Below, piece by piece: positions 1-64,000 of a stretch of 64,000 bases of DNA. Origin of the DNA: Actinoalloteichus hoggarensis (GTDB taxonomy: Bacteria > Actinomycetota > Actinomycetes > Mycobacteriales > Pseudonocardiaceae); contig NZ_CP022521.1 of the NCBI RefSeq assembly GCF_002234535.1, forward strand, positions 6,184,001 through 6,248,000, read 5' to 3'. The notes under the pieces are model-generated. The model had not been told where the DNA came from. It did no database searches and worked only from the letters and a program-made list of their open reading frames with translations. How positions within the stretch are numbered: position 1 is the first letter of the stretch; every line of letters begins with the position of its first letter. A program made the position numbers and the translations under genes.

Positions 1-615
1 GCCGAGACCGAGGAGTCGGCAGGCGTCCAGGTGATGCTGCTCGGGCTGATCGTCGGTGCGGCGGGGCTCGGCAACTTCGTCGGCAACGGCGTCGGCGCCC
101 GACTGCGGATGGGCAGACCGCATCAGGTGATCCTCATCTCGGTGGGCGCGGCGCTGGCGACGACCGTGTTCGCCGCGATCGTGCCAGGCATCCTCACCGC
201 GGCGCTGGTGGCGCTGGTCGGCTCGACGGCCAGCGCGCTCGCCAAGATCTCACTGGACTCCGTCGTGCAGCGGGAGATGTCGGAGGAGTCTCGGGCCTCC
301 GCCTTCGGGCGCTCGGAGACGATCCTGCAACTCGCCTGGGTCTTCGGCGGCGTGCTCGGACTGCTGCTGCCGCCCTCGTACTGGATCGGTTTCACGGTGC
401 TGTCGGTACTGCTGGTCCTCGGCCTGGTGCAGACGGTGCTGACGAGCAGGGGCCGGTCTCTGCTGCCCTCCCGCGGCTTCCGACCCGGCGGGCCGCCCGC
501 GCCGGATCGACGGGACGCTCCCCGGCGGCCGCAGCTCGGCAGGGGTCGGTCGGACGACGTGGCACCCCGGTCCCCGTCGACGGCGACGGCCATCGAGGCC
601 CCGCCGGATCGGTGA
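1..615 (+). CDS. MFS transporter, C-terminal part (cut by window edge)
   Basis: The reading frame is open from the first base and ends at a TGA at 613-615, so only the last 204 residues are visible. Three to four hydrophobic stretches alternate with short basic loops, and a charged loop before the last helix (QREMSEESRASAFGRSE) resembles the conserved cytoplasmic loop of major facilitator transporters. A Pro/Arg-rich tail of about 55 residues follows the last helix. The position next to a DUF2771 lipoprotein gene matches what I recall of the M. tuberculosis Rv0876c/Rv0875c pair, which supports the MFS call. The substrate cannot be inferred. Confidence 0.8.
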   Translation, partial: AETEESAGVQVMLLGLIVGAAGLGNFVGNGVGARLRMGRPHQVILISVGAALATTVFAAIVPGILTAALVALVGSTASALAKISLDSVVQREMSEESRASAFGRSETILQLAWVFGGVLGLLLPPSYWIGFTVLSVLLVLGLVQTVLTSRGRSLLPSRGFRPGGPPAPDRRDAPRRPQLGRGRSDDVAPRSPSTATAIEAPPDR

Positions 616-734
616 GGCTCGGCGAGTAGCTCGATGCCGTCGGCAGACGGCGGTACCGGGATCGCCGCCGGGCCCGACGGACGCGACTCCGGTACGTCGC
701 CCACCACCCGGTCGGCCGCCGGGCGGCGGCGAAC

Positions 735-740
735 TAGGCT
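735..740 (+). promoter_or_regulatory. -10 box of a leaderless promoter for the DUF2771 gene
   Basis: TAGGCT lies 7 nt upstream of the GTG at 748. This TAnnnT-N(6-8)-start arrangement recurs before at least eleven genes in this window and is the classic signature of leaderless actinobacterial transcripts. Confidence 0.6.
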
Positions 741-747
741 GCCTGTC

Positions 748-1245
748 GTGTCCGACGCCCCGCCGGTGAACAGGTCCCGGCTCGCCAGACTCGCCGCGAC
801 CATGCTGGCCTGCCTCACGGTGGCGGGCTGCGCAGCCCCGGCCACGCCCAGGGTGAGCTTCTACGCGGATCGCGAGACCATCCATGTCGAGCCCGCGCAG
901 CTCTGCGACGCCCAGCTGACCGAATGCTCGGTGAACGAGGCCGCCGTGGGAGTGCTGCGGGTCCCGCCGGGTGCACCGCTGCAGATCTCGGTGCCGCATC
1001 ACGTCGGGGACACGCCGTGGCAGGTGGTCTTCCGCTATCGGGTGGACGGCGAGGTGGTGGACGGCCGCAGCGAGGTGTTCGCGCCGGAGGAACGGCTGGC
1101 CTACACCCTGCGGCTGCCCGAGGCGGATGCTCAGCTGGAGGCCGTGGAGGTCCAGCGGTTCGGCGCGGTCCTCGTCGAGGACCCGGAGACCGGGGTCGGC
1201 TTCATCACCAGCGGGATCTGGGTGCTCTCCGTCGACGATCGCTGA
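748..1245 (+). CDS. DUF2771-type lipoprotein
   Basis: A 165-residue exported protein. The N terminus has arginines, a hydrophobic stretch and a lipobox TVAGC with the lipidated cysteine at about residue 28, so it should be anchored on the outer face of the membrane. The rest is a beta-rich domain with two cysteines (LCDAQLTEC) and the motif PWQVVFRYRVDG, which I associate with the actinobacterial DUF2771 family; no biochemical role is known to me. The GTG at 748 is chosen because a TAGGCT -10 box sits 7 nt before it; an earlier in-frame ATG at 634 would place a non-secretory extension ahead of the signal peptide. Confidence 0.75.
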   Translation: MSDAPPVNRSRLARLAATMLACLTVAGCAAPATPRVSFYADRETIHVEPAQLCDAQLTECSVNEAAVGVLRVPPGAPLQISVPHHVGDTPWQVVFRYRVDGEVVDGRSEVFAPEERLAYTLRLPEADAQLEAVEVQRFGAVLVEDPETGVGFITSGIWVLSVDDR

Positions 1246-1276
1246 CCGACTCCCGGCCGAGCCTGTGACGAGGGTG

Positions 1277-3112
1277 CTACTCCGGTCGAAGAGGGCGTCG
1301 CCCCGCCGAGGCGATGATGTCGGCGCCTGCCGGATCGGCGGCCAGGGCGGCCTCGAAGTCCTCCTTCGGCAGCACGGTGTTCCCGGCGAGGTACACCGTC
1401 TCCGGCGGGTCGTCATGACCCATGGGCAGGTCGTCCCAGTAATTCCCGAGGAACGCGACGTGACGCAACGGCGGCGCGACCGTCAGCACCGCGGGCGTGT
1501 CGCCTCGATGGACGACGTTGCCTGCGACGGTCACCCAGGCCGCGCCGTAGTCGGTGTAGAGGCCGAAGTTGTACGAGGTGATCGTGTCGTGGATGACGTT
1601 GCCTCGCAGCACCGTGCCGCCCGCGAAGGACGAGCCCTGCGGCGCCGAGACGTAGATGCCGCCGCCGTCGGCCAACACCGTCATCGTGTGGTGGATGAGG
1701 TTTCCGATGATCTGCGCTCCGCGAGCGCTCTCGCCGCCGAGGACGACGATGCCCGCGTGCGGCACGTCACGAACCTCGTTGTGGCGCACGACGACGTCCC
1801 GTGTCGCGGCGAGCAGGATCGCGGGCGAGCCTCGGTACTCGGCGCCGACGGCATGCACCAGGTTGTCCTCGACGAGACAGTCCGCGGCCTGCCGCACCGC
1901 GATGCCGCTGCCGGACACGTCGTGAACGGTGTTGCCGCGCACCACCACCCCCGTGCAGCCCGGTCCGATCTCGAGTGCGCCCGCGCCGAGGCCGGTGAAG
2001 CGGTTCGCCGCCAGCACGATCCGGCGGGCGTGGGAGAACGTCACGTTCGCGGGCAGCTGCGCCGTGTCGACGGGGACGGTCACCCTGCCCATGCCCTCGG
2101 GCAGCACGATCTCCGTCACCGCCCCGCCCGTGTAGTGCGTGTCGCCGTGGTAGTGCAGGTAACCACCCGTCTCGCGGACGCCCGACCACTCGCCGTGGGC
2201 GAAGGTCAGTCCCCGGATCGTGAGGTCGGTCAGCGGCCGCCGCGCCGTCCCGTGCCCACTCACCAGCGTCTGGAGTACCGGCGCGAGAACGGTGGCGGTG
2301 TCCGGCTGTTCCTCCGGCCGGGGAAGGTAGTGCACGAGGTGGCTGCCGGGAACGGACCGGTCGAGGACGAAGGTGCCGGGTTCGGTGAGGAAGGTACGGC
2401 TGTTCTCCACCTCGGACGGGGCGTCGAGCGGCTCCCAACCCGCGTCGCCCTCGGCATCGTTGCCCTCGGCGCCGTTCCACTCGCCGACGTAGAGCCGTCG
2501 GGCGTGGTCCCAGGCCGGCTGGGCCATGACGATCCTCGTCGAGTCGCCGTCGGCGGTGATCTCGGCCACCGCGCAGCGAGCCTGGGTCCACGGATAGACC
2601 CCGGTGTAGACGAACTCGATGCCGTCCGGGCCTGCCCATCCTTGCGGGATCGCGCTGTCCGTGACGTATCCGAACTCTGTTTTCGTCACATATCCCGGCA
2701 GGCCGGCCGTCGACACGGCCCGTCCGATCCGACGACCTGCGCAGTGGAGCCAGCGGGGCTCCAGGTCGCCGACGGGGGCCGACCACACGCCGCCGGGCCC
2801 CCGCGTCCACCCGCCGATCGCGCGGCCGCCGCTGACGACGACCTCCTCCTGCTCGGCGGTCCCGTACCCGTACGGCTCGTAGACCACCCGGTGCCCCCCA
2901 ACGCCGGAATCACCCTGATCAGCACGGAACTCCAGCGGGCGATCCAGCGTGTAGACCCCCGCCCGCAGTCGGACCACCAGGTCCCCCGTCATCTCGGCGG
3001 TCCGCTCCCGCACCGCACGCTGCGCGGCGGGCAGCGTCGCGAGCGGCAGGTCGGGCGTCCCCGGCCAGGTGTCGTCACCCCAGGTCGCGACGATGATCGC
3101 GGTGTTCGACAT
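1277..3112 (-). CDS. Right-handed parallel beta-helix repeat protein (GH141-like)
   Basis: A 611-residue protein. The N terminus (IIVATWGDDTWPGTPDLPLA) matches the usual opening of pectate-lyase-fold proteins, in which a DG(S/T)xxPGT-like strand begins the helix. The segment VVVSGGRAIGGWTRGPGGVW and the repeated coil turns (RGNTVHDVSGSGIAV, IGNLIHHTMT, RGNVIHDT) indicate a right-handed parallel beta-helix typical of polysaccharide-active enzymes such as CAZy GH141 and relatives. There is no signal peptide, so it should act in the cytoplasm. A strong RBS, AAGGAGG, lies 6-7 nt before the ATG. It is divergent from a TetR gene 92 bp away, which probably controls it. The substrate is unknown. Confidence 0.8.
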   Translation of the reverse strand: MSNTAIIVATWGDDTWPGTPDLPLATLPAAQRAVRERTAEMTGDLVVRLRAGVYTLDRPLEFRADQGDSGVGGHRVVYEPYGYGTAEQEEVVVSGGRAIGGWTRGPGGVWSAPVGDLEPRWLHCAGRRIGRAVSTAGLPGYVTKTEFGYVTDSAIPQGWAGPDGIEFVYTGVYPWTQARCAVAEITADGDSTRIVMAQPAWDHARRLYVGEWNGAEGNDAEGDAGWEPLDAPSEVENSRTFLTEPGTFVLDRSVPGSHLVHYLPRPEEQPDTATVLAPVLQTLVSGHGTARRPLTDLTIRGLTFAHGEWSGVRETGGYLHYHGDTHYTGGAVTEIVLPEGMGRVTVPVDTAQLPANVTFSHARRIVLAANRFTGLGAGALEIGPGCTGVVVRGNTVHDVSGSGIAVRQAADCLVEDNLVHAVGAEYRGSPAILLAATRDVVVRHNEVRDVPHAGIVVLGGESARGAQIIGNLIHHTMTVLADGGGIYVSAPQGSSFAGGTVLRGNVIHDTITSYNFGLYTDYGAAWVTVAGNVVHRGDTPAVLTVAPPLRHVAFLGNYWDDLPMGHDDPPETVYLAGNTVLPKEDFEAALAADPAGADIIASAGRRPLRPE

Positions 3113-3129
3113 CCGTGCATCCTCCTTAG

Positions 3130-3159
3130 TTATGCCATATACTTCGGATTACACCATAA
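3130..3159. promoter_or_regulatory. AT-rich candidate operator between beta-helix and TetR genes
   Basis: This is an island of low GC in a very GC-rich neighbourhood. It contains TATGCCATA (3131-3139, TATG/CATA symmetric about one C) and the wider inverted pair TTATG (3130-3134) and CATAA (3155-3159). It lies between two divergent starts, so binding by the adjacent TetR protein is plausible but inferred. Confidence 0.45.
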
Positions 3160-3204
3160 ACATCGATGCCACGTCGGCACGGCGCGGGATCAACGGAGGC
3201 GGGA

Positions 3205-4074
3205 ATGAACAGAGACGACGACCGTCCGCTCGACCCGGAGCGCACGGTCGATCTGCTCTGGAGCCCGGCGACGTGGCAGGCGGCGGACGAACGGCTGAGC
3301 CTGTCGCGCATCGTGGCGACGGCCGTCGAACTGGCCGACGCCGACGGCCTCGCCGAGTTGTCGATGCGCCGGATCGCCGATCGGCTGGGATACACGACGA
3401 TGGCCCTCTACCGACATGTTCCGGGCAAGGCGGAGTTGATCGACCTGATGCGCGACGCCGTCTACGCGCGGCTCGCCGGAACGACGGGCGACTCGTCAGA
3501 CTGGCGGTCCGGACTCGCGGACTGGGCCAGGGACAACCGTGACCTGCATCGTCGACACCGCTGGCTGGCGGACAGCGCGGGACGTCGACGGGTGCCGGGG
3601 CCGAACATCATGAGCAACTTCGAGCGCGCGCTGAGCATCGCCGAGAGCACCGGGCTGCCGCCCGCCGAGGTGCCCGCCGTGGTCGAGCTGATCGGCGGCA
3701 TCGTGGAGGGCGCGGCCCGAGGCGAGCAGGAGGACGAGCAGCGGGAACGGCAGACCGGGCAGACCCACCAGCAGTGGTGGGAGAGCCGCGACTCGCTGTA
3801 TGAGCGGGTCGGCGACTATCCGACGCTACGCCGGATCTGGGAGGCGGGCGGCTATGACCGGCCGGTGGACGCCTTCGAGTTCGGGCTCGATCGCGCACTC
3901 GACGGCATCGAGGCCCTCATCCACCGACGTGACGCCGACCGTGACGAAAAGGAGCCCGTGCACTGCGTGGTCTGCGGGGTCGTCCTGCCTGCGGCGGCCC
4001 GGGGCAGGCCGAGGTCCTACTGCTCACACGGCTGCCGTCAGCGCGCCTATCGGCGCAGGCAGTCGTCGGAGTAG
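3205..4074 (+). CDS. TetR family regulator with C-terminal Cys4 zinc-ribbon-like tail
   Basis: A 289-residue protein. The N-terminal helix-turn-helix reads SMRRIADRLGYTTMALYRHV, and the tetracycline-repressor-type C-terminal ligand domain follows. The last 45 residues add a charged linker and a C-x2-C-x15-C-x3-C motif (from HCVVC to YCSHGC) followed by a basic stretch RQRAYRRRQ. This looks like a small zinc ribbon, a tail that as I recall occurs on some actinobacterial TetR proteins. The ATG at 3205 is chosen because GGAGG sits 7 nt upstream; an in-frame start at 3166 has no RBS. It faces the beta-helix gene and probably represses it and itself. The ligand is unknown. Confidence 0.88.
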   Translation: MNRDDDRPLDPERTVDLLWSPATWQAADERLSLSRIVATAVELADADGLAELSMRRIADRLGYTTMALYRHVPGKAELIDLMRDAVYARLAGTTGDSSDWRSGLADWARDNRDLHRRHRWLADSAGRRRVPGPNIMSNFERALSIAESTGLPPAEVPAVVELIGGIVEGAARGEQEDEQRERQTGQTHQQWWESRDSLYERVGDYPTLRRIWEAGGYDRPVDAFEFGLDRALDGIEALIHRRDADRDEKEPVHCVVCGVVLPAAARGRPRSYCSHGCRQRAYRRRQSSE

Positions 4075-4119
4075 ACCTCGGCAGGCCCCGGCCGCCGAGC
4101 CGTCGTCGCCGGCCGTCGT

Positions 4120-4506
4120 TCAGGGCTCCAGCTCCCGCGCGACGGCTCGAACGAGTTCGGCGATCCGCTTCGTGTTCTTGCGGTCCGGGTAGCGGCCCCG
4201 GCGCAGCTCCGGCTGCACACTCGCCTCCAACACGGTGATCATGTCCTCGATCAGCCCGTGCAGCTCCTCCGCGGGCCTGCGCCGCGCCTCGGCGACCGAG
4301 GGCGGCGCGTCCAGGATCTTCACGGACAGCGCCTGCGGACCACGGCGGCCCTCCGCCATGCCGAACTCGACTCGTTGGCCCGGCTTCAGGCCCTCGACCC
4401 CCGGCGGTAGCGCGGAGGCACGGACGTAGACGTCCTCGCCTCCGTCCTGGGTCACGAAGCCGAATCCCTTCTCCGCGTCGTACCACTTGACCCTGCCGCT
4501 CGGCAC
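4120..4506 (-). CDS. cspB: CspB-type cold shock domain protein
   Basis: A 128-residue protein. Residues 1-65 are a cold shock domain with the RNA-binding motif KGFGFVT and a degenerate RNP2 (DVYVRASAL). The C-terminal half is an alpha-helical extension ([20 protein letters not shown] and [20 protein letters not shown]) found in the longer actinobacterial CspB/Rv0871 group but not in 67-residue CspA. The start at GTG 4506 gives the family N terminus [10 protein letters not shown]; a GTG three codons earlier (4515) is an alternative. It probably acts as an RNA chaperone or single-stranded nucleic acid binder. The gene is convergent with the TetR gene, whose stop lies 45 bp away. Confidence 0.9.
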
Positions 4507-4632
4507 TGTCCTCACCGTTCCTACTCGTCGCAATCGGGTCGTGCCGACCAGCGGTCGACACGACAATCCCAGAGTAGAGGTTCCCCCAGTCGAGGCGGCG
4601 CCTGCCGAGGAGGTCGGTCGACGCAGGCGGGC

Positions 4633-4638
4633 TACCCT
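4633..4638 (+). promoter_or_regulatory. Leaderless -10 box for small membrane protein gene
   Basis: TACCCT lies 6 nt before the GTG at 4645, matching the TAnnnT-N(6-8)-start pattern. It supports that start over any downstream alternative. Confidence 0.55.
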
Positions 4639-4644
4639 GGTCTG

Positions 4645-4851
4645 GTGAGCGCGCAGGCAGGCAGAAGCCCCCTCTTCTCGTTGTCCTTGACGACCTTCGG
4701 CATCGGACTGCTCGCGGTCTTCGCGACGTTCGTGCTCTTCGCCTTCGGCTACTCCGATCAGCCGGTCTGGCTGAACGTGGCCTGCCTGCTCGCCCCGGCG
4801 GGGATGTTCGTCGGCGTGATCGCGATCCTCCGGCAGTCACGCCGCCGCTGA
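4645..4851 (+). CDS. Small two-helix membrane protein
   Basis: A 68-residue protein with two hydrophobic segments (about residues 12-33 and 41-62) and a basic C terminus RQSRRR. It has no recognisable catalytic motif. The gene is divergent from the cold shock gene. By position it could correspond to the small membrane protein gene next to cspB in mycobacteria (Rv0870c), but I cannot align it from memory. The start is supported by the leaderless -10 box. Confidence 0.6.
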
Positions 4852-5102
4852 GCGGCCGCCGACCCCTCTTGACCGACTGCCCGCGGCGGCGAGTCCCGAC
4901 GGCGTGCGCGGCCTCGCGACGCACGCTCCCGTGAAGGCAACGCGACGTCGTCGCCGTCACCTCGAGGCGACGGCTCGCCTCGCCGTCGGAGGCGTCCGGC
5001 CGGCGAGCTCGGGTGCGCGGCGGCGGGGGCGCTCCCCGGTGGGCGTCGGCCCCCGCCGCCGTCCGGGCGCTGCCGCGCCGCGCTGATCCTCGCCATTGCC
5101 GC

Positions 5103-5247
5103 TGCTGCCGTGAGGCCCTGCGGCGCGATTCCTGCCGCGGTGATCCCTGCCGCGGCATCCGCTGCCGAGGTGATCGCCGCCGCGGTGATCCGCTGTCTCC
5201 TTGATCCCCCGCCACGGTGATCCCCCGTCTCGGAGTCCACTGCCGAG
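5103..5247. repeat. Imperfect 15-16 bp tandem repeat, about nine units
   Basis: The unit consensus is GCCGCGGTGATCCCT. Units run head to tail with 1-5 mismatches, for example at about 5131 (gccgcgattcct-like), 5135-5149, 5165-5179 and 5180-5195. The array fills a gene-free stretch. No inverted symmetry or unique spacers are present, so it is not a CRISPR array. Confidence 0.55.
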
Positions 5248-5500
5248 GCGACTCGATCAGCACCGTCGGGCGCCGGCATCGGCGCGACAGCCGGCGAGTA
5301 CGGGCCGGAGCATCGCGGTGTCGGTTCGGTGTCGGTGTCGAACGGGCGGCGTTCTCGGCCGTCGAGAATCGCGGTCTACCCGCACGGGGATGCCTCGCGC
5401 CGAGAACATCAGGCAGGCACGGGGAATTCCTCGATGGAAATCCATCGACCTTCCCCGTGGATCGACACCGAGCGTCGAACAGTCGCGAACACGCGCTTTC

Positions 5501-5527
5501 TTGACTACTCAACGAGTAGCCTAGGCC
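5501..5527 (+). promoter_or_regulatory. Promoter with overlapping palindrome (candidate TetR autoregulation site)
   Basis: CTACTC-AAC-GAGTAG (5505-5519) is a perfect 6+6 palindrome overlapping a -35-like TTGACT (5501-5506). TAGGCC at 5522-5527 could serve as a weak -10. A TetR-family gene starts about 20-60 nt downstream, so autorepression is likely. This is inference from position and symmetry. Confidence 0.5.
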
Positions 5528-5545
5528 GATTGACATCCAGTCACG

Positions 5546-6193
5546 GTGCGTCAGAATATCCGGGTGACCCCAGCCCATCGGCTCACTGTGCGGGTGAAGA
5601 TGTCGTTACGCGACAACCTCCTGTGCGGGGCCGCAGACCTGCTCGCCGAACGTGGCTTCGCGAGGCTGCGAATGAGCGAGGTCGCCGCGATGGCGGGCGT
5701 GAGCAGACAGACCGTCTACAACGAATTCGGCGGGAAGGAGACCCTCGCGCACACCGTGGTCCTGAACCAGGCGCGAATCTGTCTGGAACAGGTCGGCCAG
5801 GCGATCCGAAGCGCCGACGACCCGGTCGCGGGAATACGAGCGGCCGTCCGGCGGATACTGGAGGTCTCGGCGCGTGATCCGCTTCTCACCGCATTGCTCA
5901 CCGGACTCGAACGCGAGGCGTTGCTGCCCTTCCTGCCGGTGCCCGACCTGCCGACGCTGCGTGCGTTGACCGACCTGATCAGCCGCAGGCTGCACGCACA
6001 GCTGCCCCAGCTGCCGCCCGCCTCCACGACCTTCTACGCCGACACGGTCGTCCGACTGACGGTCAGCCATCTGCTCATCCCCACCGCGACGACCGCCGAG
6101 GCCGCCGACGCGGTCACCGCGATCGCCGCCGCCGTCCTGAGTCCGCATCTCCCGATCGCCCAGCCGAGGCATCGCCCCACCCGGCCTCGCTGA
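5546..6193 (+). CDS. TetR family transcriptional regulator
   Basis: About 215 residues. The N-terminal DNA-binding domain is clear: AADLLAERGFARLRMSEVAA followed by MAGVSRQTVYNEFGGKETL, the canonical TetR helix-turn-helix. The C-terminal half is a helical ligand or dimer domain without a recognisable subgroup. The start is uncertain: GTG at 5546, GTG at 5564 and ATG at 5600 are all in frame and none has a good RBS. The domain itself begins just after 5600, so any of them gives a functional protein. The PhzF-like isomerase gene follows 68 bp downstream with its own leaderless promoter. A palindrome at 5505-5519 suggests autoregulation. Confidence 0.88.
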   Translation: MRQNIRVTPAHRLTVRVKMSLRDNLLCGAADLLAERGFARLRMSEVAAMAGVSRQTVYNEFGGKETLAHTVVLNQARICLEQVGQAIRSADDPVAGIRAAVRRILEVSARDPLLTALLTGLEREALLPFLPVPDLPTLRALTDLISRRLHAQLPQLPPASTTFYADTVVRLTVSHLLIPTATTAEAADAVTAIAAAVLSPHLPIAQPRHRPTRPR

Positions 6194-6249
6194 CCTGCGC
6201 CGGGCCGTCCCAGACGGCCACCGGACGCCGCCGAGTCGGATGCGGCCTC

Positions 6250-6255
6250 TACATT
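6250..6255 (+). promoter_or_regulatory. Leaderless -10 box for PhzF-like gene
   Basis: TACATT lies 6 nt before the ATG at 6262, so the isomerase gene is probably transcribed from its own start without a leader. Confidence 0.55.
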
Positions 6256-6261
6256 CTCCGC

Positions 6262-7047
6262 ATGGCGGTGGACGTGTACGTCGTGGACGCTTTCAGCGAT
6301 CGCCCCTTCGGGGGGAACCCGGCGGGAGTGGTGCTGCTGCCGAGCTTCCGTGACCCGGAGTGGATGCAGGCCGTGGCCGCCGAGCTGAGACATTCGGAGA
6401 CGGCGTTCGTCGAAGTGGACGGGCATGCCGACGCACCGAAGCCGCTCCGCTGGTTCACACCGACCGTCGAGGTCGACCTCTGCGGTCATGCCACGCTGGC
6501 CGCCGCGCACGTCCTCGGCGGCGATCAGGTCTTCACCACCCGCGGCGGCGAGCTGTCCTGTGTGGCCACCGAGGACGGCCGGATCGAACTCGACTTTCCC
6601 GCCGACCCGACGACGGTGCTCGCCGACCCGCCCGCGCGACTGTCCGAGGCGCTCGGCGGGATCAGGGTGGCATCCGTCGCGGCGGGTTCCTCGGATCTGC
6701 TGGTGGAGGTCGAGTCTCCCTCGGCCGTCGCGGCGGTGCACCCCGATCTCGCCACGTTGAGCGGTCTGCCGCATCGCGGAGTGATCGTGACGGCGGCGGG
6801 CGGACGGGACGGCGTCGACTTCGTGAGTCGGTGTTTCTTCCCGCGTGTCGGCGTCGCGGAGGACCCGGTGACGGGCTCGGCACATCGGACCCTGGCGGCC
6901 TGGTGGTCCGAACGGCTCGGTCGAACGGAGCTGGTGGCCGAGCAGCTCTCGGCGCGAGGCGGCCGGGTGCGCATCGACGTGCGCGGCGACCGGGTCGGCG
7001 TCTCCGGCCGAGCCACGACGGTGCTGCGGGGCAGCCTCTACAGCTGA
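6262..7047 (+). CDS. PhzF family isomerase/epimerase-like protein
   Basis: A 261-residue protein of the diaminopimelate-epimerase fold. The family signatures are visible in order: VDAFSDRPFGGNPAGVV near the N terminus, the catalytic-glutamate region HSETAFVE, FTPTVEVDLCGHATLAAAHV in the middle and EDPVTGSAH in the second half. PhzF itself isomerises trans-2,3-dihydro-3-hydroxyanthranilate, but most homologues have other or unknown substrates. No phenazine genes are nearby, so the name denotes the family only. It is a monocistronic-looking gene, convergent with the HAD phosphatase. Confidence 0.9.
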   Translation: MAVDVYVVDAFSDRPFGGNPAGVVLLPSFRDPEWMQAVAAELRHSETAFVEVDGHADAPKPLRWFTPTVEVDLCGHATLAAAHVLGGDQVFTTRGGELSCVATEDGRIELDFPADPTTVLADPPARLSEALGGIRVASVAAGSSDLLVEVESPSAVAAVHPDLATLSGLPHRGVIVTAAGGRDGVDFVSRCFFPRVGVAEDPVTGSAHRTLAAWWSERLGRTELVAEQLSARGGRVRIDVRGDRVGVSGRATTVLRGSLYS

Positions 7048-7207
7048 CACGCACCGCTCCGCGCCTGCCCCGCACACGGCCGGACGCGGGCCCGCCCGGC
7101 CGCAGGGCCGTTCGCACGCCCGGCGGGCTCGATGCGCCCGACATGACTCACAGACCCGGCCCGCCGGCATGATTCGCGGGGCTCGACCCGCGGAGGCGCG
7201 GGCCGGC

Positions 7208-8095
7208 TCAGTCGGCCGGCCGGTCTCCGCCGTCCGGGCCGCGTGCCGAACTCAGGATCGTCCTGGCAGGCACGCCGCCGTCGGGGAACGGCAGGTGCGC
7301 CGCGCCGACCAGCTCCGAGATGGACTCGACGACCCGAGTGGGCCGGAAGGGGAAGCTGTCCGCCGTCGCGGGCCCGGAGATGCCCGTCATCACCAGGATG
7401 GTCTGCATCCCGGCCTCCATGCCCGCGCGGACGTCGGTGTCCATCCGATCGCCGACCATGAGGGTGTTCTCCGAATGGGCGCCCAGCGCACGCAGCGCCG
7501 ACCGCATCATCAGCGGATTGGGCTTGCCGACGTAGTACGGCGCCCGGCCGGTCGCCCGTTCGATGAGCGCGGCCACCGCACCCGTGGCGGGAAGCCTGCC
7601 CTCACGGCTGGGCCCGGTCTCGTCGGGATTGGTGGCGATGAACCGCGCGCCCGCCTCCAGCAGGCGCAGCGCCTTGGTGATGGCGGTGAAGCTGTAGGTG
7701 CGGGTCTCACCCAGGACCACGTAGTCCGGGTCGCGGTCGGTGAGGACGTAACCGACCTCGTGCAGCGCCGTGGTCAGGCCCGCCTCGCCGATCACGTAAG
7801 CCGAGCCGCCCGGCCGCTGCGAGTCCAGGAAGCGCGCGGTGGCCAACGCCGACGTCCAGATCGACTCCTCCGGCACCTCGAGGCCGTTCGCCGACAACCT
7901 CGCACGCAGGTCGCGCGGGGTGTAGATGGAGTTGTTGGTCAACACCATGAAGGCGATCTCACGCTCGGCCAGCTCGGCGAGGAGTTGATCGGCCCCCTCG
8001 ATGGGGTGCTCCTCGTGCACGAGGACCCCGTCCATGTCCAGGAGATAGTTCCAGCGTTCGGGGCGAGTCTGGGCTGTTCCGATCACGGGCTTCAT
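7208..8095 (-). CDS. HAD-IIA family phosphatase (NagD-like)
   Basis: A 295-residue protein. HAD motif I is LLDMDGVLV with nucleophile Asp20 and general acid Asp22. Motif II is VLTNNS, motif III includes the lysine of [11 protein letters not shown], and motif IV is [17 protein letters not shown]. The large C2-type cap between motifs II and III (about residues 75-190) is typical of the NagD/4-nitrophenylphosphatase subfamily. These enzymes dephosphorylate sugar phosphates or nucleotides; the substrate here is unknown. The ATG at 8095 has only a weak purine-rich RBS. It lies downstream of, and codirectional with, the TOBE gene, with a 45 bp gap. Confidence 0.92.
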
Positions 8096-8140
8096 GCTGC
8101 CTGCCCGACGGCGGGAGCGCCATCCCGTGAGCCGTGCCGC

Positions 8141-8545
8141 CTAGCCGCCCGCCCGAGGCGTCTCCACCACCACATGGGTCGACTTGACCACGGCGACCGC
8201 CAAGACGCCCGGTTCGAGACCGAGTTCGGCCACCGCGTCGGCGGTCATCAACGAGACCACCCGGTGCGGCCCGCAGACCATCTCCACCTTCGCCGCCACC
8301 CGGTCGACCACCACCTCGGTGACCAGGCCGACGAAGCGGTTGCGAGCGGAGCGGCCGACGGCCGAGGGATCGGGTGTCTCGCGAGCCTGGCCCGCGGCGA
8401 ACTCGGCGAGCATCGCTCCCTCGATCACCATTCGGCCCGACTCGTCACGGCCGGCGGTCAGCTGGCCGAGCTCGATCCAGCGACGCACCGTGTCGTCGCT
8501 CACCCCCAGCAGGGCGGCGGACTCGGTGATGCGGTATCGGGGCAC
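8141..8545 (-). CDS. HTH plus TOBE (Mop-like) molybdate-responsive protein
   Basis: A 134-residue protein. Residues 1-50 are an excisionase/MerR-like DNA-binding helix-turn-helix (YRITESAALLGVSDDTVRRW). Residues 68-130 are a single TOBE/Mop oxyanion-binding domain (SARNRFVGLVTEVVVDRVAA and VVKSTHVVVETPR). This architecture is usual for small molybdate-binding regulators. It is divergent from moaA with about 150 bp between starts, so a role in controlling cofactor synthesis in response to molybdate is a reasonable inference. The start GTG at 8545 is supported by a leaderless -10 box. Confidence 0.85.
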   Translation of the reverse strand: MPRYRITESAALLGVSDDTVRRWIELGQLTAGRDESGRMVIEGAMLAEFAAGQARETPDPSAVGRSARNRFVGLVTEVVVDRVAAKVEMVCGPHRVVSLMTADAVAELGLEPGVLAVAVVKSTHVVVETPRAGG

Positions 8546-8553
8546 GAGATCGG

Positions 8554-8559
8554 ACCTTA
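8554..8559 (-). promoter_or_regulatory. Leaderless -10 box for the TOBE regulator
   Basis: Read on the minus strand this is TAAGGT, 8 nt before the GTG at 8545. Confidence 0.5.
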
Positions 8560-8682
8560 CGTCACGACGAGACCTCGGCGGCGATTCTCGACGGCGGAAT
8601 GATGATCTTCACTTCGCGTCGAGGCGCCGCCCGTGCGGACGGAGGCGGACGGAGGCCGCGGGTTCGGCGTCCGTCCGGTGGT

Positions 8683-8688
8683 TAGGCT
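8683..8688 (+). promoter_or_regulatory. Leaderless -10 box for moaA
   Basis: TAGGCT lies 6 nt before the GTG start at 8695, matching the leaderless pattern seen throughout the window. With no leader there is no room for a Moco riboswitch. Confidence 0.6.
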
Positions 8689-8694
8689 CGTCCT

Positions 8695-9753
8695 GTGAGT
8701 GCGGTGGAGCTGGGCATCCCGGTCGTTCCCAGGGCGGCGGGCGGCCTGCCGCGTCCCGAGGCGGCCGGTCTGATCGACCGGTACGGACGCACGGCCGCCG
8801 ATCTGCGAGTCTCCCTGATCGATCGCTGCAATCTGCGCTGCTCGTACTGCATGCCCGCCGAAGGCCTGGACTGGCTGGCCAAGAGCAGCCTGCTCGACAC
8901 CTCGGAGCTCGATCGGCTGCTGCGGATCGCGGTCGAGCGGCTCGGCGTCCGTGATGTGCGCTTCACCGGCGGCGAGCCGCTGCTACGGCCGGATCTGGCG
9001 GCCGTCGTGGCCAACACCGCCCGACTGCGCCCCCGGCCCAGGATCTCTCTGACGACCAACGGCATCGGCCTCACGCGGCGGGCCGAGGAACTGGCCGCGG
9101 CCGGACTCGACCGCATCAACGTCTCACTGGACACCCTGCGCCCGGACCGCTTCCACACCATCACCCGCAGGCGACGGCTCGACGACGTGTTGGCGGGCCT
9201 GGCCGCCGCCAAGACCGCGGGCCTGGACCCGGTGAAGATCAACGCGGTCCTGCTGCGCGGGGTCAACGATGACGAGGCACCCGACCTGCTGCGCTTCGCA
9301 CTGGACGGCGGTTACCACCTCCGCTTCATCGAACAGATGCCGTTGGACGCGCAGCACGGCTGGCAGCGCTCCGAGATGATCACCGCGACGGAGATCCTGA
9401 CGCTGCTCCAAGGCACGTTCGCCCTGACCCCGCACGAGGCCGAACGCGGCTCGGCGCCCGCCGAGCGGTGGTCCGTCGACGGCGGGCCGGGCACCGTCGG
9501 CGTCATCGGCTCGGTGACCAGGCCGTTCTGCGCGGCCTGTGATCGGACCAGGCTGACCGCGGACGGACAGCTCCGCAGCTGCCTGTTCTCGCAGACCGAG
9601 ACCGACCTGCGCGGCCCGCTGCGGTCGGGGGCCGACGACGAGGAGCTGGCCGACATCTGGCGCACCACGATGTGGGGCAAGCCCGCCGGACACGGCATCA
9701 ACGACGAGAGCTTCACTCAGCCTCGGCGGCCGATGAGCGCCATCGGCGGCTGA
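8695..9753 (+). CDS. moaA: GTP 3',8-cyclase MoaA
   Basis: A 352-residue radical SAM enzyme that converts GTP to 3',8-cH2GTP, the first step of molybdenum cofactor synthesis. The radical-SAM cluster ligands are Cys45, Cys49 and Cys52 in CNLRCSYC. GGEPLLRPDL is the SAM-binding GGEP motif. The second 4Fe-4S cluster is provided by C-x2-C-x13-C in the C-terminal half (CAACDRTRL to SC). The protein ends in the conserved Gly-Gly (SAIGG) needed for activity. It is followed 149 bp later by moaD on the same strand and is divergent from the TOBE regulator. Confidence 0.97.
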   Translation: MSAVELGIPVVPRAAGGLPRPEAAGLIDRYGRTAADLRVSLIDRCNLRCSYCMPAEGLDWLAKSSLLDTSELDRLLRIAVERLGVRDVRFTGGEPLLRPDLAAVVANTARLRPRPRISLTTNGIGLTRRAEELAAAGLDRINVSLDTLRPDRFHTITRRRRLDDVLAGLAAAKTAGLDPVKINAVLLRGVNDDEAPDLLRFALDGGYHLRFIEQMPLDAQHGWQRSEMITATEILTLLQGTFALTPHEAERGSAPAERWSVDGGPGTVGVIGSVTRPFCAACDRTRLTADGQLRSCLFSQTETDLRGPLRSGADDEELADIWRTTMWGKPAGHGINDESFTQPRRPMSAIGG

Positions 9754-9902
9754 CGGCGGGAGTCGCCGACGGCCTCGACGGCGCCGACACGGAGGGCCGA
9801 GGGCCGACCGTTCCACCGAGCCGTGCCGAGCCGTGCCGAGCCGCTGCCCGATCGAGAACACCGGCCGACGTATGCCGGTCGCCAGGCCGAGGAGGGAGAT
9901 CG

Positions 9903-10172
9903 GTGAACACCACCGACCAGATCACCGTGCGGGTCCGCTACTTCGCCGGAGCGAGGGCGGCCGCCGAGGTCACCGAGGAGACGGTGCGGCTGCCGCAGGG
10001 CGCCACCGTGCATCAGGTCCTCAGTCTGCTCGCCGATCGCCGAGGCGCGCGGCTGGAACGGGTGCTGGGCGCGTGCAGCTTCCTGGTGGACGGCGTGGCG
10101 GTGACGGACCGGGACCGACGGCTCACCACACCCGTCGTCCTCGACGTCCTCCCGCCGTTCGCAGGCGGCTGA
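9903..10172 (+). CDS. moaD: Molybdopterin synthase small subunit MoaD
   Basis: An 89-residue ubiquitin-fold sulfur carrier (ThiS/MoaD family). It begins ITVRVRYFAGAR and ends in PPFAGG, the C-terminal Gly-Gly that is adenylated and thiocarboxylated. It delivers sulfur to precursor Z within molybdopterin synthase, with the MoaE half of the fusion at 12578-13675 as partner. The GTG at 9903 is chosen because GAGGAGGGAGA lies just upstream; the frame remains open further upstream but is not protein-like. Confidence 0.93.
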   Translation: MNTTDQITVRVRYFAGARAAAEVTEETVRLPQGATVHQVLSLLADRRGARLERVLGACSFLVDGVAVTDRDRRLTTPVVLDVLPPFAGG

Positions 10173-11493
<1,321 letters not shown>

Positions 11494-11501
11494 TCCCTGC
11501 C

Positions 11502-11547
11502 GGGTCCGCTCCCCGCCGCCATCCCCCGGGGGGCGGGGAGCGGACCC
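11502..11547 (+). terminator. Intrinsic terminator of rpfA
   Basis: GGGTCCGCTCCCCGCC (11502-11517) pairs perfectly with GGCGGGGAGCGGACCC (11532-11547), a 16 bp stem with a 14 nt loop, beginning 9 bp after the rpfA stop. There is no T tract, as is common in actinobacteria. Confidence 0.8.
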
Positions 11548-12577
11548 GACCAGCCGTCCACCATGATTCGAGCGCTGGAGGGCGCCCGCAGGCCTGGCAG
11601 CCGGCATCGCGGAGGATCCCGAGCCACCGCGGACCGACTCATACGGTGCGGCCACCCGCCCGGCACCGGCGGTCGCACCGGAGGACACCACAGCCGGGTC
11701 GCCGGTGACCCGTGCCGCCACGGTGCGCCCCGGCCGACGATCCTGAACTTCTAGGCAGCCCGGTTCGACGGCGGTACAGTCGCGTTCGTGACCGAGCAGG
11801 CCGCGTCCCCCGTGCGTACCCGTCGCCGGGCCATGCGGCACTCGTGCTCCGCCGTCGCGTCGGAGCGGGCACGCCCCCGTCGCACGGCCCCGCCGGACAC
11901 CACGCGACTCTCCGGACGACGGGCCCTGCCGAGATCTCGCGGCCTGGACCGACTCCGTGCGCCCGGCGAGACCACGCCGCCGCTCCATCCCGTGGACACG
12001 GCCTCGCGAACGTGCGCAGGCCCTCGCCCGCCGGCCCGACGTCCGTCTCACGTCGTCGGCCCCGATACGCGGCCCGCCCGGATGCCCCCGCACCCGCCCG
12101 CCACCGTGCACCGCCTCCGGAGGCGTGCTCCTCGAACGCGACGGACACTCGCCGTCCACGCTCCCGCGCCTCTCGACCCAAGTCGCAGGCAGTCTGTCGT
12201 GGGCGTAACCGGTCGCCCGCCCGCAGGCCGCGTTCGGCCGCTCCGGAGCGGACGGCGGCGTCCTGTCCGCCGCCTGACGACGCGTCAGCCGCCCAGACTG
12301 AGCAGCCACCCAGACTGAGCGGCGACCCGGCCTGAATCGCACCCGGACTGGAATCGGCGCGTCATCGGACCGCATCATCGAGAACGGACGGACCGCCACC
12401 GGGCACGGACTTCACCGGCCAGACACGCCCGGACATCGCCCGGCAGGAACGGAATCGGGACCGAGCGGCCGCTTCAGGAGCCCGCTCGCCTGGCCGCACA
12501 GGCCGAAGGCTCCGCCGGGGACGCCCGTCTCGACGACCGGAGTCCCGACACCGCTCGCCCCTGGGCCGTCCAGACCC
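11548..12577. other. Gene-poor region between rpfA and moaE
   Basis: About 1 kb without a recognisable gene. A GTG at 11788 has a good leaderless -10 (TACAGT at 11775-11780, 7 nt spacing) and opens a 176-codon plus-strand frame. Its product is an Arg/Pro/Ala-rich string with no domain or secondary-structure pattern. I regard this as a decayed or spurious gene rather than a real one. Nothing on the minus strand is better. Confidence 0.4.
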
Positions 12578-13675
12578 TCACGGGCAGTCGACCCACTCCT
12601 GGGTGCCGTCGAGGAACACCTGCCGCTTCCAGATCGGCAGCCGGGCCTTGATCTCGTCGACCAGATCGGCGCACGCCGTGAACGCCGCCGCGCGATGGGC
12701 GGCCGAGACCGCGCACACCAGGGCGAGGTCGCCGACCGCCAACAGCCCCAGCCGATGCGTCACCGCGATCGCCCGCAGTTCCGGGTGCCGGGCGGCGACG
12801 TCGGCGGCGACCTCACGTGCCTTCTCCGGTGCGCTGGGGTGGCCGACGTACTCGAGCTCCCGGACGCCCCGGCCACCGTCGTGGTCGCGCACGACGCCTC
12901 GGAAGCCCACCACCGCTCCCGCCCCCGCGTCGGCGACCAGCGCCTCGTGATCGACGGCGGCGAGGTCCTCGTCGACGACCTCGGCCCGTACCACCCGCAC
13001 GGACCAGTCGCGTTCGGCCGCCGGCGCGGACGCCGGCTGCCCTGCGTGATCCGCACCGGCCGCGTCCGCCGTCCACACGGACGATCGGTCGACATCCGGA
13101 CGGCCGGCCGCCGACGAGCCGTGCGGCTCCGCCGTCGACTCCTCGGCTCCCATGCTCGCGGGTTCGGCCGTGTCCGCCGCCCGCTCCGGCTGCGGATGGT
13201 CGCCACCGCGAAGTTGGTCGATCGCATGGTCGAGGACGCCCGCCAGCACGCCCAGTCCGTCGCGGACGCCGCCCCGCGATCCGGGAAGGTTGACGACGAG
13301 CGTCCGGCCCGCCACGCCCACCAGCCCCCTGGAGAGCACGGCGGTGGGCACCGCGGGCAGTCCGGCGGCCCGGATCGCATCGGCCACGCCGGGCAACTCG
13401 TAATCCAGCAGCTCGGCGGTGACCTCCGGTGTCCGATCGGTCGGGCTGATCCCGGTGCCGCCGGTCGTGACGACCACCTGCACCCCCGCCTCGACCGCGG
13501 CCCGGAGCCGCACGCCGACCGGTGCGCCGTCGGGGACGACGGCCGCGTCCGGCGTCTCGAAGGACCTCTCCCGCAGCCAGGACACGATGAGCGGCCCGGT
13601 GGTGTCGGCGTACACCCCCGCCGCCGCCCGATTCGACGCCGTGATCACCCTGGCATGTCGGGTCTGGCCGGTCAC
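12578..13675 (-). CDS. Fused MoaB/Mog and MoaE molybdenum cofactor protein
   Basis: A 365-residue two-domain protein. Residues 1-155 are a MoaB/Mog domain (HARVITASNRAAAGVYADTT, VVTTGGTGISPTDRTPE, LVVNLPGS), the adenylyltransferase that activates molybdopterin. Residues about 156-220 are a low-complexity linker. Residues 222-365 are MoaE, the large molybdopterin synthase subunit, with GFRGVVRDHDGGRGVRELEY, the catalytic lysine in LPIWKRQVFLDG, and an AVTHRLG motif. In mycobacteria these are separate genes (mog and moaE2). GTG 13675 overlaps the moaC stop by 4 bp and has GGAGGAGA upstream, so translation is coupled. Confidence 0.9.
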   Translation of the reverse strand: MTGQTRHARVITASNRAAAGVYADTTGPLIVSWLRERSFETPDAAVVPDGAPVGVRLRAAVEAGVQVVVTTGGTGISPTDRTPEVTAELLDYELPGVADAIRAAGLPAVPTAVLSRGLVGVAGRTLVVNLPGSRGGVRDGLGVLAGVLDHAIDQLRGGDHPQPERAADTAEPASMGAEESTAEPHGSSAAGRPDVDRSSVWTADAAGADHAGQPASAPAAERDWSVRVVRAEVVDEDLAAVDHEALVADAGAGAVVGFRGVVRDHDGGRGVRELEYVGHPSAPEKAREVAADVAARHPELRAIAVTHRLGLLAVGDLALVCAVSAAHRAAAFTACADLVDEIKARLPIWKRQVFLDGTQEWVDCP

Positions 13676-14142
13676 TCCGGTCTCCTCCACGTTCCCGTCT
13701 TCCCGCCGTCCTTGCGTTCCACCCGAACGTGATCCAGCACCGCGGCCGGGTCCACCGCCTTGATCATGTCGTGCAGGGCGAGCCCCGCGACGGCCACGGC
13801 GGTCAGGGCCTCCATCTCGACCCCGGTACGGTCGGTGGTGCGGACCGTCGCACGGATGTGCACCTGCGCGCCCGCGGGCTCCAGCTCGACGGTCACTCCG
13901 GACAGGGCGATCGGATGACACAGCGGCACGAGATCCGGCGTGCGCTTGGCACCCATGATCCCCGCGATGCGCGCGGTGGCCAGCGCGTCACCCTTGGGCA
14001 GGGTGCCGCTGCTCAGCAGCCCCACCACCTCCTCGGTGGTGCGCAGCACCCCGGTGGCGGTCGCGGTCCTGGCCGAGACCTCCTTCGCGGAGACGTCGAC
14101 CATGCGGGCCGCGCCGCCGGGGTCCAGATGCGGTAGCTCCAT
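13672..14142 (-). CDS. moaC: Cyclic pyranopterin monophosphate synthase MoaC
   Basis: A 156-residue enzyme that rearranges 3',8-cH2GTP, the MoaA product, to cyclic pyranopterin monophosphate. Family motifs are MVDVSAKEVSARTATA, LVPLCHPIALS with the substrate-binding histidine, TGVEMEALTAV, and the catalytic Asp/Lys pair in LHDMIKAVD. The ATG at 14142 has a leaderless -10 box 8 nt upstream. Its stop overlaps the start of the MoaB-MoaE fusion by 4 bp (GTGA), making a two-gene operon. Confidence 0.96.
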   Translation of the reverse strand: MELPHLDPGGAARMVDVSAKEVSARTATATGVLRTTEEVVGLLSSGTLPKGDALATARIAGIMGAKRTPDLVPLCHPIALSGVTVELEPAGAQVHIRATVRTTDRTGVEMEALTAVAVAGLALHDMIKAVDPAAVLDHVRVERKDGGKTGTWRRPE

Positions 14143-14150
14143 GCCAGCAG

Positions 14151-14156
14151 ATGCTA
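14151..14156 (-). promoter_or_regulatory. Leaderless -10 box for moaC operon
   Basis: Read on the minus strand this is TAGCAT, 8 nt before the ATG at 14142. Confidence 0.5.
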
Positions 14157-14386
14157 GGCGGCGGTCGCCTGCCGTCCGCCTCGCAGGTCGGTGACCCGGC
14201 CGGGACGAACCGGCACGTCATCCGCCGGCCGGGGCGCTGACTCGGCACGCCGCAGAGGCACGGGCCGCGGTTCCCCACCCGAGCCCGCGGTCGGCGCCCC
14301 GGCTCGGCCGTCTCACCACCGACGAGACGGCGGCAGACGCCGGAAGCAACGGCTTCCCGGGCGAGGGGCGCCCCGCCCGCCGACGG

Positions 14387-14986
14387 TCACTCTCCCGCGA
14401 TGTGCTTCCGCCACGGCCCCATCGCCACGAGCCAGTGCGGGACGAGCCGGATCGGGAACGGCACCTCGGTCTCGAAGACGTCCGTGCCGAAGACCTGGGC
14501 GACCTCGCGGTAACCGCCGTCCTCCAGCCGAAGCTCGACGATCCCGGGCTTCTCCGGGTCCGGGCTCACGATCCAGTAGGACTCGACGCCGAACCGGGCG
14601 TACTCGACGCGCTTGGTGTGGTGGTCCCGGAAGACGCTCTCCGGCGAGACGACCTCGACCACCAGCAGCGGCGGCCGAGTCAGATAGGGCTGTTCGAACT
14701 CGTCCGCTCGGATGATCGCCACATCCGGGATGCGGTGATGGGTGCGGTCCGCATTGAGAGTGATACCTGGACAACTGAAGACGATCTGCTCTTCAGGCGC
14801 GAGCCCCCCGAGGTGGATCGTCAGCCGCGATTCGATGAGCGTGTGGATGGCGACCGGCGCAGGCGACATGTCAAGCCGCCCGTCGACGAGCTCGTACCGG
14901 CCGCCGGCGTCCGGCATCGTACGAAGATCGTCCACGGTCAGCGGCCGATGCCGCGATTCCACATGTCCGTAGCCCATGGCAACCAT
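14387..14986 (-). CDS. Uma2 family endonuclease-like protein
   Basis: A 199-residue protein of the DUF820/Uma2 family, which has a PD-(D/E)XK nuclease fold. The core is visible as RYELVDGRLDMSPAP, then RIPDVAIIR (catalytic Asp), then PPLLVVEVVSPES (the E-x-V element), then KRVEYARFGVESYWIVSPDP. Such proteins are very common in actinobacteria and cyanobacteria; their biological role is unknown, although transposon association has been proposed. No mobile element is visible here. A G-rich RBS precedes ATG 14986; a second ATG three codons in is possible. Confidence 0.88.
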   Translation of the reverse strand: MVAMGYGHVESRHRPLTVDDLRTMPDAGGRYELVDGRLDMSPAPVAIHTLIESRLTIHLGGLAPEEQIVFSCPGITLNADRTHHRIPDVAIIRADEFEQPYLTRPPLLVVEVVSPESVFRDHHTKRVEYARFGVESYWIVSPDPEKPGIVELRLEDGGYREVAQVFGTDVFETEVPFPIRLVPHWLVAMGPWRKHIAGE

Positions 14987-15108
14987 TCTGCCCCCCGTTC
15001 AGCACGACGCCGAGCATCACAGAACGCCTGCCGCCACGAATGAGCGATACCCGTCGCCCTCGGGGCCTCGGCGCGACCTCGCCCCCGCGCCCGGCCGCGC
15101 CGCGCGCG

Positions 15109-16494
<1,386 letters not shown>

Positions 16495-16581
16495 GACGAC
16501 CTCCCTGGTCAACGCTGTTCAAGCAGGGGGAACAGCCTAACCAGACGAGGACGGACGCCCGCAGCCCGGCCGGTCGGCGAG

Positions 16582-16767
16582 CTACCTGTTGATCACCGTG
16601 ACCGGGTGCTCGTAATGCACCGCACCCTCAGCCAGCGGAAACTCGGTCTCGCCGAAGGGAGACGGCGCGCCTGCCGTCGCCGCCCTCAGCTCGGACACCG
16701 CGTGCTCGCCCTCGGGCACCTGCGGCCAGCTCGGGTCGATGCGGTCCTGACGGGCTGCCTTGGCCAC
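16582..16767 (-). CDS. Small conserved-looking protein of 61 residues
   Basis: A 61-residue protein beginning [14 protein letters not shown] and ending [11 protein letters not shown]. It is chosen over a much longer open frame because GTG 16767 is preceded by the strong RBS GGAGGAGG, and the sequence reads as a real protein (acidic middle, no low complexity). It lies divergent from the helicase-associated gene, in the same place as Rv0863 in M. tuberculosis as I recall that map. I do not recognise a domain and infer no function. Confidence 0.65.
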
Positions 16768-16899
16768 GGCTCCTCCTCCGGTTTCGGTCAAGCGACGTCC
16801 ACACCGACCGCGCCGCACGTGTCCGCACGGTCGCCCCCGCCCGGCGGCATGCCCGCGGAGTGTCGGAAAGGACTCCCTTAAGTCTGCCGCATCGCGAAG

Positions 16900-16905
16900 T
16901 ATCGT
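16900..16905 (+). promoter_or_regulatory. Leaderless -10 box for helicase-associated gene
   Basis: TATCGT lies 7 nt before the ATG at 16913 and decides that start over the two GTG codons immediately upstream. Confidence 0.55.
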
Positions 16906-16912
16906 GGTGAGG

Positions 16913-19222
16913 ATGCCCGGCACCTCACTGGCCGACTGGTTGCGTGACCAGGACGACGCGATGCTCGCCGCACTGCTGCGCGCTCGACCTGACCTGGCCA
17001 CCCCTGCTCCGCCCGACACGACGGTCCTCGCCACCCGCGCGGGCATCGGGGTCTCCGTGGCCCGTGCCTGTGAGGAACTCGACGCCTTCAGCCTCGCCGT
17101 GCTGGAGGCGCTGCTCGTCGCGGACGCCGACCAGCAGCCGGTCGGAGAGAAGACGATCATCGAGCTGATGGGCGACGGAGTATCCGGGGACAGAGTTCGC
17201 GACGGGCTCGCCGCGCTGCGGGCCAGGGCGCTCGTCTGGGGCGTCGATCCGACACTGTCGGTGGTGCCCGCCGCCCGCGAGGCGATCGGCCCGTTCCCCG
17301 CCGGGCTGGGCCGGCCCGCACCGCATCTGGACCGACAGGATCTCGCGGCCGTCGTCGCCGACCTGTCCGACGCCGAGCGCAGGCTGCTCGGCGCGCTGGC
17401 CTCGGGCGCGCCGGTGGGCCAGACGAAGGACGCCGGGACGGTCGTCCCGCTCGACCGGGCCAGCACCCCCGTCCAACGGCTGCTGGCGGCCGGGCTACTG
17501 CTGCGTCGTGACGCCGAGACGGTGGAACTGCCCCGACAGCTCGGACTGCTGCTGCGTGGCGACCGGCCGCTCGGGCCGGTGCCGGTCGACCCGCCCGTGC
17601 TGGACACGGTGCGGCGGTCGACCGCGGACGCCGACGCCACCGCGGCGGGGGAGGCGCTGGAACTCTGCCGCCACGTCGAGACGCTGTTGCGCCTGTGGTC
17701 CACCGAACCGCCGCCGGTCCTGCGGTCGGGGGGCCTGGGCGTCCGCGAACTGCGGCGGGCCGCCCGCGCGATGGAGGCCACCGAGCCGCGGGCCACGCTG
17801 ATCATCGAACTCGCGGTCGCCGCGGGCCTCGTCGCGGCGGGCGACGAGACCGAACCGCACTGGCTGCTGACCGTGGCCGCGGACACCTGGATCGCCTCCC
17901 CCGCCGAGCAGCGCTGGGCGACGGTGGCCTCCGCCTGGCTGGAGATGCCCCGGCTTCCCGCCCTGGCGGGCGGACGGGACGAACGAGATCGGCTGCTCTC
18001 CGTGCTCGCCGAGGAGCTGCGGCGCCCCCGTGCACCGCTCGCCCGCAGACGAGCCCTGGCCGAGCTGGCCGGGCTGCCCGAGGACACCGCCCTGCGTTCG
18101 GACGACTCGCTCGTGGAGCTGCTCGCCTGGCGGGCGCCGCGGCAGGGCGGCCGGTTACGAGACGATCAGGTCCGCTGGGCCCTGAGCGAGTCGGCGTCCG
18201 TCGGCATCAGCGCGGTCGGCAGGCTGTCCTCCGCCGGGCGGGCGCTGCTCGACGCCGGCCAGGCGGAGGCGGCCCGACTGATGGGGGCGGCGATGCCGTC
18301 GCCGCTGGACCACATCCTCGTCCAGGCCGACCTGACCGTGATCGCGCCGGGTCCGCTGGAGTCCGACCTCGCCTCGGAGATGGCCCTGGTCGCCGACGTG
18401 GAGTCGGCGGGCAGCGCCACGGTGTACCGGGTGAGCGAGACGAGTGTGCGGCGCGCCCTCGACGCGGGCCGCAGCGCGACCGAACTGCACGATCTCTTCG
18501 CGGAACGGTCCAAGACCCCGGTCCCGCAGTCGCTCACCTATCTGATCGACGACGTGGCCCGCAGGCACGGCAGGCTGCGTGGGGGCGCGGCGGCCTCGTT
18601 CCTGCGCTGTGAGGACCCGGTGCTGCTCAGCGAGGTGCTCGGCAGGCCGGAGGCCGCGCAGTGGGAGCTGCGCCGCCTCGCTCCGACGGTCCTGGTGAGC
18701 GCGCTGCCGCTCGTCGAGCTGCTGGACGGACTGCGGGCGGCCGGGCTGGCGCCGGTGGCCGAGGGGCTGGACGGGCGACTGCTGGACCTGCGTCCGCCGG
18801 GCCGCAGGCTCCCCCGACGCTCGGGCTCCGGCAGGCGCGCCGCCTCCCCCGCCCCCATCGACGAGGAGCGCCTCACCGAGGTCGTCGCCGGAATCCGGAT
18901 CGGGGATCACACCTCCGCGGTGCGGCGCGGCGCCTCGGCGTCCACCGCGGCCGAGGGGCATCCGGTCTCGCCCACCGTCACGCTGGTACGGGAGGCGGTG
19001 CGCTCACGCAGCAGGCTCTGGATCGGCTTCGTGAACTCGCACGGCGTCGCCACGCAGCGGATCGTCGACCCGGTGACCATCAGCGGCGGCTTCCTGGAGG
19101 GATTCGATCGGAGCGTGGGAGCCGTGCAGCGGTATCCGCTGCATCGCATCAGCAGCGCGGCTCTCGTGGAGGACGCGCAGGACACCGAGGAGGCCGCACG
19201 CTCGACGAGTTCGACGGAATGA
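16913..19222 (+). CDS. Helicase-associated protein (XPB-partner family, WYL-like C terminus)
   Basis: A 769-residue protein. It begins [18 protein letters not shown], the typical opening of the actinobacterial helicase-associated family that accompanies XPB (Rv0862c type). A central helicase-C-like domain includes [17 protein letters not shown] and the [16 protein letters not shown] region. The C terminus ([20 protein letters not shown] to [10 protein letters not shown]) resembles a WYL ligand-binding domain. No Walker A is present, so it is not itself a helicase. In mycobacteria the gene adjoins ercc3/XPB; here XPB is 10 kb away at 29215. Inferred role: partner of XPB in DNA repair. Confidence 0.85.
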
Positions 19223-19451
19223 TCCCGCCGGACCGACTCGGCGCCCGACGTCGTTCCCGGCCCTCCGTCGCGACCCGCCTTTCCAGGCCAGGAGGACGGA
19301 CGGCTCCGCTCCGGATGCCCCGCTCCGCTCACGGCCTCGTCCGGCCCGACGATCGGTGGTTGCACCGACCGATCCGGGCCGCCGGCGATCCCCGATGCGG
19401 CAGGACGGCCCGCGCAGGCCGTACCGGTGACGTGCGCGCGACGAGAACGCG

Positions 19452-19500
19452 GCAGGCGTGACGCCCGCTCCGTCATCGTCGGAGCAGACGTCACGCCTGC
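19452..19500. terminator. Bidirectional terminator between helicase-associated gene and conservon
   Basis: GCAGGCGTGACG (19452-19463) pairs with CGTCACGCCTGC (19489-19500), and inside it GCTCCG pairs with CGGAGC. It lies just beyond the cvnD stop and after the convergent plus-strand gene, so it can end both transcripts. Confidence 0.8.
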
Positions 19501-19510
19501 CTGCGGTCGT

Positions 19511-20122
19511 TCATCCAGTGGCGCGAACCGCCATCCACTGCCGCATCGCGTGCTCGACCAGCGTGATCAGGGCCTGCTTGGTCGAGTCCCTGTTCCGCGC
19601 GTCGCACACCACGATCGGCACGGAGTCGTCGATCGTCAACGCCTCCCGAACGTCCTCGATCCGGTGGTGCAGCACGCCGTCGAAGCAGTTCAGCGCGACG
19701 ACATACGGCAGTTCACGGTCATCGAAGAAGTCGATCGAGGCGAAGGCGTCGGCCAGTCGTCTGCTGTCCACCAGCACGACCGCGCCGATGGCGCCCTTCA
19801 CCAGGTCGTCCCACATGAACCAGAACCTGTGCTGACCGGGCGTGCCGAACAGGTAGAGGATCAGGTCGCTGTCCAGCGAGACACGACCGAAGTCCATCGC
19901 CACCGTGGTGGTGACCTTGCCGGGGGTGGCACTCAGGTCGTCGACGCCCACGCTCGCCTCGGTCATCACCGCCTCGGTGGTGAGCGGCACGATCTCGGAG
20001 ACCGAGCCGACGAACGTCGTCTTACCAACCCCGAAGCCACCTGCCACGACGATCTTCGTCGACGTGGTGGCGTGCTTGCTGGCGGCCGGAGTCCGCTGGG
20101 GTTCAGAGCCTGCGAAGCCCAC
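19511..20122 (-). CDS. cvnD: Conservon Ras-like GTPase CvnD
   Basis: A 203-residue small GTPase of the conservon (Cvn) type. The P-loop is GGFGVGKTTFVGSVSE (about residues 29-44). A switch region follows with the threonine in KVTTTVAMDFGRV, and G3 appears as LFGTPGQHRF, where the usual D is replaced by F in LFGTPG, a feature common in this family. CvnD works with the sensor CvnA, the roadblock protein CvnB and CvnC in a membrane-associated G-protein-like complex affecting development and secondary metabolism in Streptomyces. Its start overlaps the cvnC end by 20 bp. It is the last gene of the operon. Confidence 0.93.
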   Translation of the reverse strand: MGFAGSEPQRTPAASKHATTSTKIVVAGGFGVGKTTFVGSVSEIVPLTTEAVMTEASVGVDDLSATPGKVTTTVAMDFGRVSLDSDLILYLFGTPGQHRFWFMWDDLVKGAIGAVVLVDSRRLADAFASIDFFDDRELPYVVALNCFDGVLHHRIEDVREALTIDDSVPIVVCDARNRDSTKQALITLVEHAMRQWMAVRATG

Positions 20123-20729
20123 TGAGCACCCTTTCCAGGAACGCGAGTGACGGCCCGTCCCCCATCACAAGACCGCTGTTGTGGACGAGAACCAAGCCGA
20201 GACTGGCCATGTCGCCGATCAGCACACGAACCACGCCGAGAGGAAGACGCAGATGCGCCGCGATCTCGGCGACAGAACGAGTCTCGATGCACAGACCGCA
20301 GATGGAACGGTGTTCGGCCAGCGACATCGAGTTCCGCTCTCGACCACGGTCACTCGTGGAGATCAACGCCTCGATGGGGAGATCATAATCCGGCCGGGTT
20401 CGGCCGCCTGTCCTGGCATAGGGACGGACAAGCGAACCGGTCTCCACCAGCGGGTCCCGGCTGCTCTCCTCGTCCGGCTCGTATTCGGGCCAGCTCTGCT
20501 CGACCTCCTGCACCGGCGTCGAGGAGAAGTCGTCGAAGTCGCCCGACATGCTCGTCCCGAGCAGATCCGCGCCCGGGCCGCCGAACAGCGCCCGATCGGC
20601 GCCGCCCATCAGGTAGTCGGCGTCCGGGTCGCTCTGGCCGTCCCGTCCTCGACCGTAGAAGCCGTCGAAGTCGAGCTGGCCTGCCCACTCACCAGCACGG
20701 CCGTCGCCGAAACCAGGTCCAGAGGTCAT
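20103..20729 (-). CDS. cvnC: Conservon DUF742 protein CvnC
   Basis: A 208-residue protein. The first ~95 residues are acidic and Gly/Asp-rich, longer than in most CvnC proteins. The remainder is the DUF742 domain: SLVRPYARTGGRTRPDYDLP, then HRSICGLCIETRSVAEIAAH and LPLGVVRVLIGDMASLGLVL, which forms a winged-helix-like fold. It is conserved in every conservon; it probably bridges CvnB and the GTPase. It lies 37 bp downstream of cvnB and overlaps cvnD. Confidence 0.92.
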   Translation of the reverse strand: MTSGPGFGDGRAGEWAGQLDFDGFYGRGRDGQSDPDADYLMGGADRALFGGPGADLLGTSMSGDFDDFSSTPVQEVEQSWPEYEPDEESSRDPLVETGSLVRPYARTGGRTRPDYDLPIEALISTSDRGRERNSMSLAEHRSICGLCIETRSVAEIAAHLRLPLGVVRVLIGDMASLGLVLVHNSGLVMGDGPSLAFLERVLSGLRRL

Positions 20730-20766
20730 TGCCCATCACTCCGTCGAGGTAAGTACGCCTGTGGGT

Positions 20767-21189
20767 TCACCGGCGAGTCACACCCTGTAGCTGAGCACGT
20801 AGCTCCGGCGTGAGCTGCTGGCCGACGCGCTCGACCAACAAGGTCATCTCGTACGCGACGAGGCCGATGTCACAGTTCGGGGCGGCCAGGACGGACAGGC
20901 AGGAACCGTCGCTGATGGACATCAGGAACAGGAATCCCCGTTCCATCTCCACGACCGTCTGCGCGACGTCGCCTGCCTCGAAGACGCGGGCGGCACCCTG
21001 GGTGAGGCTGATCAACCCGGAGGCGACGGCAGAGAGCTGCTCCGCACGATCCCGAGGAAGTCCGTGGGACCCGGCGAGGAGCAGGCCGTCTGCGGAGACG
21101 ACGACGGCGTGCGCGACACCAGGTACGCGACGAACGAAGTCAGTGATCAACCAACCGAAGGAACCTGGTTGCTGGGCGGACGCGGTCAC
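20767..21189 (-). CDS. cvnB: Conservon roadblock/LC7 protein CvnB
   Basis: A 140-residue roadblock/LC7 domain protein. The fold signature is visible as [40 protein letters not shown] and the final helix [14 protein letters not shown]. These proteins regulate small GTPases, here CvnD, and probably connect it to the CvnA kinase. GTG/ATG spacing gives a 4 bp overlap with the cvnA stop, so translation is coupled. Confidence 0.94.
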
Positions 21190-24100
21190 TCCTGCTCCTC
21201 GTCGTGGCGGCTAGCGGACTGATGGGATGGATCTGTGGAACTACCGGGCGCGGCCAGGGCGTCAACCCTGTGGTGCCTGCCCTTCCGCAGTCCTTGTTGG
21301 AAGTTCGACATCTTGCCTCGAATCATCTCTGCCGACCGGGGAGGCGCATCCGACTGCTCGGGTGCGGCCTGCCGCTGCGTCTTAGTCTGCGGCGCGACCG
21401 AGCCGGGCATCAACTTGGCCTTCGGCACACGTTTTGGCAAGCCTGCCTGCGTCACGCCTTCCGGAGTCTGAGCGAGCACCGTCTTGGCTGCCTCCCAACC
21501 GTCGTCTCCTGCGGAATGCCAACCCTGGCCCTCCGACGGCGTCGCGGTCGACGTAGGCCGTTCGGACCGCACCGGCTGGCGCCGCGTCGGCGCCGCACCA
21601 GGTGTCGCGTCGGCGGCCGACGGCGTGCGCCCCGCGGCGGGCGGCACAGGCCGCTGGGTCGCGTCGGGCTGCGCCTGCGGCGGACGCCTGCGGGCGGCGG
21701 GCGGCGGAGCGGCTGCCTCGCGCCGCTGCGGCGCCTGCTGCTGCGTCGGCGGAACCCCGTTGCGCTGCGGAGCCGCCGGCGTGTTCCTGGCCGCCGGATC
21801 CTTCGGCGCGGTGTTCTTCTGTCTCGCCGAGGCAGCGGAGCCGTTGGGCTGCTCCTGCGGGGCGGCACCGTCGCCTGCCTGGAACCACTGGGAGAGGACG
21901 GCCTCGTAGATGGGCAGTCGCTCCGTCGGCGCGTCGAAGTCGGTCTGCGCCTTCGCCGCCCCCGAGGACCGCTCGTCCGCGACCGGTGCCCGTGACACGG
22001 CGCCCTGTCTGCCGTCGTCGTGCGACGCGGCGGCCTCGGCCTGCGGGTGGTCCTGCTGCGGGAACTGGGCCTCCCACTCGTCCTCGTCGGGTTCCTGGGC
22101 GTCGTCCATCTCGGCGGCCGTGAAGTAGGCCGTGTCCTCGGGAGCAGGTCGGCCGCCGGGCCCGCCCGACTGCGGCTGCTCCTCCTCCGCCGGATTCCGG
22201 TAACCGCCGCGCAGTTCGGACTCCGCCGATTCGCCGTAGAAGCCGAAATAGTCCGTCGAGTCGGACTTGGCGATGTCGCTCAACGCCGGGTCGCTCGGCA
22301 GTTGCTCGCCGAACGGCTCCATCGGCCCGGGCTCCGGCGCCACCGACGGCAGCGCGGGCAGTGAGCCCGCCCCGGAGTCGCCCCCGGTGTGGTCGTCGAC
22401 CACGGTCGGCAGCGCGAGGTTCTCCCTCGGGGCCGCCAGTGCCTGTGTGCCGGTGTGGCCGCTGCTGCGCAGTGACGTCGGCCGCACCACCAGGTTCGAC
22501 GGCACGACGACCAGGGCGATGATGCCGCCCTCGAGGTATTCGCTGCGCAGCCGGACGCGGATCTCGTGGCGCTTGGCCAGCTGCGCGACCACGTACAGGC
22601 CCATGCGGCGGGACACGCCGACGTCGACCCTCGGCGGGTTGGCCAGCCGTTCGTTGACCTCGGCGAGCTCGTCGTCGGCCATGCCGACGCCTCGGTCGGT
22701 GATCTCGATGATCAGCTCGTTCTTGCGGCTGTGCGCGGTACGCACCGTGACCTTGGTCTGCGGGTCCGACAGCGCGGTCGCGTTGTCGAGCAGCTCGGCG
22801 ATGAGGTGGACGAGGTCGTTGACCGCACGACCCTGCACCATCAGTTCCGGCGTGGCCGAGACCGTGACCCGGGCGTACTGCTCGACCTCGGAGACCGCCG
22901 CACCGAGGATGTCGGTGACCGGAACCGGCCGAGCCATCCGTCGGGTGGTCTCCGTACCCGCGAGGACCAGCAGGTTCTCGCTGTTGCGCCGCATACGGGT
23001 GGCGAGGTGGTCCAGTTCGAACAGGTTCGCGAGCTGATCCGGGTCCTGCTCGTCGCGCTCCAGCCGGTCGATCAGGCCCAGCTGCCGTTCCACGAGGGTC
23101 TGGCTGCGGCGGGAGAGGTTGACGAACATCGCGTTGACGTTCGCCCGGAGCAGCGCCTGCTCGGCCGCGAGCCGGACTGCTTCGTTGTGCACCGCGTCGA
23201 AGGCCCTGGCGAGCTGGCCGATCTCCTCGCGGGTGTGGATGTCGACACTCTGGACGGTGACCTTGGGGATGTCGTTCTCGGTCTCCCGCATCTGGGCGAT
23301 GACCGACGGCAGGCGCTCGTGCGCCACCTCCAGCGCCGACTTCCGCAGCACCCGCAGCGGACGCAGCATGGATCGGGCGACGAAGAGCATCAGCACCAGC
23401 GCGCCGACGAGGAAGCCGAGCACGAGGGCCGCGTCCCGGAAAGCGGTCATCCTGGCCTGATCGGCCAGCGATTCTCCGCGCGCCCGCAGGTCTCCCTGGA
23501 GCTCCAGCTCGACCTCACGCGTCAGGCCGATCGTGGTGCTGGCCGACTGGTCCCACAGCACGGAGTTCAGCCCCAGCGGAATGCCGTTCTGGTGCCGGAC
23601 CAGGGTGATCCCCTTGATGCTGTTCACGTCGTCGACCGCAGGACCCGCCACGGTGTCGCTGTAGAGGTTGGCCTCACTCGGGCTGGCGATGGCGTAGAAC
23701 TCGTTGACCGCCGCCGAGAACTGCGCGTTGGACGCCTGGAGCTGCTGGAAATGGATCTCCCGCAGCTCGTCCCGATGTCCGGCCGCCAACAGGGTCGCCC
23801 GTTGTTGAGCGATCTCCTCCTTGGCCCTGGCGAGCGCCTCCGTCGCCCTCGCGGGAGCGCTGACGGCGCTGTCGGTGATCGACGCGACGATGTCCCGGTT
23901 CATCTGCAACAGGAACTGGATGATGCTCGTGTAGGTCTTGATCGCCGCGGTCTCGGAGTACTGCGTCTCCCGGACCGCGCCGCGCAGGCCCGCCAGACCG
24001 CCGAGACGCTCCAGCGCCCTGGTGCGACTGGTGATCACCTGTGTGTCGAAGTCGTCGAGCTGGCCGAGGCTGTCCCGCAGCCGTTGCACGTCCTGATCGA

Positions 24101-24527
24101 CTCGGACGACCTGGTCGTCGACCGCCTGAGCGCCGCCGACCCGGCCCCTGGCGATGTAGGACGACGCGACGTCCCGTTCGCGCTGCAGTTCGTGGATCAG
24201 GTCGGTGCTGCGCTCGACGACGTCGAAGCCCCGGACGTTGCGGGCGTACTCGTCGGCCGCGTCGATCTGGTCGAAGACTCGAAGCTGACCTAAGAAGAGC
24301 GCGGCCAGCGTCGGCAGCAGCAGGACCGCGACGAGCTTGGTGCGCAGGCGCCAGTTGCGCAGCTGCCACCGGGAGCTTCGGGTCCCGCCGGACTGCCTGC
24401 TGCTCTGCGACGAGGCCTCGGCGGCCTCGTTCGGTGCCGCCGTTTCCTGGCGGTCTTCCACTCCTTCGCTCTCCAGTTCGAGCGGAGCGGGCTTTCTGCC
24501 CTGCGAAGGCTTTTCGGGGCGTGCCAC
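21186..24527 (-). CDS. cvnA: Conservon sensor histidine-kinase-like protein CvnA
   Basis: A 1113-residue membrane protein. A transmembrane helix at about residues 45-65 is followed by an extracytoplasmic helical sensor of the nitrate/nitrite-sensing (NIT) type ([20 protein letters not shown]) and a second helix near 370. A HAMP-like segment and the kinase core follow, with [19 protein letters not shown]-like dimerisation helix and an ATPase N box LIAELLDNA and G1 box DRGVGM. The last ~430 residues are acidic then Pro/Ala/Gln-rich low complexity. GTG 24527 is preferred (GGAGGG upstream) over a TTG at 24545. It heads the cvnABCD operon; no CvnE P450 follows. Confidence 0.93.
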
Positions 24528-25059
24528 GACTAGCAGACCCTCCAACTCGGGCAGGCGGAGAAATCGAACGACTGTTCGACCTCGGACCTTGACTTGGTGC
24601 CCGACGGCGCGGAGACCGACCGATGCCCGGGGATGAACGCCCCCGCGTCCCCGGCATCGGACTCTCGACGCAAGCCGCCGTCTCGCGGGCCGGGTCGGCC
24701 GTCGGCCGAACTCGCCGTACCCGCATCGATCACAGCGAAGGCCCGGAACAGCGGAGTCGTCGACTCTGCGTTCGCCCTGGCCGTCACCACCGGACTCGCC
24801 ATCACGCTCCCTGGTCAGCTCAGCAGACTGCCGTGATCATGCCCGCCGGGAAGGTCGAACAGACCACCCCATCAGGCGGCCAGCCGAAACTATACTCACA
24901 CAACGCAACCCATTGCGTCCCCCGCCCGTAAATCAAATGCACCCATTCGGCGGTACTAGATCGTAACTTAGACCAGGTCACACACGGGTTGTTAAGGCTG
25001 TTCCCGCCGTTTAGGGTGGCCCCACTCAGCAATAGAGTTGGCTTCCTTAAGGAGGGGGC
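24528..25059. other. Intergenic region between divergent conservon and ABC importer
   Basis: The left half has no gene-like frame. The right half (24880-25040) is AT-richer and carries TATACT (24891-24896, which reads AGTATA on the minus strand), a small inverted repeat CGCAA-ccca-TTGCG at about 24905-24918, and the importer promoter. The conservon promoter probably lies here too, but I cannot fix it. Confidence 0.45.
24989..25017 (+). promoter_or_regulatory. Sigma70-type promoter of the ABC importer operon
   Basis: TTGTTA (24989-24994) and TAGGGT (25012-25017) are separated by exactly 17 bp. They lie about 42 bp before the ATG at 25060, which has the RBS AAGGAGGGGG. Confidence 0.7.
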
Positions 25060-26100
25060 ATGGCCCCACGTGTGGGCTCCGGTGCGCCGGCCACCAAACT
25101 CGCCAGACCCGCCAGAGTCGCCACCGCCATCATGGCGACGGCGACTCTGTTCGCTACCAGCGCCTGCGGACTCCTCGACGGTTCCGCAGGTCAGGAGGAG
25201 AGCAGCGGCGGCGGCGGAAACGGCGCCGTGGAGCAGGAGGTCATCCGACTGGGACTACTCCCGGTCGTCGACGTCGCCTCCGTGCACATCGCCATCGAAG
25301 ACGGATTCTTCGAGGAAGAGGGCGTCGAGATCGAGCTCACGTCCATTCAGGGCGCCGCGGCGGCGATGCCCTCGCTGGAGGCAGGCGATCTCGACATCGT
25401 CTTCGGTAACTGGGTGTCGATCTTCGCCGCACATTCGGCACTCGGCAACATCAAGCTCGTCGCCGACAGCTACTACGCGCTGCCCAACACCTGGATGGTG
25501 ATGACCACGCCGGACAGCGGGCTCACCCAGCCGGACGACCTGATGGGCAAGACCATCGGCGTCACCAGCCAGGGCAGCCTGGCCGAGGTCACCATCAAGT
25601 CGGTGCTGCGGGCCAACGATCTCGACCCGAACAACGTCAACTTCGCCGAGATGGGCTACCCGGACATGGCGGCGGCGCTGGACTCCGGCCAGGTCGACGC
25701 GGCGCTGATGGCCGAGCCGTTCATCACCAACTCGGAGCTGGAGATCGGTGCCGTGCCGGTCTTCGACGCCGCGTCCGGCCCCACCGAGGAGATCCCGATC
25801 GCGGGCTTCGCGGCCAAGGACGAGTGGGCGGAGGAGAACCCGCAGACCGTCGCGGCGTTCCAGCGCGCCTTCTCCCGCGGCCAGGAGGTCGCCAGCTCCG
25901 ACCGTGAGCGCGTCGAGCAGATGGTGCAGGAGTACGCGAGCATCGAGCCGGAGACCGCGTCGCTGCTGAACCTCGGCGGCTGGCCCACGACGCTGGAGGC
26001 GTCGCGGCTGCAGCGAATCCCGAACCTGATGCTGGAGTACCAGCTGATCGACGAGCCGATCGAGGCCGAGTCGATGATCCTCACGCCGACGCGAAACTGA
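25060..26100 (+). CDS. ABC transporter substrate-binding lipoprotein (SsuA/TauA/NMT1-like)
   Basis: A 346-residue lipoprotein with an N-terminal basic region, hydrophobic stretch and lipobox TSAC (lipidated Cys36), then a Ser/Gly linker. The mature part begins VIRLGLLPVVDVASVHIAIE and contains EEEGVEIELTSIQGAAAAMP and DLDIVFGNWV, the NMT1/SsuA-like periplasmic-binding fold used for sulfonates, taurine, nitrate or thiamine precursors. The TSQGSLAEVTIKSVL segment corresponds to the ligand cleft. The actual ligand cannot be told. It is the first gene of a four-gene import operon with its own promoter. Confidence 0.9.
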   Translation: MAPRVGSGAPATKLARPARVATAIMATATLFATSACGLLDGSAGQEESSGGGGNGAVEQEVIRLGLLPVVDVASVHIAIEDGFFEEEGVEIELTSIQGAAAAMPSLEAGDLDIVFGNWVSIFAAHSALGNIKLVADSYYALPNTWMVMTTPDSGLTQPDDLMGKTIGVTSQGSLAEVTIKSVLRANDLDPNNVNFAEMGYPDMAAALDSGQVDAALMAEPFITNSELEIGAVPVFDAASGPTEEIPIAGFAAKDEWAEENPQTVAAFQRAFSRGQEVASSDRERVEQMVQEYASIEPETASLLNLGGWPTTLEASRLQRIPNLMLEYQLIDEPIEAESMILTPTRN

Positions 26101-26104
26101 CTCG

Positions 26105-26872
26105 ATGCGTTCGGTTCTTCGCGGACTGGTCGGACTGGCCTGCTTTCTCGTCCTGTGCGAGGTCGTCAGCCGGTCCGGCCTGGTCCCCTCGTACTATCTC
26201 CCCCCGCCGTCGGTCGTCCTGACCACACTCGGCGGCCTGCTCGTCGACCAGTCCTTCCTGCTCCACATCATCGCGACCGTCCTGGCATGGCTGATCGCGA
26301 TGGGCATCGCCATCGCCATCGCGGTACCCGCCGGACTGCTGCTCGGCAGCATCAAGGCGGTGCGGGTCGCGACCCGCTCGGTCATCGAGTTCCTGCGGCC
26401 CATCCCGTCGGTGGCGCTGATCCCCTTGGCGCTGGTCCTGCTGGGCACCGGACCCGAGACCAAGATCGTCCTCGCGGTCTACGCCGCGATCTGGCCGATC
26501 ATGTTCAACACCATCTACGCGTTGGACGAGATGGACTCGATGATGGTCGACACCGCTCGATCGTTCCGGCTCGGCAGACTCCGCACCCTGGCCACCGTGG
26601 CGCTGCCCAACTCGGCGCCGTTCATCGCCACCGGCATCCGGGTGGCAGCCTCCATCGCGTTGATCCTGGTCATCAGCACCGAGCTCCTCGCGGGCGGCAA
26701 GGTCGGACTCGGCGTCTTCATCCTCGAAGCCAGTTCCAGCGGCGGCCGGATGGACTTCGTCCTGGCCGGAACCGTGGTCGCGGGCATCGTCGGTTATCTG
26801 GTCAACGAACTGCTGGAGCGGGCTCAACGACGCTGGCTCGGCTGGGACAACACCGTCGAGGCCGTCCGGTGA
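26105..26872 (+). CDS. ABC transporter permease 1 (SsuC/TauC-like)
   Basis: A 255-residue integral membrane protein with about six helices. The EAA-type cytoplasmic loop that contacts the ATPase is visible as MMVDTARSFRLGRLRTLATV. The segment FLRPIPSVALIPLALVLLGTG is highly characteristic of the BPD_transp_1 family of nitrate/sulfonate/taurine permeases. The gene starts 4 bp after the binding-protein stop. Confidence 0.93.
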   Translation: MRSVLRGLVGLACFLVLCEVVSRSGLVPSYYLPPPSVVLTTLGGLLVDQSFLLHIIATVLAWLIAMGIAIAIAVPAGLLLGSIKAVRVATRSVIEFLRPIPSVALIPLALVLLGTGPETKIVLAVYAAIWPIMFNTIYALDEMDSMMVDTARSFRLGRLRTLATVALPNSAPFIATGIRVAASIALILVISTELLAGGKVGLGVFILEASSSGGRMDFVLAGTVVAGIVGYLVNELLERAQRRWLGWDNTVEAVR

Positions 26873-27038
26873 GCCGTGTGCGGAGTGGAATTCACCGTCA
26901 ATTCACGACATCGTCGTCTCGGTCGGTCCGACACGGCCTGCCGGTCGGCGACGAGCAGGAGCAGCGCCCGCCGATGACATCGTCCGCGAGTTCGAGGACA
27001 CACCGGACGCCTCGGGCAGGTCGACCGGAGGTGAGCAG

Positions 27039-27863
27039 GTGACCAGGTCAGTGCTCGCCCTCAAGGGCTTCGCCCAACGCTGGGTCGTCTTCGTCGGACT
27101 CATCCTGGTGTGGGAGGTCGCCGCTCGCCTCGGCGAGAGCGTCTTCTTCCCGCCGCCGTCGGAGATCGGCGCGACGGCCGTCGGTCTCTGGTTCTCCGGG
27201 CCCGCGAACCAGCTCTTCCTCAGCGACACCGTGCTCGGCGACATCGTGCCCAGCGTGGTGCGGATGCTCAGTGCCTGGTTGATCGCGGGCGTCATCGGCG
27301 TGTCGCTCGGTCTGGTGCTCGGGCGGTCGCGCACGGCGATGGACTACGTCGGTCCGCTGTTCTCCTTCGCCCGTGCGATCCCCTCGCCCGCGCTGGTGCC
27401 GGTGTTCCTGGCGCTGTTCTCCATCGGCACGCCGATGCAGATGGCGACGATCATCTTCGGCGTCGTCTGGCCCGTGCTGCTCAACGCGGTCGACGGAGCG
27501 CAGGCGGTGGACAAGACCAAGGTCGAGACGGCCAAGTCCTTCCGCATCCCCTACTGGCAGTGGATGGGCATGGTCGTCCTGCCCTCGGCAGGCCCCAAGA
27601 TCTTCGCAGGCCTGCGGGTCGCGTTGTCGCTGTCGCTGGTGTTGATGGTCATCTCGGAGCTGGTCGGGGCCATCAACGGCATCGGCTATCAGCTGATCGC
27701 CGCGCAACGGCTCTTCCGTTTCGACGAGACCTGGGCGTGGATCGTCCTGCTCGGGGTGCTCGGCTACGTCTTCAACACGGTTCTCCTCGCGGTGGAACGC
27801 CGCGTACTGGGGTGGCAGCAGGCGCAGGGCGCAGGCACGAGCCTGGCCAGGACAGGAGGGTGA
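27039..27863 (+). CDS. ABC transporter permease 2 (SsuC/TauC-like)
   Basis: A 274-residue membrane protein, paralogous to the preceding permease. It has FARAIPSPALVPVFLALFSI and the EAA-type loop KVETAKSFRIPYWQWMGMVV. GTG 27039 has GGAGGTGAGCAG upstream. Two different permeases in one operon suggest a heterodimeric channel; most SsuABC/TauABC systems use a homodimer, which sets this operon apart. A 166 bp gap, with no gene, separates it from permease 1. Confidence 0.92.
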   Translation: MTRSVLALKGFAQRWVVFVGLILVWEVAARLGESVFFPPPSEIGATAVGLWFSGPANQLFLSDTVLGDIVPSVVRMLSAWLIAGVIGVSLGLVLGRSRTAMDYVGPLFSFARAIPSPALVPVFLALFSIGTPMQMATIIFGVVWPVLLNAVDGAQAVDKTKVETAKSFRIPYWQWMGMVVLPSAGPKIFAGLRVALSLSLVLMVISELVGAINGIGYQLIAAQRLFRFDETWAWIVLLGVLGYVFNTVLLAVERRVLGWQQAQGAGTSLARTGG

Positions 27864-27864
27864 C

Positions 27865-28731
27865 ATGACGACGATGTTGCAGGTGACCGATCTCGGTCAC
27901 ACCTACGGAGGCGACGCGGGCTACACGGCCATCGACGACCTCTCCTTCACGGTGAACACCGGCGAACTGGTCTGCATCGTCGGCCCCTCCGGATGCGGCA
28001 AGTCGACGCTGCTGCGTTCGGTGTCCGGCCTGCACCGGCCCAGTCGCGGAACGGTACGGCTGCAGGACGACGCGGTCACCGGCGTGCCGGAGGACCTCGC
28101 CGTCGTGTTCCAGGACTACAGCCGGTCGCTGTTTCCCTGGCTGACGGTGGCGGGCAACGTGGAGTTCCCGCTGCGCAGCCGGGGAATCCCCGCGGCACAG
28201 CGCAAGGAGCGCGCCGCCGAGGCGTTGGAAGCCGTCGGGCTCACGAAGGCAGCGGCGAAGTACCCTCGGCAGCTCTCCGGCGGCATGCAGCAGCGCGTCG
28301 CCATCGCCAGGGCGTTGGCGTGCAGGCCTGCGTTGCTGCTGATGGACGAGCCCTTCGCCTCGGTGGACGCCCAGACCAGGGCGGAGCTGGAGGACCTGCT
28401 GCTCAAGGTCCAGCGCGAACAGGACACCACGGTACTGCTGGTCACCCACGACATCGACGAGAGCGTGTACCTGGCCCATCGGGTCCTGGTGCTGTCCACC
28501 GCGCCCGCGTCGGTGGTCGCGGACCTCCCGGTGGACCTTCCCGCCGAACGGGATCAGATCACCACCAAGGAGGATCCGCGCTTCATCGAACTGCGCGGCG
28601 AGGTGGCGCGGCTGCTGCGCCGTCCGGAGGACCCGGCCTCGGCCGGGACGGCGGCGCCCTCGGACTCGGCGGGCGCCGAGGACGGGGCCGACGCGCTCGG
28701 CCAGGAGGCCGTGGCCGCGGCGAAACCCTGA
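27865..28731 (+). CDS. ABC transporter ATP-binding protein (SsuB/TauB-like)
   Basis: A 288-residue ATPase. Walker A is GPSGCGKSTLL, the Q-loop lies in VVFQDYSRSLFPWLTVAGNV, the signature is LSGGMQQRVAIARAL, Walker B is ALLLMDEPFASVD and the H-switch is VTHDIDESV. It energises the two permeases. The C-terminal ~35 residues are an Ala/Ser/Pro-rich extension. It starts one base after the permease 2 stop, and a strong terminator follows the operon. Confidence 0.95.
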   Translation: MTTMLQVTDLGHTYGGDAGYTAIDDLSFTVNTGELVCIVGPSGCGKSTLLRSVSGLHRPSRGTVRLQDDAVTGVPEDLAVVFQDYSRSLFPWLTVAGNVEFPLRSRGIPAAQRKERAAEALEAVGLTKAAAKYPRQLSGGMQQRVAIARALACRPALLLMDEPFASVDAQTRAELEDLLLKVQREQDTTVLLVTHDIDESVYLAHRVLVLSTAPASVVADLPVDLPAERDQITTKEDPRFIELRGEVARLLRRPEDPASAGTAAPSDSAGAEDGADALGQEAVAAAKP

Positions 28732-28790
28732 TCCCGGCCCGGCCCGGTGGGACGCCCTCGCCGGGCCGCGGCATTCCACCGGCCGACCGA

Positions 28791-28829
28791 GGAAGGCCCG
28801 GTGCGCGGAGATCGCGTACCGGGCCTTCC
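28791..28829 (+). terminator. Intrinsic terminator of the ABC importer operon
   Basis: GGAAGGCCCGGT (28791-28802) pairs perfectly with ACCGGGCCTTCC (28818-28829), loop 15 nt, 60 bp after the ATPase stop. Confidence 0.8.
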
Positions 28830-29214
28830 CGTCTCCGGCGACGAGTCGGATTCCGGGGTGCGGCAGGCCGGACCGAGCGCCGGGCCGACGTGCACCGGGT
28901 GCAGGCCACCCGCCCGTCGAAGGCGACCGAGGGCGCCGCGACGCACCGTCGACACGTCATGACCAGCCGCGATGTCTGTTCGACGCATGGTGGGACCAGC
29001 CCGTTCGCCCATCGACCTGGCAGACTCGACCGAGCCGCGGGGCACCGGAGGGCTGCGGTCGAATCGCCGTCGACCGGCGACCCGGCCGGACGTCCCCGCC
29101 CTGGCGGCGACGGACTCGCCGGTGCGGGATCAGCCCGCCCGAACGGGCAGAACAGACCTGGACAGGCACACTGGACAGGCGCACTCCGCTGTGAGGACAA
29201 GGAGCACGACCGCG
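28830..29214. other. Region upstream of the XPB gene
   Basis: No gene-like frame except an N-terminal continuation of the XPB frame (from 28972) that is Arg/Pro/Thr-rich and not conserved-looking. A 13 bp direct repeat (CTGGACAGGCACA / CTGGACAGGCGCA) lies at about 29158-29183. No clear promoter is visible. Confidence 0.4.
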
Positions 29215-30876
29215 GTGACCGACGGCCCACTCATCGTGCAGTCAGACAAGACGCTGCTGCTGGAGATCGACCATCCCCGATCGAACGACGCGCGCGTCGC
29301 CATCGCGCCGTTCGCCGAGCTGGAACGCGCTCCCGAGCACGTGCACACGTATCGGATCACTCCGCTCGCGCTGTGGAACGCGCGGGCGGCCGGGCACGAC
29401 GCCGAGCAGGTGGTCGACGTCCTCGTCCGGTACTCCCGATATCCGGTGCCGCAGCCGCTGCTGGTCGACGTCGTCGACACGATGGGCCGCTTCGGCAGGC
29501 TGCGACTGGTCAACAGCCCGGTGCACGGTCTGGTCCTGGAGTCGCTCGACCGGGCCGTCCTCACCGAGGTGCTGCGGAACAAGAAGATCGCTCCGATGCT
29601 CGGCGAGCGGGTCGACGACGACGTCACCGTCGTGCATCCCAGCGAACGGGGCCGGCTGAAGCAGGCACTGCTGAAGATCGGCTGGCCCGCCGAGGACCTC
29701 GCCGGGTACGTCGACGGCGAGGCGCACCCCATCTCGTTGCAGCAGGACGGCTGGCAGCTGCGCGACTACCAGCGACAGGCCGTCGAGGCCTTCTGGGCGG
29801 GCGGGTCCGGTGTCGTGGTGCTGCCGTGCGGCGCGGGCAAGACGCTGGTGGGCGCGGCGGCGATGGCCGAGGCACGCGCCACGACGCTGATCCTGGTCAC
29901 CAACACGGTCGCGGGCAGGCAGTGGAAGCGCGAGCTGATCGCACGCACCTCGCTGACCGAGGACGAGATCGGCGAGTACTCGGGCGAGCGCAAGGAGATC
30001 CGGCCGGTCACCATCGCCACCTATCAGGTGATCACGCGGAAGTCCAAGGGCGAGTATCGCAACCTGGAGCTGTTCGACTCTCGCGACTGGGGTCTGGTGC
30101 TCTACGACGAGGTGCACCTGCTCCCTGCGCCGGTCTTCCGGATGACCGCCGACCTCCAGTCCCGCCGCAGACTCGGGCTCACCGCGACCCTCGTCCGCGA
30201 GGACGGTCGCGAGGGCGACGTCTTCTCGCTGATCGGTCCGAAGCGCTATGACGCGCCGTGGAAGGACATCGAGGCCCAGGGGTGGATCGCGCCCGCCGAC
30301 TGCACCGAGGTTCGTGTCACGCTCACCGAGTCGGAGCGGCTGGCCTACGCCACGGCGGACGCGGAGGAGCGCTACAAGGTGTGCGCGACGGCGCGGACCA
30401 AGACACCCGTCGTCCGGGCGATCCTCGATCGGCATCCCGACGAGCCCTCGCTCGTCATCGGCGCCTACCTCGATCAGCTCGACGAACTCGGCGAGGCGTT
30501 GAACGCGCCGGTGATCCAGGGCTCGACGAAGAACAAGGAGCGAGAGGCGCTGTTCGAGGCGTTCCGCAAGGGCGAGCTGCGCACGCTGGTCGTGTCGAAG
30601 GTCGCCAACTTCTCCATCGACCTGCCCGAGGCCTCGGTCGCCATCCAGGTATCCGGCACGTTCGGCTCCCGTCAGGAGGAGGCGCAGCGGCTCGGTCGGG
30701 TCATGCGGCCGAAGGAGGACGGTCGACAGGCGCACTTCTACTCGGTGATCTCGCGGGACACCCTGGACACCGAGTACGCGGCCCATCGGCAGCGCTTCCT
30801 CGCCGAGCAGGGCTACGCCTACCGGATCGTGGACGCGGACGATCTGCTCGGCCCGTCGCTGCCGGACATCGCCTGA
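29215..30876 (+). CDS. XPB/Ssl2-type DNA repair helicase
   Basis: A 553-residue superfamily 2 helicase. Residues ~1-165 form the N-terminal damage-recognition-like part. Walker A is LPCGAGKTLV, motif II is DEVH in LYDEVHLL, motif III is GLTATLVRED with the XPB-specific RED element (VREDGRE), and motif VI is QRLGRVMRPK. Actinobacterial XPB (M. tuberculosis Rv0861c type, about 540 residues) is a 3'-5' helicase in nucleotide excision repair. GTG 29215 gives the conserved start TDGPLIVQSDKTLLLEI; AAGGAG lies 12 nt upstream. Its usual partner gene is 10 kb upstream at 16913. Confidence 0.95.
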   Translation: MTDGPLIVQSDKTLLLEIDHPRSNDARVAIAPFAELERAPEHVHTYRITPLALWNARAAGHDAEQVVDVLVRYSRYPVPQPLLVDVVDTMGRFGRLRLVNSPVHGLVLESLDRAVLTEVLRNKKIAPMLGERVDDDVTVVHPSERGRLKQALLKIGWPAEDLAGYVDGEAHPISLQQDGWQLRDYQRQAVEAFWAGGSGVVVLPCGAGKTLVGAAAMAEARATTLILVTNTVAGRQWKRELIARTSLTEDEIGEYSGERKEIRPVTIATYQVITRKSKGEYRNLELFDSRDWGLVLYDEVHLLPAPVFRMTADLQSRRRLGLTATLVREDGREGDVFSLIGPKRYDAPWKDIEAQGWIAPADCTEVRVTLTESERLAYATADAEERYKVCATARTKTPVVRAILDRHPDEPSLVIGAYLDQLDELGEALNAPVIQGSTKNKEREALFEAFRKGELRTLVVSKVANFSIDLPEASVAIQVSGTFGSRQEEAQRLGRVMRPKEDGRQAHFYSVISRDTLDTEYAAHRQRFLAEQGYAYRIVDADDLLGPSLPDIA

Positions 30877-31022
30877 CGCGCCGCGGCGGTCGCCGCCGGA
30901 GGCCGGGCGGGCCGGCCGGGGCGTCGTCGGCGGCACCGAACCGGCAGGGCGCGCGGCCCCCGATCCGGCGGTGACGCGCGTACGACAGGGCGGCCGTCGC
31001 GGGGATGCGACGGAGTCGACGC

Positions 31023-32216
31023 TCAGCCCTCGTGCCGTGCGAGCCCGTCCTGGGCCGCGCCCCTGCTGAGCACGATCTCCTCGATCCGCGTCGCCGCCGC
31101 GTCGTAGGCGGGGGTCGACTCGGCGGTGGTGAGGTCCACCAGGCGGACCGGCGGACCGAGATCCACGAGCGTGGGGACGAAGGCCGCCTTCGCGACGGCC
31201 CAGTCGTCCTCGGCGGTCCGCTCGAAGGTGAAGTGGGCGGCGACTCCCTCCTCGGTGACGCCGCGCGGCTCGGCGTGCCGCGCCACGCTGTTGCCCAGTC
31301 CATAGGCCACCCAGGTGTCCCCCACCTTCTCGAACGGCTGCACCACGTGGGCGTGGTGGCCGATGATCAGGTCGATCGCCGGGTCGCCCGCCAGCTGTTC
31401 GGCCAGGGCCACCTGCGACTCCGTCGGCTCGTGCTGATACTCCACGCCCCAGTGCAGACTGGCGACGACCACGTCGGCGCCCGCCTCCTCCGCGGCCCGC
31501 GCACCGGCCAGGATCTCGTCGGCGTCCAGCAGGTTCGACATCCAGGGCTTGTCCGGCGGCAGGCTCGTGCCGGTGTTGAAGCCGAAGGTGTGGGACACGT
31601 GACCCACCTGCACACCGTCGACGTCCCGGACCAGCGGGGTCGCGGCCTCCTCCTCGGTGCGCGCGGCGCCCGCCTGGTCGATGCCGACCTCGTCGAGCCG
31701 GTCCAGGGTGCGGATGACGCCCTCCTCGCCCTGATCCACCGTGTGGTTGGACGCCGTGGTGCAGACGTCGTAGCCCGCGGCGGCGAGGCCGTCGGCGACC
31801 TCGGGCGGGCCGCTGAACAACGGCCAGCCCAGAAACGGGCCCTCGGGGGCGGCGAGCGGCACCTCCAGGTGGCACAGTCCCACGTCGGCGCCGGACAGCA
31901 GCGGCTCGATCCCCGAGAACAGCGGCGCGAAGTCCCGCCCACCGCCGGATTCGGCGCCGTCGAGCTCCGCCTGCTCGGTGAGCGCGGGATGGATCAGGAC
32001 GTCGCCGGTCGCGACCAGGGTGAAGGAGTCGCGCGGGCCCGCCGCCGCGGCGGACTCCTCGGCGGATCCGCCGGGTGACTCGTCGCCCGGCGCCGGATTC
32101 GGCGGGGCGACGACCGGGCTTCCGACGCAGCCCGCCACCATCGATGCCACCAGGCCGAAGACCACCAAAGCGGCCACACGAAAGTGTTGATCACGGGCAC
32201 CTAAGCCACTAAACAT
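31023..32216 (-). CDS. CapA/PgsA-family metallophosphatase-like lipoprotein
   Basis: A 397-residue lipoprotein with lipobox MVAGC (Cys30) and an Ala/Ser/Pro/Glu-rich linker. The CapA (PGA_cap) calcineurin-like domain follows: FTLVATGDVLIHP, VCTTASNHTVDQGEEGVIRT, DVVVASLHWGVEYQ, DLIIGHHAHVVQPFE and WVAYGLGN. Homologues take part in poly-gamma-glutamate or other surface polymer export, but actinobacterial members are uncharacterised. No capB/capC is nearby. A leaderless -10 (TACTTT) 6 nt before the ATG supports the start. Confidence 0.9.
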   Translation of the reverse strand: MFSGLGARDQHFRVAALVVFGLVASMVAGCVGSPVVAPPNPAPGDESPGGSAEESAAAAGPRDSFTLVATGDVLIHPALTEQAELDGAESGGGRDFAPLFSGIEPLLSGADVGLCHLEVPLAAPEGPFLGWPLFSGPPEVADGLAAAGYDVCTTASNHTVDQGEEGVIRTLDRLDEVGIDQAGAARTEEEAATPLVRDVDGVQVGHVSHTFGFNTGTSLPPDKPWMSNLLDADEILAGARAAEEAGADVVVASLHWGVEYQHEPTESQVALAEQLAGDPAIDLIIGHHAHVVQPFEKVGDTWVAYGLGNSVARHAEPRGVTEEGVAAHFTFERTAEDDWAVAKAAFVPTLVDLGPPVRLVDLTTAESTPAYDAAATRIEEIVLSRGAAQDGLARHEG

Positions 32217-32222
32217 GCACTG

Positions 32223-32228
32223 AAAGTA
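32223..32228 (-). promoter_or_regulatory. Leaderless -10 box for the CapA-like gene
   Basis: Read on the minus strand this is TACTTT, 6 nt before the ATG at 32216. The same intergenic region holds two copies of CGCTAACAC (32230-32238 and 32309-32317). Confidence 0.5.
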
Positions 32229-32342
32229 GCGCTAACACCCAAATCGAGCAGAAGGGCCATTCGGACTATCGCCCAGATCGAGTAGTCAACTATCATGATC
32301 CCCGCCGCCGCTAACACTGAGTCACCAGTGAGGTGAGCGACC

Positions 32343-32738
32343 ATGGCGCCAGCTCGAAGCTTCCTCTTCTACCGGCGAGTCCGGGGACGAGACACCGTCT
32401 ACGGACCCTGCACGAACCAGGTGGAGCTGAGTGAGGATCGCCGCAGGCTGTACCTGCGGCTGGCCTCCACCGCGCGATTCGCGGTGACGCTCGACTGGCG
32501 TGGGGTGTTCGCACTGATCGAGGCGCTGGAGACCGACACGACGCTCGGCGTGCCCTGCGTGCACGAGGAACACGGGCCGACCGCCCTGCTGGTCGAGGTC
32601 TACAAGCGGAAGATGGCGCTCTCGATGACCGTCGAGGACAGCCCCATCACCGTCGTCTTCGATCCCCGCGAGCTGGCCGAGCTCGTCGACCACCTGCGTC
32701 ACGGGCTGCGCTACCTCGAAGCGACCCGGACAGGGTGA
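32343..32738 (+). CDS. Conserved-looking hypothetical protein
   Basis: A 131-residue soluble protein beginning MAPARSFLFYRRVRGRDTVY. It has a regular alternation of strands and helices (LYLRLASTARFAVTLDW, LSMTVEDSPITVVFDP, ELAELVDHLRHGLRYLEA) and reads as a single compact alpha/beta domain. I recognise no family. GAGGTGAGC lies 5 nt before the ATG, and a small inverted repeat CACTG-agtcac-CAGTG (32315-32330) just precedes that RBS. It is divergent from the CapA gene. Confidence 0.75.
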   Translation: MAPARSFLFYRRVRGRDTVYGPCTNQVELSEDRRRLYLRLASTARFAVTLDWRGVFALIEALETDTTLGVPCVHEEHGPTALLVEVYKRKMALSMTVEDSPITVVFDPRELAELVDHLRHGLRYLEATRTG

Positions 32739-32834
32739 CGGGGAGAAACCCTGACGGGTCTCCACGACGGGCTAGGGGTGGATCTCCGGTGTCCGCCCGA
32801 TGGTAGGCAGGCCTCGAGCGAGCAGGCTTGAGGC

Positions 32835-33062
32835 ATGACAGAACACCGAATCATCACCGACGCCAGATCGCGACTACGGAGAATCCGTCGTAGCAGGCAG
32901 GATCGCATGCTCGCGGGCGTGAGCGGCGGGCTCGGCACGGCGCTCGGCGTCGACCCGGCGCTGGTCCGCATCGGCTTCGTCGTCCTCAGCATCATCGGAC
33001 TCGGCCTCGGAGTGGCGGCCTATGCCCTCTGCTGGCTGATCATTCCGGAAGAGGACTACTGA
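32835..33062 (+). CDS. PspC domain membrane protein
   Basis: A 75-residue protein. After a basic N terminus, residues 22-75 form a PspC domain: RMLAGVSGGLGTALGVDPAL, a hydrophobic helix FVVLSIIGLGLGVAAYALCW and the terminal LIIPEEDY. PspC-domain proteins are membrane stress sensors or partners; short stand-alone versions are common in actinobacteria. The ATG follows a short GAGGC. It lies 96 bp after the preceding gene and could be in the same transcript. Confidence 0.9.
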   Translation: MTEHRIITDARSRLRRIRRSRQDRMLAGVSGGLGTALGVDPALVRIGFVVLSIIGLGLGVAAYALCWLIIPEEDY

Positions 33063-33246
33063 TGCGGCCGACCTCGCTGCCGGAGTCCAGGCCCGCCGTC
33101 GAGGCCCGTTCCCGCGGCAGACCCGCTCTCGGACGGACCCGCCACCGACGCGGTTTGTCCGACGCCGTGCCGCACCCTCTGCCGCCCCCTCCGCCGGCAG
33201 GCCGCACCGAGAGGTTTCGGCCTAGAGCGTCCGGGTGAAGGCGCCC

Positions 33247-33296
33247 TGGTCGAGACGTCCGGAGCGAGACATCCGGGGCGAGACGTCCGGGACGAA
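33247..33296. repeat. Tandem 14 bp repeat, three units
   Basis: CGAGACGTCCGGAG, CGAGACATCCGGGG and CGAGACGTCCGGGA run head to tail at about 33252-33294. It lies in a gene-free stretch and has no coding signal. Confidence 0.5.
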
Positions 33297-33370
33297 GCCT
33301 TCAGGTCCAGAACGGCCGGGAACGCGAGGACGTCCCGGCCGATCGACCGCCGCGCCACCCCTGCCTGCAC

Positions 33371-33418
33371 GGGCCGCCCCGCCGGGCCCCGCCGGGCCCC
33401 GCCGGGCCCCGCCGGGCG
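33371..33418. repeat. Tandem 10 bp GC repeat
   Basis: GCCGGGCCCC is repeated three times exactly, with partial units on both sides. Pure G+C; likely prone to slippage. Confidence 0.7.
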
Positions 33419-33974
33419 AGGTGGCACGGGCCGTCCCGGCAGCCGAACCACCAGGCCCGGACGCCGCGATCCCGATCTCGCCCGATCCCCTCTCGATCGC
33501 GGCCCGCACCGCGACACGGCGGCTCCTCCCGGTAGCCCCGAGCGGAGGGCGCCCCGTCTCCACCGAGCCGAGACCGACTCCCACTCGTTCGTCGACCACC
33601 GAGGATCGAGGTGCGACACGACCTCCCGACACCGACACCAGCACCAGCACCAGCGATCGCCTCGCGATGCCGTCGGCCGCGGTCTGACGTCCGACCGTGG
33701 CTCACCAGGTACGCCGGTCCGACCCGGCCTGGTCCACAGGCCGGGAGCGCGCCGCGGGGCGATCTCGGTGTTCGTGGGCGTGACCGGTCCACGGACGCGG
33801 GCGACGCCGCCTACGGCGGCCCGGTAAGGACATCGAGCGTGGTCGGCGCGTGTCGTCCCTGCTGCTCGTGCCTGCCCCGACCGTCACCTCGGCAGCGAGA
33901 GCCGTGCCCGAGGGCGTCCGCCCTGTGCCCCCGGCAGGTCACGAGCGGCATCGGCACCGGTCCGCCGCGTGGGC

Positions 33975-34649
33975 TCACCGATGCACCAGCTCGACCCAGC
34001 GACGCACCTCGTCGACCTCGATGGGCGAGTGCCAGTCCGGCCGGACGGCGCCGCCGACATGAAAGCGCCGGACGCCCCGCTCCCGCAGCGGCGCCACATG
34101 CGTGGCGCGCAGGCCCCCGCCGATCAGCAGTCGTTCGCGATCGGGTTCCGCCGCGTCGAGAAAGCCGAGCAGCTCGTGCCAGTCGCGGGAGACCCCGCTC
34201 GGCCCGCCCGCGGTCAGCACGGTGTCGCAGCCGAGCGTCTCGGCGCGTGTCCAGGCGACCCGCCGATCCGCCGCGCCGTCCAGCGCACGATGGAAGGTCC
34301 AGCGGCAGCCGTCCAACTCGGCCAGGAGTGCCCGGCACGCGGCCTCGTCCACCTCGCCGCGTGTCGTGAGGAAGCCCAGCACGAACTCTGTCGCGCCCTC
34401 CTCGCGCAGCCGGGCGGCCGATCGTCGGAGCCCGGTCAGATCGCGGGGCAGGAACCCCGCCGCGTCACGCAGCATCACGCGAACCGGCAGGTCGGTGGCG
34501 GCCAACACGCTGCGCACCGTGGCGACGTCGGGTGTCAGCCCGTCCGCCGCCATGTTCGTCACGAGTTCCAGCCGGTCGGCACCTCCCGCCTGCGCCGCCT
34601 CCGCGTCCACCGCGTCCAGCGCGATGACCTCCAGCAATCCGTCCGCCAC
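33975..34649 (-). CDS. cutC: Copper homeostasis protein CutC
   Basis: A 224-residue TIM-barrel protein. It begins LLEVIALDAVDAEAAQAGGADRLELV (read in parts, LLEVIALDAVDA then GGADRLELV), followed by PVRVMLRDAAGF, EFVLGFLTTRGEVD, CRWTFHRALDGA and VLTAGGPSGV, all CutC hallmarks. CutC was named from copper-sensitive E. coli mutants, but its biochemical role is unsettled. GTG start with a weak purine-rich RBS. It is isolated between two gene-free stretches. Confidence 0.9.
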   Translation of the reverse strand: MADGLLEVIALDAVDAEAAQAGGADRLELVTNMAADGLTPDVATVRSVLAATDLPVRVMLRDAAGFLPRDLTGLRRSAARLREEGATEFVLGFLTTRGEVDEAACRALLAELDGCRWTFHRALDGAADRRVAWTRAETLGCDTVLTAGGPSGVSRDWHELLGFLDAAEPDRERLLIGGGLRATHVAPLRERGVRRFHVGGAVRPDWHSPIEVDEVRRWVELVHR

Positions 34650-35644
34650 TCGCGTCGTCCCCTCTGCTCTGGCGCGGTGCGCCGCGCCCGCCCAGCCTAA
34701 CGACGTGGTCTAGACCTCTTTGGTCGAGCGGACGACTGCGCCGAGACCGCCGACCGGCGCGGCGTCGGCCGGCGTCGCCGTCGACCTGGTGCGCCTGTCT
34801 CCGGGACTCCGGACGGCGAGCGCGTCACGGCGGACGTGCTCGGCTCGGGCATCGCCCGGGCCGGTAACGCCGGGACGAGGTCCGGCACACCGAGCGGCCG
34901 TCGTCCGCGCTGGAGACATCCGCCGCTCCTGACACCGGGGGCCGCGTGCCGACCGAGCCCGTCCTAGGGGCGCACAGGCGGGTGAGGCGGTGGCGAGGGG
35001 CGGCGAAGCCGCGGCCCGACCGAAGCCGATCGTCGCCGTCGGCATGCGACCCGTCCCCCTTCCCCGCGGCAGACGCATCCGGCGCCGGGTCTGGTTCCCC
35101 GTGCGACCGCAGCGGCGTCGAGACGAGCGAATCACGCGACCGTCCCCCGCCCGACCATCGCACGACACCCGCGCTGACCTCGGCAGACAGGCCACCGTCG
35201 ACAGTCGACGGGAACCACCACCGGAAAGAGTTCAAAAAAGTTTGTCCGCCGATGTATCTGGCGGCCGATCCGCCCCTCCTGTCTCACAGGTCGTTCACAC
35301 GGCCGGTGGGGGGAAGCCGCGGATCGCGGCGGCAGGGGGAGCGACAGGCTTCGCTTGGGGGAGCGAAGTCACACGTCGTTCGGCTGCCGTGGTCCGTGGC
35401 GCGGTCCCTTCGCGGATGGCTGGGGGTGTGAAGGGGCAGGGGGTAAGACTGCCGACGGGTGGGGCGCGCGGGGGAGGCCCCACCCGTCGGCAGTCGCCTG
35501 AACATCTCCCGAACGATCCGTGCGTACTGGGGGCAGTCCGCACTGAGATTCGCGCATGACATCTGTTCGACAGCGCTGTTGCCGGCGGGCACCGTTTCAA
35601 GATCACCCGCGTCCTACCGGCCAGCCGACCAAGGGAGAACAAGC
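34650..35644. other. Gene-free region with structured G-rich segment before the sigma/CHAT locus
   Basis: About 1 kb with no convincing gene. From about 35220 the base composition changes: an A-rich stretch (35224-35241), the 11-mer GATGTATCTGG (35251-35261), then roughly 200 bp with many G4-G6 runs on the plus strand, a 7 bp hairpin at 35349-35368 and an 18 bp hairpin at 35447-35495. This looks transcribed and structured rather than coding. Confidence 0.45.
35447..35495 (+). terminator. 18 bp perfect hairpin (terminator or attenuator)
   Basis: GACTGCCGACGGGTGGGG (35447-35464) pairs perfectly with CCCCACCCGTCGGCAGTC (35478-35495); the loop is 13 nt and G-rich. No gene ends nearby on either strand, so it probably ends or attenuates a non-coding transcript running towards the small acidic gene at 35645. 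Confidence 0.6.
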
Positions 35645-35842
35645 GTGACCAGCTCCGAGAAGCAGAAGGACGTCGATGTCGCCGAGTTCGAGGCACAGTT
35701 CCCGCCGGTCGAGGAGGGCGTGGCGGACGTGACGGACTCCACGACGGAGGTCGCCGCTCCGGGCAAGGAGACCGGACCGCGCAGGCCCAGTCCGAGCGGA
35801 GGCGTCGGCGATCCCCTCAGTGAGCCGGGCAAGACGAACTAG
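35645..35842 (+). CDS. Small acidic protein upstream of the sigma/CHAT operon
   Basis: A 65-residue protein starting at GTG with GGGAGA 8 nt upstream. The first half is acidic (DVDVAEFEAQFPPVEEGVAD) and the second is Gly/Pro/Ser-rich (RRPSPSGGVGDPLSEPGKTN). It has no cysteine, no signal peptide and no known domain. A hairpin at 35930-35962 separates it from the sigma factor gene. Its unstructured composition would suit a protease substrate or binding peptide, but that is speculation from location. Confidence 0.6.
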   Translation: MTSSEKQKDVDVAEFEAQFPPVEEGVADVTDSTTEVAAPGKETGPRRPSPSGGVGDPLSEPGKTN

Positions 35843-35929
35843 ATCGCCCGAGATCTCGTGATCATCGTCACTAGTCCATTCGTGTGATCGATGTATCTGG
35901 TTGAGATGTTGTCGCTCTTATATTGCGAG

Positions 35930-35962
35930 GTCGGTTCCGTCCCGTGCTGGGCCGGAACCGAC
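35930..35962 (+). terminator. Terminator-like hairpin before the sigma factor gene
   Basis: GTCGGTTCCG (35930-35939) pairs with CGGAACCGAC (35953-35962), followed by TTT. It would end the small acidic gene's transcript or act as an attenuator for the sigma/CHAT operon. Confidence 0.65.
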
Positions 35963-36018
35963 TTTGCGACGTCCTAGTTGAGATCATGGCGGACTGGGGG
36001 TCGGAAGGGGGAAGCAGC

Positions 36019-36621
36019 GTGAACCACGCGCGGACCGGCCAGTCGGAGCTGTCCTGGCACGAGCTCGACGGCTACGACCGGCACGAGGCGTGCCTGATAG
36101 CGGCACGAGCGGGCGACCGCGAGGCGCTGAACGCACTGGTGGTCGGCCTCACGCCACTGGTCTGGCGGGTCGCGCGGGCACGCGGGCTCGGCACGGTCAC
36201 GGCCGAGGACGTCGTGCAGACCGTCTGGCTTCTCCTGCTGCGCAATCTGCATGCCATGGAGGATCCCCGGGCGCTGGCGGCTTGGCTGATCACCACGACT
36301 CGCCGTGAGGCCGTTCGGGCCTTGCGTGGAGATCAGGGCGCGACGATGCCCGCCGAAGCCCTGAACGAACTCCCGTCCCAGGATCACCTGCCGGAACCGG
36401 AGGCGCTGCGCCGCGACCGGGACCAGCAGCTGTGGGCGGCGTATCGCGGGTTGTCCCCCAAGTGTCAGGAAGTGCTGAGTCTGACCGTGTTGGCGGGCCG
36501 GGTCGAATATCAGGGAGTCGCCGAGGCCCTGGAGATACCTCGGGGAAGTGTGGGACCGACGCGAGGCCGCTGCCTGAAACAGCTGCGGTCCTTGCTCACA
36601 GCGGAAGGAGGCTCACCATGA
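36019..36621 (+). CDS. Sigma-70 family factor of the TPR-CHAT operon
   Basis: A 200-residue ECF-like sigma factor. Region 2 covers about residues 17-90 (ALNALVVGLTPLVWRVARAR, AEDVVQTVWLLLLRNL, AAWLITTTRREAVRALR). Region 4 covers about residues 130-195 (GLSPKCQEVLSLTVLAGRVE, YQGVAEALEIPRGSVGPTRG, RCLKQLRSLL). No third domain or transmembrane anti-sigma gene is present. GTG 36019 has GAAGGGGGA 6 nt upstream; an ATG at 35986 is an alternative. The stop overlaps the next start by 4 bp (ATGA). It is paralogous to the factor at 55169. It probably directs transcription of this locus or a stress regulon. Confidence 0.9.
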   Translation: MNHARTGQSELSWHELDGYDRHEACLIAARAGDREALNALVVGLTPLVWRVARARGLGTVTAEDVVQTVWLLLLRNLHAMEDPRALAAWLITTTRREAVRALRGDQGATMPAEALNELPSQDHLPEPEALRRDRDQQLWAAYRGLSPKCQEVLSLTVLAGRVEYQGVAEALEIPRGSVGPTRGRCLKQLRSLLTAEGGSP

Positions 36622-37130
36622 GTCCGACCGGGCACGGCTCCGGGCGACACCCGGGCGGCGATGACCAGGAGAGCACGTTCTACGGGGGGGACATATTGCT
36701 GGCCGAACTGGGCCTGGTGCTGGATGAGGCCGACCCGGTTCCTGCCGGCCTGATCGAGCGTGCGCAGTTCGCCATCGAGCTGGAGAACATCAACGTGGAG
36801 GTGGCCCGCTGGGAACGCCCTAAGCCGCTTGCTGGGGTACGCGGCGCCGAGCCCAGCACGATGACCTTCACGGTCGGCGACCTCACCTTGATGCTCACTC
36901 TCGCGCCGAGCGGCACCGGTCATCGCTTCGACGGGTGGCTGGTTCCGGGAGGCCCGCATCTCGTGGAGGTACGAGTGGCCGGCCACGAGTCCAGCTCGAT
37001 CTCCGCCGATGAGGGCGGCCGGTTCGCCCTGGAGACCGTGCCGCGAGGAACCACGCAGATCCTGGTGCATCTGACCACTGTCGAGGGCAGGCCGGGCAGA
37101 ACGATCGCCACGCCGAGCATCGTGTTGTGA
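36618..37130 (+). CDS. Sigma-partner protein of the TPR-CHAT operon
   Basis: A 170-residue soluble protein. Its start overlaps the sigma stop (ATGA) and has the RBS GGAAGGAGG, so the two are made together. Residues ~22-55 (LLAELGLVLDEADPVPAGLI then ERAQFAIELENINVEVA) form a helical motif that recurs in the partner of the second sigma factor (LLRRLARLFDEVDPPPTSV). The C-terminal ~90 residues look like a beta-sandwich (FTVGDLTLMLTLAPSG, FDGWLVPGGPHLVEV, ISADEGGRFALETVPRGTTQ), similar to carboxypeptidase-regulatory-like folds. No membrane segment. By genetic position it could be a soluble anti-sigma or scaffold; this is inference. Confidence 0.8.
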   Translation: MSPTGHGSGRHPGGDDQESTFYGGDILLAELGLVLDEADPVPAGLIERAQFAIELENINVEVARWERPKPLAGVRGAEPSTMTFTVGDLTLMLTLAPSGTGHRFDGWLVPGGPHLVEVRVAGHESSSISADEGGRFALETVPRGTTQILVHLTTVEGRPGRTIATPSIVL

Positions 37131-37250
37131 TGCTCACCGCACGCAGCCCGTCGGCCTGACACAACGCACCGCTGCCCACCGACGACGAGGCGGGGCGTAG
37201 ATCATGGCTGCTGGTATGGTCCGCCCTGCCCCTTTCCTGCTACCGGAGCA

Positions 37251-40124
37251 GTGCAGACGGTGACTGGTCATGACGCTCAGGTCAAGATCCTGCGCCGAGC
37301 CGAGACATACCGTGGTGCTGCCGCAGCAGCTGCGTCCGCGTACCGTCCCGCTGAAGCGCGTCGCCTCTTTCGCCGTGCTTTGCGAACACTTGACACAGCC
37401 GATGCCACCGTGGAGTCGGACGCCCCGGTTCACACGGATCTCATCCGGTCGCGGATCAGGACGTTGATAAGCCTCGCTTCCTCGCAAGCCGAGACCAGGA
37501 GTCTCGAGCAAGGGCTCAAGATCCTGCGACAAGCCCGCTCGCTGGTGAAGACCCTGCCGACGGGGAATCAGCAGAAGCTCTTCGCCGGGATCATCGACGG
37601 CCAGCATGGATTCATGCTCTCGAGGGCCGGGAAGAACTATCTTGCGATCGAGCGACATGACCGAGGCGTGGCGCTCCTCGAACAGACTCAGAGCGAGATA
37701 CCCGAGGAGAGGTCGATACTTCCGAGAGCCCTGTTGAACAGGGCTCTCGCTTTTATCAGAATAGGACGGCAGAAGCCTGCGATCAAAGATCTCGAGCAGT
37801 GCCTGGCCTTAGCCAGCGATCACGGGTTGGCGCTGATAACAGCAAAGGCCCAGCACAACCTGGGGGCACTGTCCCTCAGGGTCGGCGCGATACCGGAGTC
37901 CATCCATTACTACGAGCAGACGAATCTCGGCTACAACCGGGTGGCCCCCGACATGCTCCCCACGCTCCGTATGGATCAGGCCGAGGCATTGTTGACCGCC
38001 GGCCTGGCCGAGGAGGCCGCCAAGTACCTGGATGAGGCTCTGCCTGTTCTCGAGCGAGATCGTGTCCGGCAGAATCTCGCCGAGGCAGAGATTCTTCGAG
38101 CCACCGCCGCGCTCCTCCTGGATGATCCGGACACGGCACGCCGACTCTCCACATCGGCCCAACGACGACTGACCCGACGCGGCAATCTCAGTTGGGCGGG
38201 TATCGCGGCGCTCACCCGACTGCGAACCGATGTGTCGGTGGCCCTCCGCGACGGCCGGGTCACCGCTGGCCTGCGGAACAGAGCCCTGCGACTCGCCGAC
38301 CGGCTGACCGATCTCCGGCTCACCGACGAGTCCGGAGTGGCCAAGGCATTGGCGGTGCGCATCGCACTCCGACTGGGTCACCTCGATCAGGCCGCGGCCG
38401 AGTTGGCCGGAATCGGACGGCCTCGCCGGATCACCCCCATCGACCACCGGATGCTACTGCGCCTCTGCCGAGCCGAGCTCGCCCTCACCCAGGGAGATCG
38501 CCGTCGTGCGCTGGCGCAGGCTAAGAGCGGGCTGGCCGAGCTGGGTCGGATTCGTGACCGGATGGGCGGTCTGGACCTGGTGAGCGGCACCGCGGTACAC
38601 GGCCGGGAACTCGGCGAGCTGGCCGTCCGACTGGTGCTGGCCCCCGATGACGGCCGAGTCGACGTGCGCAGGCTGTTCCACTGGCTGGAGCGGACCCGCG
38701 CACAGGTGTACCGCTACCAGCCGCAACCCCCTATCGAGGACCCGGTGCTCGCCGAGCGAGTCGATGACTACCGGGTGCTCAGCCGAGAGCTGCAACAGGC
38801 GCGACTCGACGGCAGAAACCCCGGCGAGCTGGCCGCCCGCCACGCCACGCTGCAACGAGAGATCACCCGCCTGGGCTGGCAGACCAGTCTGTGGGGGGAA
38901 CCGACTCCGATCGCGAGCCTCGCCGAGGTGGCGGCTCGGCTCCGCGAGCGTGCGATGGTGAGCTTCGCCGTCTCGGACGGGACCGCCGTGGCGGTGGTGA
39001 TCGTCGACGGACGGCCCCGGCTGGTGCGGCTGGGACCCGTCGCCGAGATCACGGCGGCGGCCCGAGAGCTGCACGCCGATCTCAACGCGCTGGCCCCCGA
39101 CCGTCAACCCACCCCGCTGGTCGACGTGATCGCGGGTTCGGCTCGACGCAGGGCGGAGCGCCTCGACGAGAAGCTGCTGCGGCCGTTGGCAGGCCTGGTC
39201 GGGGACCGCGAGCTGGTCATCGTGCCGACCGGCGCGCTGTACGCGGTCGCCTGGGGAACGCTCCCGTCCATGCACGGCAGGCCGCTGACCGTGGCCCCCT
39301 CCGCCACCGCGTGGCTCTCCGCCGACCAGACCGCGGGCAGCCCGACCTCCGCCCACGACGACGGAGACGGACCGACCGCCGAGCAGACCGGCGGGCTTCG
39401 CGACACGTCGCCTCGCGATCAGGACTCCGGATACCACTCGCGGTTCCCCGCCAGGGCGGTCCGGGGTGCCGACGTCTCGAGTGCCGGCGGCCGGGGCGCC
39501 GACGACCGCTCGGAGAACGGCACGGAGCCGTCGGGTCCCGCGAGCACGGCAGGAACACCCGTGCCGAGGTCCGCCGAGGCATCCGAGGCGGGCCATGTCG
39601 TGCTGATCAGCGGTCCCGACCTGCTCGGCGCCGTGGGCGAGGTGGCCGGACTCCGCACGCATCATCCGGACGCCCGCGTGCTGGAAGGCCGACAGGCGAC
39701 GGTCGGGGCCGTGCTCGACGCCCTTGACGGCGCGCGGCTCGCTCATGTCGCCGCGCATGGCGCGCACGAGCCGGAGAACGCGATGTTCTCCCGGCTCGAA
39801 CTCACCGACGGCTCGCTGTTCGCGCACGAGACGGCGCGGCTGCGCCGTGCGCCGGAGCGGGTGGTGCTCGCCGCCTGCGAGCTCGCACTCAACCGCATCC
39901 GACCCGGCGACGAGGCGCTGGGCTTCGCGGGTGCCCTCTTGGCCAGCGGCTCTCGTACCGTCATCGCCGCGACCAGCAAGGTCGGCGATCAGGCCGCCGC
40001 CGACACGATGGCCGAGTTCCACGGACTCCTCGTCCAAGGCCGCCCGCCCGCCGCGGCGCTGGCGGAGGCCGTCGCCCGCGAACCGCTGCGACGCCCCTTC
40101 GTCTGTCTCGGCTCCGGCACCTGA
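37251..40124 (+). CDS. TPR-CHAT caspase-like protease
   Basis: A 957-residue protein. Residues ~10-470 are helical repeats of TPR type (ALLNRALAFIRIGRQKPAIK, ITAKAQHNLGALSLRVGAIP, LAEEAAKYLDEALPVLERD). A linker domain follows (LREMVSFAV-like ERAMVSFAVSDGTAVAVVIV). The C-terminal CHAT domain (~640-957) carries the catalytic dyad His836 (HVAAHGAHEP) and Cys876 (VVLAACELALN), both intact. Residues ~700-775 are a hydrophilic insertion inside the CHAT domain. CHAT proteases cleave specific protein partners; the linked sigma factor and partner are candidates. GTG 37251 is the likely start, with CGGAG just upstream; GTG 37260 is possible. Confidence 0.9.
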   Translation: MQTVTGHDAQVKILRRAETYRGAAAAAASAYRPAEARRLFRRALRTLDTADATVESDAPVHTDLIRSRIRTLISLASSQAETRSLEQGLKILRQARSLVKTLPTGNQQKLFAGIIDGQHGFMLSRAGKNYLAIERHDRGVALLEQTQSEIPEERSILPRALLNRALAFIRIGRQKPAIKDLEQCLALASDHGLALITAKAQHNLGALSLRVGAIPESIHYYEQTNLGYNRVAPDMLPTLRMDQAEALLTAGLAEEAAKYLDEALPVLERDRVRQNLAEAEILRATAALLLDDPDTARRLSTSAQRRLTRRGNLSWAGIAALTRLRTDVSVALRDGRVTAGLRNRALRLADRLTDLRLTDESGVAKALAVRIALRLGHLDQAAAELAGIGRPRRITPIDHRMLLRLCRAELALTQGDRRRALAQAKSGLAELGRIRDRMGGLDLVSGTAVHGRELGELAVRLVLAPDDGRVDVRRLFHWLERTRAQVYRYQPQPPIEDPVLAERVDDYRVLSRELQQARLDGRNPGELAARHATLQREITRLGWQTSLWGEPTPIASLAEVAARLRERAMVSFAVSDGTAVAVVIVDGRPRLVRLGPVAEITAAARELHADLNALAPDRQPTPLVDVIAGSARRRAERLDEKLLRPLAGLVGDRELVIVPTGALYAVAWGTLPSMHGRPLTVAPSATAWLSADQTAGSPTSAHDDGDGPTAEQTGGLRDTSPRDQDSGYHSRFPARAVRGADVSSAGGRGADDRSENGTEPSGPASTAGTPVPRSAEASEAGHVVLISGPDLLGAVGEVAGLRTHHPDARVLEGRQATVGAVLDALDGARLAHVAAHGAHEPENAMFSRLELTDGSLFAHETARLRRAPERVVLAACELALNRIRPGDEALGFAGALLASGSRTVIAATSKVGDQAAADTMAEFHGLLVQGRPPAAALAEAVAREPLRRPFVCLGSGT

Positions 40125-40313
40125 GCCGGCGAGTCGACCGACGGCCGCTCAACTGTCGGCGGGCTCGTCCTCGGCCGTCCTCGACGATCGACGCCGGGCA
40201 CCGCACGCCGGACCACACCAGAAGCGGACGACGGACCGCAGGGCATCGGACCGCCGCCGAGCAGCCGCGTCGGAACCGGCCGAGCTCACGCCGAGCAGGC
40301 CCGAGACGACGAG

Positions 40314-40348
40314 AAGGCGGCCCCGCGAGAACCGCGGGGCCGCCTTCT
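40314..40348. terminator. Bidirectional terminator between CHAT and groEL genes
   Basis: GAAGGCGGCCCCGCG (40314-40328) pairs perfectly with CGCGGGGCCGCCTTC (40334-40348), loop 5 nt, followed by T-rich sequence on the plus strand. Both convergent genes end beside it. Confidence 0.9.
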
Positions 40349-40381
40349 TCGTGCTGTGCTGTCGTGCGCGTCAGCGATGGA

Positions 40382-42136
<1,755 letters not shown>

Positions 42137-42151
42137 TCACCGACCCGACCT

Positions 42152-42178
42152 CTGGCACTCGAGTGTACTGAGTGCCAA
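42152..42178. promoter_or_regulatory. CIRCE element 1 (HrcA operator) upstream of groEL
   Basis: CTGGCACTC-N9-GAGTGCCAA. Compared with the consensus TTAGCACTC-N9-GAGTGCTAA, the arms and the 9 bp spacer are conserved with few substitutions. It lies about 150 bp upstream of groEL. Confidence 0.85.
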
Positions 42179-42185
42179 CTCGTGT

Positions 42186-42212
42186 TTAGCACTCCGGGGG
42201 GCCGAGTGCAAG
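42186..42212. promoter_or_regulatory. CIRCE element 2 (HrcA operator) upstream of groEL
   Basis: TTAGCACTC-N9-GAGTGCAAG: the left arm is a perfect consensus match, the right arm has two mismatches. It lies 7 bp from the other CIRCE element; paired CIRCE boxes are typical for actinobacterial groEL genes. Confidence 0.85.
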
Positions 42213-42270
42213 GCAGTCGATCGGCAGTCACCCGGCCGCGAGGCACATCGCGGCTCGTCACGGGGCGATC

Positions 42271-43617
42271 TCAGTCCTCGACGACGCTCCCGCCGTCCTC
42301 GGCAGCACGAGAAGCGACGGCGGAGTTCGCGTCCACCTCGGGACCGCTCTCCACGCCGTGACCGCTCACCACAGGGCCGCTCACCGCGGAACCGCTCTCC
42401 ACGTGGACGGCGGCCGAGGCACGCAGACCCTGATCGCTCGCCGAGGCGCCGTTGATCAACACGATGACGAGGACGGTGATCGCCAGCACCACCGCGCCGA
42501 CCAGGATCGGCAGCACCCACCTGTTCCCGCCGCCGCGCTGGCCGGTGAAGCTGGCCGCCGACTGGGCGGGCGACGGCGGGCGCAGACGCATCGGCTCCGC
42601 CATCGGCGAGGACACGGGATACTGCCTGCCCGCCTGCGGCGTCGCGGGGAAGCTCGGCCGATTCCAGTTCGCGCCCGGCGCCCCGGCGCCCTGCGGTGCC
42701 GAGCCCGGCGGCGGCGCAGCGCCCGAGAGCGCGGGCCGCGAGCCGGTATCGGGCTGCGCGGGCGCGGGCGGCTGATCAGGCCTCGGCGTCGACGCGAGCG
42801 CGGTGCGCGCCGCGGCGATCAGCTCGCGGCAGTTCCCATAGCGCTGCTTCGGATCCTTGTTCATGCCGCGGCGGAGCACGTCGTCGATGGCGGGCGGCAG
42901 CGCGACCAGCGACGTGACCGACGGGACCGGCTTGGCGAGGTGTCCCTCGATGACCTCGGAGACCTGGCCCTGGTACGGCGGCCGCCCGGTCAGACAGGCG
43001 AACAGCACGCAGGCCAACGAGTAGGCGTCGGTCTTCGGGTCGACCGGCTCACCCCGCAGATGCTCCGGCGCGGCGTAGGTCGGGGAGCCGAGGAAGTCGC
43101 CGCCCTGGGTGCGGTGGCCCGTCGCGCCGCGTCGAGTCAGCCCGAAGTCGCCGAGGTAGACGTGCTCCCCAGAGGATTCCCGGCTGGTGACCAGCACATT
43201 CGCCGGCTTGATGTCCAGGTGGACCAGCCCTCGACCATTGAGCATGTCCAGTGCCTCGGCGACCTGCCCCAACAGGTCGAGGCACCTCGTGGGCGAGAGC
43301 GGGCCGTCCTTGATCTTCTCGGCGAGGTCGGCACCGTCGACGAGCCGCATGGCGATGTAGAGCAGTCCGTCGACCTCGCCGAAGTCGTACAGCGGAACGA
43401 CATGGGCATGGTCGATCGCGGAGGTGTTGCGGGCCTCGTCGACGAAGCGTTCTCGGAACTCGCCGTCACCGGACAGGTGCTCCGCGATCACCTTGAGCGC
43501 GACCTTGCGACCGAGGCGTTCATCGGTCGCTCGATACATCACGCTCATGCCGCCACGGCCTAGTACGCCGGTGATCCGATAATGGCCCAGACGACGTCCG
43601 GTGAGGTCCTCCGACAC
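42271..43617 (-). CDS. Membrane-anchored serine/threonine protein kinase (PknB/PknF-like)
   Basis: A 448-residue protein. The kinase domain spans about residues 11-270: glycine loop [12 protein letters not shown], catalytic lysine in KVALKVI, catalytic loop [14 protein letters not shown] in [10 protein letters not shown] and a GSPTYAAPE activation segment. The catalytic loop reads HLD rather than HRD, so activation-loop regulation may differ from RD kinases. A Pro/Ala/Gly linker precedes one transmembrane helix ([20 protein letters not shown], about 375-395), and a short Ser/Val/Gly-rich extracellular tail has no PASTA domain. GTG start with leaderless -10 TAGGCT. Confidence 0.93.
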
Positions 43618-43624
43618 GAAACGC

Positions 43625-43630
43625 AGCCTA
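43625..43630 (-). promoter_or_regulatory. Leaderless -10 box for the kinase gene
   Basis: Read on the minus strand this is TAGGCT, 7 nt before the GTG at 43617. Confidence 0.55.
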
Positions 43631-43725
43631 ACGCTCGGTGAATGTGATCCGTGGGCGGTCGACGAACCTGATCACCACCATCGACGTGCAGCCTCGCAGA
43701 GGACGACGGGTGACACGGCCGACCG

Positions 43726-44364
43726 TCAGTGGCTCACCGTACGCGCGTTCCTGGTCTGAGTGAGAATCTGCGCCGGGCCCGCGAAATCCGCGACCAGTCC
43801 TTCGCCGCTGCGCATCGACTGCGTACCGGACTGGCTGAGCGCGCGAACCCGCACCTGGGTGCCCTCGCGGAAGGCCGCGATGTGGCCGGTGTCCAAGGTC
43901 ACCGCCTCCCCCGCCTTCAGATTCACCACGTCCAGCATCCCGAAGCACGCCAACAGCAGCGTGCCCGCGCCGAGCGCGTGCAGGAGGAAGCCGTCGTCGG
44001 AGCCCAGCACCGCCCGCAGCAGCGGCGAATGCCCGGCGAGCGCGATGCCCGCCGACGTGGCGAGCCAGGTGTCACGCTGGACGCACCAGCCCGGCGGCCC
44101 CGCCAGTTCCAGCGTGTGGAACTCCCCGGCCCGGTTCGGCGTGACGTCGACCCAGCCGCCCAGCACGGGAGCGGCGAACTCCGCCGCCGACGGACCCCCG
44201 CCGAGCTGTCTGTTGGCGTGCTTGGCCGCGCCGACCTTCGGCCGGACGGCCGTCCCGTAGCTCGTCGCCATCATCGCCCCGACCCGGGTCCTGATCTGCT
44301 CGCCGGGGCCGAGTACGAGCCTTGCCACTCCGAACGACGGCGTGTGGCGGGTCACGACCTGCAC
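43726..44364 (-). CDS. AIM24 (DUF124) family protein
   Basis: A 212-residue beta-rich protein of the AIM24 family. It starts VQVVTRHTPSFGVARLVLGP, with GEQIRTRVGAMMATSYG and the later core DGFLLHALGAGTLLLACFG and LKAGEAVTLDTGHIAAF. The family was named for a mitochondrial protein; the bacterial role is unknown, though TRAP-like beta-prism folds are predicted. GTG 44364 has GGGAGG 8 nt upstream and decides the start against a longer frame to 44580. It is divergent from moeA. Confidence 0.88.
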   Translation of the reverse strand: MQVVTRHTPSFGVARLVLGPGEQIRTRVGAMMATSYGTAVRPKVGAAKHANRQLGGGPSAAEFAAPVLGGWVDVTPNRAGEFHTLELAGPPGWCVQRDTWLATSAGIALAGHSPLLRAVLGSDDGFLLHALGAGTLLLACFGMLDVVNLKAGEAVTLDTGHIAAFREGTQVRVRALSQSGTQSMRSGEGLVADFAGPAQILTQTRNARTVSH

Positions 44365-44559
44365 CGAAAACCTCCCTGTGTACAGCCGGTTGGCGTCCCG
44401 CGACCTGCGGTGCCCGCCAGGCCGTGGCGCCGCGGCCTGCGGACGGGGCGACGTCATCGCGGTCGACGGTCTCGCCGCCCGTGCGGTGGCGCCCGCAGAA
44501 CCCGACACCGGCACGGGCGGACAGGTCGGCTGGCAGTGTGGCATGGGAGGGACGGCAGG

Positions 44560-45837
44560 ATGACCACTGTGACGACGCAACCGAATCGGACGTCAGCGCT
44601 GCTGCCAGTGTCCACTCATCAGGCCGAGGTGGCCGGCCTGATGAGCCGGACGGAGATCCGGCGCCGTCGGCTGGAGGACTGCCTGGGACTGGCACTGGCC
44701 GAGGACCTGACGGCGCCCGTCCCGCTGCCCCCGTTCGACAACTCCGCGATGGACGGCTACGCCGTGCACGCCGCCGACGTCGCCTCGGCGACCGCCGAGT
44801 CTCCGGTGACCCTCCCGGTCGCCGAGGACGTCCCGGCGGGCCGGGGCGACGCGCCCGCCCTGCGACGCGGCCAGGCACACCGCATCATGACCGGCGCGCC
44901 GCTGTCCCCTGGTGCCGACGCCGTGATCCCGGTCGAGTCCACCGACGGCGGCGTGGCCGAGGTCGCCGTCTTCTCGACCACCGAGCCGGGCAGGCATCTG
45001 CGCCGGGCAGGCGAGGACGTGGGCGTCGGGGACACGGTGGCCAGGGCGGGCGACCGACTGAGCCCGGCCCGGCTCGGCGTCGCGGCGGCGCTCGGCCTCG
45101 CGGAGCTGCCGGTGCACCGCAGGCCTCGCGTCCTGGTGCTGTCCACCGGCTCCGAGCTGACCGAACCGGGCGATGCGCTGGAGCCGGGCCGGATCTACGA
45201 GTCGAACGGGGTGATGCTGGCCGCCGCCGTACTGGAGGCGGGCGGCGAGCCGACCCGGCTGCGCGTCGTGCCCGACGACGTCGGCGAGTTCCGCGCGGCC
45301 GTGGAGCCGCGACTCGGCGAGGTCGACCTGCTTCTGACCTCGGGCGGCGTGAGCGCGGGAGCCTACGAGGTGGTGAAGGACGCGCTGACCGATCAGGGCG
45401 TCCGGTTCCACAAGATCGCGATGCAGCCGGGAATGCCGCAGGGGGCGGGTCGCTATCGCGGTGTCCCCGTGGTCACGCTGCCGGGTAATCCGGTGAGTGC
45501 CCTGGTGTCCTTCGAGGTCTTCGTGCGGCCCGCGCTCCTGGCGGCGGCGGGCTTCCGGGAGGTGCTGCGGCCGAGGACGTCGGCGACCCTGGAGGGCGAC
45601 GCCCTGCGCTCCCCGGCGGGCAGGCGGCAGTACCGGCGAGGGCGCTACCACTTCGACACCGGTTCCGTCCGGGTCCTCGGCGCGCCGGGCTCACACCTGC
45701 TGTCGGCGATGGCGGAGTCCAACTGTCTGTTGGAGATCCCGTCCGAGACGACCGCCGTGGAGCCGGGAACGCAGGTGACGGTGTGGCTGCTCGACGGGCC
45801 GCAGAACAATGCGGTGCCGTCGGCCGACGGACAGTAG
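44560..45837 (+). CDS. moeA: Molybdopterin molybdotransferase MoeA (Glp)
   Basis: A 425-residue enzyme that inserts molybdate into adenylylated molybdopterin, the last step of cofactor synthesis. Motifs: PPFDNSAMDGYAVHAADV, HRIMTGAPLSPGADAVIPVE, LVLSTGSELTEPGD, LTSGGVSAGAYEVVKD, AMQPGMPQGAG and LPGNPVSALVSFEVFV. The ATG follows GGGAGG at 10 nt. It is separated from the other moa genes by 30 kb. The small membrane gene follows 10 bp after its stop but has its own leaderless promoter. Confidence 0.96.
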   Translation: MTTVTTQPNRTSALLPVSTHQAEVAGLMSRTEIRRRRLEDCLGLALAEDLTAPVPLPPFDNSAMDGYAVHAADVASATAESPVTLPVAEDVPAGRGDAPALRRGQAHRIMTGAPLSPGADAVIPVESTDGGVAEVAVFSTTEPGRHLRRAGEDVGVGDTVARAGDRLSPARLGVAAALGLAELPVHRRPRVLVLSTGSELTEPGDALEPGRIYESNGVMLAAAVLEAGGEPTRLRVVPDDVGEFRAAVEPRLGEVDLLLTSGGVSAGAYEVVKDALTDQGVRFHKIAMQPGMPQGAGRYRGVPVVTLPGNPVSALVSFEVFVRPALLAAAGFREVLRPRTSATLEGDALRSPAGRRQYRRGRYHFDTGSVRVLGAPGSHLLSAMAESNCLLEIPSETTAVEPGTQVTVWLLDGPQNNAVPSADGQ

Positions 45838-45840
45838 AGT
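45835..45840 (+). promoter_or_regulatory. Leaderless -10 box for the YeaQ-type gene
   Basis: TAGAGT overlaps the moeA stop codon and lies 7 nt before the ATG at 45848, so the small membrane gene can be expressed independently of moeA. Confidence 0.55.
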
Positions 45841-45847
45841 CGGCCGC

Positions 45848-46114
45848 ATGGGCGTGCTCTCCTGGATCCTCTTCGGTGCGATAGCCGGTTGGGCGGCCAA
45901 CGTCGTCGTCGGCGGGAAGGACCGCAGACCGCAGGGCTGTCTGGTCAGCGTTCTGGTCGGAGTGGTCGGTGCGGCGTTGGGCGGACTCGGATATCAGTTG
46001 ATCACCGGGCAGGAGATCGGCTTCGAGTTCAACTTCGCGAGTCTCGGCGTCGCCATCCTCGGTGCCGTCGTGCTTCTCGTATTGATTCGCCTGGTCAGCG
46101 GGCGACGCCATTGA
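45848..46114 (+). CDS. GlsB/YeaQ/YmgE family membrane protein
   Basis: An 88-residue protein with three hydrophobic helices. The family signature is clear: MGVLSWILFGAIAGWAANVV, then GCLVSVLVGVVGAALGG, then LGVAILGAVVLLVLIRLV. Members are small transglycosylase-associated (Tag) stress-response proteins of unknown mechanism. A short terminator (46116-46131) follows immediately. Confidence 0.92.
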   Translation: MGVLSWILFGAIAGWAANVVVGGKDRRPQGCLVSVLVGVVGAALGGLGYQLITGQEIGFEFNFASLGVAILGAVVLLVLIRLVSGRRH

Positions 46115-46115
46115 T

Positions 46116-46131
46116 CCCCGTCATAACGGGG
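46116..46131 (+). terminator. Short terminator after the YeaQ-type gene
   Basis: CCCCGT-cata-ACGGGG, a compact 6 bp stem with a 4 nt loop, directly after the stop codon. Confidence 0.65.
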
Positions 46132-46343
46132 GCCTGACCTGCCGTACCGGTTCCATCACGCCTCGGTGGTGATCGCTAGCCGTGGTCGGGATCACCGTGA
46201 AATGATCGTGGTGCGCAGTCATCCGAGAACGTCATCGCATCGTCACTCGGCCGGATCGTCGCCGTCGTCTCCTCGACGCGACGACCGGGGCCGCGCCACC
46301 GCCGCTCGTCCGAACGTCCACCGGCCGAGAAGAGGCCGTCACA

Positions 46344-46392
46344 ACCGAGAATGGACCGTGTGCCGTCGGGGGGTGCACGGTCCGTTCTCGGT
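46344..46392. terminator. Strong orphan hairpin, terminator-like
   Basis: ACCGAGAATGGACCGTG (46344-46360) pairs with CACGGTCCGTTCTCGGT (46376-46392) over 17 positions, one being a T-G wobble; loop 15 nt. No annotated gene ends just before it on either strand. Confidence 0.6.
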
Positions 46393-46513
46393 GGTGGGCC
46401 TCGCCGACTCCGTCCGCCGCGACTGGTCGAACCCTGCGGCGGACACGCCGTTGACACCGCCGACCCGGCACCGCGTTCGGTCACGATGCGTCCCGCGAGC
46501 GGCGCGGCGACCG

Positions 46514-46519
46514 TAGGGT
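46514..46519 (+). promoter_or_regulatory. Leaderless -10 box for the Cdc48-like gene
   Basis: TAGGGT lies 7 nt before the GTG at 46527, favouring that start over the overlapping GTG at 46518. Confidence 0.6.
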
Positions 46520-46526
46520 GGTCGGC

Positions 46527-48875
46527 GTGATCACGCTGACCACCAGACTCTCGCCATCCGCGTTGGACACTCGCCGAGGGGTCGTTCGTCTGCACCGTGA
46601 GGTGCTGGACGCGCTCGGTCTGCACGCCTGGGACGCGGTCCGGCTGACCGGTGCACGGGTGACCGCGGCGCTGGCCGCCGCCGTCGAACCGGGGACCGCG
46701 GGCAATACCGGGCCCGGCGTGGTGCTGGTCGACGACGTGACACTGGCCAATCTCGGTCTCACCGAAGGCGCCGAGGTCGTCGTGGCCCCGGTCGAGGTGG
46801 CGGCGGCACGGTCCGTCACGGTGGCCGGCTCCAGGCTGGCGACGGCCGCGCTGCCGCCGGAGACCGTGCGGCTCGCCCTCATCGGCAAGGTGATCAGCCA
46901 GGGCGACTCGGTCTCCCTGCTGCCCCAGGATCTCGCGCCGCCCGCCGGAGCCGACGTCGGCCACGCCCGCAGGCGCCTCTCCGGAGCCATCGGGCTGACC
47001 TGGACGAACGAGCTGCTGACCATCACCGCCGTCGATCCGCCCGGGGCGGTCGCCGTGCAGCCGTCGACCGTGGTGTCCTGGCGCGACGGCTCCGGTGCGA
47101 CACCCGCGGCCGCGGGTGTCGCGCAGCAGGCACCCGCCGCCGCCGGATTCGCGAAGGCAGGCGTCGCCTCGCCGGGGCTGCGCACGACGCAGGCACCGAC
47201 CGGCACCTCGGGAGGCACGCACGGGGTCGTCGACGGGTCGGTGGTCTCGCAGGCGAGCCAGGAGCCCGGCGAGCATCCCGAGCCGCCCCCGATCGCCGAT
47301 CTCGTCGGCGCCCAGAACGCGGCGAAGCTGCTGGGCGAGTGGCTGCGCCTGACCATCCACCGGCCGGAGCTGCTGGCGAAGCTGGGAGCACGGCCGCGAG
47401 TCGGCGTCCTGGTCACCGGCCCGGCAGGCGTCGGCAAGGCCACGCTGGTGCGGTCGGTGACCAGGAGCGTGAACGCCGATCTCGTCGAGCTCGCCGCCCC
47501 GAGCGTCGTCGCGATCGAGGCGGGCGCGGCCTCCCAGCTGGTGCACGACGCGACGACGGCCGTCCGAGCCGCCGCCGGACAGGGCCGCTCCGTGGTGCTG
47601 CTGCTCACCGACGCCGAGTCGCTGCTGCCCGCGACCGACCCGCCGCCGCTGGCGACGATCGTCCTCGACGCGCTCCGCGACGTCAGCTCGATCCCGAAGG
47701 TGACGCTCGTCGCGACCAGCTCCCATCCCGAGTCCGTCGACCCGCGGCTGCGCGCCGGCGATCTGCTCGACCGCGAGCTGAGCCTCGCGCCGCCCGACGC
47801 GCGCACCCGGACCGAACTGCTGCGGATGCTGCTGCGCGACGTTCCCTCGGCCGACGACGTGGACCTCCCGGTGATCGCCGAACGCACCCCCGGATTCGTG
47901 GCCGCCGACCTGGTCGCGCTGCGGCGCGACGCGGCGGTGCAGGCCGCGCTGCGGCACCCGGAGGCCGACTCCGGCGAGGACGACGGGCCGCGCATCGAGC
48001 AGCGGGATCTGCTCGATGCCCTGCGCACCGTCCGCCCCATCGCGATGTCCACCACCGACTCGCTTCAGACCGGCGGCCTGACGCTGGAGGACGTCGGCGA
48101 CATGGCCGAGACCAAGCAGTCGCTGACCGAGGCGGTGCTGTGGCCGTTGCAGTACCCGGACTCCTTCGCCCGCCTGGGCGTCCGTCCGCCTCGCGGCGTG
48201 CTGTTGTACGGGCCGCCCGGTTGCGGCAAGACCTTCCTCGTGCGGGCGCTGGCGGGCACCGGGGCGCTGAACGTCCTCTCGGTGAAGGGCGCCGAACTGC
48301 TGGACAAGTGGGTGGGCGAGTCGGAACGGGCGGTACGGGAGCTGTTCCACCGCGCCGCCGAGGCGGCACCGGCGCTCGTCTTCCTCGACGAGGTGGACGC
48401 GTTGGCGCCGCGCCGAGGGCAGTCGGGCGACAGCGGCGTGGCCGACCGGGTGGTGGCGGCACTGCTGACCGAGATCGACGGGGTGGAGCCGATGCGGGAG
48501 GTCGTGGTCGTCGCGGCGACCAACCGTCCCGAACTGATCGATCCGGCGCTGCTGCGGCCCGGCCGGCTGGAGCGCATGGTCTATGTGCCGCCGCCGGACG
48601 CCGACGCGCGGACGGCCATCCTGGAGTCGGCGGCGAAGAACACGCCGTTGGCCGAGGGCGTCGACCTGTCGGCGCTGGCGGCCGAGCTGTCGGGCTATTC
48701 GGCTGCCGACTGCACGGCGTTGATCCGGGAGGCCGCGCTCACGGCGATGCGGGAGGACCTGGCGGCGGCCGAGGTGACGGCGGCGCACCTGGAGACGGCA
48801 CGGCAGGGCGTGCGTCCCTCCCTGGACCCGGCGCAGCTCGCGTCGCTGGAGGCCTACGCCGCGGCGCAGCACTGA
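46527..48875 (+). CDS. Cdc48/VCP-like tandem AAA ATPase
   Basis: A 782-residue protein. Residues ~1-150 match a Cdc48 N domain with a double-psi barrel (VRLHREVLDALGLHAWDAVR, ISQGDSVSLLPQDL). D1 (~255-510) has Walker A GPAGVGKATLV, but its Walker B is VVLLLTDAES, which lacks the DE pair. D2 (~520-770) is complete: Walker A GPPGCGKTFLV, Walker B ALVFLDEVDALAP, SRH ATNRPELIDPALLRPGRLE. D2 should be the active ATPase. Actinobacterial Cdc48 is a protein unfoldase thought to act in protein quality control. Confidence 0.93.
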   Translation: MITLTTRLSPSALDTRRGVVRLHREVLDALGLHAWDAVRLTGARVTAALAAAVEPGTAGNTGPGVVLVDDVTLANLGLTEGAEVVVAPVEVAAARSVTVAGSRLATAALPPETVRLALIGKVISQGDSVSLLPQDLAPPAGADVGHARRRLSGAIGLTWTNELLTITAVDPPGAVAVQPSTVVSWRDGSGATPAAAGVAQQAPAAAGFAKAGVASPGLRTTQAPTGTSGGTHGVVDGSVVSQASQEPGEHPEPPPIADLVGAQNAAKLLGEWLRLTIHRPELLAKLGARPRVGVLVTGPAGVGKATLVRSVTRSVNADLVELAAPSVVAIEAGAASQLVHDATTAVRAAAGQGRSVVLLLTDAESLLPATDPPPLATIVLDALRDVSSIPKVTLVATSSHPESVDPRLRAGDLLDRELSLAPPDARTRTELLRMLLRDVPSADDVDLPVIAERTPGFVAADLVALRRDAAVQAALRHPEADSGEDDGPRIEQRDLLDALRTVRPIAMSTTDSLQTGGLTLEDVGDMAETKQSLTEAVLWPLQYPDSFARLGVRPPRGVLLYGPPGCGKTFLVRALAGTGALNVLSVKGAELLDKWVGESERAVRELFHRAAEAAPALVFLDEVDALAPRRGQSGDSGVADRVVAALLTEIDGVEPMREVVVVAATNRPELIDPALLRPGRLERMVYVPPPDADARTAILESAAKNTPLAEGVDLSALAAELSGYSAADCTALIREAALTAMREDLAAAEVTAAHLETARQGVRPSLDPAQLASLEAYAAAQH

Positions 48876-48908
48876 CGGGTGGTGCGGCACTGCCAGTGGC
48901 GCAGAACT

Positions 48909-48960
48909 GACGGCGGGCAGGGCTCACGGCGGCGGGCGGGGCGAAGGCGAGCCCGCCGTC
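48909..48960 (+). terminator. Candidate terminator after the Cdc48-like gene
   Basis: GACGGCGGGC (48909-48918) can pair with GCCCGCCGTC (48951-48960) over 10 bp; a competing shorter pairing within the loop exists. It lies 33 bp after the stop. Confidence 0.45.
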
Positions 48961-49034
48961 AGGCCCGACAGCCGACGCCTGCGGCGGGCCGGGTCTCGGC
49001 CCGCCGCCCGCCACCGGGTAGCGTTCTCGAATTG

Positions 49035-50129
49035 ATGTACCGAGTCCTGTATTCCCTGGTCCTGAGCCGACTGCCCGCCGAGGCGGCCCATCGGCTGAGT
49101 TTCGCCGCGTTGCGCGTGCTGGCGGCGGTGCCGGGTGTCCGTGCGCTGTCGCGTCGGCTGTGCGCGCCCCGTGACCCGTCGCTGCGGGTCCGTGCGCTCG
49201 GCCTCGATCTGCCCGGCCCGCTCGGTCTGGCGGCGGGCTTCGACAAGGACGGCCGGGGCGCCGACGCGCTGGGCGCGCTCGGATTCGGATTCGTGGAGAT
49301 CGGCACCGTCACCGGGCATGCCCAGCCGGGCAATCCGCGGCCCCGGCTGTTCCGGTTGACGGCCGATCGCGCGCTCGTGAATCGGATGGGCTTCAACAAC
49401 GCCGGCTCCGACGCCGCGGCGGCCACGCTGCACCGCAGGCCGACGCCGAAGGAGACGGTCGTCGGCGTCAACATCGGCAAGACGAAGGCGATCGACGAGT
49501 CCGAGGCCACCGCCGACTACGTGCGCAGCGCCCGCCGCCTCGCTGACCTGGCCGATTACGTCGTCGTCAACGTCAGCTCGCCGAACACCCCCGGGCTGCG
49601 GGACCTGCAGGCGGTGGAGCGGCTTCGTCCGCTGCTCACCGCCGTGCGCGCCGCGCTGGACGAGACGACGACGCGCCGGGTGCCGCTGCTCGTGAAGATC
49701 GCTCCGGATCTGTCGGACGACGACGTCGACGCGGTGGCGGATCTCGCACTCGAGCTGAGCCTGGACGGGATCATCGCCACCAACACGACGATCTCGCGAG
49801 ACGGGCTGCGGACGTCCGAGGCCGAGGTGACGGCGCTGGGCGCGGGCGGGCTCTCCGGCGCTCCCCTCAAGGCCCGGTCGCTCGCGGTGCTGCGCAGACT
49901 CCGGGCGAAGGTCGGCGACCGTCTGGTGTTGATCGCGGTGGGCGGCATCGAGAACGCCGACGACGTCTGGGAGCGCATCACGGCCGGGGCCACGCTGGCG
50001 CAGTCCTACACCGGCCTGATCTACGGCGGACCGCTGTGGCCGAGGCGCGTTCATCGCGAGCTCGCCAAGAAGGTGCGGGCCGCCGGACTGGCACACATCG
50101 GTGACGCGGTGGGGACCGACCTGGGCTGA
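49035..50129 (+). CDS. pyrD: Quinone-dependent dihydroorotate dehydrogenase PyrD (class 2)
   Basis: A 364-residue FMN enzyme oxidising dihydroorotate to orotate in pyrimidine synthesis. The N-terminal ~40 residues form the membrane-binding helical part of class 2 enzymes ([19 protein letters not shown]). The FMN and substrate motifs are [30 protein letters not shown], the catalytic-serine segment [31 protein letters not shown] and [15 protein letters not shown] (49019-49024) precedes the ATG by 10 nt, giving a very short leader. It is isolated from other pyr genes. Confidence 0.97.
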
Positions 50130-50185
50130 CAGCGTGCCGCCCGGCCTGACCGAGGGCGAGTCAGCCTGCCGGCGCCCAGTCGTAG

Positions 50186-50374
50186 TCCTCTTCGGCCGCG
50201 CCGCCGGCCATCATCGATCATCCACTTCTCGGTGGTGGCATCGAGATCCTGCGCTTCGACGGCCGTGCCCCGGACATCGTGCATCAGCCGACCTTCATCG
50301 GCGGTGGCGTCCACATCGCCGACCGCGTCCGCGCCTTCGATCGGCTTCGGGCCGTCGGGCCGGAGGATCCATGA
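50186..50374 (+). pseudogene. Remnant of a DUF5753 (Scr1-type) HTH regulator C terminus
   Basis: An open frame without a start encodes about 60 residues ending IEILRFDGRAPDIVHQP, then GGGVHIADRVRAFDRLRA and VGPEDP. This matches the last segment of DUF5753 regulators (a GG-x-hydrophobic strand, then a VxxxDRLRAxALSPED-like helix). No HTH or upstream half remains, since pyrD ends 57 bp before. The stop overlaps the next ATG (ATGA), the canonical arrangement of an Scr1-type regulator with its DUF397 partner. Confidence 0.6.
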
Positions 50375-50573
50375 CTACATCGAGACGCGTAGAAGGTCCG
50401 TCGGGAATGGTTCACGAGCAGCCGCGGCGGCGGAGCCGACAACAGCTGTGTCAAGGTGCGTTTCACCTCGGGCGGGTCGATGTGCGGGACTCGAGGAACG
50501 CCGCGGCGAGATGATCGAGGGCGTCATGGAGGCCGCCGAGGACGACGTCATCAGCATGGTGGAGATCGTCTAA
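50371..50573 (+). pseudogene. Frameshifted DUF397 domain gene
   Basis: Starting MTTSRR at 50371, the characteristic DUF397 core appears in pieces in different frames: EWFTSSRGGGADNSCVKVRF at about 50411-50470, then GRVDVRDSRN at about 50473-50500, then an acidic tail ending VEIV before the TAA at 50571. Intact DUF397 proteins read W-x-x-SS-x-SGG-x-NCVEV-x(8)-VAVRDSK in a single frame. At least two frameshifts separate these blocks, so the gene is broken. Confidence 0.65.
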
Positions 50574-50694
50574 TCGTCGGCCCCCAGTCCCCCGAGGACT
50601 CCGCACTCCCCCATGAGGCCGCCGCCGTGGCCGCGGAAGCGGTCGCAGGAAGCCTTCCCGCGGACTCACCGATGCGGGCTTCGTATCCTGGCAG

Positions 50695-51220
50695 GTGACA
50701 CCATGCGAGGCAGCGGGTCGGCTGGTCACGGAAGCTGATCGGTGGGCCGCAGGCGGCAGGGAACCGCATTTCGGCTCGATCGCCTGGTTCGATCTACCTC
50801 AACGTATCGCAGCCCGCGCCGCGGGTGACGATCCGGCGGCACCTCCGAACCGCGCCGACGGTGCCGAGAGCGGAACGGACCAGCCCGACATCGACGACGA
50901 ACCAGGAGCGAGACAGCCGTCCACTACGACCGCGCGGCCGGTTGACGACAACCGACGAGTAAAGCCGTCCGATCAGAGTCGCTGCACGACTTCGGAGTCG
51001 AAACGCTCGGCGTCGCCGACACGGTCCGACGGATACCGGACCTGCCTGACTACGTTCGGTGGCGGATACGACTCCACGAACCGCGATTCCACGTACTCAG
51101 CGACGGAACTCGGCGATCAGCCCGCGTTCTGCTCGCCGAACAGCCGCCGACGAGCATCGGTCCCGGAACCCCTGTTTCTCACCAGGCGCGACGGCGACGT
51201 CCGGTCCGCGCTGCCCTCTG
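50695..51220 (+). pseudogene. Degraded gene remnant of unknown family
   Basis: A plausible leaderless start (TATCCT at 50684-50689, GTG at 50695) opens VTPCEAAGRLVTEADRWAAG and FGSIAWFDLPQRIAARAAG, which looks like protein. The same frame then becomes low complexity, while a different frame from about 50950 to 51190 encodes protein-like sequence ESLHDFGVETLGVADTVRRI and PDYVRWRIRLHEPRFHVLSD. The change of frame suggests a gene with frameshifts. I do not recognise the family. Confidence 0.4.
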
Positions 51221-51239
51221 TCGGATCGTGCGCGCCGGA

Positions 51240-53654
51240 CTACTCCGTCCGCAGCTCCTCCGGCCGGGTGGCCCGACGCAGGGCGGGCAGGGTACCCAGG
51301 GTCACGACGAACGTGACGAGCAGGCCCGCCAGGACCGTCCAGCCGATCTCCGCGAGCGCGAAGTGCGGGATCCGCCAGCCGGGCAGCAGCGTCAGCAGCG
51401 CCATCAGCATTCCGATGCCGAGCGCGGTCACCAGGCCGGCCGCCATCGGGATCATCGACTGCAGCAGCACGGAGAACGCCAGGGTGCGCCGCGGCGCACC
51501 CACCGCCGAGATCACCGCCAACGGTCGCCTGCGTTCGCCGATCTGCTCGACGGCCACCACCAGCAGGCTGCTGCCGATCAACGCGAAGGTCAGGACGCCC
51601 GCGATAGTCAACGCCAGCAGAACGGTGTCGAACAGTCGTTGTTCCTCCTGGTCGTCGCCCTGCGGGGACAGTGCGCTCTCCAGCCCGCCGAACTGCACGA
51701 GCGGGTCCACGTCGGACAACGCGATGAGGGCCGCCTCGACGGCGTCCCGATCATTCGGGTCGACCGCCACGGTGAGCTGCTCCTCAAGCTGCCGGGCGGG
51801 CAGCCCCGCCGCGGCTTCTCGGGTGAGCAGCACCGAATAGGTCTCCGAATGCGTCCAGGCGAAGGGTTGCGGGTCCGAGGGGATCGTTCGCGCGTCCGCC
51901 GGGATGGTGAAGTCCACCGCCGGGTCGTCGTACCTCAACTGAAGACGCGCCCCGGCCTCGGTGGCCTCGTGGTGGTCGTCCGGGTTCGTCAGGACGAAGA
52001 CGTCCCCCGGTTCGCAGTCGGGCAGCGTGTTGAGCTTCGCGAGCTGTTCGCAGTCGCCGACGGCCACATGGTGAGCCTCGTGATACTCGTCCCCGAGGCG
52101 GGCCAGGTAGGTCTTCCAGCCGACGAACACGTCGTCGACGGCGGGTTCGGCCTCCAGCGCGGCGATGAGCTCCCGGCGCACGGACTCGTCGTTGTCGGCG
52201 CGACTCGAGTACACCGAGAAGCGCCCGACTTCCTGCGGCTCCGAGGAGTTCGAGTATTCGTCGGCGGCGGCGATCGCGGCTCGTGCCGCGGCCTCGTCGC
52301 GGACCTCCGCCCGCAGGGTCGACACGATGACCTGCAAGCCGATCATCCCGGCCAGAACCACGGCGACTCCGCTGACCGCGCGGGCCGCCGTGCCGGGGTC
52401 CAGCTGCAGCCTGCGCACCGCGAACTGCCAGGGCAGCGGACCGCCGCGTAACCGCGCCACCGCCCGTTCCAGCAGCCACGGCAGCAGGGCGGGCACCCCG
52501 ATGAGCAGCAACGCCACCGACAGGCTGAAGACCATGGCGGTCCCGGTCGACCGGACCGCCGCCTCCGGGGTGGCGGCGACCATGCCGATGCCGCCGACGA
52601 TGATCGGAACGAGTCGCCAGCCGAGTCGGCGGCGGACCGCTCTGCTCCCCCGGACCACTCCCAGCGGCTCGACGACGGTTCGGCGCATCGCCACGACGGC
52701 ACTGCCCACCGCGACGGCGGGCAGCCCGACGACGATCGCGATCACCGCCCACCACGCGGGGACGACATCCGAGGCGTAGACGCCGACCTGCATGATGCTG
52801 AGCTGTTCCAGGAACTGACGTGCGGGGAAGAACGCCAGGAAGCCGACGACCAGTCCGCCGACGGCGCCGAGCAACGCCTCGCCCGCGGCGATCCGCCGCA
52901 CCTGTCGGGCGTCCGCGCCCACGAGCCGCAGTGCCGCGAGCCGCCGATCGCGGGCCGCCTCGGCCATCCTGGTGCTGTTCGCGGTGAAGACCACGACGGG
53001 CACCACCATGACCGCGACGCCGACCAGCAGCATCGTCAGGACTATCGGGGTGATCTCGTCTTGATGAAACCGGCCGTCGATGTTGAAGCCATGGACGGCC
53101 AAGTCGCCACGATCCCGGAGCTGATCGCTGCCGACGTAGGCGAGGTGCTCCTGGGGGTCCAGCAGCCCGTCGGGGCCGATCACTCCGACGACCTCGTCAC
53201 CGAGACGCTGCCGCAGGCCGGCCCCCTCGGGGGACCGCAACAGCTCCGCCAACGCGGGGGAGGCGAGGATCTCCCCCGGTGCAGGCAGCGTGTCGACGCC
53301 GGGCGGGGGCTGTGGACTGCTCCCGTCGAGGTCGACGAAGAGGGCCCGGAACCGCGTGTCGCCGTGGTCGACGTAGTTCTGGTAGAAGTGGAATCCCGTG
53401 TCGGGGTCGACGACCTCGCCGCGCTGCTCGTCCACCCGGTCGGGAGTCCGCGCGGACTCCCGCAGGGCGCGTTGCTCGGCGACCGTGCCCGCCGAGGCCA
53501 GGAGCAGCAGCACGGCGACGCCCATCCCGGCGCCGATCGCGGTCAACGAGATGCGGCCCCAGGGGGTCCGACCGCCCCCGACGGCCAGTCGGACCCCCAG
53601 GGCCAGGTCTTCGGCCCAGCGGCGCAGCACACCGCGTCGATCGATGTTCGTCAC
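51240..53654 (-). CDS. FtsX-like ABC transporter permease
   Basis: An 804-residue membrane protein. Helix 1 (ISLTAIGAGMGVAVLLLLAS) is followed by an extracytoplasmic domain of about 170 residues. Helices 2-4 with ANSTRMAEAARDRRLAALRL form the first FtsX domain; a second extracytoplasmic domain and a second FtsX unit (FALIGSSLLVVAVEQIGERR, RPLAVISAVGAPRRTLA) complete the protein. This two-unit architecture fits MacB-like or peptide-exporting permeases. GTG start overlaps the ATPase stop by 4 bp (GTGA). It works with the upstream ATPase; the substrate is unknown. Confidence 0.92.
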   Translation of the reverse strand: MTNIDRRGVLRRWAEDLALGVRLAVGGGRTPWGRISLTAIGAGMGVAVLLLLASAGTVAEQRALRESARTPDRVDEQRGEVVDPDTGFHFYQNYVDHGDTRFRALFVDLDGSSPQPPPGVDTLPAPGEILASPALAELLRSPEGAGLRQRLGDEVVGVIGPDGLLDPQEHLAYVGSDQLRDRGDLAVHGFNIDGRFHQDEITPIVLTMLLVGVAVMVVPVVVFTANSTRMAEAARDRRLAALRLVGADARQVRRIAAGEALLGAVGGLVVGFLAFFPARQFLEQLSIMQVGVYASDVVPAWWAVIAIVVGLPAVAVGSAVVAMRRTVVEPLGVVRGSRAVRRRLGWRLVPIIVGGIGMVAATPEAAVRSTGTAMVFSLSVALLLIGVPALLPWLLERAVARLRGGPLPWQFAVRRLQLDPGTAARAVSGVAVVLAGMIGLQVIVSTLRAEVRDEAAARAAIAAADEYSNSSEPQEVGRFSVYSSRADNDESVRRELIAALEAEPAVDDVFVGWKTYLARLGDEYHEAHHVAVGDCEQLAKLNTLPDCEPGDVFVLTNPDDHHEATEAGARLQLRYDDPAVDFTIPADARTIPSDPQPFAWTHSETYSVLLTREAAAGLPARQLEEQLTVAVDPNDRDAVEAALIALSDVDPLVQFGGLESALSPQGDDQEEQRLFDTVLLALTIAGVLTFALIGSSLLVVAVEQIGERRRPLAVISAVGAPRRTLAFSVLLQSMIPMAAGLVTALGIGMLMALLTLLPGWRIPHFALAEIGWTVLAGLLVTFVVTLGTLPALRRATRPEELRTE

Positions 53655-54376
53655 ACCGTCACCTGCGTCGACGTCTCTTCCGGTGCGGTCACGCCGTCGC
53701 GGACGATGACCTCCCGGTCGGCGAAGGCGGCGACCGTGGGCTCGTGGGTCACCAGCACGACGGCGGCGTCGGTCTCCCGTGCCGTCTCGGTGAGCAGGGT
53801 CATGACCCGTTCGCCCTGCAACGTGTCCAGCGCTCCGGTCGGTTCGTCGGCGAAGACGACCTTCGGCCGGGCCACCAGCGCTCGCGCGATCGCCACCCGC
53901 TGTCCCTGGCCGCCGGAGATCTCTCCTGGCCTGTGGTCGGCGACGTCGGCGACGTCGAGTCGGGCGAGCCAGCTCTTGGCGTCGGCCGCGGCGCGGCGTC
54001 CCCCGACTCCGTTGAGTCGCAGGGGCAGGGCGACGTTCTCCACGACCGAGAGCTCGGGCACGAGCTGGCCGAACTGGAAGACGAAGCCGAATTCGCCGCG
54101 GCGCAGCGTGCTGCGTTCGACGTCGGTCATCGTCGTCACCTCCCGCCCGGCGTAGACCACCGACCCGGACTTCGGTGTGAGGATGCCCGCCAGACAGTGC
54201 AGCAGCGTGGACTTGCCGGACCCGGACGTGCCCATCACCGCGACGATCTCGCCGGGACGGACGGTGAGTGCCGCTCCCCGCAGGGCGCGGGTCTGACCGA
54301 AGTCCAGGTGCAGGTCGGCGCCGGTGAGGATCGGCACATCCGAGGTCGAAGCGCTCTGGTCGGACGCGGTGGTCAT
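53651..54376 (-). CDS. ABC transporter ATP-binding protein (LolD/MacB-like)
   Basis: A 241-residue ATPase. Walker A is GTSGSGKSTLL, the Q-loop is FVFQFGQLVPELSVVENV, the signature is ISGGQGQRVAIARAL (with ISGGQ), Walker B is VVFADEPTGALD and the switch is VTHEPTVA. The sequence class is that of the MacB/LolD ATPases that pair with FtsX-like permeases. ATG 54376 overlaps the PadR stop (ATGA), and its own stop overlaps the permease start, giving a tightly coupled operon. Confidence 0.95.
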   Translation of the reverse strand: MTTASDQSASTSDVPILTGADLHLDFGQTRALRGAALTVRPGEIVAVMGTSGSGKSTLLHCLAGILTPKSGSVVYAGREVTTMTDVERSTLRRGEFGFVFQFGQLVPELSVVENVALPLRLNGVGGRRAAADAKSWLARLDVADVADHRPGEISGGQGQRVAIARALVARPKVVFADEPTGALDTLQGERVMTLLTETARETDAAVVLVTHEPTVAAFADREVIVRDGVTAPEETSTQVTV

Positions 54377-54897
54377 GACTGAATCTCCTTGGCCAGCGGC
54401 CCGAGACGGGAAGCGGCGAGTTCTAGCCACTTCAGATCGGCTTCGAGGTGCAGCAGCGCGAAGTCCAAGACGATGTGGTCGGTGACCTCGGCGCCGCGCT
54501 TGCGCCGGGTCAGCTCGCGCATCGAGGTCAGATGAGCGGCTCGTTGGGCGTCCAGCAGCGTGGTGGGGTCCCGCCCGGACATCAAGGCGAGGACGACCTT
54601 GGTGTAGAGCTTGTTCTGGAGGTAGGAGTCCGGCTTCTCCGGGGTCTCCAGCCAGTGCACGACCTGCGTACGGCCCGCCGCCGTGATGGCGTAGCGCTTG
54701 CGGTCGGGTCCGTCGCCCGCCTCGATCCCCTCGACCTCCACGAGTCCGTCGCGCAGCAGACGCGCCAGCGTCGAGTAGACCTGCCCGTAGTGCAGGGCCC
54801 GTTCCCTGCCGAAGCGCTCGTCGTAGGCGCGTTTCAGGTCGTACCCATGCCTTGGCCCGTTCTCGAGCAGCCCGAGAAGGGTCTGGCTGATTGACAT
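54373..54897 (-). CDS. PadR family transcriptional repressor
   Basis: A 174-residue protein. The winged-helix domain is clear (TLLGLLENGPRHGYDLKRAY, ALHYGQVYSTLARLLRDGLV, DGPDRKRYAITAAGR). The C-terminal helical dimerisation half follows. ATG 54897 has a leaderless -10 6 nt upstream; a GTG at 54903 lies too close to it. It is the first gene of the ABC-FtsX operon, and a palindromic operator covers its promoter, so it most likely represses the operon until a toxic or signalling compound appears. Confidence 0.92.
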   Translation of the reverse strand: MSISQTLLGLLENGPRHGYDLKRAYDERFGRERALHYGQVYSTLARLLRDGLVEVEGIEAGDGPDRKRYAITAAGRTQVVHWLETPEKPDSYLQNKLYTKVVLALMSGRDPTTLLDAQRAAHLTSMRELTRRKRGAEVTDHIVLDFALLHLEADLKWLELAASRLGPLAKEIQS

Positions 54898-54903
54898 GGC
54901 CAC

Positions 54904-54926
54904 ACACTACACCGGGTGTATACACC
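54904..54926 (-). promoter_or_regulatory. PadR promoter with palindromic operator
   Basis: TAGTGT (54909-54904 on the minus strand) is the -10. Immediately upstream, TACACC-G-GGTGTA (54908-54920) and the perfect 12-mer GGTGTATACACC (54915-54926) share an arm, giving three alternating GGTGTA half-sites. The operator overlaps the -10, the expected layout for autorepression. Confidence 0.75.
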
Positions 54927-55168
54927 TAGCGAATACCCCTCCCCGTCGCGTCCGCCGTCCGCCGAGGCACCGATGCCGTTCGACGCGGGTCCGCGGGGAC
55001 CGCAAGATCCCAGCTCGCGCCTGCCTGCGCGCCGTCACCCGCTCCGGTGACGTCGCAGTCGCGGCCTGCTCACCCCTTCGGGCGGTCTCCCTCGGTCGAA
55101 GGAGCCCGAACCCTCGATGCGGGCTCCAACAGCGGACCCGACGGACGAGGACATCGGAGGTAGAAGAC

Positions 55169-55864
55169 GTGGGACGCCACTCGTCGACGGCAGACGTCGA
55201 GCGACTCGTGCGCAGCGCCATCGACGGCGACACGACCGCCTGGCAGGACCTCGTAGGGCGTTATTCGACGCTCGTCTGGGCCGTGGCCCGTGCGCATCGC
55301 CTGCCCACGGCCGACGCCATGGACGTCTGTCAGGCCACCTGGCTGCGCCTCACCGAACGGATGGCGTCGCTGCGGGAACCGAAGAAGCTCCCGGGCTGGC
55401 TCGTCACCACCGCCCGCCGGGAGTCCCTGCGCCTGCTGGCCCGACGCCGCCGCGAACAGGCTTGGGAACAACACGCCGCCGAGCCGAGACCCGCCGACCG
55501 GCCGAGCGACGAGACACCCGAGAACGTCGTCCTGCTCGCCGAGCAGGATCGCGCGTTGTGGGCGGCCTTCGCAGGCCTGCCGGAACGATGCCGCAGACTG
55601 CTGCGCACGATGGCGTTCCACCCCGACTGGACCTACACCCAGGTCGCCGCGTCGATGAACATGCCCGCCAACAGCGTCGGGCCCACGAGAAGCCGGTGCC
55701 TCGCGCGGCTGCGAGAACTGCTCGGCCCGACCGTCCCGCAGCCGGCCCGCATGGCGAAGCACGCAGCCGCGCCGCGGTTCCCCGGCGGCACATCCACGTC
55801 GAACGCGCTCCACGACCGACGCCGAGGCCGCGTTCGACGCGACGAGCCCGACACCGACCGATGA
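55169..55864 (+). CDS. Sigma-70 family factor (second, CHAT-locus-like)
   Basis: A 231-residue sigma factor closely related to the one at 36019. Region 2: QDLVGRYSTLVWAVARAHRL, AMDVCQATWLRLTERM, PGWLVTTARRESLRLL. Region 4: GLPERCRRLLRTMAFHPDWT, YTQVAASMNMPANSVGPTRS, RCLARLRELL. A Pro/Arg/Ala-rich tail of about 40 residues follows. GTG 55169 has GGAGGT 8 nt upstream. Its stop overlaps the next start (ATGA), the same arrangement as the other sigma-partner pair. No CHAT gene follows. Confidence 0.88.
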   Translation: MGRHSSTADVERLVRSAIDGDTTAWQDLVGRYSTLVWAVARAHRLPTADAMDVCQATWLRLTERMASLREPKKLPGWLVTTARRESLRLLARRRREQAWEQHAAEPRPADRPSDETPENVVLLAEQDRALWAAFAGLPERCRRLLRTMAFHPDWTYTQVAASMNMPANSVGPTRSRCLARLRELLGPTVPQPARMAKHAAAPRFPGGTSTSNALHDRRRGRVRRDEPDTDR

Positions 55865-56190
55865 ACGAGGTCGAGCGCGGGCTGCTGCGCAGGCTCGCGC
55901 GGCTCTTCGACGAGGTGGACCCTCCGCCGACCTCGGTCCACCGTCGAGCGACGGCGGCCTTCTCCCACCGCGATCGCCGCAGGCGGGACCAGGCCGTGCC
56001 GCCGCCGCGGCCGACCGCGACGCGACGACCCGACCCGTCGCCGACCGACCACGTCGCCGCCGCCAACGTCGCCGCCGACCCGATCGGACGGCCTGCCGGG
56101 CCGCGGCAGACGTACACGCGCCGACACGCCGGCGGGACGGGCACCACTGACGTCGAGGCCCTCCAGCCGACGATCACGGCGTCGAGGTCA
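55861..56190 (+). CDS. Second sigma-partner protein, apparently truncated
   Basis: ATG 55861 overlaps the sigma stop. The first ~40 residues (MNEVERGLLRRLARLFDEVD, PPPTSVHRRATAAFSHRD) match the helical motif of the partner at 36618 (LLAELGLVLDEADPVPAGLI). After about residue 45 the frame turns into Pro/Arg/Thr low complexity and runs without a stop into the antisense aminotransferase gene, so the end given is arbitrary. The beta-rich C-terminal domain of its paralogue is missing. It is either a decayed gene or a short form. Confidence 0.5.
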
Positions 56191-57369
56191 GAGCCGCCGC
56201 AGCCTGCGCAGCGCCTCGTCGAGGACCTCGTTGCGCTTGCAGAACGCGAAACGCACCAGGTGACGGGTCGCGTCCGGCTCGTCGCAGAAGGCCTGCACCG
56301 GGATCGCCGCCACACCGATCTGCTCGGGCAGCGCCCGGCACAGCTGGGCGCCGTCGGTGTAGCCCAACGGCCGGACGTCGGCGCACACGAAATAGGTGCC
56401 CTCGCTGGGGAGCACCCCGAAACCCGCCGTGGCCAGCCCTTCGCTCAACCGGTCCCGCTTGGCGGCCAGTTCCGCGCGCATCCGCTCCACCCAGTCGAGT
56501 TCATGCCGCAGGGCGTGCGCGACGGCGGGCTGGAAGGGCGCGCCACCGGTGAAGGTGAGGAACTGCTTGGCGGCCTTGACCGCATGGACCAGCTCGACGG
56601 GGCCGCAGGCCCAGCCGATCTTCCATCCGGTGGCGCTGAAGGTCTTGCCCGCGCTGGAGATCACCAGGGTGCGCTCGGTCATCCCCGGCAACGCGGCCAA
56701 TGTCCGATGCCGGCTCCCCTCCCTGGCGTCGTCGAAGATCAGGTGCTCGTAGACCTCGTCGGTGATGGCCAGGATGTCGTTCTCGCGGCATACCTCCGCG
56801 ATCCCGGCCAGCTCGTCGCCGCTCAAGACGGTGCCCGTCGGGTTGTGCGGCGAGTTCACCAGGATCGCCCTGGTGGCGGGCCCCACAGCGGCCCGGAGGG
56901 CGGCGAGGTCCAGCGCGAATCGGCCGGTGGCGGGGTCGGACCGCAGGGGCACGGCCCGTCGCACCCCGCCCGCCATGGCGACGGCCGCCGCGTAGGAGTC
57001 GTAGTACGGCTCGATGACGACCACCTCGTCGCCCGGCTCGACCAGCGCCAACAACGCGGCCGCGATGGCCTCGGTCGCGCCTGCGGTGACGAGCACCTGC
57101 GTGTCGGGGTCGTACTCGGTGCCATACCGCGTCAACCGGTGATCAGCGATCGCCTGCCGCAGCTCCGGCCTGCCGGGACCGGGCGGGTACTGGTTCACAC
57201 CCTCCGCGATCGCCCGGCGGGCCATCTGAAGCATCCCCATCGGCCCGTCGGTGTCGGGGAACCCCTGACCGAGGTTGATGGCGCCGGTTCGCACCGCCGA
57301 GGCGGTCATCTCGGCGAAGATCGTCGACGTGAAGGGCTGGAGACGAGAGACCAGAGCAGGTGTGCGCAC
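56188..57369 (-). CDS. dapC: PLP-dependent aminotransferase (DapC-like)
   Basis: A 393-residue class I aminotransferase. The conserved elements are INLGQGFPDTDGP, the N-terminal arm region NQYPPGPGRPELRQAI, GATEAIAAALLALVEPGDEV, the PLP-contact NSPHNPTGTVLS, DEVYEHLIFDD, and the catalytic lysine in SSAGKTFSATGWKIGW. The sequence closely follows Rv0858c of M. tuberculosis, described as N-succinyldiaminopimelate aminotransferase (lysine/peptidoglycan precursor synthesis), although some homologues are annotated only as aminotransferase. GTG 57369 gives the family N terminus VRTPALVSRLQPF. It is divergent from a DUF445 gene only 26 bp away. Confidence 0.92.
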   Translation of the reverse strand: MRTPALVSRLQPFTSTIFAEMTASAVRTGAINLGQGFPDTDGPMGMLQMARRAIAEGVNQYPPGPGRPELRQAIADHRLTRYGTEYDPDTQVLVTAGATEAIAAALLALVEPGDEVVVIEPYYDSYAAAVAMAGGVRRAVPLRSDPATGRFALDLAALRAAVGPATRAILVNSPHNPTGTVLSGDELAGIAEVCRENDILAITDEVYEHLIFDDAREGSRHRTLAALPGMTERTLVISSAGKTFSATGWKIGWACGPVELVHAVKAAKQFLTFTGGAPFQPAVAHALRHELDWVERMRAELAAKRDRLSEGLATAGFGVLPSEGTYFVCADVRPLGYTDGAQLCRALPEQIGVAAIPVQAFCDEPDATRHLVRFAFCKRNEVLDEALRRLRRL

Positions 57370-57395
57370 AAGTTCTGATCCTGTCAGGCGCCCCC

Positions 57396-58673
57396 GTGAG
57401 TGAGAATCGACCCGTGCAGCCACTTACCGCGAGCGAGTTGGACAAGCGCAGCAGCCTGCGACGGATGAAGACGGCCGCCACCGGGTTGCTGCTGGTCGCA
57501 TCGGTGATCTACGTGATCGCTCGATGGCAGGAGAACCAGGGCGCCGCCGCCTGGGTGGGCTACGTGCGGGCCGCGGCCGAGGCGGGGATGGTGGGAGCAC
57601 TCGCCGACTGGTTCGCGGTGACCGCGCTGTTCCGCAGGCCGCTCGGGCTGCCCATCCCGCATACCGCGATCATCCCGACCAGGAAGGACGCCCTCGGCAA
57701 GAGCCTGGGCGACTTCGTCGGCTCCAACTTCCTCTCCGAACAGGTCATCCGTGAGAAGCTGCGACGCGCCGAGGTCGCCCGACGAGCCGGAACGTGGCTC
57801 GCGAAGCCGGAGAACGCCGCTCGGGTCACCTCCGAACTGGCCGCGGCGACCCGAGGCGCGGTCGCCGTGCTCCGCGACGAAGACGTGCAGGCCGTCCTGG
57901 AACAGGCGCTGCTGCGCAAGCTGGTCGACCGACCCTGGGGTCCGCCGATCGGCAAGATACTCGAACAGGTCGTCGAGGAACGTTCGCATCACGGGCTCGT
58001 GGACATGCTCTGCGACCGCGCCTACGAGTGGGTCGAGCGCAATCGGGAGAGCCTGCGCGGGCTGGTCAGCAAGCGGGCGCCGTCCTGGTCGCCGAAGTTC
58101 GTCGACGACATGGTCGGCGAGCGGATCTACAACGAGATCCTCGCCTTCGCCTGGTCGGTCAAGACGGACAAGAATCACCAGGTCCGACAGATGCTCGACA
58201 AGTTCCTCGGCGAGTTCGCCTCCGACCTTCAGAACGATCCGGTCGCGATGGACAAGGCGGAGCAGTTCAAGCAGCAGGTTCTGGATCACCCGGCGGTGCA
58301 GAACCTCGCGGGGTCGGTCTGGAGCAGGATCAAACAGCTCATCCTGGACGCCGCCGAGGACCCCTCCAGCGAGCTGCGACTCCGAGTCGAAGGCGGCATC
58401 CGCTCCCTCGGGGAACGACTGATCAAGGACGACGCGCTGCGGGCGAAAGCCGACGGCTGGCTTGAGGGCGCCGCCGTCTACGTCGTCACGAATTATCAAG
58501 GCGAGATCACCACGCTGATCAGCGACACCGTCGAACGCTGGGACGGCGAGGAGACCTCCCGCAAGATCGAACTGCAGGTCGGCAGGGACCTCCAGTTCAT
58601 TCGGATCAACGGCACGGTCGTCGGAGCGCTGGCGGGGCTGACCATCCACACCATCTCCCAGCTGCTGCTGTAG
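57396..58673 (+). CDS. DUF445 family membrane protein
   Basis: A 425-residue protein. A short cytoplasmic N terminus is followed by a membrane helix (TGLLLVASVIYVIARW), then the DUF445 signature GYVRAAAEAGMVGALADWFA and VTALFRRPLGLPIPHTAIIP, then a long helical region rich in charged residues, and a final hydrophobic stretch VGALAGLTIHTISQLLL. DUF445 members (YjiN-like) are widespread membrane proteins of unknown role. GTG 57396 is preferred to a start at 57360. Confidence 0.9.
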   Translation: MSENRPVQPLTASELDKRSSLRRMKTAATGLLLVASVIYVIARWQENQGAAAWVGYVRAAAEAGMVGALADWFAVTALFRRPLGLPIPHTAIIPTRKDALGKSLGDFVGSNFLSEQVIREKLRRAEVARRAGTWLAKPENAARVTSELAAATRGAVAVLRDEDVQAVLEQALLRKLVDRPWGPPIGKILEQVVEERSHHGLVDMLCDRAYEWVERNRESLRGLVSKRAPSWSPKFVDDMVGERIYNEILAFAWSVKTDKNHQVRQMLDKFLGEFASDLQNDPVAMDKAEQFKQQVLDHPAVQNLAGSVWSRIKQLILDAAEDPSSELRLRVEGGIRSLGERLIKDDALRAKADGWLEGAAVYVVTNYQGEITTLISDTVERWDGEETSRKIELQVGRDLQFIRINGTVVGALAGLTIHTISQLLL

Positions 58674-58690
58674 GCGGCAGCCGCGCCGCC

Positions 58691-58722
58691 GGGCGCGACC
58701 GACGGCCGGGTCGGCCGCGCCC
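58691..58722. terminator. Bidirectional terminator between DUF445 and MarR genes
   Basis: GGGCGCG-a-CCGAC (58691-58703) pairs with GTCGG-c-CGCGCCC (58710-58722), 12 bp with one mismatch, between two convergent genes. Confidence 0.65.
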
Positions 58723-58766
58723 AGGGCCGTCCGGCGGACCGCTCGCGCCCGGCGACGGCGACGAGA

Positions 58767-59279
58767 TCAGGCGTCGCAGGTCTCAGGCGTCGGCTGTCCG
58801 ACGGCCGACATCGATTCCGGGGCGCCGACGGGCCGCCTGCCCGCCTCCGGGGAGATCGGCGTCGTGCAGCGCATCCTGCGCAGCAGACCGCCCAGCGTGC
58901 CGCGCTCCTGTGCCGTCAGCGGGGCGGCGACCCCGTCGGTGATGTCACGGACGTCACGGCGCGCCGCACGCACCCGATCCCGCCCGTTGATGGTGAGCCG
59001 TGCTCGTTCGCCCGAGTCGTCCTCCTCGATGAGCACCAGACCCGCGTCGACGAGACCACGCGACACGTCGCGAACGTCCGGCTGTGCCAGGCGCACGGCC
59101 AGGCCGGCGAGGGTCTGGGGTTCCGGCGCGGCGAGCAGCGCGGCCAACAGCCGGTACTCCGGGGCCGTCAACCGGTATCGGGTGGCGAGCAGTTGATCGA
59201 GAGCATCGGTCGCCGTGAGATAGAGCCTGCTCAGCTCCTCCCACAGGGGTGCGTCGACGTCGTGATCGTCGACCGTCAT
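58767..59279 (-). CDS. MarR family transcriptional regulator
   Basis: A 170-residue winged-helix protein. Core motif: LTAPEYRLLAALLAAPEPQT, then LAGLAVRLAQPDVRDVSRGL, then LVLIEEDDSGERARLTINGR, the MarR wing. A C-terminal Pro/Gly tail of about 35 residues is not conserved-looking. ATG 59279 has GGGAAGGG about 9 nt upstream; GTG 59285 is an alternative. The target is unknown. Confidence 0.88.
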   Translation of the reverse strand: MTVDDHDVDAPLWEELSRLYLTATDALDQLLATRYRLTAPEYRLLAALLAAPEPQTLAGLAVRLAQPDVRDVSRGLVDAGLVLIEEDDSGERARLTINGRDRVRAARRDVRDITDGVAAPLTAQERGTLGGLLRRMRCTTPISPEAGRRPVGAPESMSAVGQPTPETCDA

Positions 59280-59442
59280 CGTCACGGGCCCTTCCCGTCG
59301 TCTGGAGGGTCCGTCCCGTCCCCGTCGGCCTGATGCGAGGCGCCAGGCCGCGGCGGCGCGGACGGACATGTCATCGAACTCCACGACTGTGAAGAGGTGT
59401 GCCGCCGACTCCGACCCGCGCCGGGCGGCGCGGGGTGGTGGA

Positions 59443-60018
59443 TCAGTCGGCGCGGAGCGTGCCACGATCCGGCCCGTCCCCGCCGTGCGGGTCGCCGACT
59501 CCGTCCGCACGGTGACATTCGAGCAGAGCTGCCGAACCCGACGAGGTCAGCAGGCAGCAGGTGCAGGGCACGCCGTCGCCGGGATCGACGATCTCGACCA
59601 TCGTCCTCGGCAGTGACGCCCCGCACGACGTGGTGAGGGTCGGGCCTGCCGGCGGCAGGCGGCAGAGGTGCACCGGCTCACCCCGCGCGAGCCGGACCGC
59701 CGTCAGGGACGGCGCAGCGGGGCCGGCCCGGCGCGACTCCGGGGCCGCCTCGTGGGGGCACTCCGGAGCGTCGGGGGACCCGTCGCGGAGGGTCGCGGTG
59801 AGGACGTCCTGGCAGAAGGGACAGTCGGCGGTGTAGGCGGCGGGCACCCCGGGGAGCACCTCGGCGGGCGGCGGGCCGACAGTCAGCGGGGCCCCGCACA
59901 GCGCCGTCAGAACCGCGCCGTCCTCCGGTGGGCCGTCGTCTACCAGCGCGAGATGTCGGTCGAGGATGATGCCGACCGCCGGAAGCGTGTCCTGTTCGAT
60001 GAGCATCGGGCCGGTCAT
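59443..60018 (-). CDS. Cysteine-rich protein with duplicated CxxC-type motif
   Basis: A 191-residue protein. Two segments resemble each other: VLTALCGAPLTVGPPPAEVL followed by YTADCPFCQDVL, and TLTTSCGASLPRTMVEIVDP followed by GVPCTCCLLTS. Each pairs a CGA-x-L element with a C-x2-C/C-x-C-C element, as in small zinc-binding proteins. No signal peptide. I do not recognise a named family. It overlaps the upstream gene by 4 bp (ATGA), so the two form an operon. Confidence 0.7.
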   Translation of the reverse strand: MTGPMLIEQDTLPAVGIILDRHLALVDDGPPEDGAVLTALCGAPLTVGPPPAEVLPGVPAAYTADCPFCQDVLTATLRDGSPDAPECPHEAAPESRRAGPAAPSLTAVRLARGEPVHLCRLPPAGPTLTTSCGASLPRTMVEIVDPGDGVPCTCCLLTSSGSAALLECHRADGVGDPHGGDGPDRGTLRAD

Positions 60019-60464
60019 CGAGAACGCACCACCCGAGAGACGTCCACCGCCCGCCCACGCGGCGTGGGGGCGCCGGCCCGTGCGAGGGACGCCGACGGCA
60101 CCGCTCGATCGGCGGCGTGCCTGGCCGCCGTGCGTGACGAATCCCGCGACACGCGATCCGACCCGCCGTCACACCGCCGGAGGATCGCCGCCACGCCGTA
60201 TCCGCCCCGAGCCCGATCGGCCGGTCCGCCGTCGGCGGTGACACGGTCGGCGGGAGTCGCCGCACGGGCCCCGGTGAGCCTCTCGGCGACGACACCGGGT
60301 CGCGGTGCCGACGGCTGCTCGACACCCGCGCCGGGCCGAACACGCGGCCGATCCGGCCGAACCGTCTTCTCCACTCCGACGATGCTGAACCAGATCAGCA
60401 ACGAGCCGCCGAGCAGCAGCCCGCATCCGCCGAGCACCGTCGCGGTCACCTCGTCGATCACCAT
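60015..60464 (-). CDS. Single-pass membrane protein, low-complexity tail
   Basis: A 149-residue protein. One transmembrane helix lies at the N terminus (TATVLGGCGLLLGGSLLIWF), then a 110-residue Arg/Ala/Pro-rich cytoplasmic tail without domain features. The RBS AGGAGG lies 5 nt before ATG 60464, which argues that the gene is real despite the tail. Its stop overlaps the start of the cysteine-rich gene. Confidence 0.6.
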   Translation of the reverse strand: MVIDEVTATVLGGCGLLLGGSLLIWFSIVGVEKTVRPDRPRVRPGAGVEQPSAPRPGVVAERLTGARAATPADRVTADGGPADRARGGYGVAAILRRCDGGSDRVSRDSSRTAARHAADRAVPSASLARAGAPTPRGRAVDVSRVVRSR

Positions 60465-60735
60465 GGTGCCTCCTGATCAGGAAAGGCCGCTTCTCATCTA
60501 ACGAGATCGTCACCGTCCTCCCGGCCCTCAATGCCCTGATCGGGTAAGGAGATCATCTCGCGGCACGTCATACGAGGTCACCGCTGGTCGAGGCGCCACG
60601 CGTCGAAGTAGGACCCCACGCCCGGGCTCCCACCACGATCGGCGCCCCGCACGCGACGCGGACCGACCGCCGGAGTCGCGGCGGAGTGCCGACGCCCCAC
60701 CCACCGCGTCCGGCCGACCGGTCTCGCCACGTGCC

Positions 60736-63351
60736 TCAGCCGGTCGCCGTCCAGAACACCGCCGCGCCGACCTGTGCGTAGAGCCCCTTCGGATGGTCCC
60801 GGAACAACGGTTCGGTCCCGAACAACACCGTCGGCGCGCCGCGCTCGCCGAGCCCGGAGATCAACGCGGGCCTGCCCGCGGCATCCGACTGGCCGCCCGA
60901 GCCGTCGGCGGCGGCGATCCAATGTCCGGCGGTGAGCACCTCCGCCTCGGCGTAGCGCTGCTCGACGGCCACGCCCTCCCCGAGATCGGTGAACCACTGC
61001 GGCGCGTAGACGAACGAATGCGGCCGTCCCTGGTCCCGCAGGACACCGTCACCGCTGGTCACCGACACGATGCCGTTGGCGTCCGGCCGGCCGCGCACGG
61101 TGGTCGCGGGCAGCAGGTCCGCCGCCTCGTTGAGCGCTGCCCCGGCGGCTCCCCTGGCCACCACGCCTCCCTCGGCGAGGAACGCGTCCACATCCGCACG
61201 CGCCTCGCCCGTCAGGGCCGCCGTCTCCAGGCCCGATCCCACGTAGAGCACATCGATCCGAGACCAGTCGAAGCCCGCGTTCAGCCGCTCGGTGCTCACC
61301 GGGCGTACATCGAAGCCCAGCTCGCGCAGCGCCTTGATCTCGTCGAGACCGCCCGCCGCGGCGACCACCGGCCGATGCTCCAACGGCGTGCCCACGCCCT
61401 CCGGGGCGAGCACGAACTGGACGCCGTGCTCCCGTGCGGCTGCCGACGCGGCGGGACGGGCCTGCGCGGGCACCACCACGGTGCCGTCGTCGAGCCTGCT
61501 CAACTGGTGGCCCGCGCCGAGCAGGTCGTTCACGGCCCTGACGTCGGCGCCGTCGTACAGCGTGATCGCCAGATCCCGGCCGGGAGCCGCCGACACACCA
61601 CCCGTGGGCGCCGCCTCGGCCACCTGCCGCAGGGCGGGCACGGCCTCCTCGTCGACGGCGACCACGTCGGCGCCCCACAGCAGCCCGTGACTCAGCGCGG
61701 AGTTGGCGTAGGTCCGCGGCACCCGCTCGGACAGATCCGCGCCGTCCTCCAGGATGGAGTTCGCGATGGCCCGCTTGGGCTGGTGCAGGTCGACGACGTA
61801 GGAGCCGGCGGGATGCCGCCTGCCGCCGAGGCGGATCGGCGTGTCGGCGACACCGACCTCGACGTCGTTCGCCAGCAGCAGGTTCACCAGCCGCGCCACG
61901 GCGGGCGGCGACGACTGCGCGGGCCCCGCCGGGATGACGTAGGCACGCGGAAACTCCGTCGTGTACCGGTCCGCCTCGCCGAAGCCGGGAATGAACTCGT
62001 CCGGGATATGCCGCTGCTGCTCGCCCGCGTTCGCCCGGCGGAAGAACTCGATCTGGTCGGCCACCAGCTCGTCTCGATGGGCCGCGACGTAGTCGACGGT
62101 CCCCCAGATGGCGGTCTCCGCGACGTCGGTGTTCACCGAGGACCGCCTGCGCAGCTCATGCGCCGGTTGCTGGACGTAGTCCTGCCGGTTCACCCGCAGC
62201 GGAACCTCGACGGTGTGACCGTGCGTGCCCTGCAGCATCGCGTACATCGGCGCATACATCGGCAGCCAGTCGTCCCACTCGCCCGGCTCACGATCCCGGA
62301 TCGGGATGTCGGCGCGCCGTGTCTCCGGGTGCCCCAGCTCCGCCAGTGCCCGCTCGATGCCCAGGGCGTTGGGGTAGGCGTGCTTCAGATAGAGGTCGTA
62401 CTCGGCATTCTGCACGTGCGGCGCGGTGTTCGGGCTGACCAGCGTCGGGTTGACGTAGCCGTGCAGGTCGAGCATGACCAGCGACTGCGTGTCGATCGCC
62501 ACCTGCCGGACCGCCTCTGTCTCGGGATTGGCCACCGTCACCAGGTCGCGGTTCAGGTCGAAGCCCGCCGCGTTCTGCCGGGTGCCCGCGACCCGGCCGT
62601 CCGGATTGTGGCTGACGGTGAAGTAGAACCGCGAGGTGGCCAGCAGCTCATGAACCTCGGGGTCCTCGGAGTAGGCCAGGTGCTCGATCACCCGCAGCGA
62701 CCCGTCGGTGCCCTCCCATTCGTCGCCGTGGATGTTGGCGTTGAACCAGACCGGCGCCTTGTAGTCCGTGTGCAGCCCGTCGTCCCGCGCGGCGGCCGCC
62801 GGATCGGCGTTGATCTTCTCCCGCCAGGCGTGCTGGCGCGCGGTCTCCTCCGCCGTCTCAGGGGCGGTCACCGTGACCAGATACACGTCACGGCCGAGCA
62901 CCGACTCCCCCAGCACCTCGACGGAGACCCGGTCGCTGTCGGCCTGTAGTTCGTTGAGCCGGGGCGCGAGCGCGTGATACGGGATCAGACCCAGCTTGAT
63001 CGACCGATCGGACGGGTCCTCCGGGTAGACGCGAAGCTGCGTCTGGCGCGGGTATCCCCGCTGTTCGCCGGGATCGTCCAGCGTGGGCGGAACTCCCGCC
63101 AGGGTCCGGCCGCCGGGGGCGCCGGGTCTGTTCTCGCCGATGGGACGGACTCTGTCGGCGGCGGCGACGTCCACGTGATCGTCGACCGACAGCGCGTCAC
63201 GTTCGTCGACGTCGGTGGGCCACGACCCGACGTCGACGGCGGACGCGCCGGGAGCCGACGGCCGGGCTCCGACGGCGGGGCCGGCCGTCAGGAACGCACC
63301 GGCGGCCAACGTCGCGACGGACAGCCCGGCGGCGATACGGCGGAAGGACAA
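60736..63351 (-). CDS. Secreted M14 family zinc carboxypeptidase
   Basis: An 871-residue exported peptidase. Signal peptide LSFRRIAAGLSVATLAAGAF. The M14 domain covers about residues 120-470: zinc ligands His208 and Glu211 in NIHGDEWEG, a further segment MLDLHGYVNP, the Tyr/substrate loop and the catalytic glutamate near GTHGHTVEVPLR. The C-terminal ~400 residues are a separate region, with a GATase-like flavodoxin-type segment (RIDVLYVGSGLETAALTG). The length is about twice that of simple M14 carboxypeptidases but usual for the large actinobacterial secreted forms. TTG 63351 is the start, with AGAGGAG 5 nt upstream. Confidence 0.92.
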   Translation of the reverse strand: MSFRRIAAGLSVATLAAGAFLTAGPAVGARPSAPGASAVDVGSWPTDVDERDALSVDDHVDVAAADRVRPIGENRPGAPGGRTLAGVPPTLDDPGEQRGYPRQTQLRVYPEDPSDRSIKLGLIPYHALAPRLNELQADSDRVSVEVLGESVLGRDVYLVTVTAPETAEETARQHAWREKINADPAAAARDDGLHTDYKAPVWFNANIHGDEWEGTDGSLRVIEHLAYSEDPEVHELLATSRFYFTVSHNPDGRVAGTRQNAAGFDLNRDLVTVANPETEAVRQVAIDTQSLVMLDLHGYVNPTLVSPNTAPHVQNAEYDLYLKHAYPNALGIERALAELGHPETRRADIPIRDREPGEWDDWLPMYAPMYAMLQGTHGHTVEVPLRVNRQDYVQQPAHELRRRSSVNTDVAETAIWGTVDYVAAHRDELVADQIEFFRRANAGEQQRHIPDEFIPGFGEADRYTTEFPRAYVIPAGPAQSSPPAVARLVNLLLANDVEVGVADTPIRLGGRRHPAGSYVVDLHQPKRAIANSILEDGADLSERVPRTYANSALSHGLLWGADVVAVDEEAVPALRQVAEAAPTGGVSAAPGRDLAITLYDGADVRAVNDLLGAGHQLSRLDDGTVVVPAQARPAASAAAREHGVQFVLAPEGVGTPLEHRPVVAAAGGLDEIKALRELGFDVRPVSTERLNAGFDWSRIDVLYVGSGLETAALTGEARADVDAFLAEGGVVARGAAGAALNEAADLLPATTVRGRPDANGIVSVTSGDGVLRDQGRPHSFVYAPQWFTDLGEGVAVEQRYAEAEVLTAGHWIAAADGSGGQSDAAGRPALISGLGERGAPTVLFGTEPLFRDHPKGLYAQVGAAVFWTATG

Positions 63352-64000
63352 CGGGACTCCTCTGGCGCGGTGAGCAGGTGTGTCCTCTGTGTGTATGCGG
63401 GGCGTGATCAGGCAGTCAACGCCGTCTCACCCTGTGGTGCGGCCGCTGGAGACGGTCGTCACGGACCACGACGGTCGATCACGGCCGACGTCGTCGTGGC
63501 GGAACTCGTGCTGCCGCGGCCGTTGACGCGAGGCGAGACGGCCGTGCTGGAGTGTCAGCTCGCCGGCGACGGCCGAGCCGCCGTCGGCGGTGCCGCCATG
63601 GAATGCACGCGGCGATTCCGACGTCGGTCCGGGAGTACCTCCTGGAGGTCCTCTTTCACCCGGCGTGGCCGCCTACCCGGGTCCATCACCTCGGCAGCGC
63701 GGTGGCGCACCAGCCCCCCGACGAAGACCTCCTACGGCAGGACGCCCTGCACACGATGCACGCGGTGGGACTCGACGTCGACCCCGGCACCGTCGGCATC
63801 GGCTGGTCCCAGCCGGCTCCGCCGAGTACGCGGACCGGATGGCACGGGCCCGACGACACGATGGAGCCGGCCCGATCACAGTCGTCGGCTCGTCGTCGAT
63901 CGTCCGAATCAGTGGTTCCCGCCGCAAGATCATTGCGCGAGTCCCGACGTCGGAGAAGCCTCGTCTCGACATAGTCGCGCACGGGAGGACTCCATGACCG
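63352..64000. other. Right end of the window
   Basis: Apart from the remnant at 63437-63815, no gene is visible. Frames open to the edge (63590 to 63997 plus, 63982 to 63686 minus) are Arg/Pro/Ser-rich and not protein-like. A start ATGACCG at 63997 may be the beginning of a gene outside the window. Confidence 0.4.
63437..63815 (+). pseudogene. Frameshifted remnant of an actinobacterial regulator-like gene
   Basis: Protein-like blocks follow each other in three frames: VRPLETVVTDHDGR (63437 on), ITADVVVAELVLPRPLTRGE and TAVLECQLAGDGRAAVGGAA (63478 on), then VREYLLEVLFHPAWPPTRVH and LDVDPGTVGIGW (63627 on). The blocks are in the order seen at the C terminus of many actinobacterial HTH-containing hypothetical proteins (PLTRGE-x-x-x-x-E-Y, then REYLLEVxFHP-x-x-P, then GVVGIRW). 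Two frameshifts break it. Only the last part of the gene is present. Confidence 0.5.

What the first reader, a model, noticed from the sequence alone, without database searches (positions are those of the whole stretch)
35645..40124. Sigma factor / partner / TPR-CHAT protease operon with an intact catalytic dyad
The sequence shows a sigma-70 factor, a 170-residue partner overlapping it by ATGA, and a 957-residue TPR-CHAT protein with His836 and Cys876 in place. TPR-CHAT peptidases are known to control sigma factors in the type III-E CRISPR Craspase system, where Csx30 is cleaved to release an RpoE-like factor. Here the protease and sigma factor are linked without any CRISPR genes, so the trigger must differ and is probably sensed by the TPR part. 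The partner is a candidate cleaved inhibitor; the small acidic ORF upstream is a second candidate substrate. Such loci appear in other actinomycetes as I recall, but their mechanism is to my knowledge undescribed.
Basis: partly seen in the sequence, partly recalled or inferred. Interest (0 to 1): 0.85.

Follow-up and report, generated by a model that had tools for sequence, protein, structure and literature searches.

The report
Protease-linked sigma switch with motif protein
A bacterial gene set pairs a transcription switch (sigma factor) and its companion with a caspase-like protease and a tiny, fast-changing acidic protein, and the four appear to form one self-regulated circuit whose working remains to be tested.

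Summary
In detail: an ECF sigma factor, a 170-aa partner overlapping it by ATGA, and a TPR-CHAT protein with H836/C876. The setting resembles that of ECF54 sigma factors, for which a review already proposes proteolytic control; membership is not established. Beyond that: (1) sigma and partner overlap by RTGA in 99 of 100 loci; (2) strong partner and strong CHAT occur in the same 23 of 36 family genomes, although CHAT is not adjacent in about half of the named loci; (3) a bipartite promoter, TGTATCT-N16-CTCYTNT, stands before sigma and before the small acidic ORF; (4) that ORF goes with CHAT: of 35 CHAT genes away from the pair, 31 are directly preceded by a small acidic disordered ORF and 3 by a subtilase. 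Its short motifs are lineage-specific, often repeated, and resemble hexapeptide repeats in the linker of subtilases of deeper relatives. Best reading: an autoregulated sigma/anti-sigma pair gated by CHAT proteolysis, with the motif protein as CHAT's docking or cleavage target. Cleavage, anti-sigma activity and signal are untested. Interest 0.72; new variant of a known kind.

The parts
35253..35280 (+). Promoter P1, TGTATCT-N16-CTCCT, upstream of the small acidic ORF
   Evidence: Exact match to the shared bipartite motif; conserved in two same-genus genomes
35447..35495 (+). Hairpin with 19-bp arms in the P1 leader
   Evidence: Inverted repeat in the window and in L022, not among the best in L021; two Rfam matches, both below gathering score
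35645..35842 (+). Small acidic disordered motif protein, 65 aa, C-terminal SGGVGDPLSEPGKTN
   Evidence: Homologues in L021 and L022, pN below pS; position and character shared by the 65 small proteins collected, this one included
35892..35919 (+). Promoter P2, TGTATCT-N16-CTCTT, upstream of sigma
36019..36621 (+). ECF-type sigma factor (GTG start; ATG 35986 possible)
36618..37130 (+). Partner, candidate anti-sigma: N-terminal helices plus Ig-like beta-sandwich
   Evidence: ATGA overlap, alignment, AlphaFold2 model, fold comparison, sub-threshold PF13620 in far homologues
37251..40124 (+). TPR-CHAT protease, 957 aa
   Evidence: PF12770; full-length homologues
39756..39758 (+). Catalytic His836 codon
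   Evidence: 97 of 97 proteins covering it
39876..39878 (+). Catalytic Cys876 codon
   Evidence: 96 of 96 proteins covering it

Best explanation
An autoregulated ECF sigma circuit gated by a CHAT protease. Shown by sequence: sigma and partner genes overlap; CHAT is co-inherited with them even when unlinked; sigma and the small ORF share one promoter type; the small acidic ORF (or, in deeper relatives, a subtilase with short repeats in its linker) travels with CHAT. Inferred: the partner's N-terminal helices hold sigma in check and its beta-sandwich is a docking face; the TPR-CHAT protein recognises the short motif of the small protein, which acts as its docking target, substrate or stand-in; on a signal, CHAT cuts the motif protein and/or the partner, sigma is freed and fires P1 and P2, amplifying the circuit. 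In the four-gene form of deeper relatives the same cut would free a subtilase from its N-terminal region.
For: RTGA overlap in 99 of 100 loci. Co-occurrence: strong CHAT in 23 of 23 family genomes with a strong partner and 0 of 13 without. All 23 searched genomes with non-adjacent CHAT hold a CHAT of at least 481 bits elsewhere. Small ORF before 31 of 35 such CHATs, subtilase before 3, none called before 1. On the CHAT tree six of eight motif classes are exact clades, a seventh holds one extra unclassified locus, the eighth is not a clade; seven genomes carry two CHATs with two different motif proteins. Promoter: the -10 emerged at fixed spacing from sites chosen by TGTATC alone; best sites score above 98% of shuffles upstream of sigma in 35 of 48 linked and 39 of 45 unlinked loci, and upstream of 25 of 27 linked small ORFs. 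Dyad invariant. Repeats in 14 of 18 subtilases.
Against: No protein contact or cleavage was tested. The helices of the partner model have low confidence (pLDDT 52-59). The promoter is found before only 6 of 31 small ORFs of unlinked CHATs, so CHAT is not generally a sigma target. Exact promoter copies are few even in genomes with the system (28 in 23 genomes; reversed-pattern control 13), and the only third copy in the own genome lies inside an HNH-like ORF, so an outward regulon is not seen. The published proposal for ECF54 has the opposite sign: proteases degrade sigma. In deeper relatives 4 of 21 partner genes have sigma but neither CHAT nor subtilase nearby, and 2 have none of them.
Confidence: 0.45

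Rival explanations
1. CHAT (and, in relatives, the subtilase) acts negatively by degrading sigma itself, as proposed for ECF54; the partner is an adaptor that presents sigma, not an inhibitor.
For: Stated for ECF54 in PMC8999054 section 3.3 (passages). The CHAT/sigma co-occurrence fits equally.
Against: RTGA coupling in 99 of 100 loci is a usual layout of a sigma and its inhibitor (general knowledge), though not proof. It does not explain the motif protein.
Confidence: 0.22
2. The small motif protein is a regulator (ligand or pseudo-substrate inhibitor) of TPR-CHAT, holding it inactive through the TPR groove; it is not a substrate. The real substrate is elsewhere.
For: Position directly upstream of CHAT with 67-195 bp gaps in 31 of 35; TPR domains often bind short linear motifs (general knowledge); co-inheritance by CHAT clade.
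Against: Motif repeats also sit in subtilase linkers, which looks more like a cleavable site than an inhibitor.
Confidence: 0.2
3. The small ORFs are multi-core peptide precursors (RiPP-like or signal peptides) whose maturation uses the neighbouring proteases; sigma controls their production.
For: Leader-like N termini and repeated short units; P1 before the small ORF.
Against: No precursor family among NCBIfam hits of 9 small proteins scanned (eight without hits, one with four sub-threshold hits to His-rich proteins). No long hydrophobic stretch in 64 of 65, the exception being a Thr/Ala run. Modifying enzymes were not looked for systematically.
Confidence: 0.07

Closest known systems
ECF54 sigma factors (seen only through passages of the review PMC8999054)
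   Same: ECF sigma with CHAT, subtilase and a carboxypeptidase-type protein in its context and no classical anti-sigma; in deeper relatives sigma, partner, CHAT and subtilase are found together here
   Different: No subtilase in the window; a small motif protein instead. The 'carboxypeptidase' is perhaps the partner's CarboxypepD_reg-like domain (my inference)
Type III-E Craspase (Csx29, Csx30, CASP-sigma; passages of PMC10028731)
   Same: TPR-CHAT protease plus an ECF sigma and a companion protein; His/Cys spacing similar (H615/C658 in Csx29; H836/C876 here)
   Different: No Csx30-like protein recognised; weak sequence similarity; trigger unknown; Cas7-11 not searched for
EACC2-caspase systems with an ECF sigma gene and a TPR protein (passages of PMC8195603)
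   Same: Caspase-like peptidase, TPR and ECF sigma in one neighbourhood
   Different: Those centre on EACC2/TRADD-N domains and variable effectors, which were not specifically searched for here

Membership tests
ECF54 sigma group | ECF-type sigma (sigma2 and sigma4) | tested here: met
   TIGR02937 68 bits over a 42.9 cut-off; Sigma70_r2 over its cut-off, Sigma70_r4_2 below it
ECF54 sigma group | CHAT protein in the genetic context | tested here: met
   Window; 15 of 20 family loci and 39 of 80 named loci
ECF54 sigma group | Subtilase in the genetic context | tested here: not met
   None in the window by the local subtilase profile; near 15 of 21 partner genes in the 20 deeper loci. So the window is not filed as an ECF54 member
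ECF54 sigma group | Carboxypeptidase-type domain in the context | tested here: inconclusive
   Partner itself has no Pfam hit at E up to 1; far homologues hit PF13620 below its cut-off in 9 of 10
ECF54 sigma group | Match to the ECF54 profile | not testable with these tools
Type III-E Craspase | TPR-CHAT protease with His/Cys dyad | tested here: met
Type III-E Craspase | Csx29 membership by curated model | tested here: not met
   NF041237 18.4 bits, cut-off 300
Type III-E Craspase | Csx30 inhibitor | tested here: inconclusive
   Partner has no NCBIfam hit at E up to 1; whether that library holds a Csx30 model was not checked
Type III-E Craspase | CRISPR array or Cas7-11 | tested here: inconclusive
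   18 tandem-repeat rows in the window, none that I read as a CRISPR array, but the tool is not a CRISPR finder; Cas7-11 was not searched
Sigma/anti-sigma pair | Partner binds and inhibits sigma | not tested
   No complex was predicted
Known anti-phage defence system | PADLOC family hit | tested here: not met
   0 hits for 4 proteins at E up to 1

The most novel reading that the evidence does not exclude
A new kind of protease relay: a dedicated, hypervariable short linear motif, carried either as tandem short units in the linker of a subtilase or on a free small acidic protein, is the address that a TPR-CHAT protease reads, and each CHAT lineage has its own address. Reading the address switches a sigma/anti-sigma pair. 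The motif protein may imitate the partner's P-x-G-x-[HY] loop (P and G invariant, H or Y by eye in 21 of 21 partners; P-x-G-x(1-2)-[HYWF] in 33 of 65 small proteins against 8.6 in shuffles, a pattern chosen after looking, and not met by the window's own small protein), so that the two compete for CHAT.
Probability: 0.3. Interest if true: 0.88.

Novelty: new variant of a known kind. Interest (0 to 1): 0.72.

Why it matters
Control of ECF54-type sigma factors by CHAT or subtilase proteolysis is a proposal for which I found no experiment in the eight full-text searches listed in the full report. The conserved promoter gives a ready reporter, the motif protein a candidate substrate, and the invariant dyad a clean negative control, so the proposal becomes testable in a harmless actinomycete or in laboratory E. 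coli. If the motif is the protease's address, it would be a natural set of protease-tag pairs and a counterpart of Craspase signalling without a CRISPR guide.

Tried and rejected

Rows dropped and asymmetries: eight loci that repeat a genome of the first 20 were dropped before (93 of 101 loci counted), seven. Small-ORF counting: the automatic rule called 29; one lies at an unlinked locus and one at a linked locus, both chagasin-like by similarity and not counted, leaving 27 of 48 linked and 0 of 45 unlinked. I then read ten of the linked misses: six had such an ORF, one (L080) had been seen, one (L051) looked frame-shifted or truncated and was not counted, two gave nothing of the kind. No such rereading was done for unlinked loci. 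Motif classes were set by eye, the 'Kib' class partly by lineage. The promoter model was trained on part of the sites it scores; its shuffles are of two-base blocks. The co-occurrence cut-offs were set after seeing the gap to the next values (partner 128 against 39 bits, CHAT 436 against 113 bits).
Full report
Observation. Families: Sigma70_r2 and sigma70-ECF for sigma, CHAT PF12770 at 3.1e-30 and TPR hits below cut-off for the large protein, nothing for the partner or the small ORF. H836 and C876 are present in 97 of 97 and 96 of 96 proteins that cover them, of 99 CHAT proteins aligned; three fragments lack one or both positions. A profile of 18 CHAT proteins finds mostly TPR proteins in the PDB (142 distinct sequences at E up to 1, 60 shown) and, over the catalytic region, 'CHAT domain protein' chains such as 8d9f and 7x8a at E 0.012-0.014; that these are Csx29 of Craspase is recalled, not shown by the call. 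The own genome has two matches over the CHAT cut-off, this one and one in another part of the chromosome that was not studied.

Conservation. The partner was found in 34 of 60 relatives. In 20 loci of the family, sigma lies directly upstream of the partner in 20 and CHAT is adjacent in 15. The sigma stop overlaps the partner start by RTGA in 99 of the 100 loci.

CHAT goes with the pair even when it is elsewhere. Among 36 genomes of the family, a strong partner (at least 128 bits) and a strong CHAT (at least 436 bits) occur in the same 23; the other 13 have neither (Fisher p 4e-10, which ignores relatedness). In four of the 23 (G009, G023, G029, G032) the strong CHAT lies far from the strong partner. 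Of 41 named loci without adjacent CHAT I gave 24 to a genome search; one genome was not held, and all 23 searched held a CHAT of at least 481 bits.

The small acidic protein goes with CHAT. I examined the ORF in front of 35 CHAT genes with no partner gene called within 700 bp upstream (5 loci with 15 kb seen; 30, the best matches, with about 1.5 kb seen): 31 have a small disordered ORF of 33-145 aa ending 67-195 bp upstream, 3 have a subtilase, 1 has nothing of the kind called; one of the 31 (L193) has a sigma-like gene farther upstream. Where CHAT is linked, such an ORF stands upstream of sigma instead: 27 of 48 linked loci by the automatic rule, at least 34 after reading ten of the misses and one earlier listing; 0 of 45 unlinked loci by the rule alone. 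All 65 collected small proteins are net acidic and 28 carry a five-residue word at least twice, against 1.5 in shuffles. Sequences are lineage-specific: GGPYKPMGEP-type, GPVHHQTEP-type, TGAWDPNTPPP-type, GHHQTHSVPVD-type, Cys-rich types and others. On a CHAT tree, six of eight by-eye classes are exact clades (one with support 0.55, the others 1.0), a seventh contains one extra locus without a called small ORF, and the eighth (GNWDP) is not a clade; in seven genomes with two CHAT paralogues the two small proteins belong to different classes accordingly, and in an eighth one of the two was not found. In the window's genus the ORF is weakly constrained, with conserved ends.

Deeper relatives. Twenty more loci (13 from the phylum search, four from the same order, three second loci of same-family genomes) hold 21 partner genes: sigma, CHAT and an S8 subtilase are all near 13, a subtilase is near 15, sigma alone is there for 4 and none of them for 2. 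Pfam confirmed S8 for the one subtilase given to it (L150); the others were found with a local profile. Of 18 subtilases examined 14 carry 2-7 tandem copies of a short unit (period 6, or 10-12) such as GGPFTS, GHPFWG, HPMYDG, GGPFMK, GVPFGN; in the 12 where the catalytic Asp motif was located the array begins 54-89 residues before it; L150 and three short proteins lack it. GGP[FY] recurs in 8 of the 65 small proteins, 0.2 expected in shuffles, all 8 in one CHAT clade. The CHATs beside a subtilase in the family (L162, L176) branch outside the small-ORF lineages in the printed tree; support of that node was not printed and L179 was left out. I infer that the small protein replaced the subtilase as carrier of the motif.

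Promoter. Sites chosen only by TGTATC upstream of sigma or of the small ORF (27 after removing near-duplicates) show, 17 bp downstream, C 25/27, T 23/27, C 26/27, then T or C in 24/27, then T 23/27. The best site scores above 98% of shuffles in 35 of 48 linked sigma, 39 of 45 unlinked sigma, 26 of 29 ORFs called upstream of sigma (25 of the 27 that are true linked small ORFs), and 6 of 31 small ORFs of unlinked CHATs. In the window the sites are 35253 (P1) and 35892 (P2), both conserved in two same-genus genomes. Exact matches genome-wide: 28 in the 23 genomes with the system, 1 in the 13 without; reversed-pattern control 13 and 6. The own genome has three, two of them here and one inside an HNH-like ORF. 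The circuit therefore looks chiefly self-directed.

Literature. The review PMC8999054 (passages) says that for ECF54 members control by proteolytic enzymes without an anti-sigma factor has been proposed because carboxypeptidase, subtilase and CHAT proteins are conserved in their context; its two sources were not held under the ids tried. Craspase was read in passages (PMC10028731): Csx30 inhibits CASP-sigma and is cut by Csx29. In eight full-text searches (listings only, apart from the papers named) I saw no experimental study of an actinobacterial sigma-CHAT locus and no sign of the motif proteins; subscription papers are largely absent from that library.

Mechanism. Shown: one genetic unit by inheritance, a shared promoter type, overlapping sigma and partner genes, an intact protease dyad, an associated motif protein. 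Inferred: anti-sigma action of the partner (about 0.55), CHAT and sigma in one pathway (about 0.9), motif protein as substrate or ligand of CHAT (about 0.6), cleavage of the partner by CHAT (about 0.25). The opposite sign (degradation of sigma) remains open.

Noticed in passing
L045:6949-7299, L109:5366-6496 and similar Prauserella/Amycolatopsis loci: A chagasin-family (I42) cysteine-protease inhibitor (2.7e-15) and a papain-family C1 protease (3.7e-39), one protein of each scanned, are encoded upstream of sigma in several relatives: a second protease/inhibitor layer beside the CHAT circuit.
   Followed up: partly
L033, L083, L109 (upstream of sigma): Motif repeats (up to about nine GAWDPNTPPP-type units) are fused to a C-terminal domain of about 70 aa that also occurs alone and, by eye, recurs at the C terminus of the papain-like protease.
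   Followed up: no
window 35281-35644: The roughly 360-nt leader between P1 and the small ORF is strongly conserved in the genus and holds a 19-bp hairpin; no Rfam family reaches its gathering score.
   Followed up: partly
L165 and L166: A divergent layout: CHAT on one strand, a short subtilase and sigma on the other (a partner-like gene recognised in L165 only), without tandem repeats.
   Followed up: no
for example L164, L180, L187, L193, L195: Some small CHAT-associated proteins have CC/CPNHP-like or CxGC-like Cys motifs, some with His-rich stretches, suggesting metal or redox binding.
   Followed up: no
G033:C28:296128-296155: An exact promoter copy lies between the partner and CHAT matches in one relative.
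   Followed up: no
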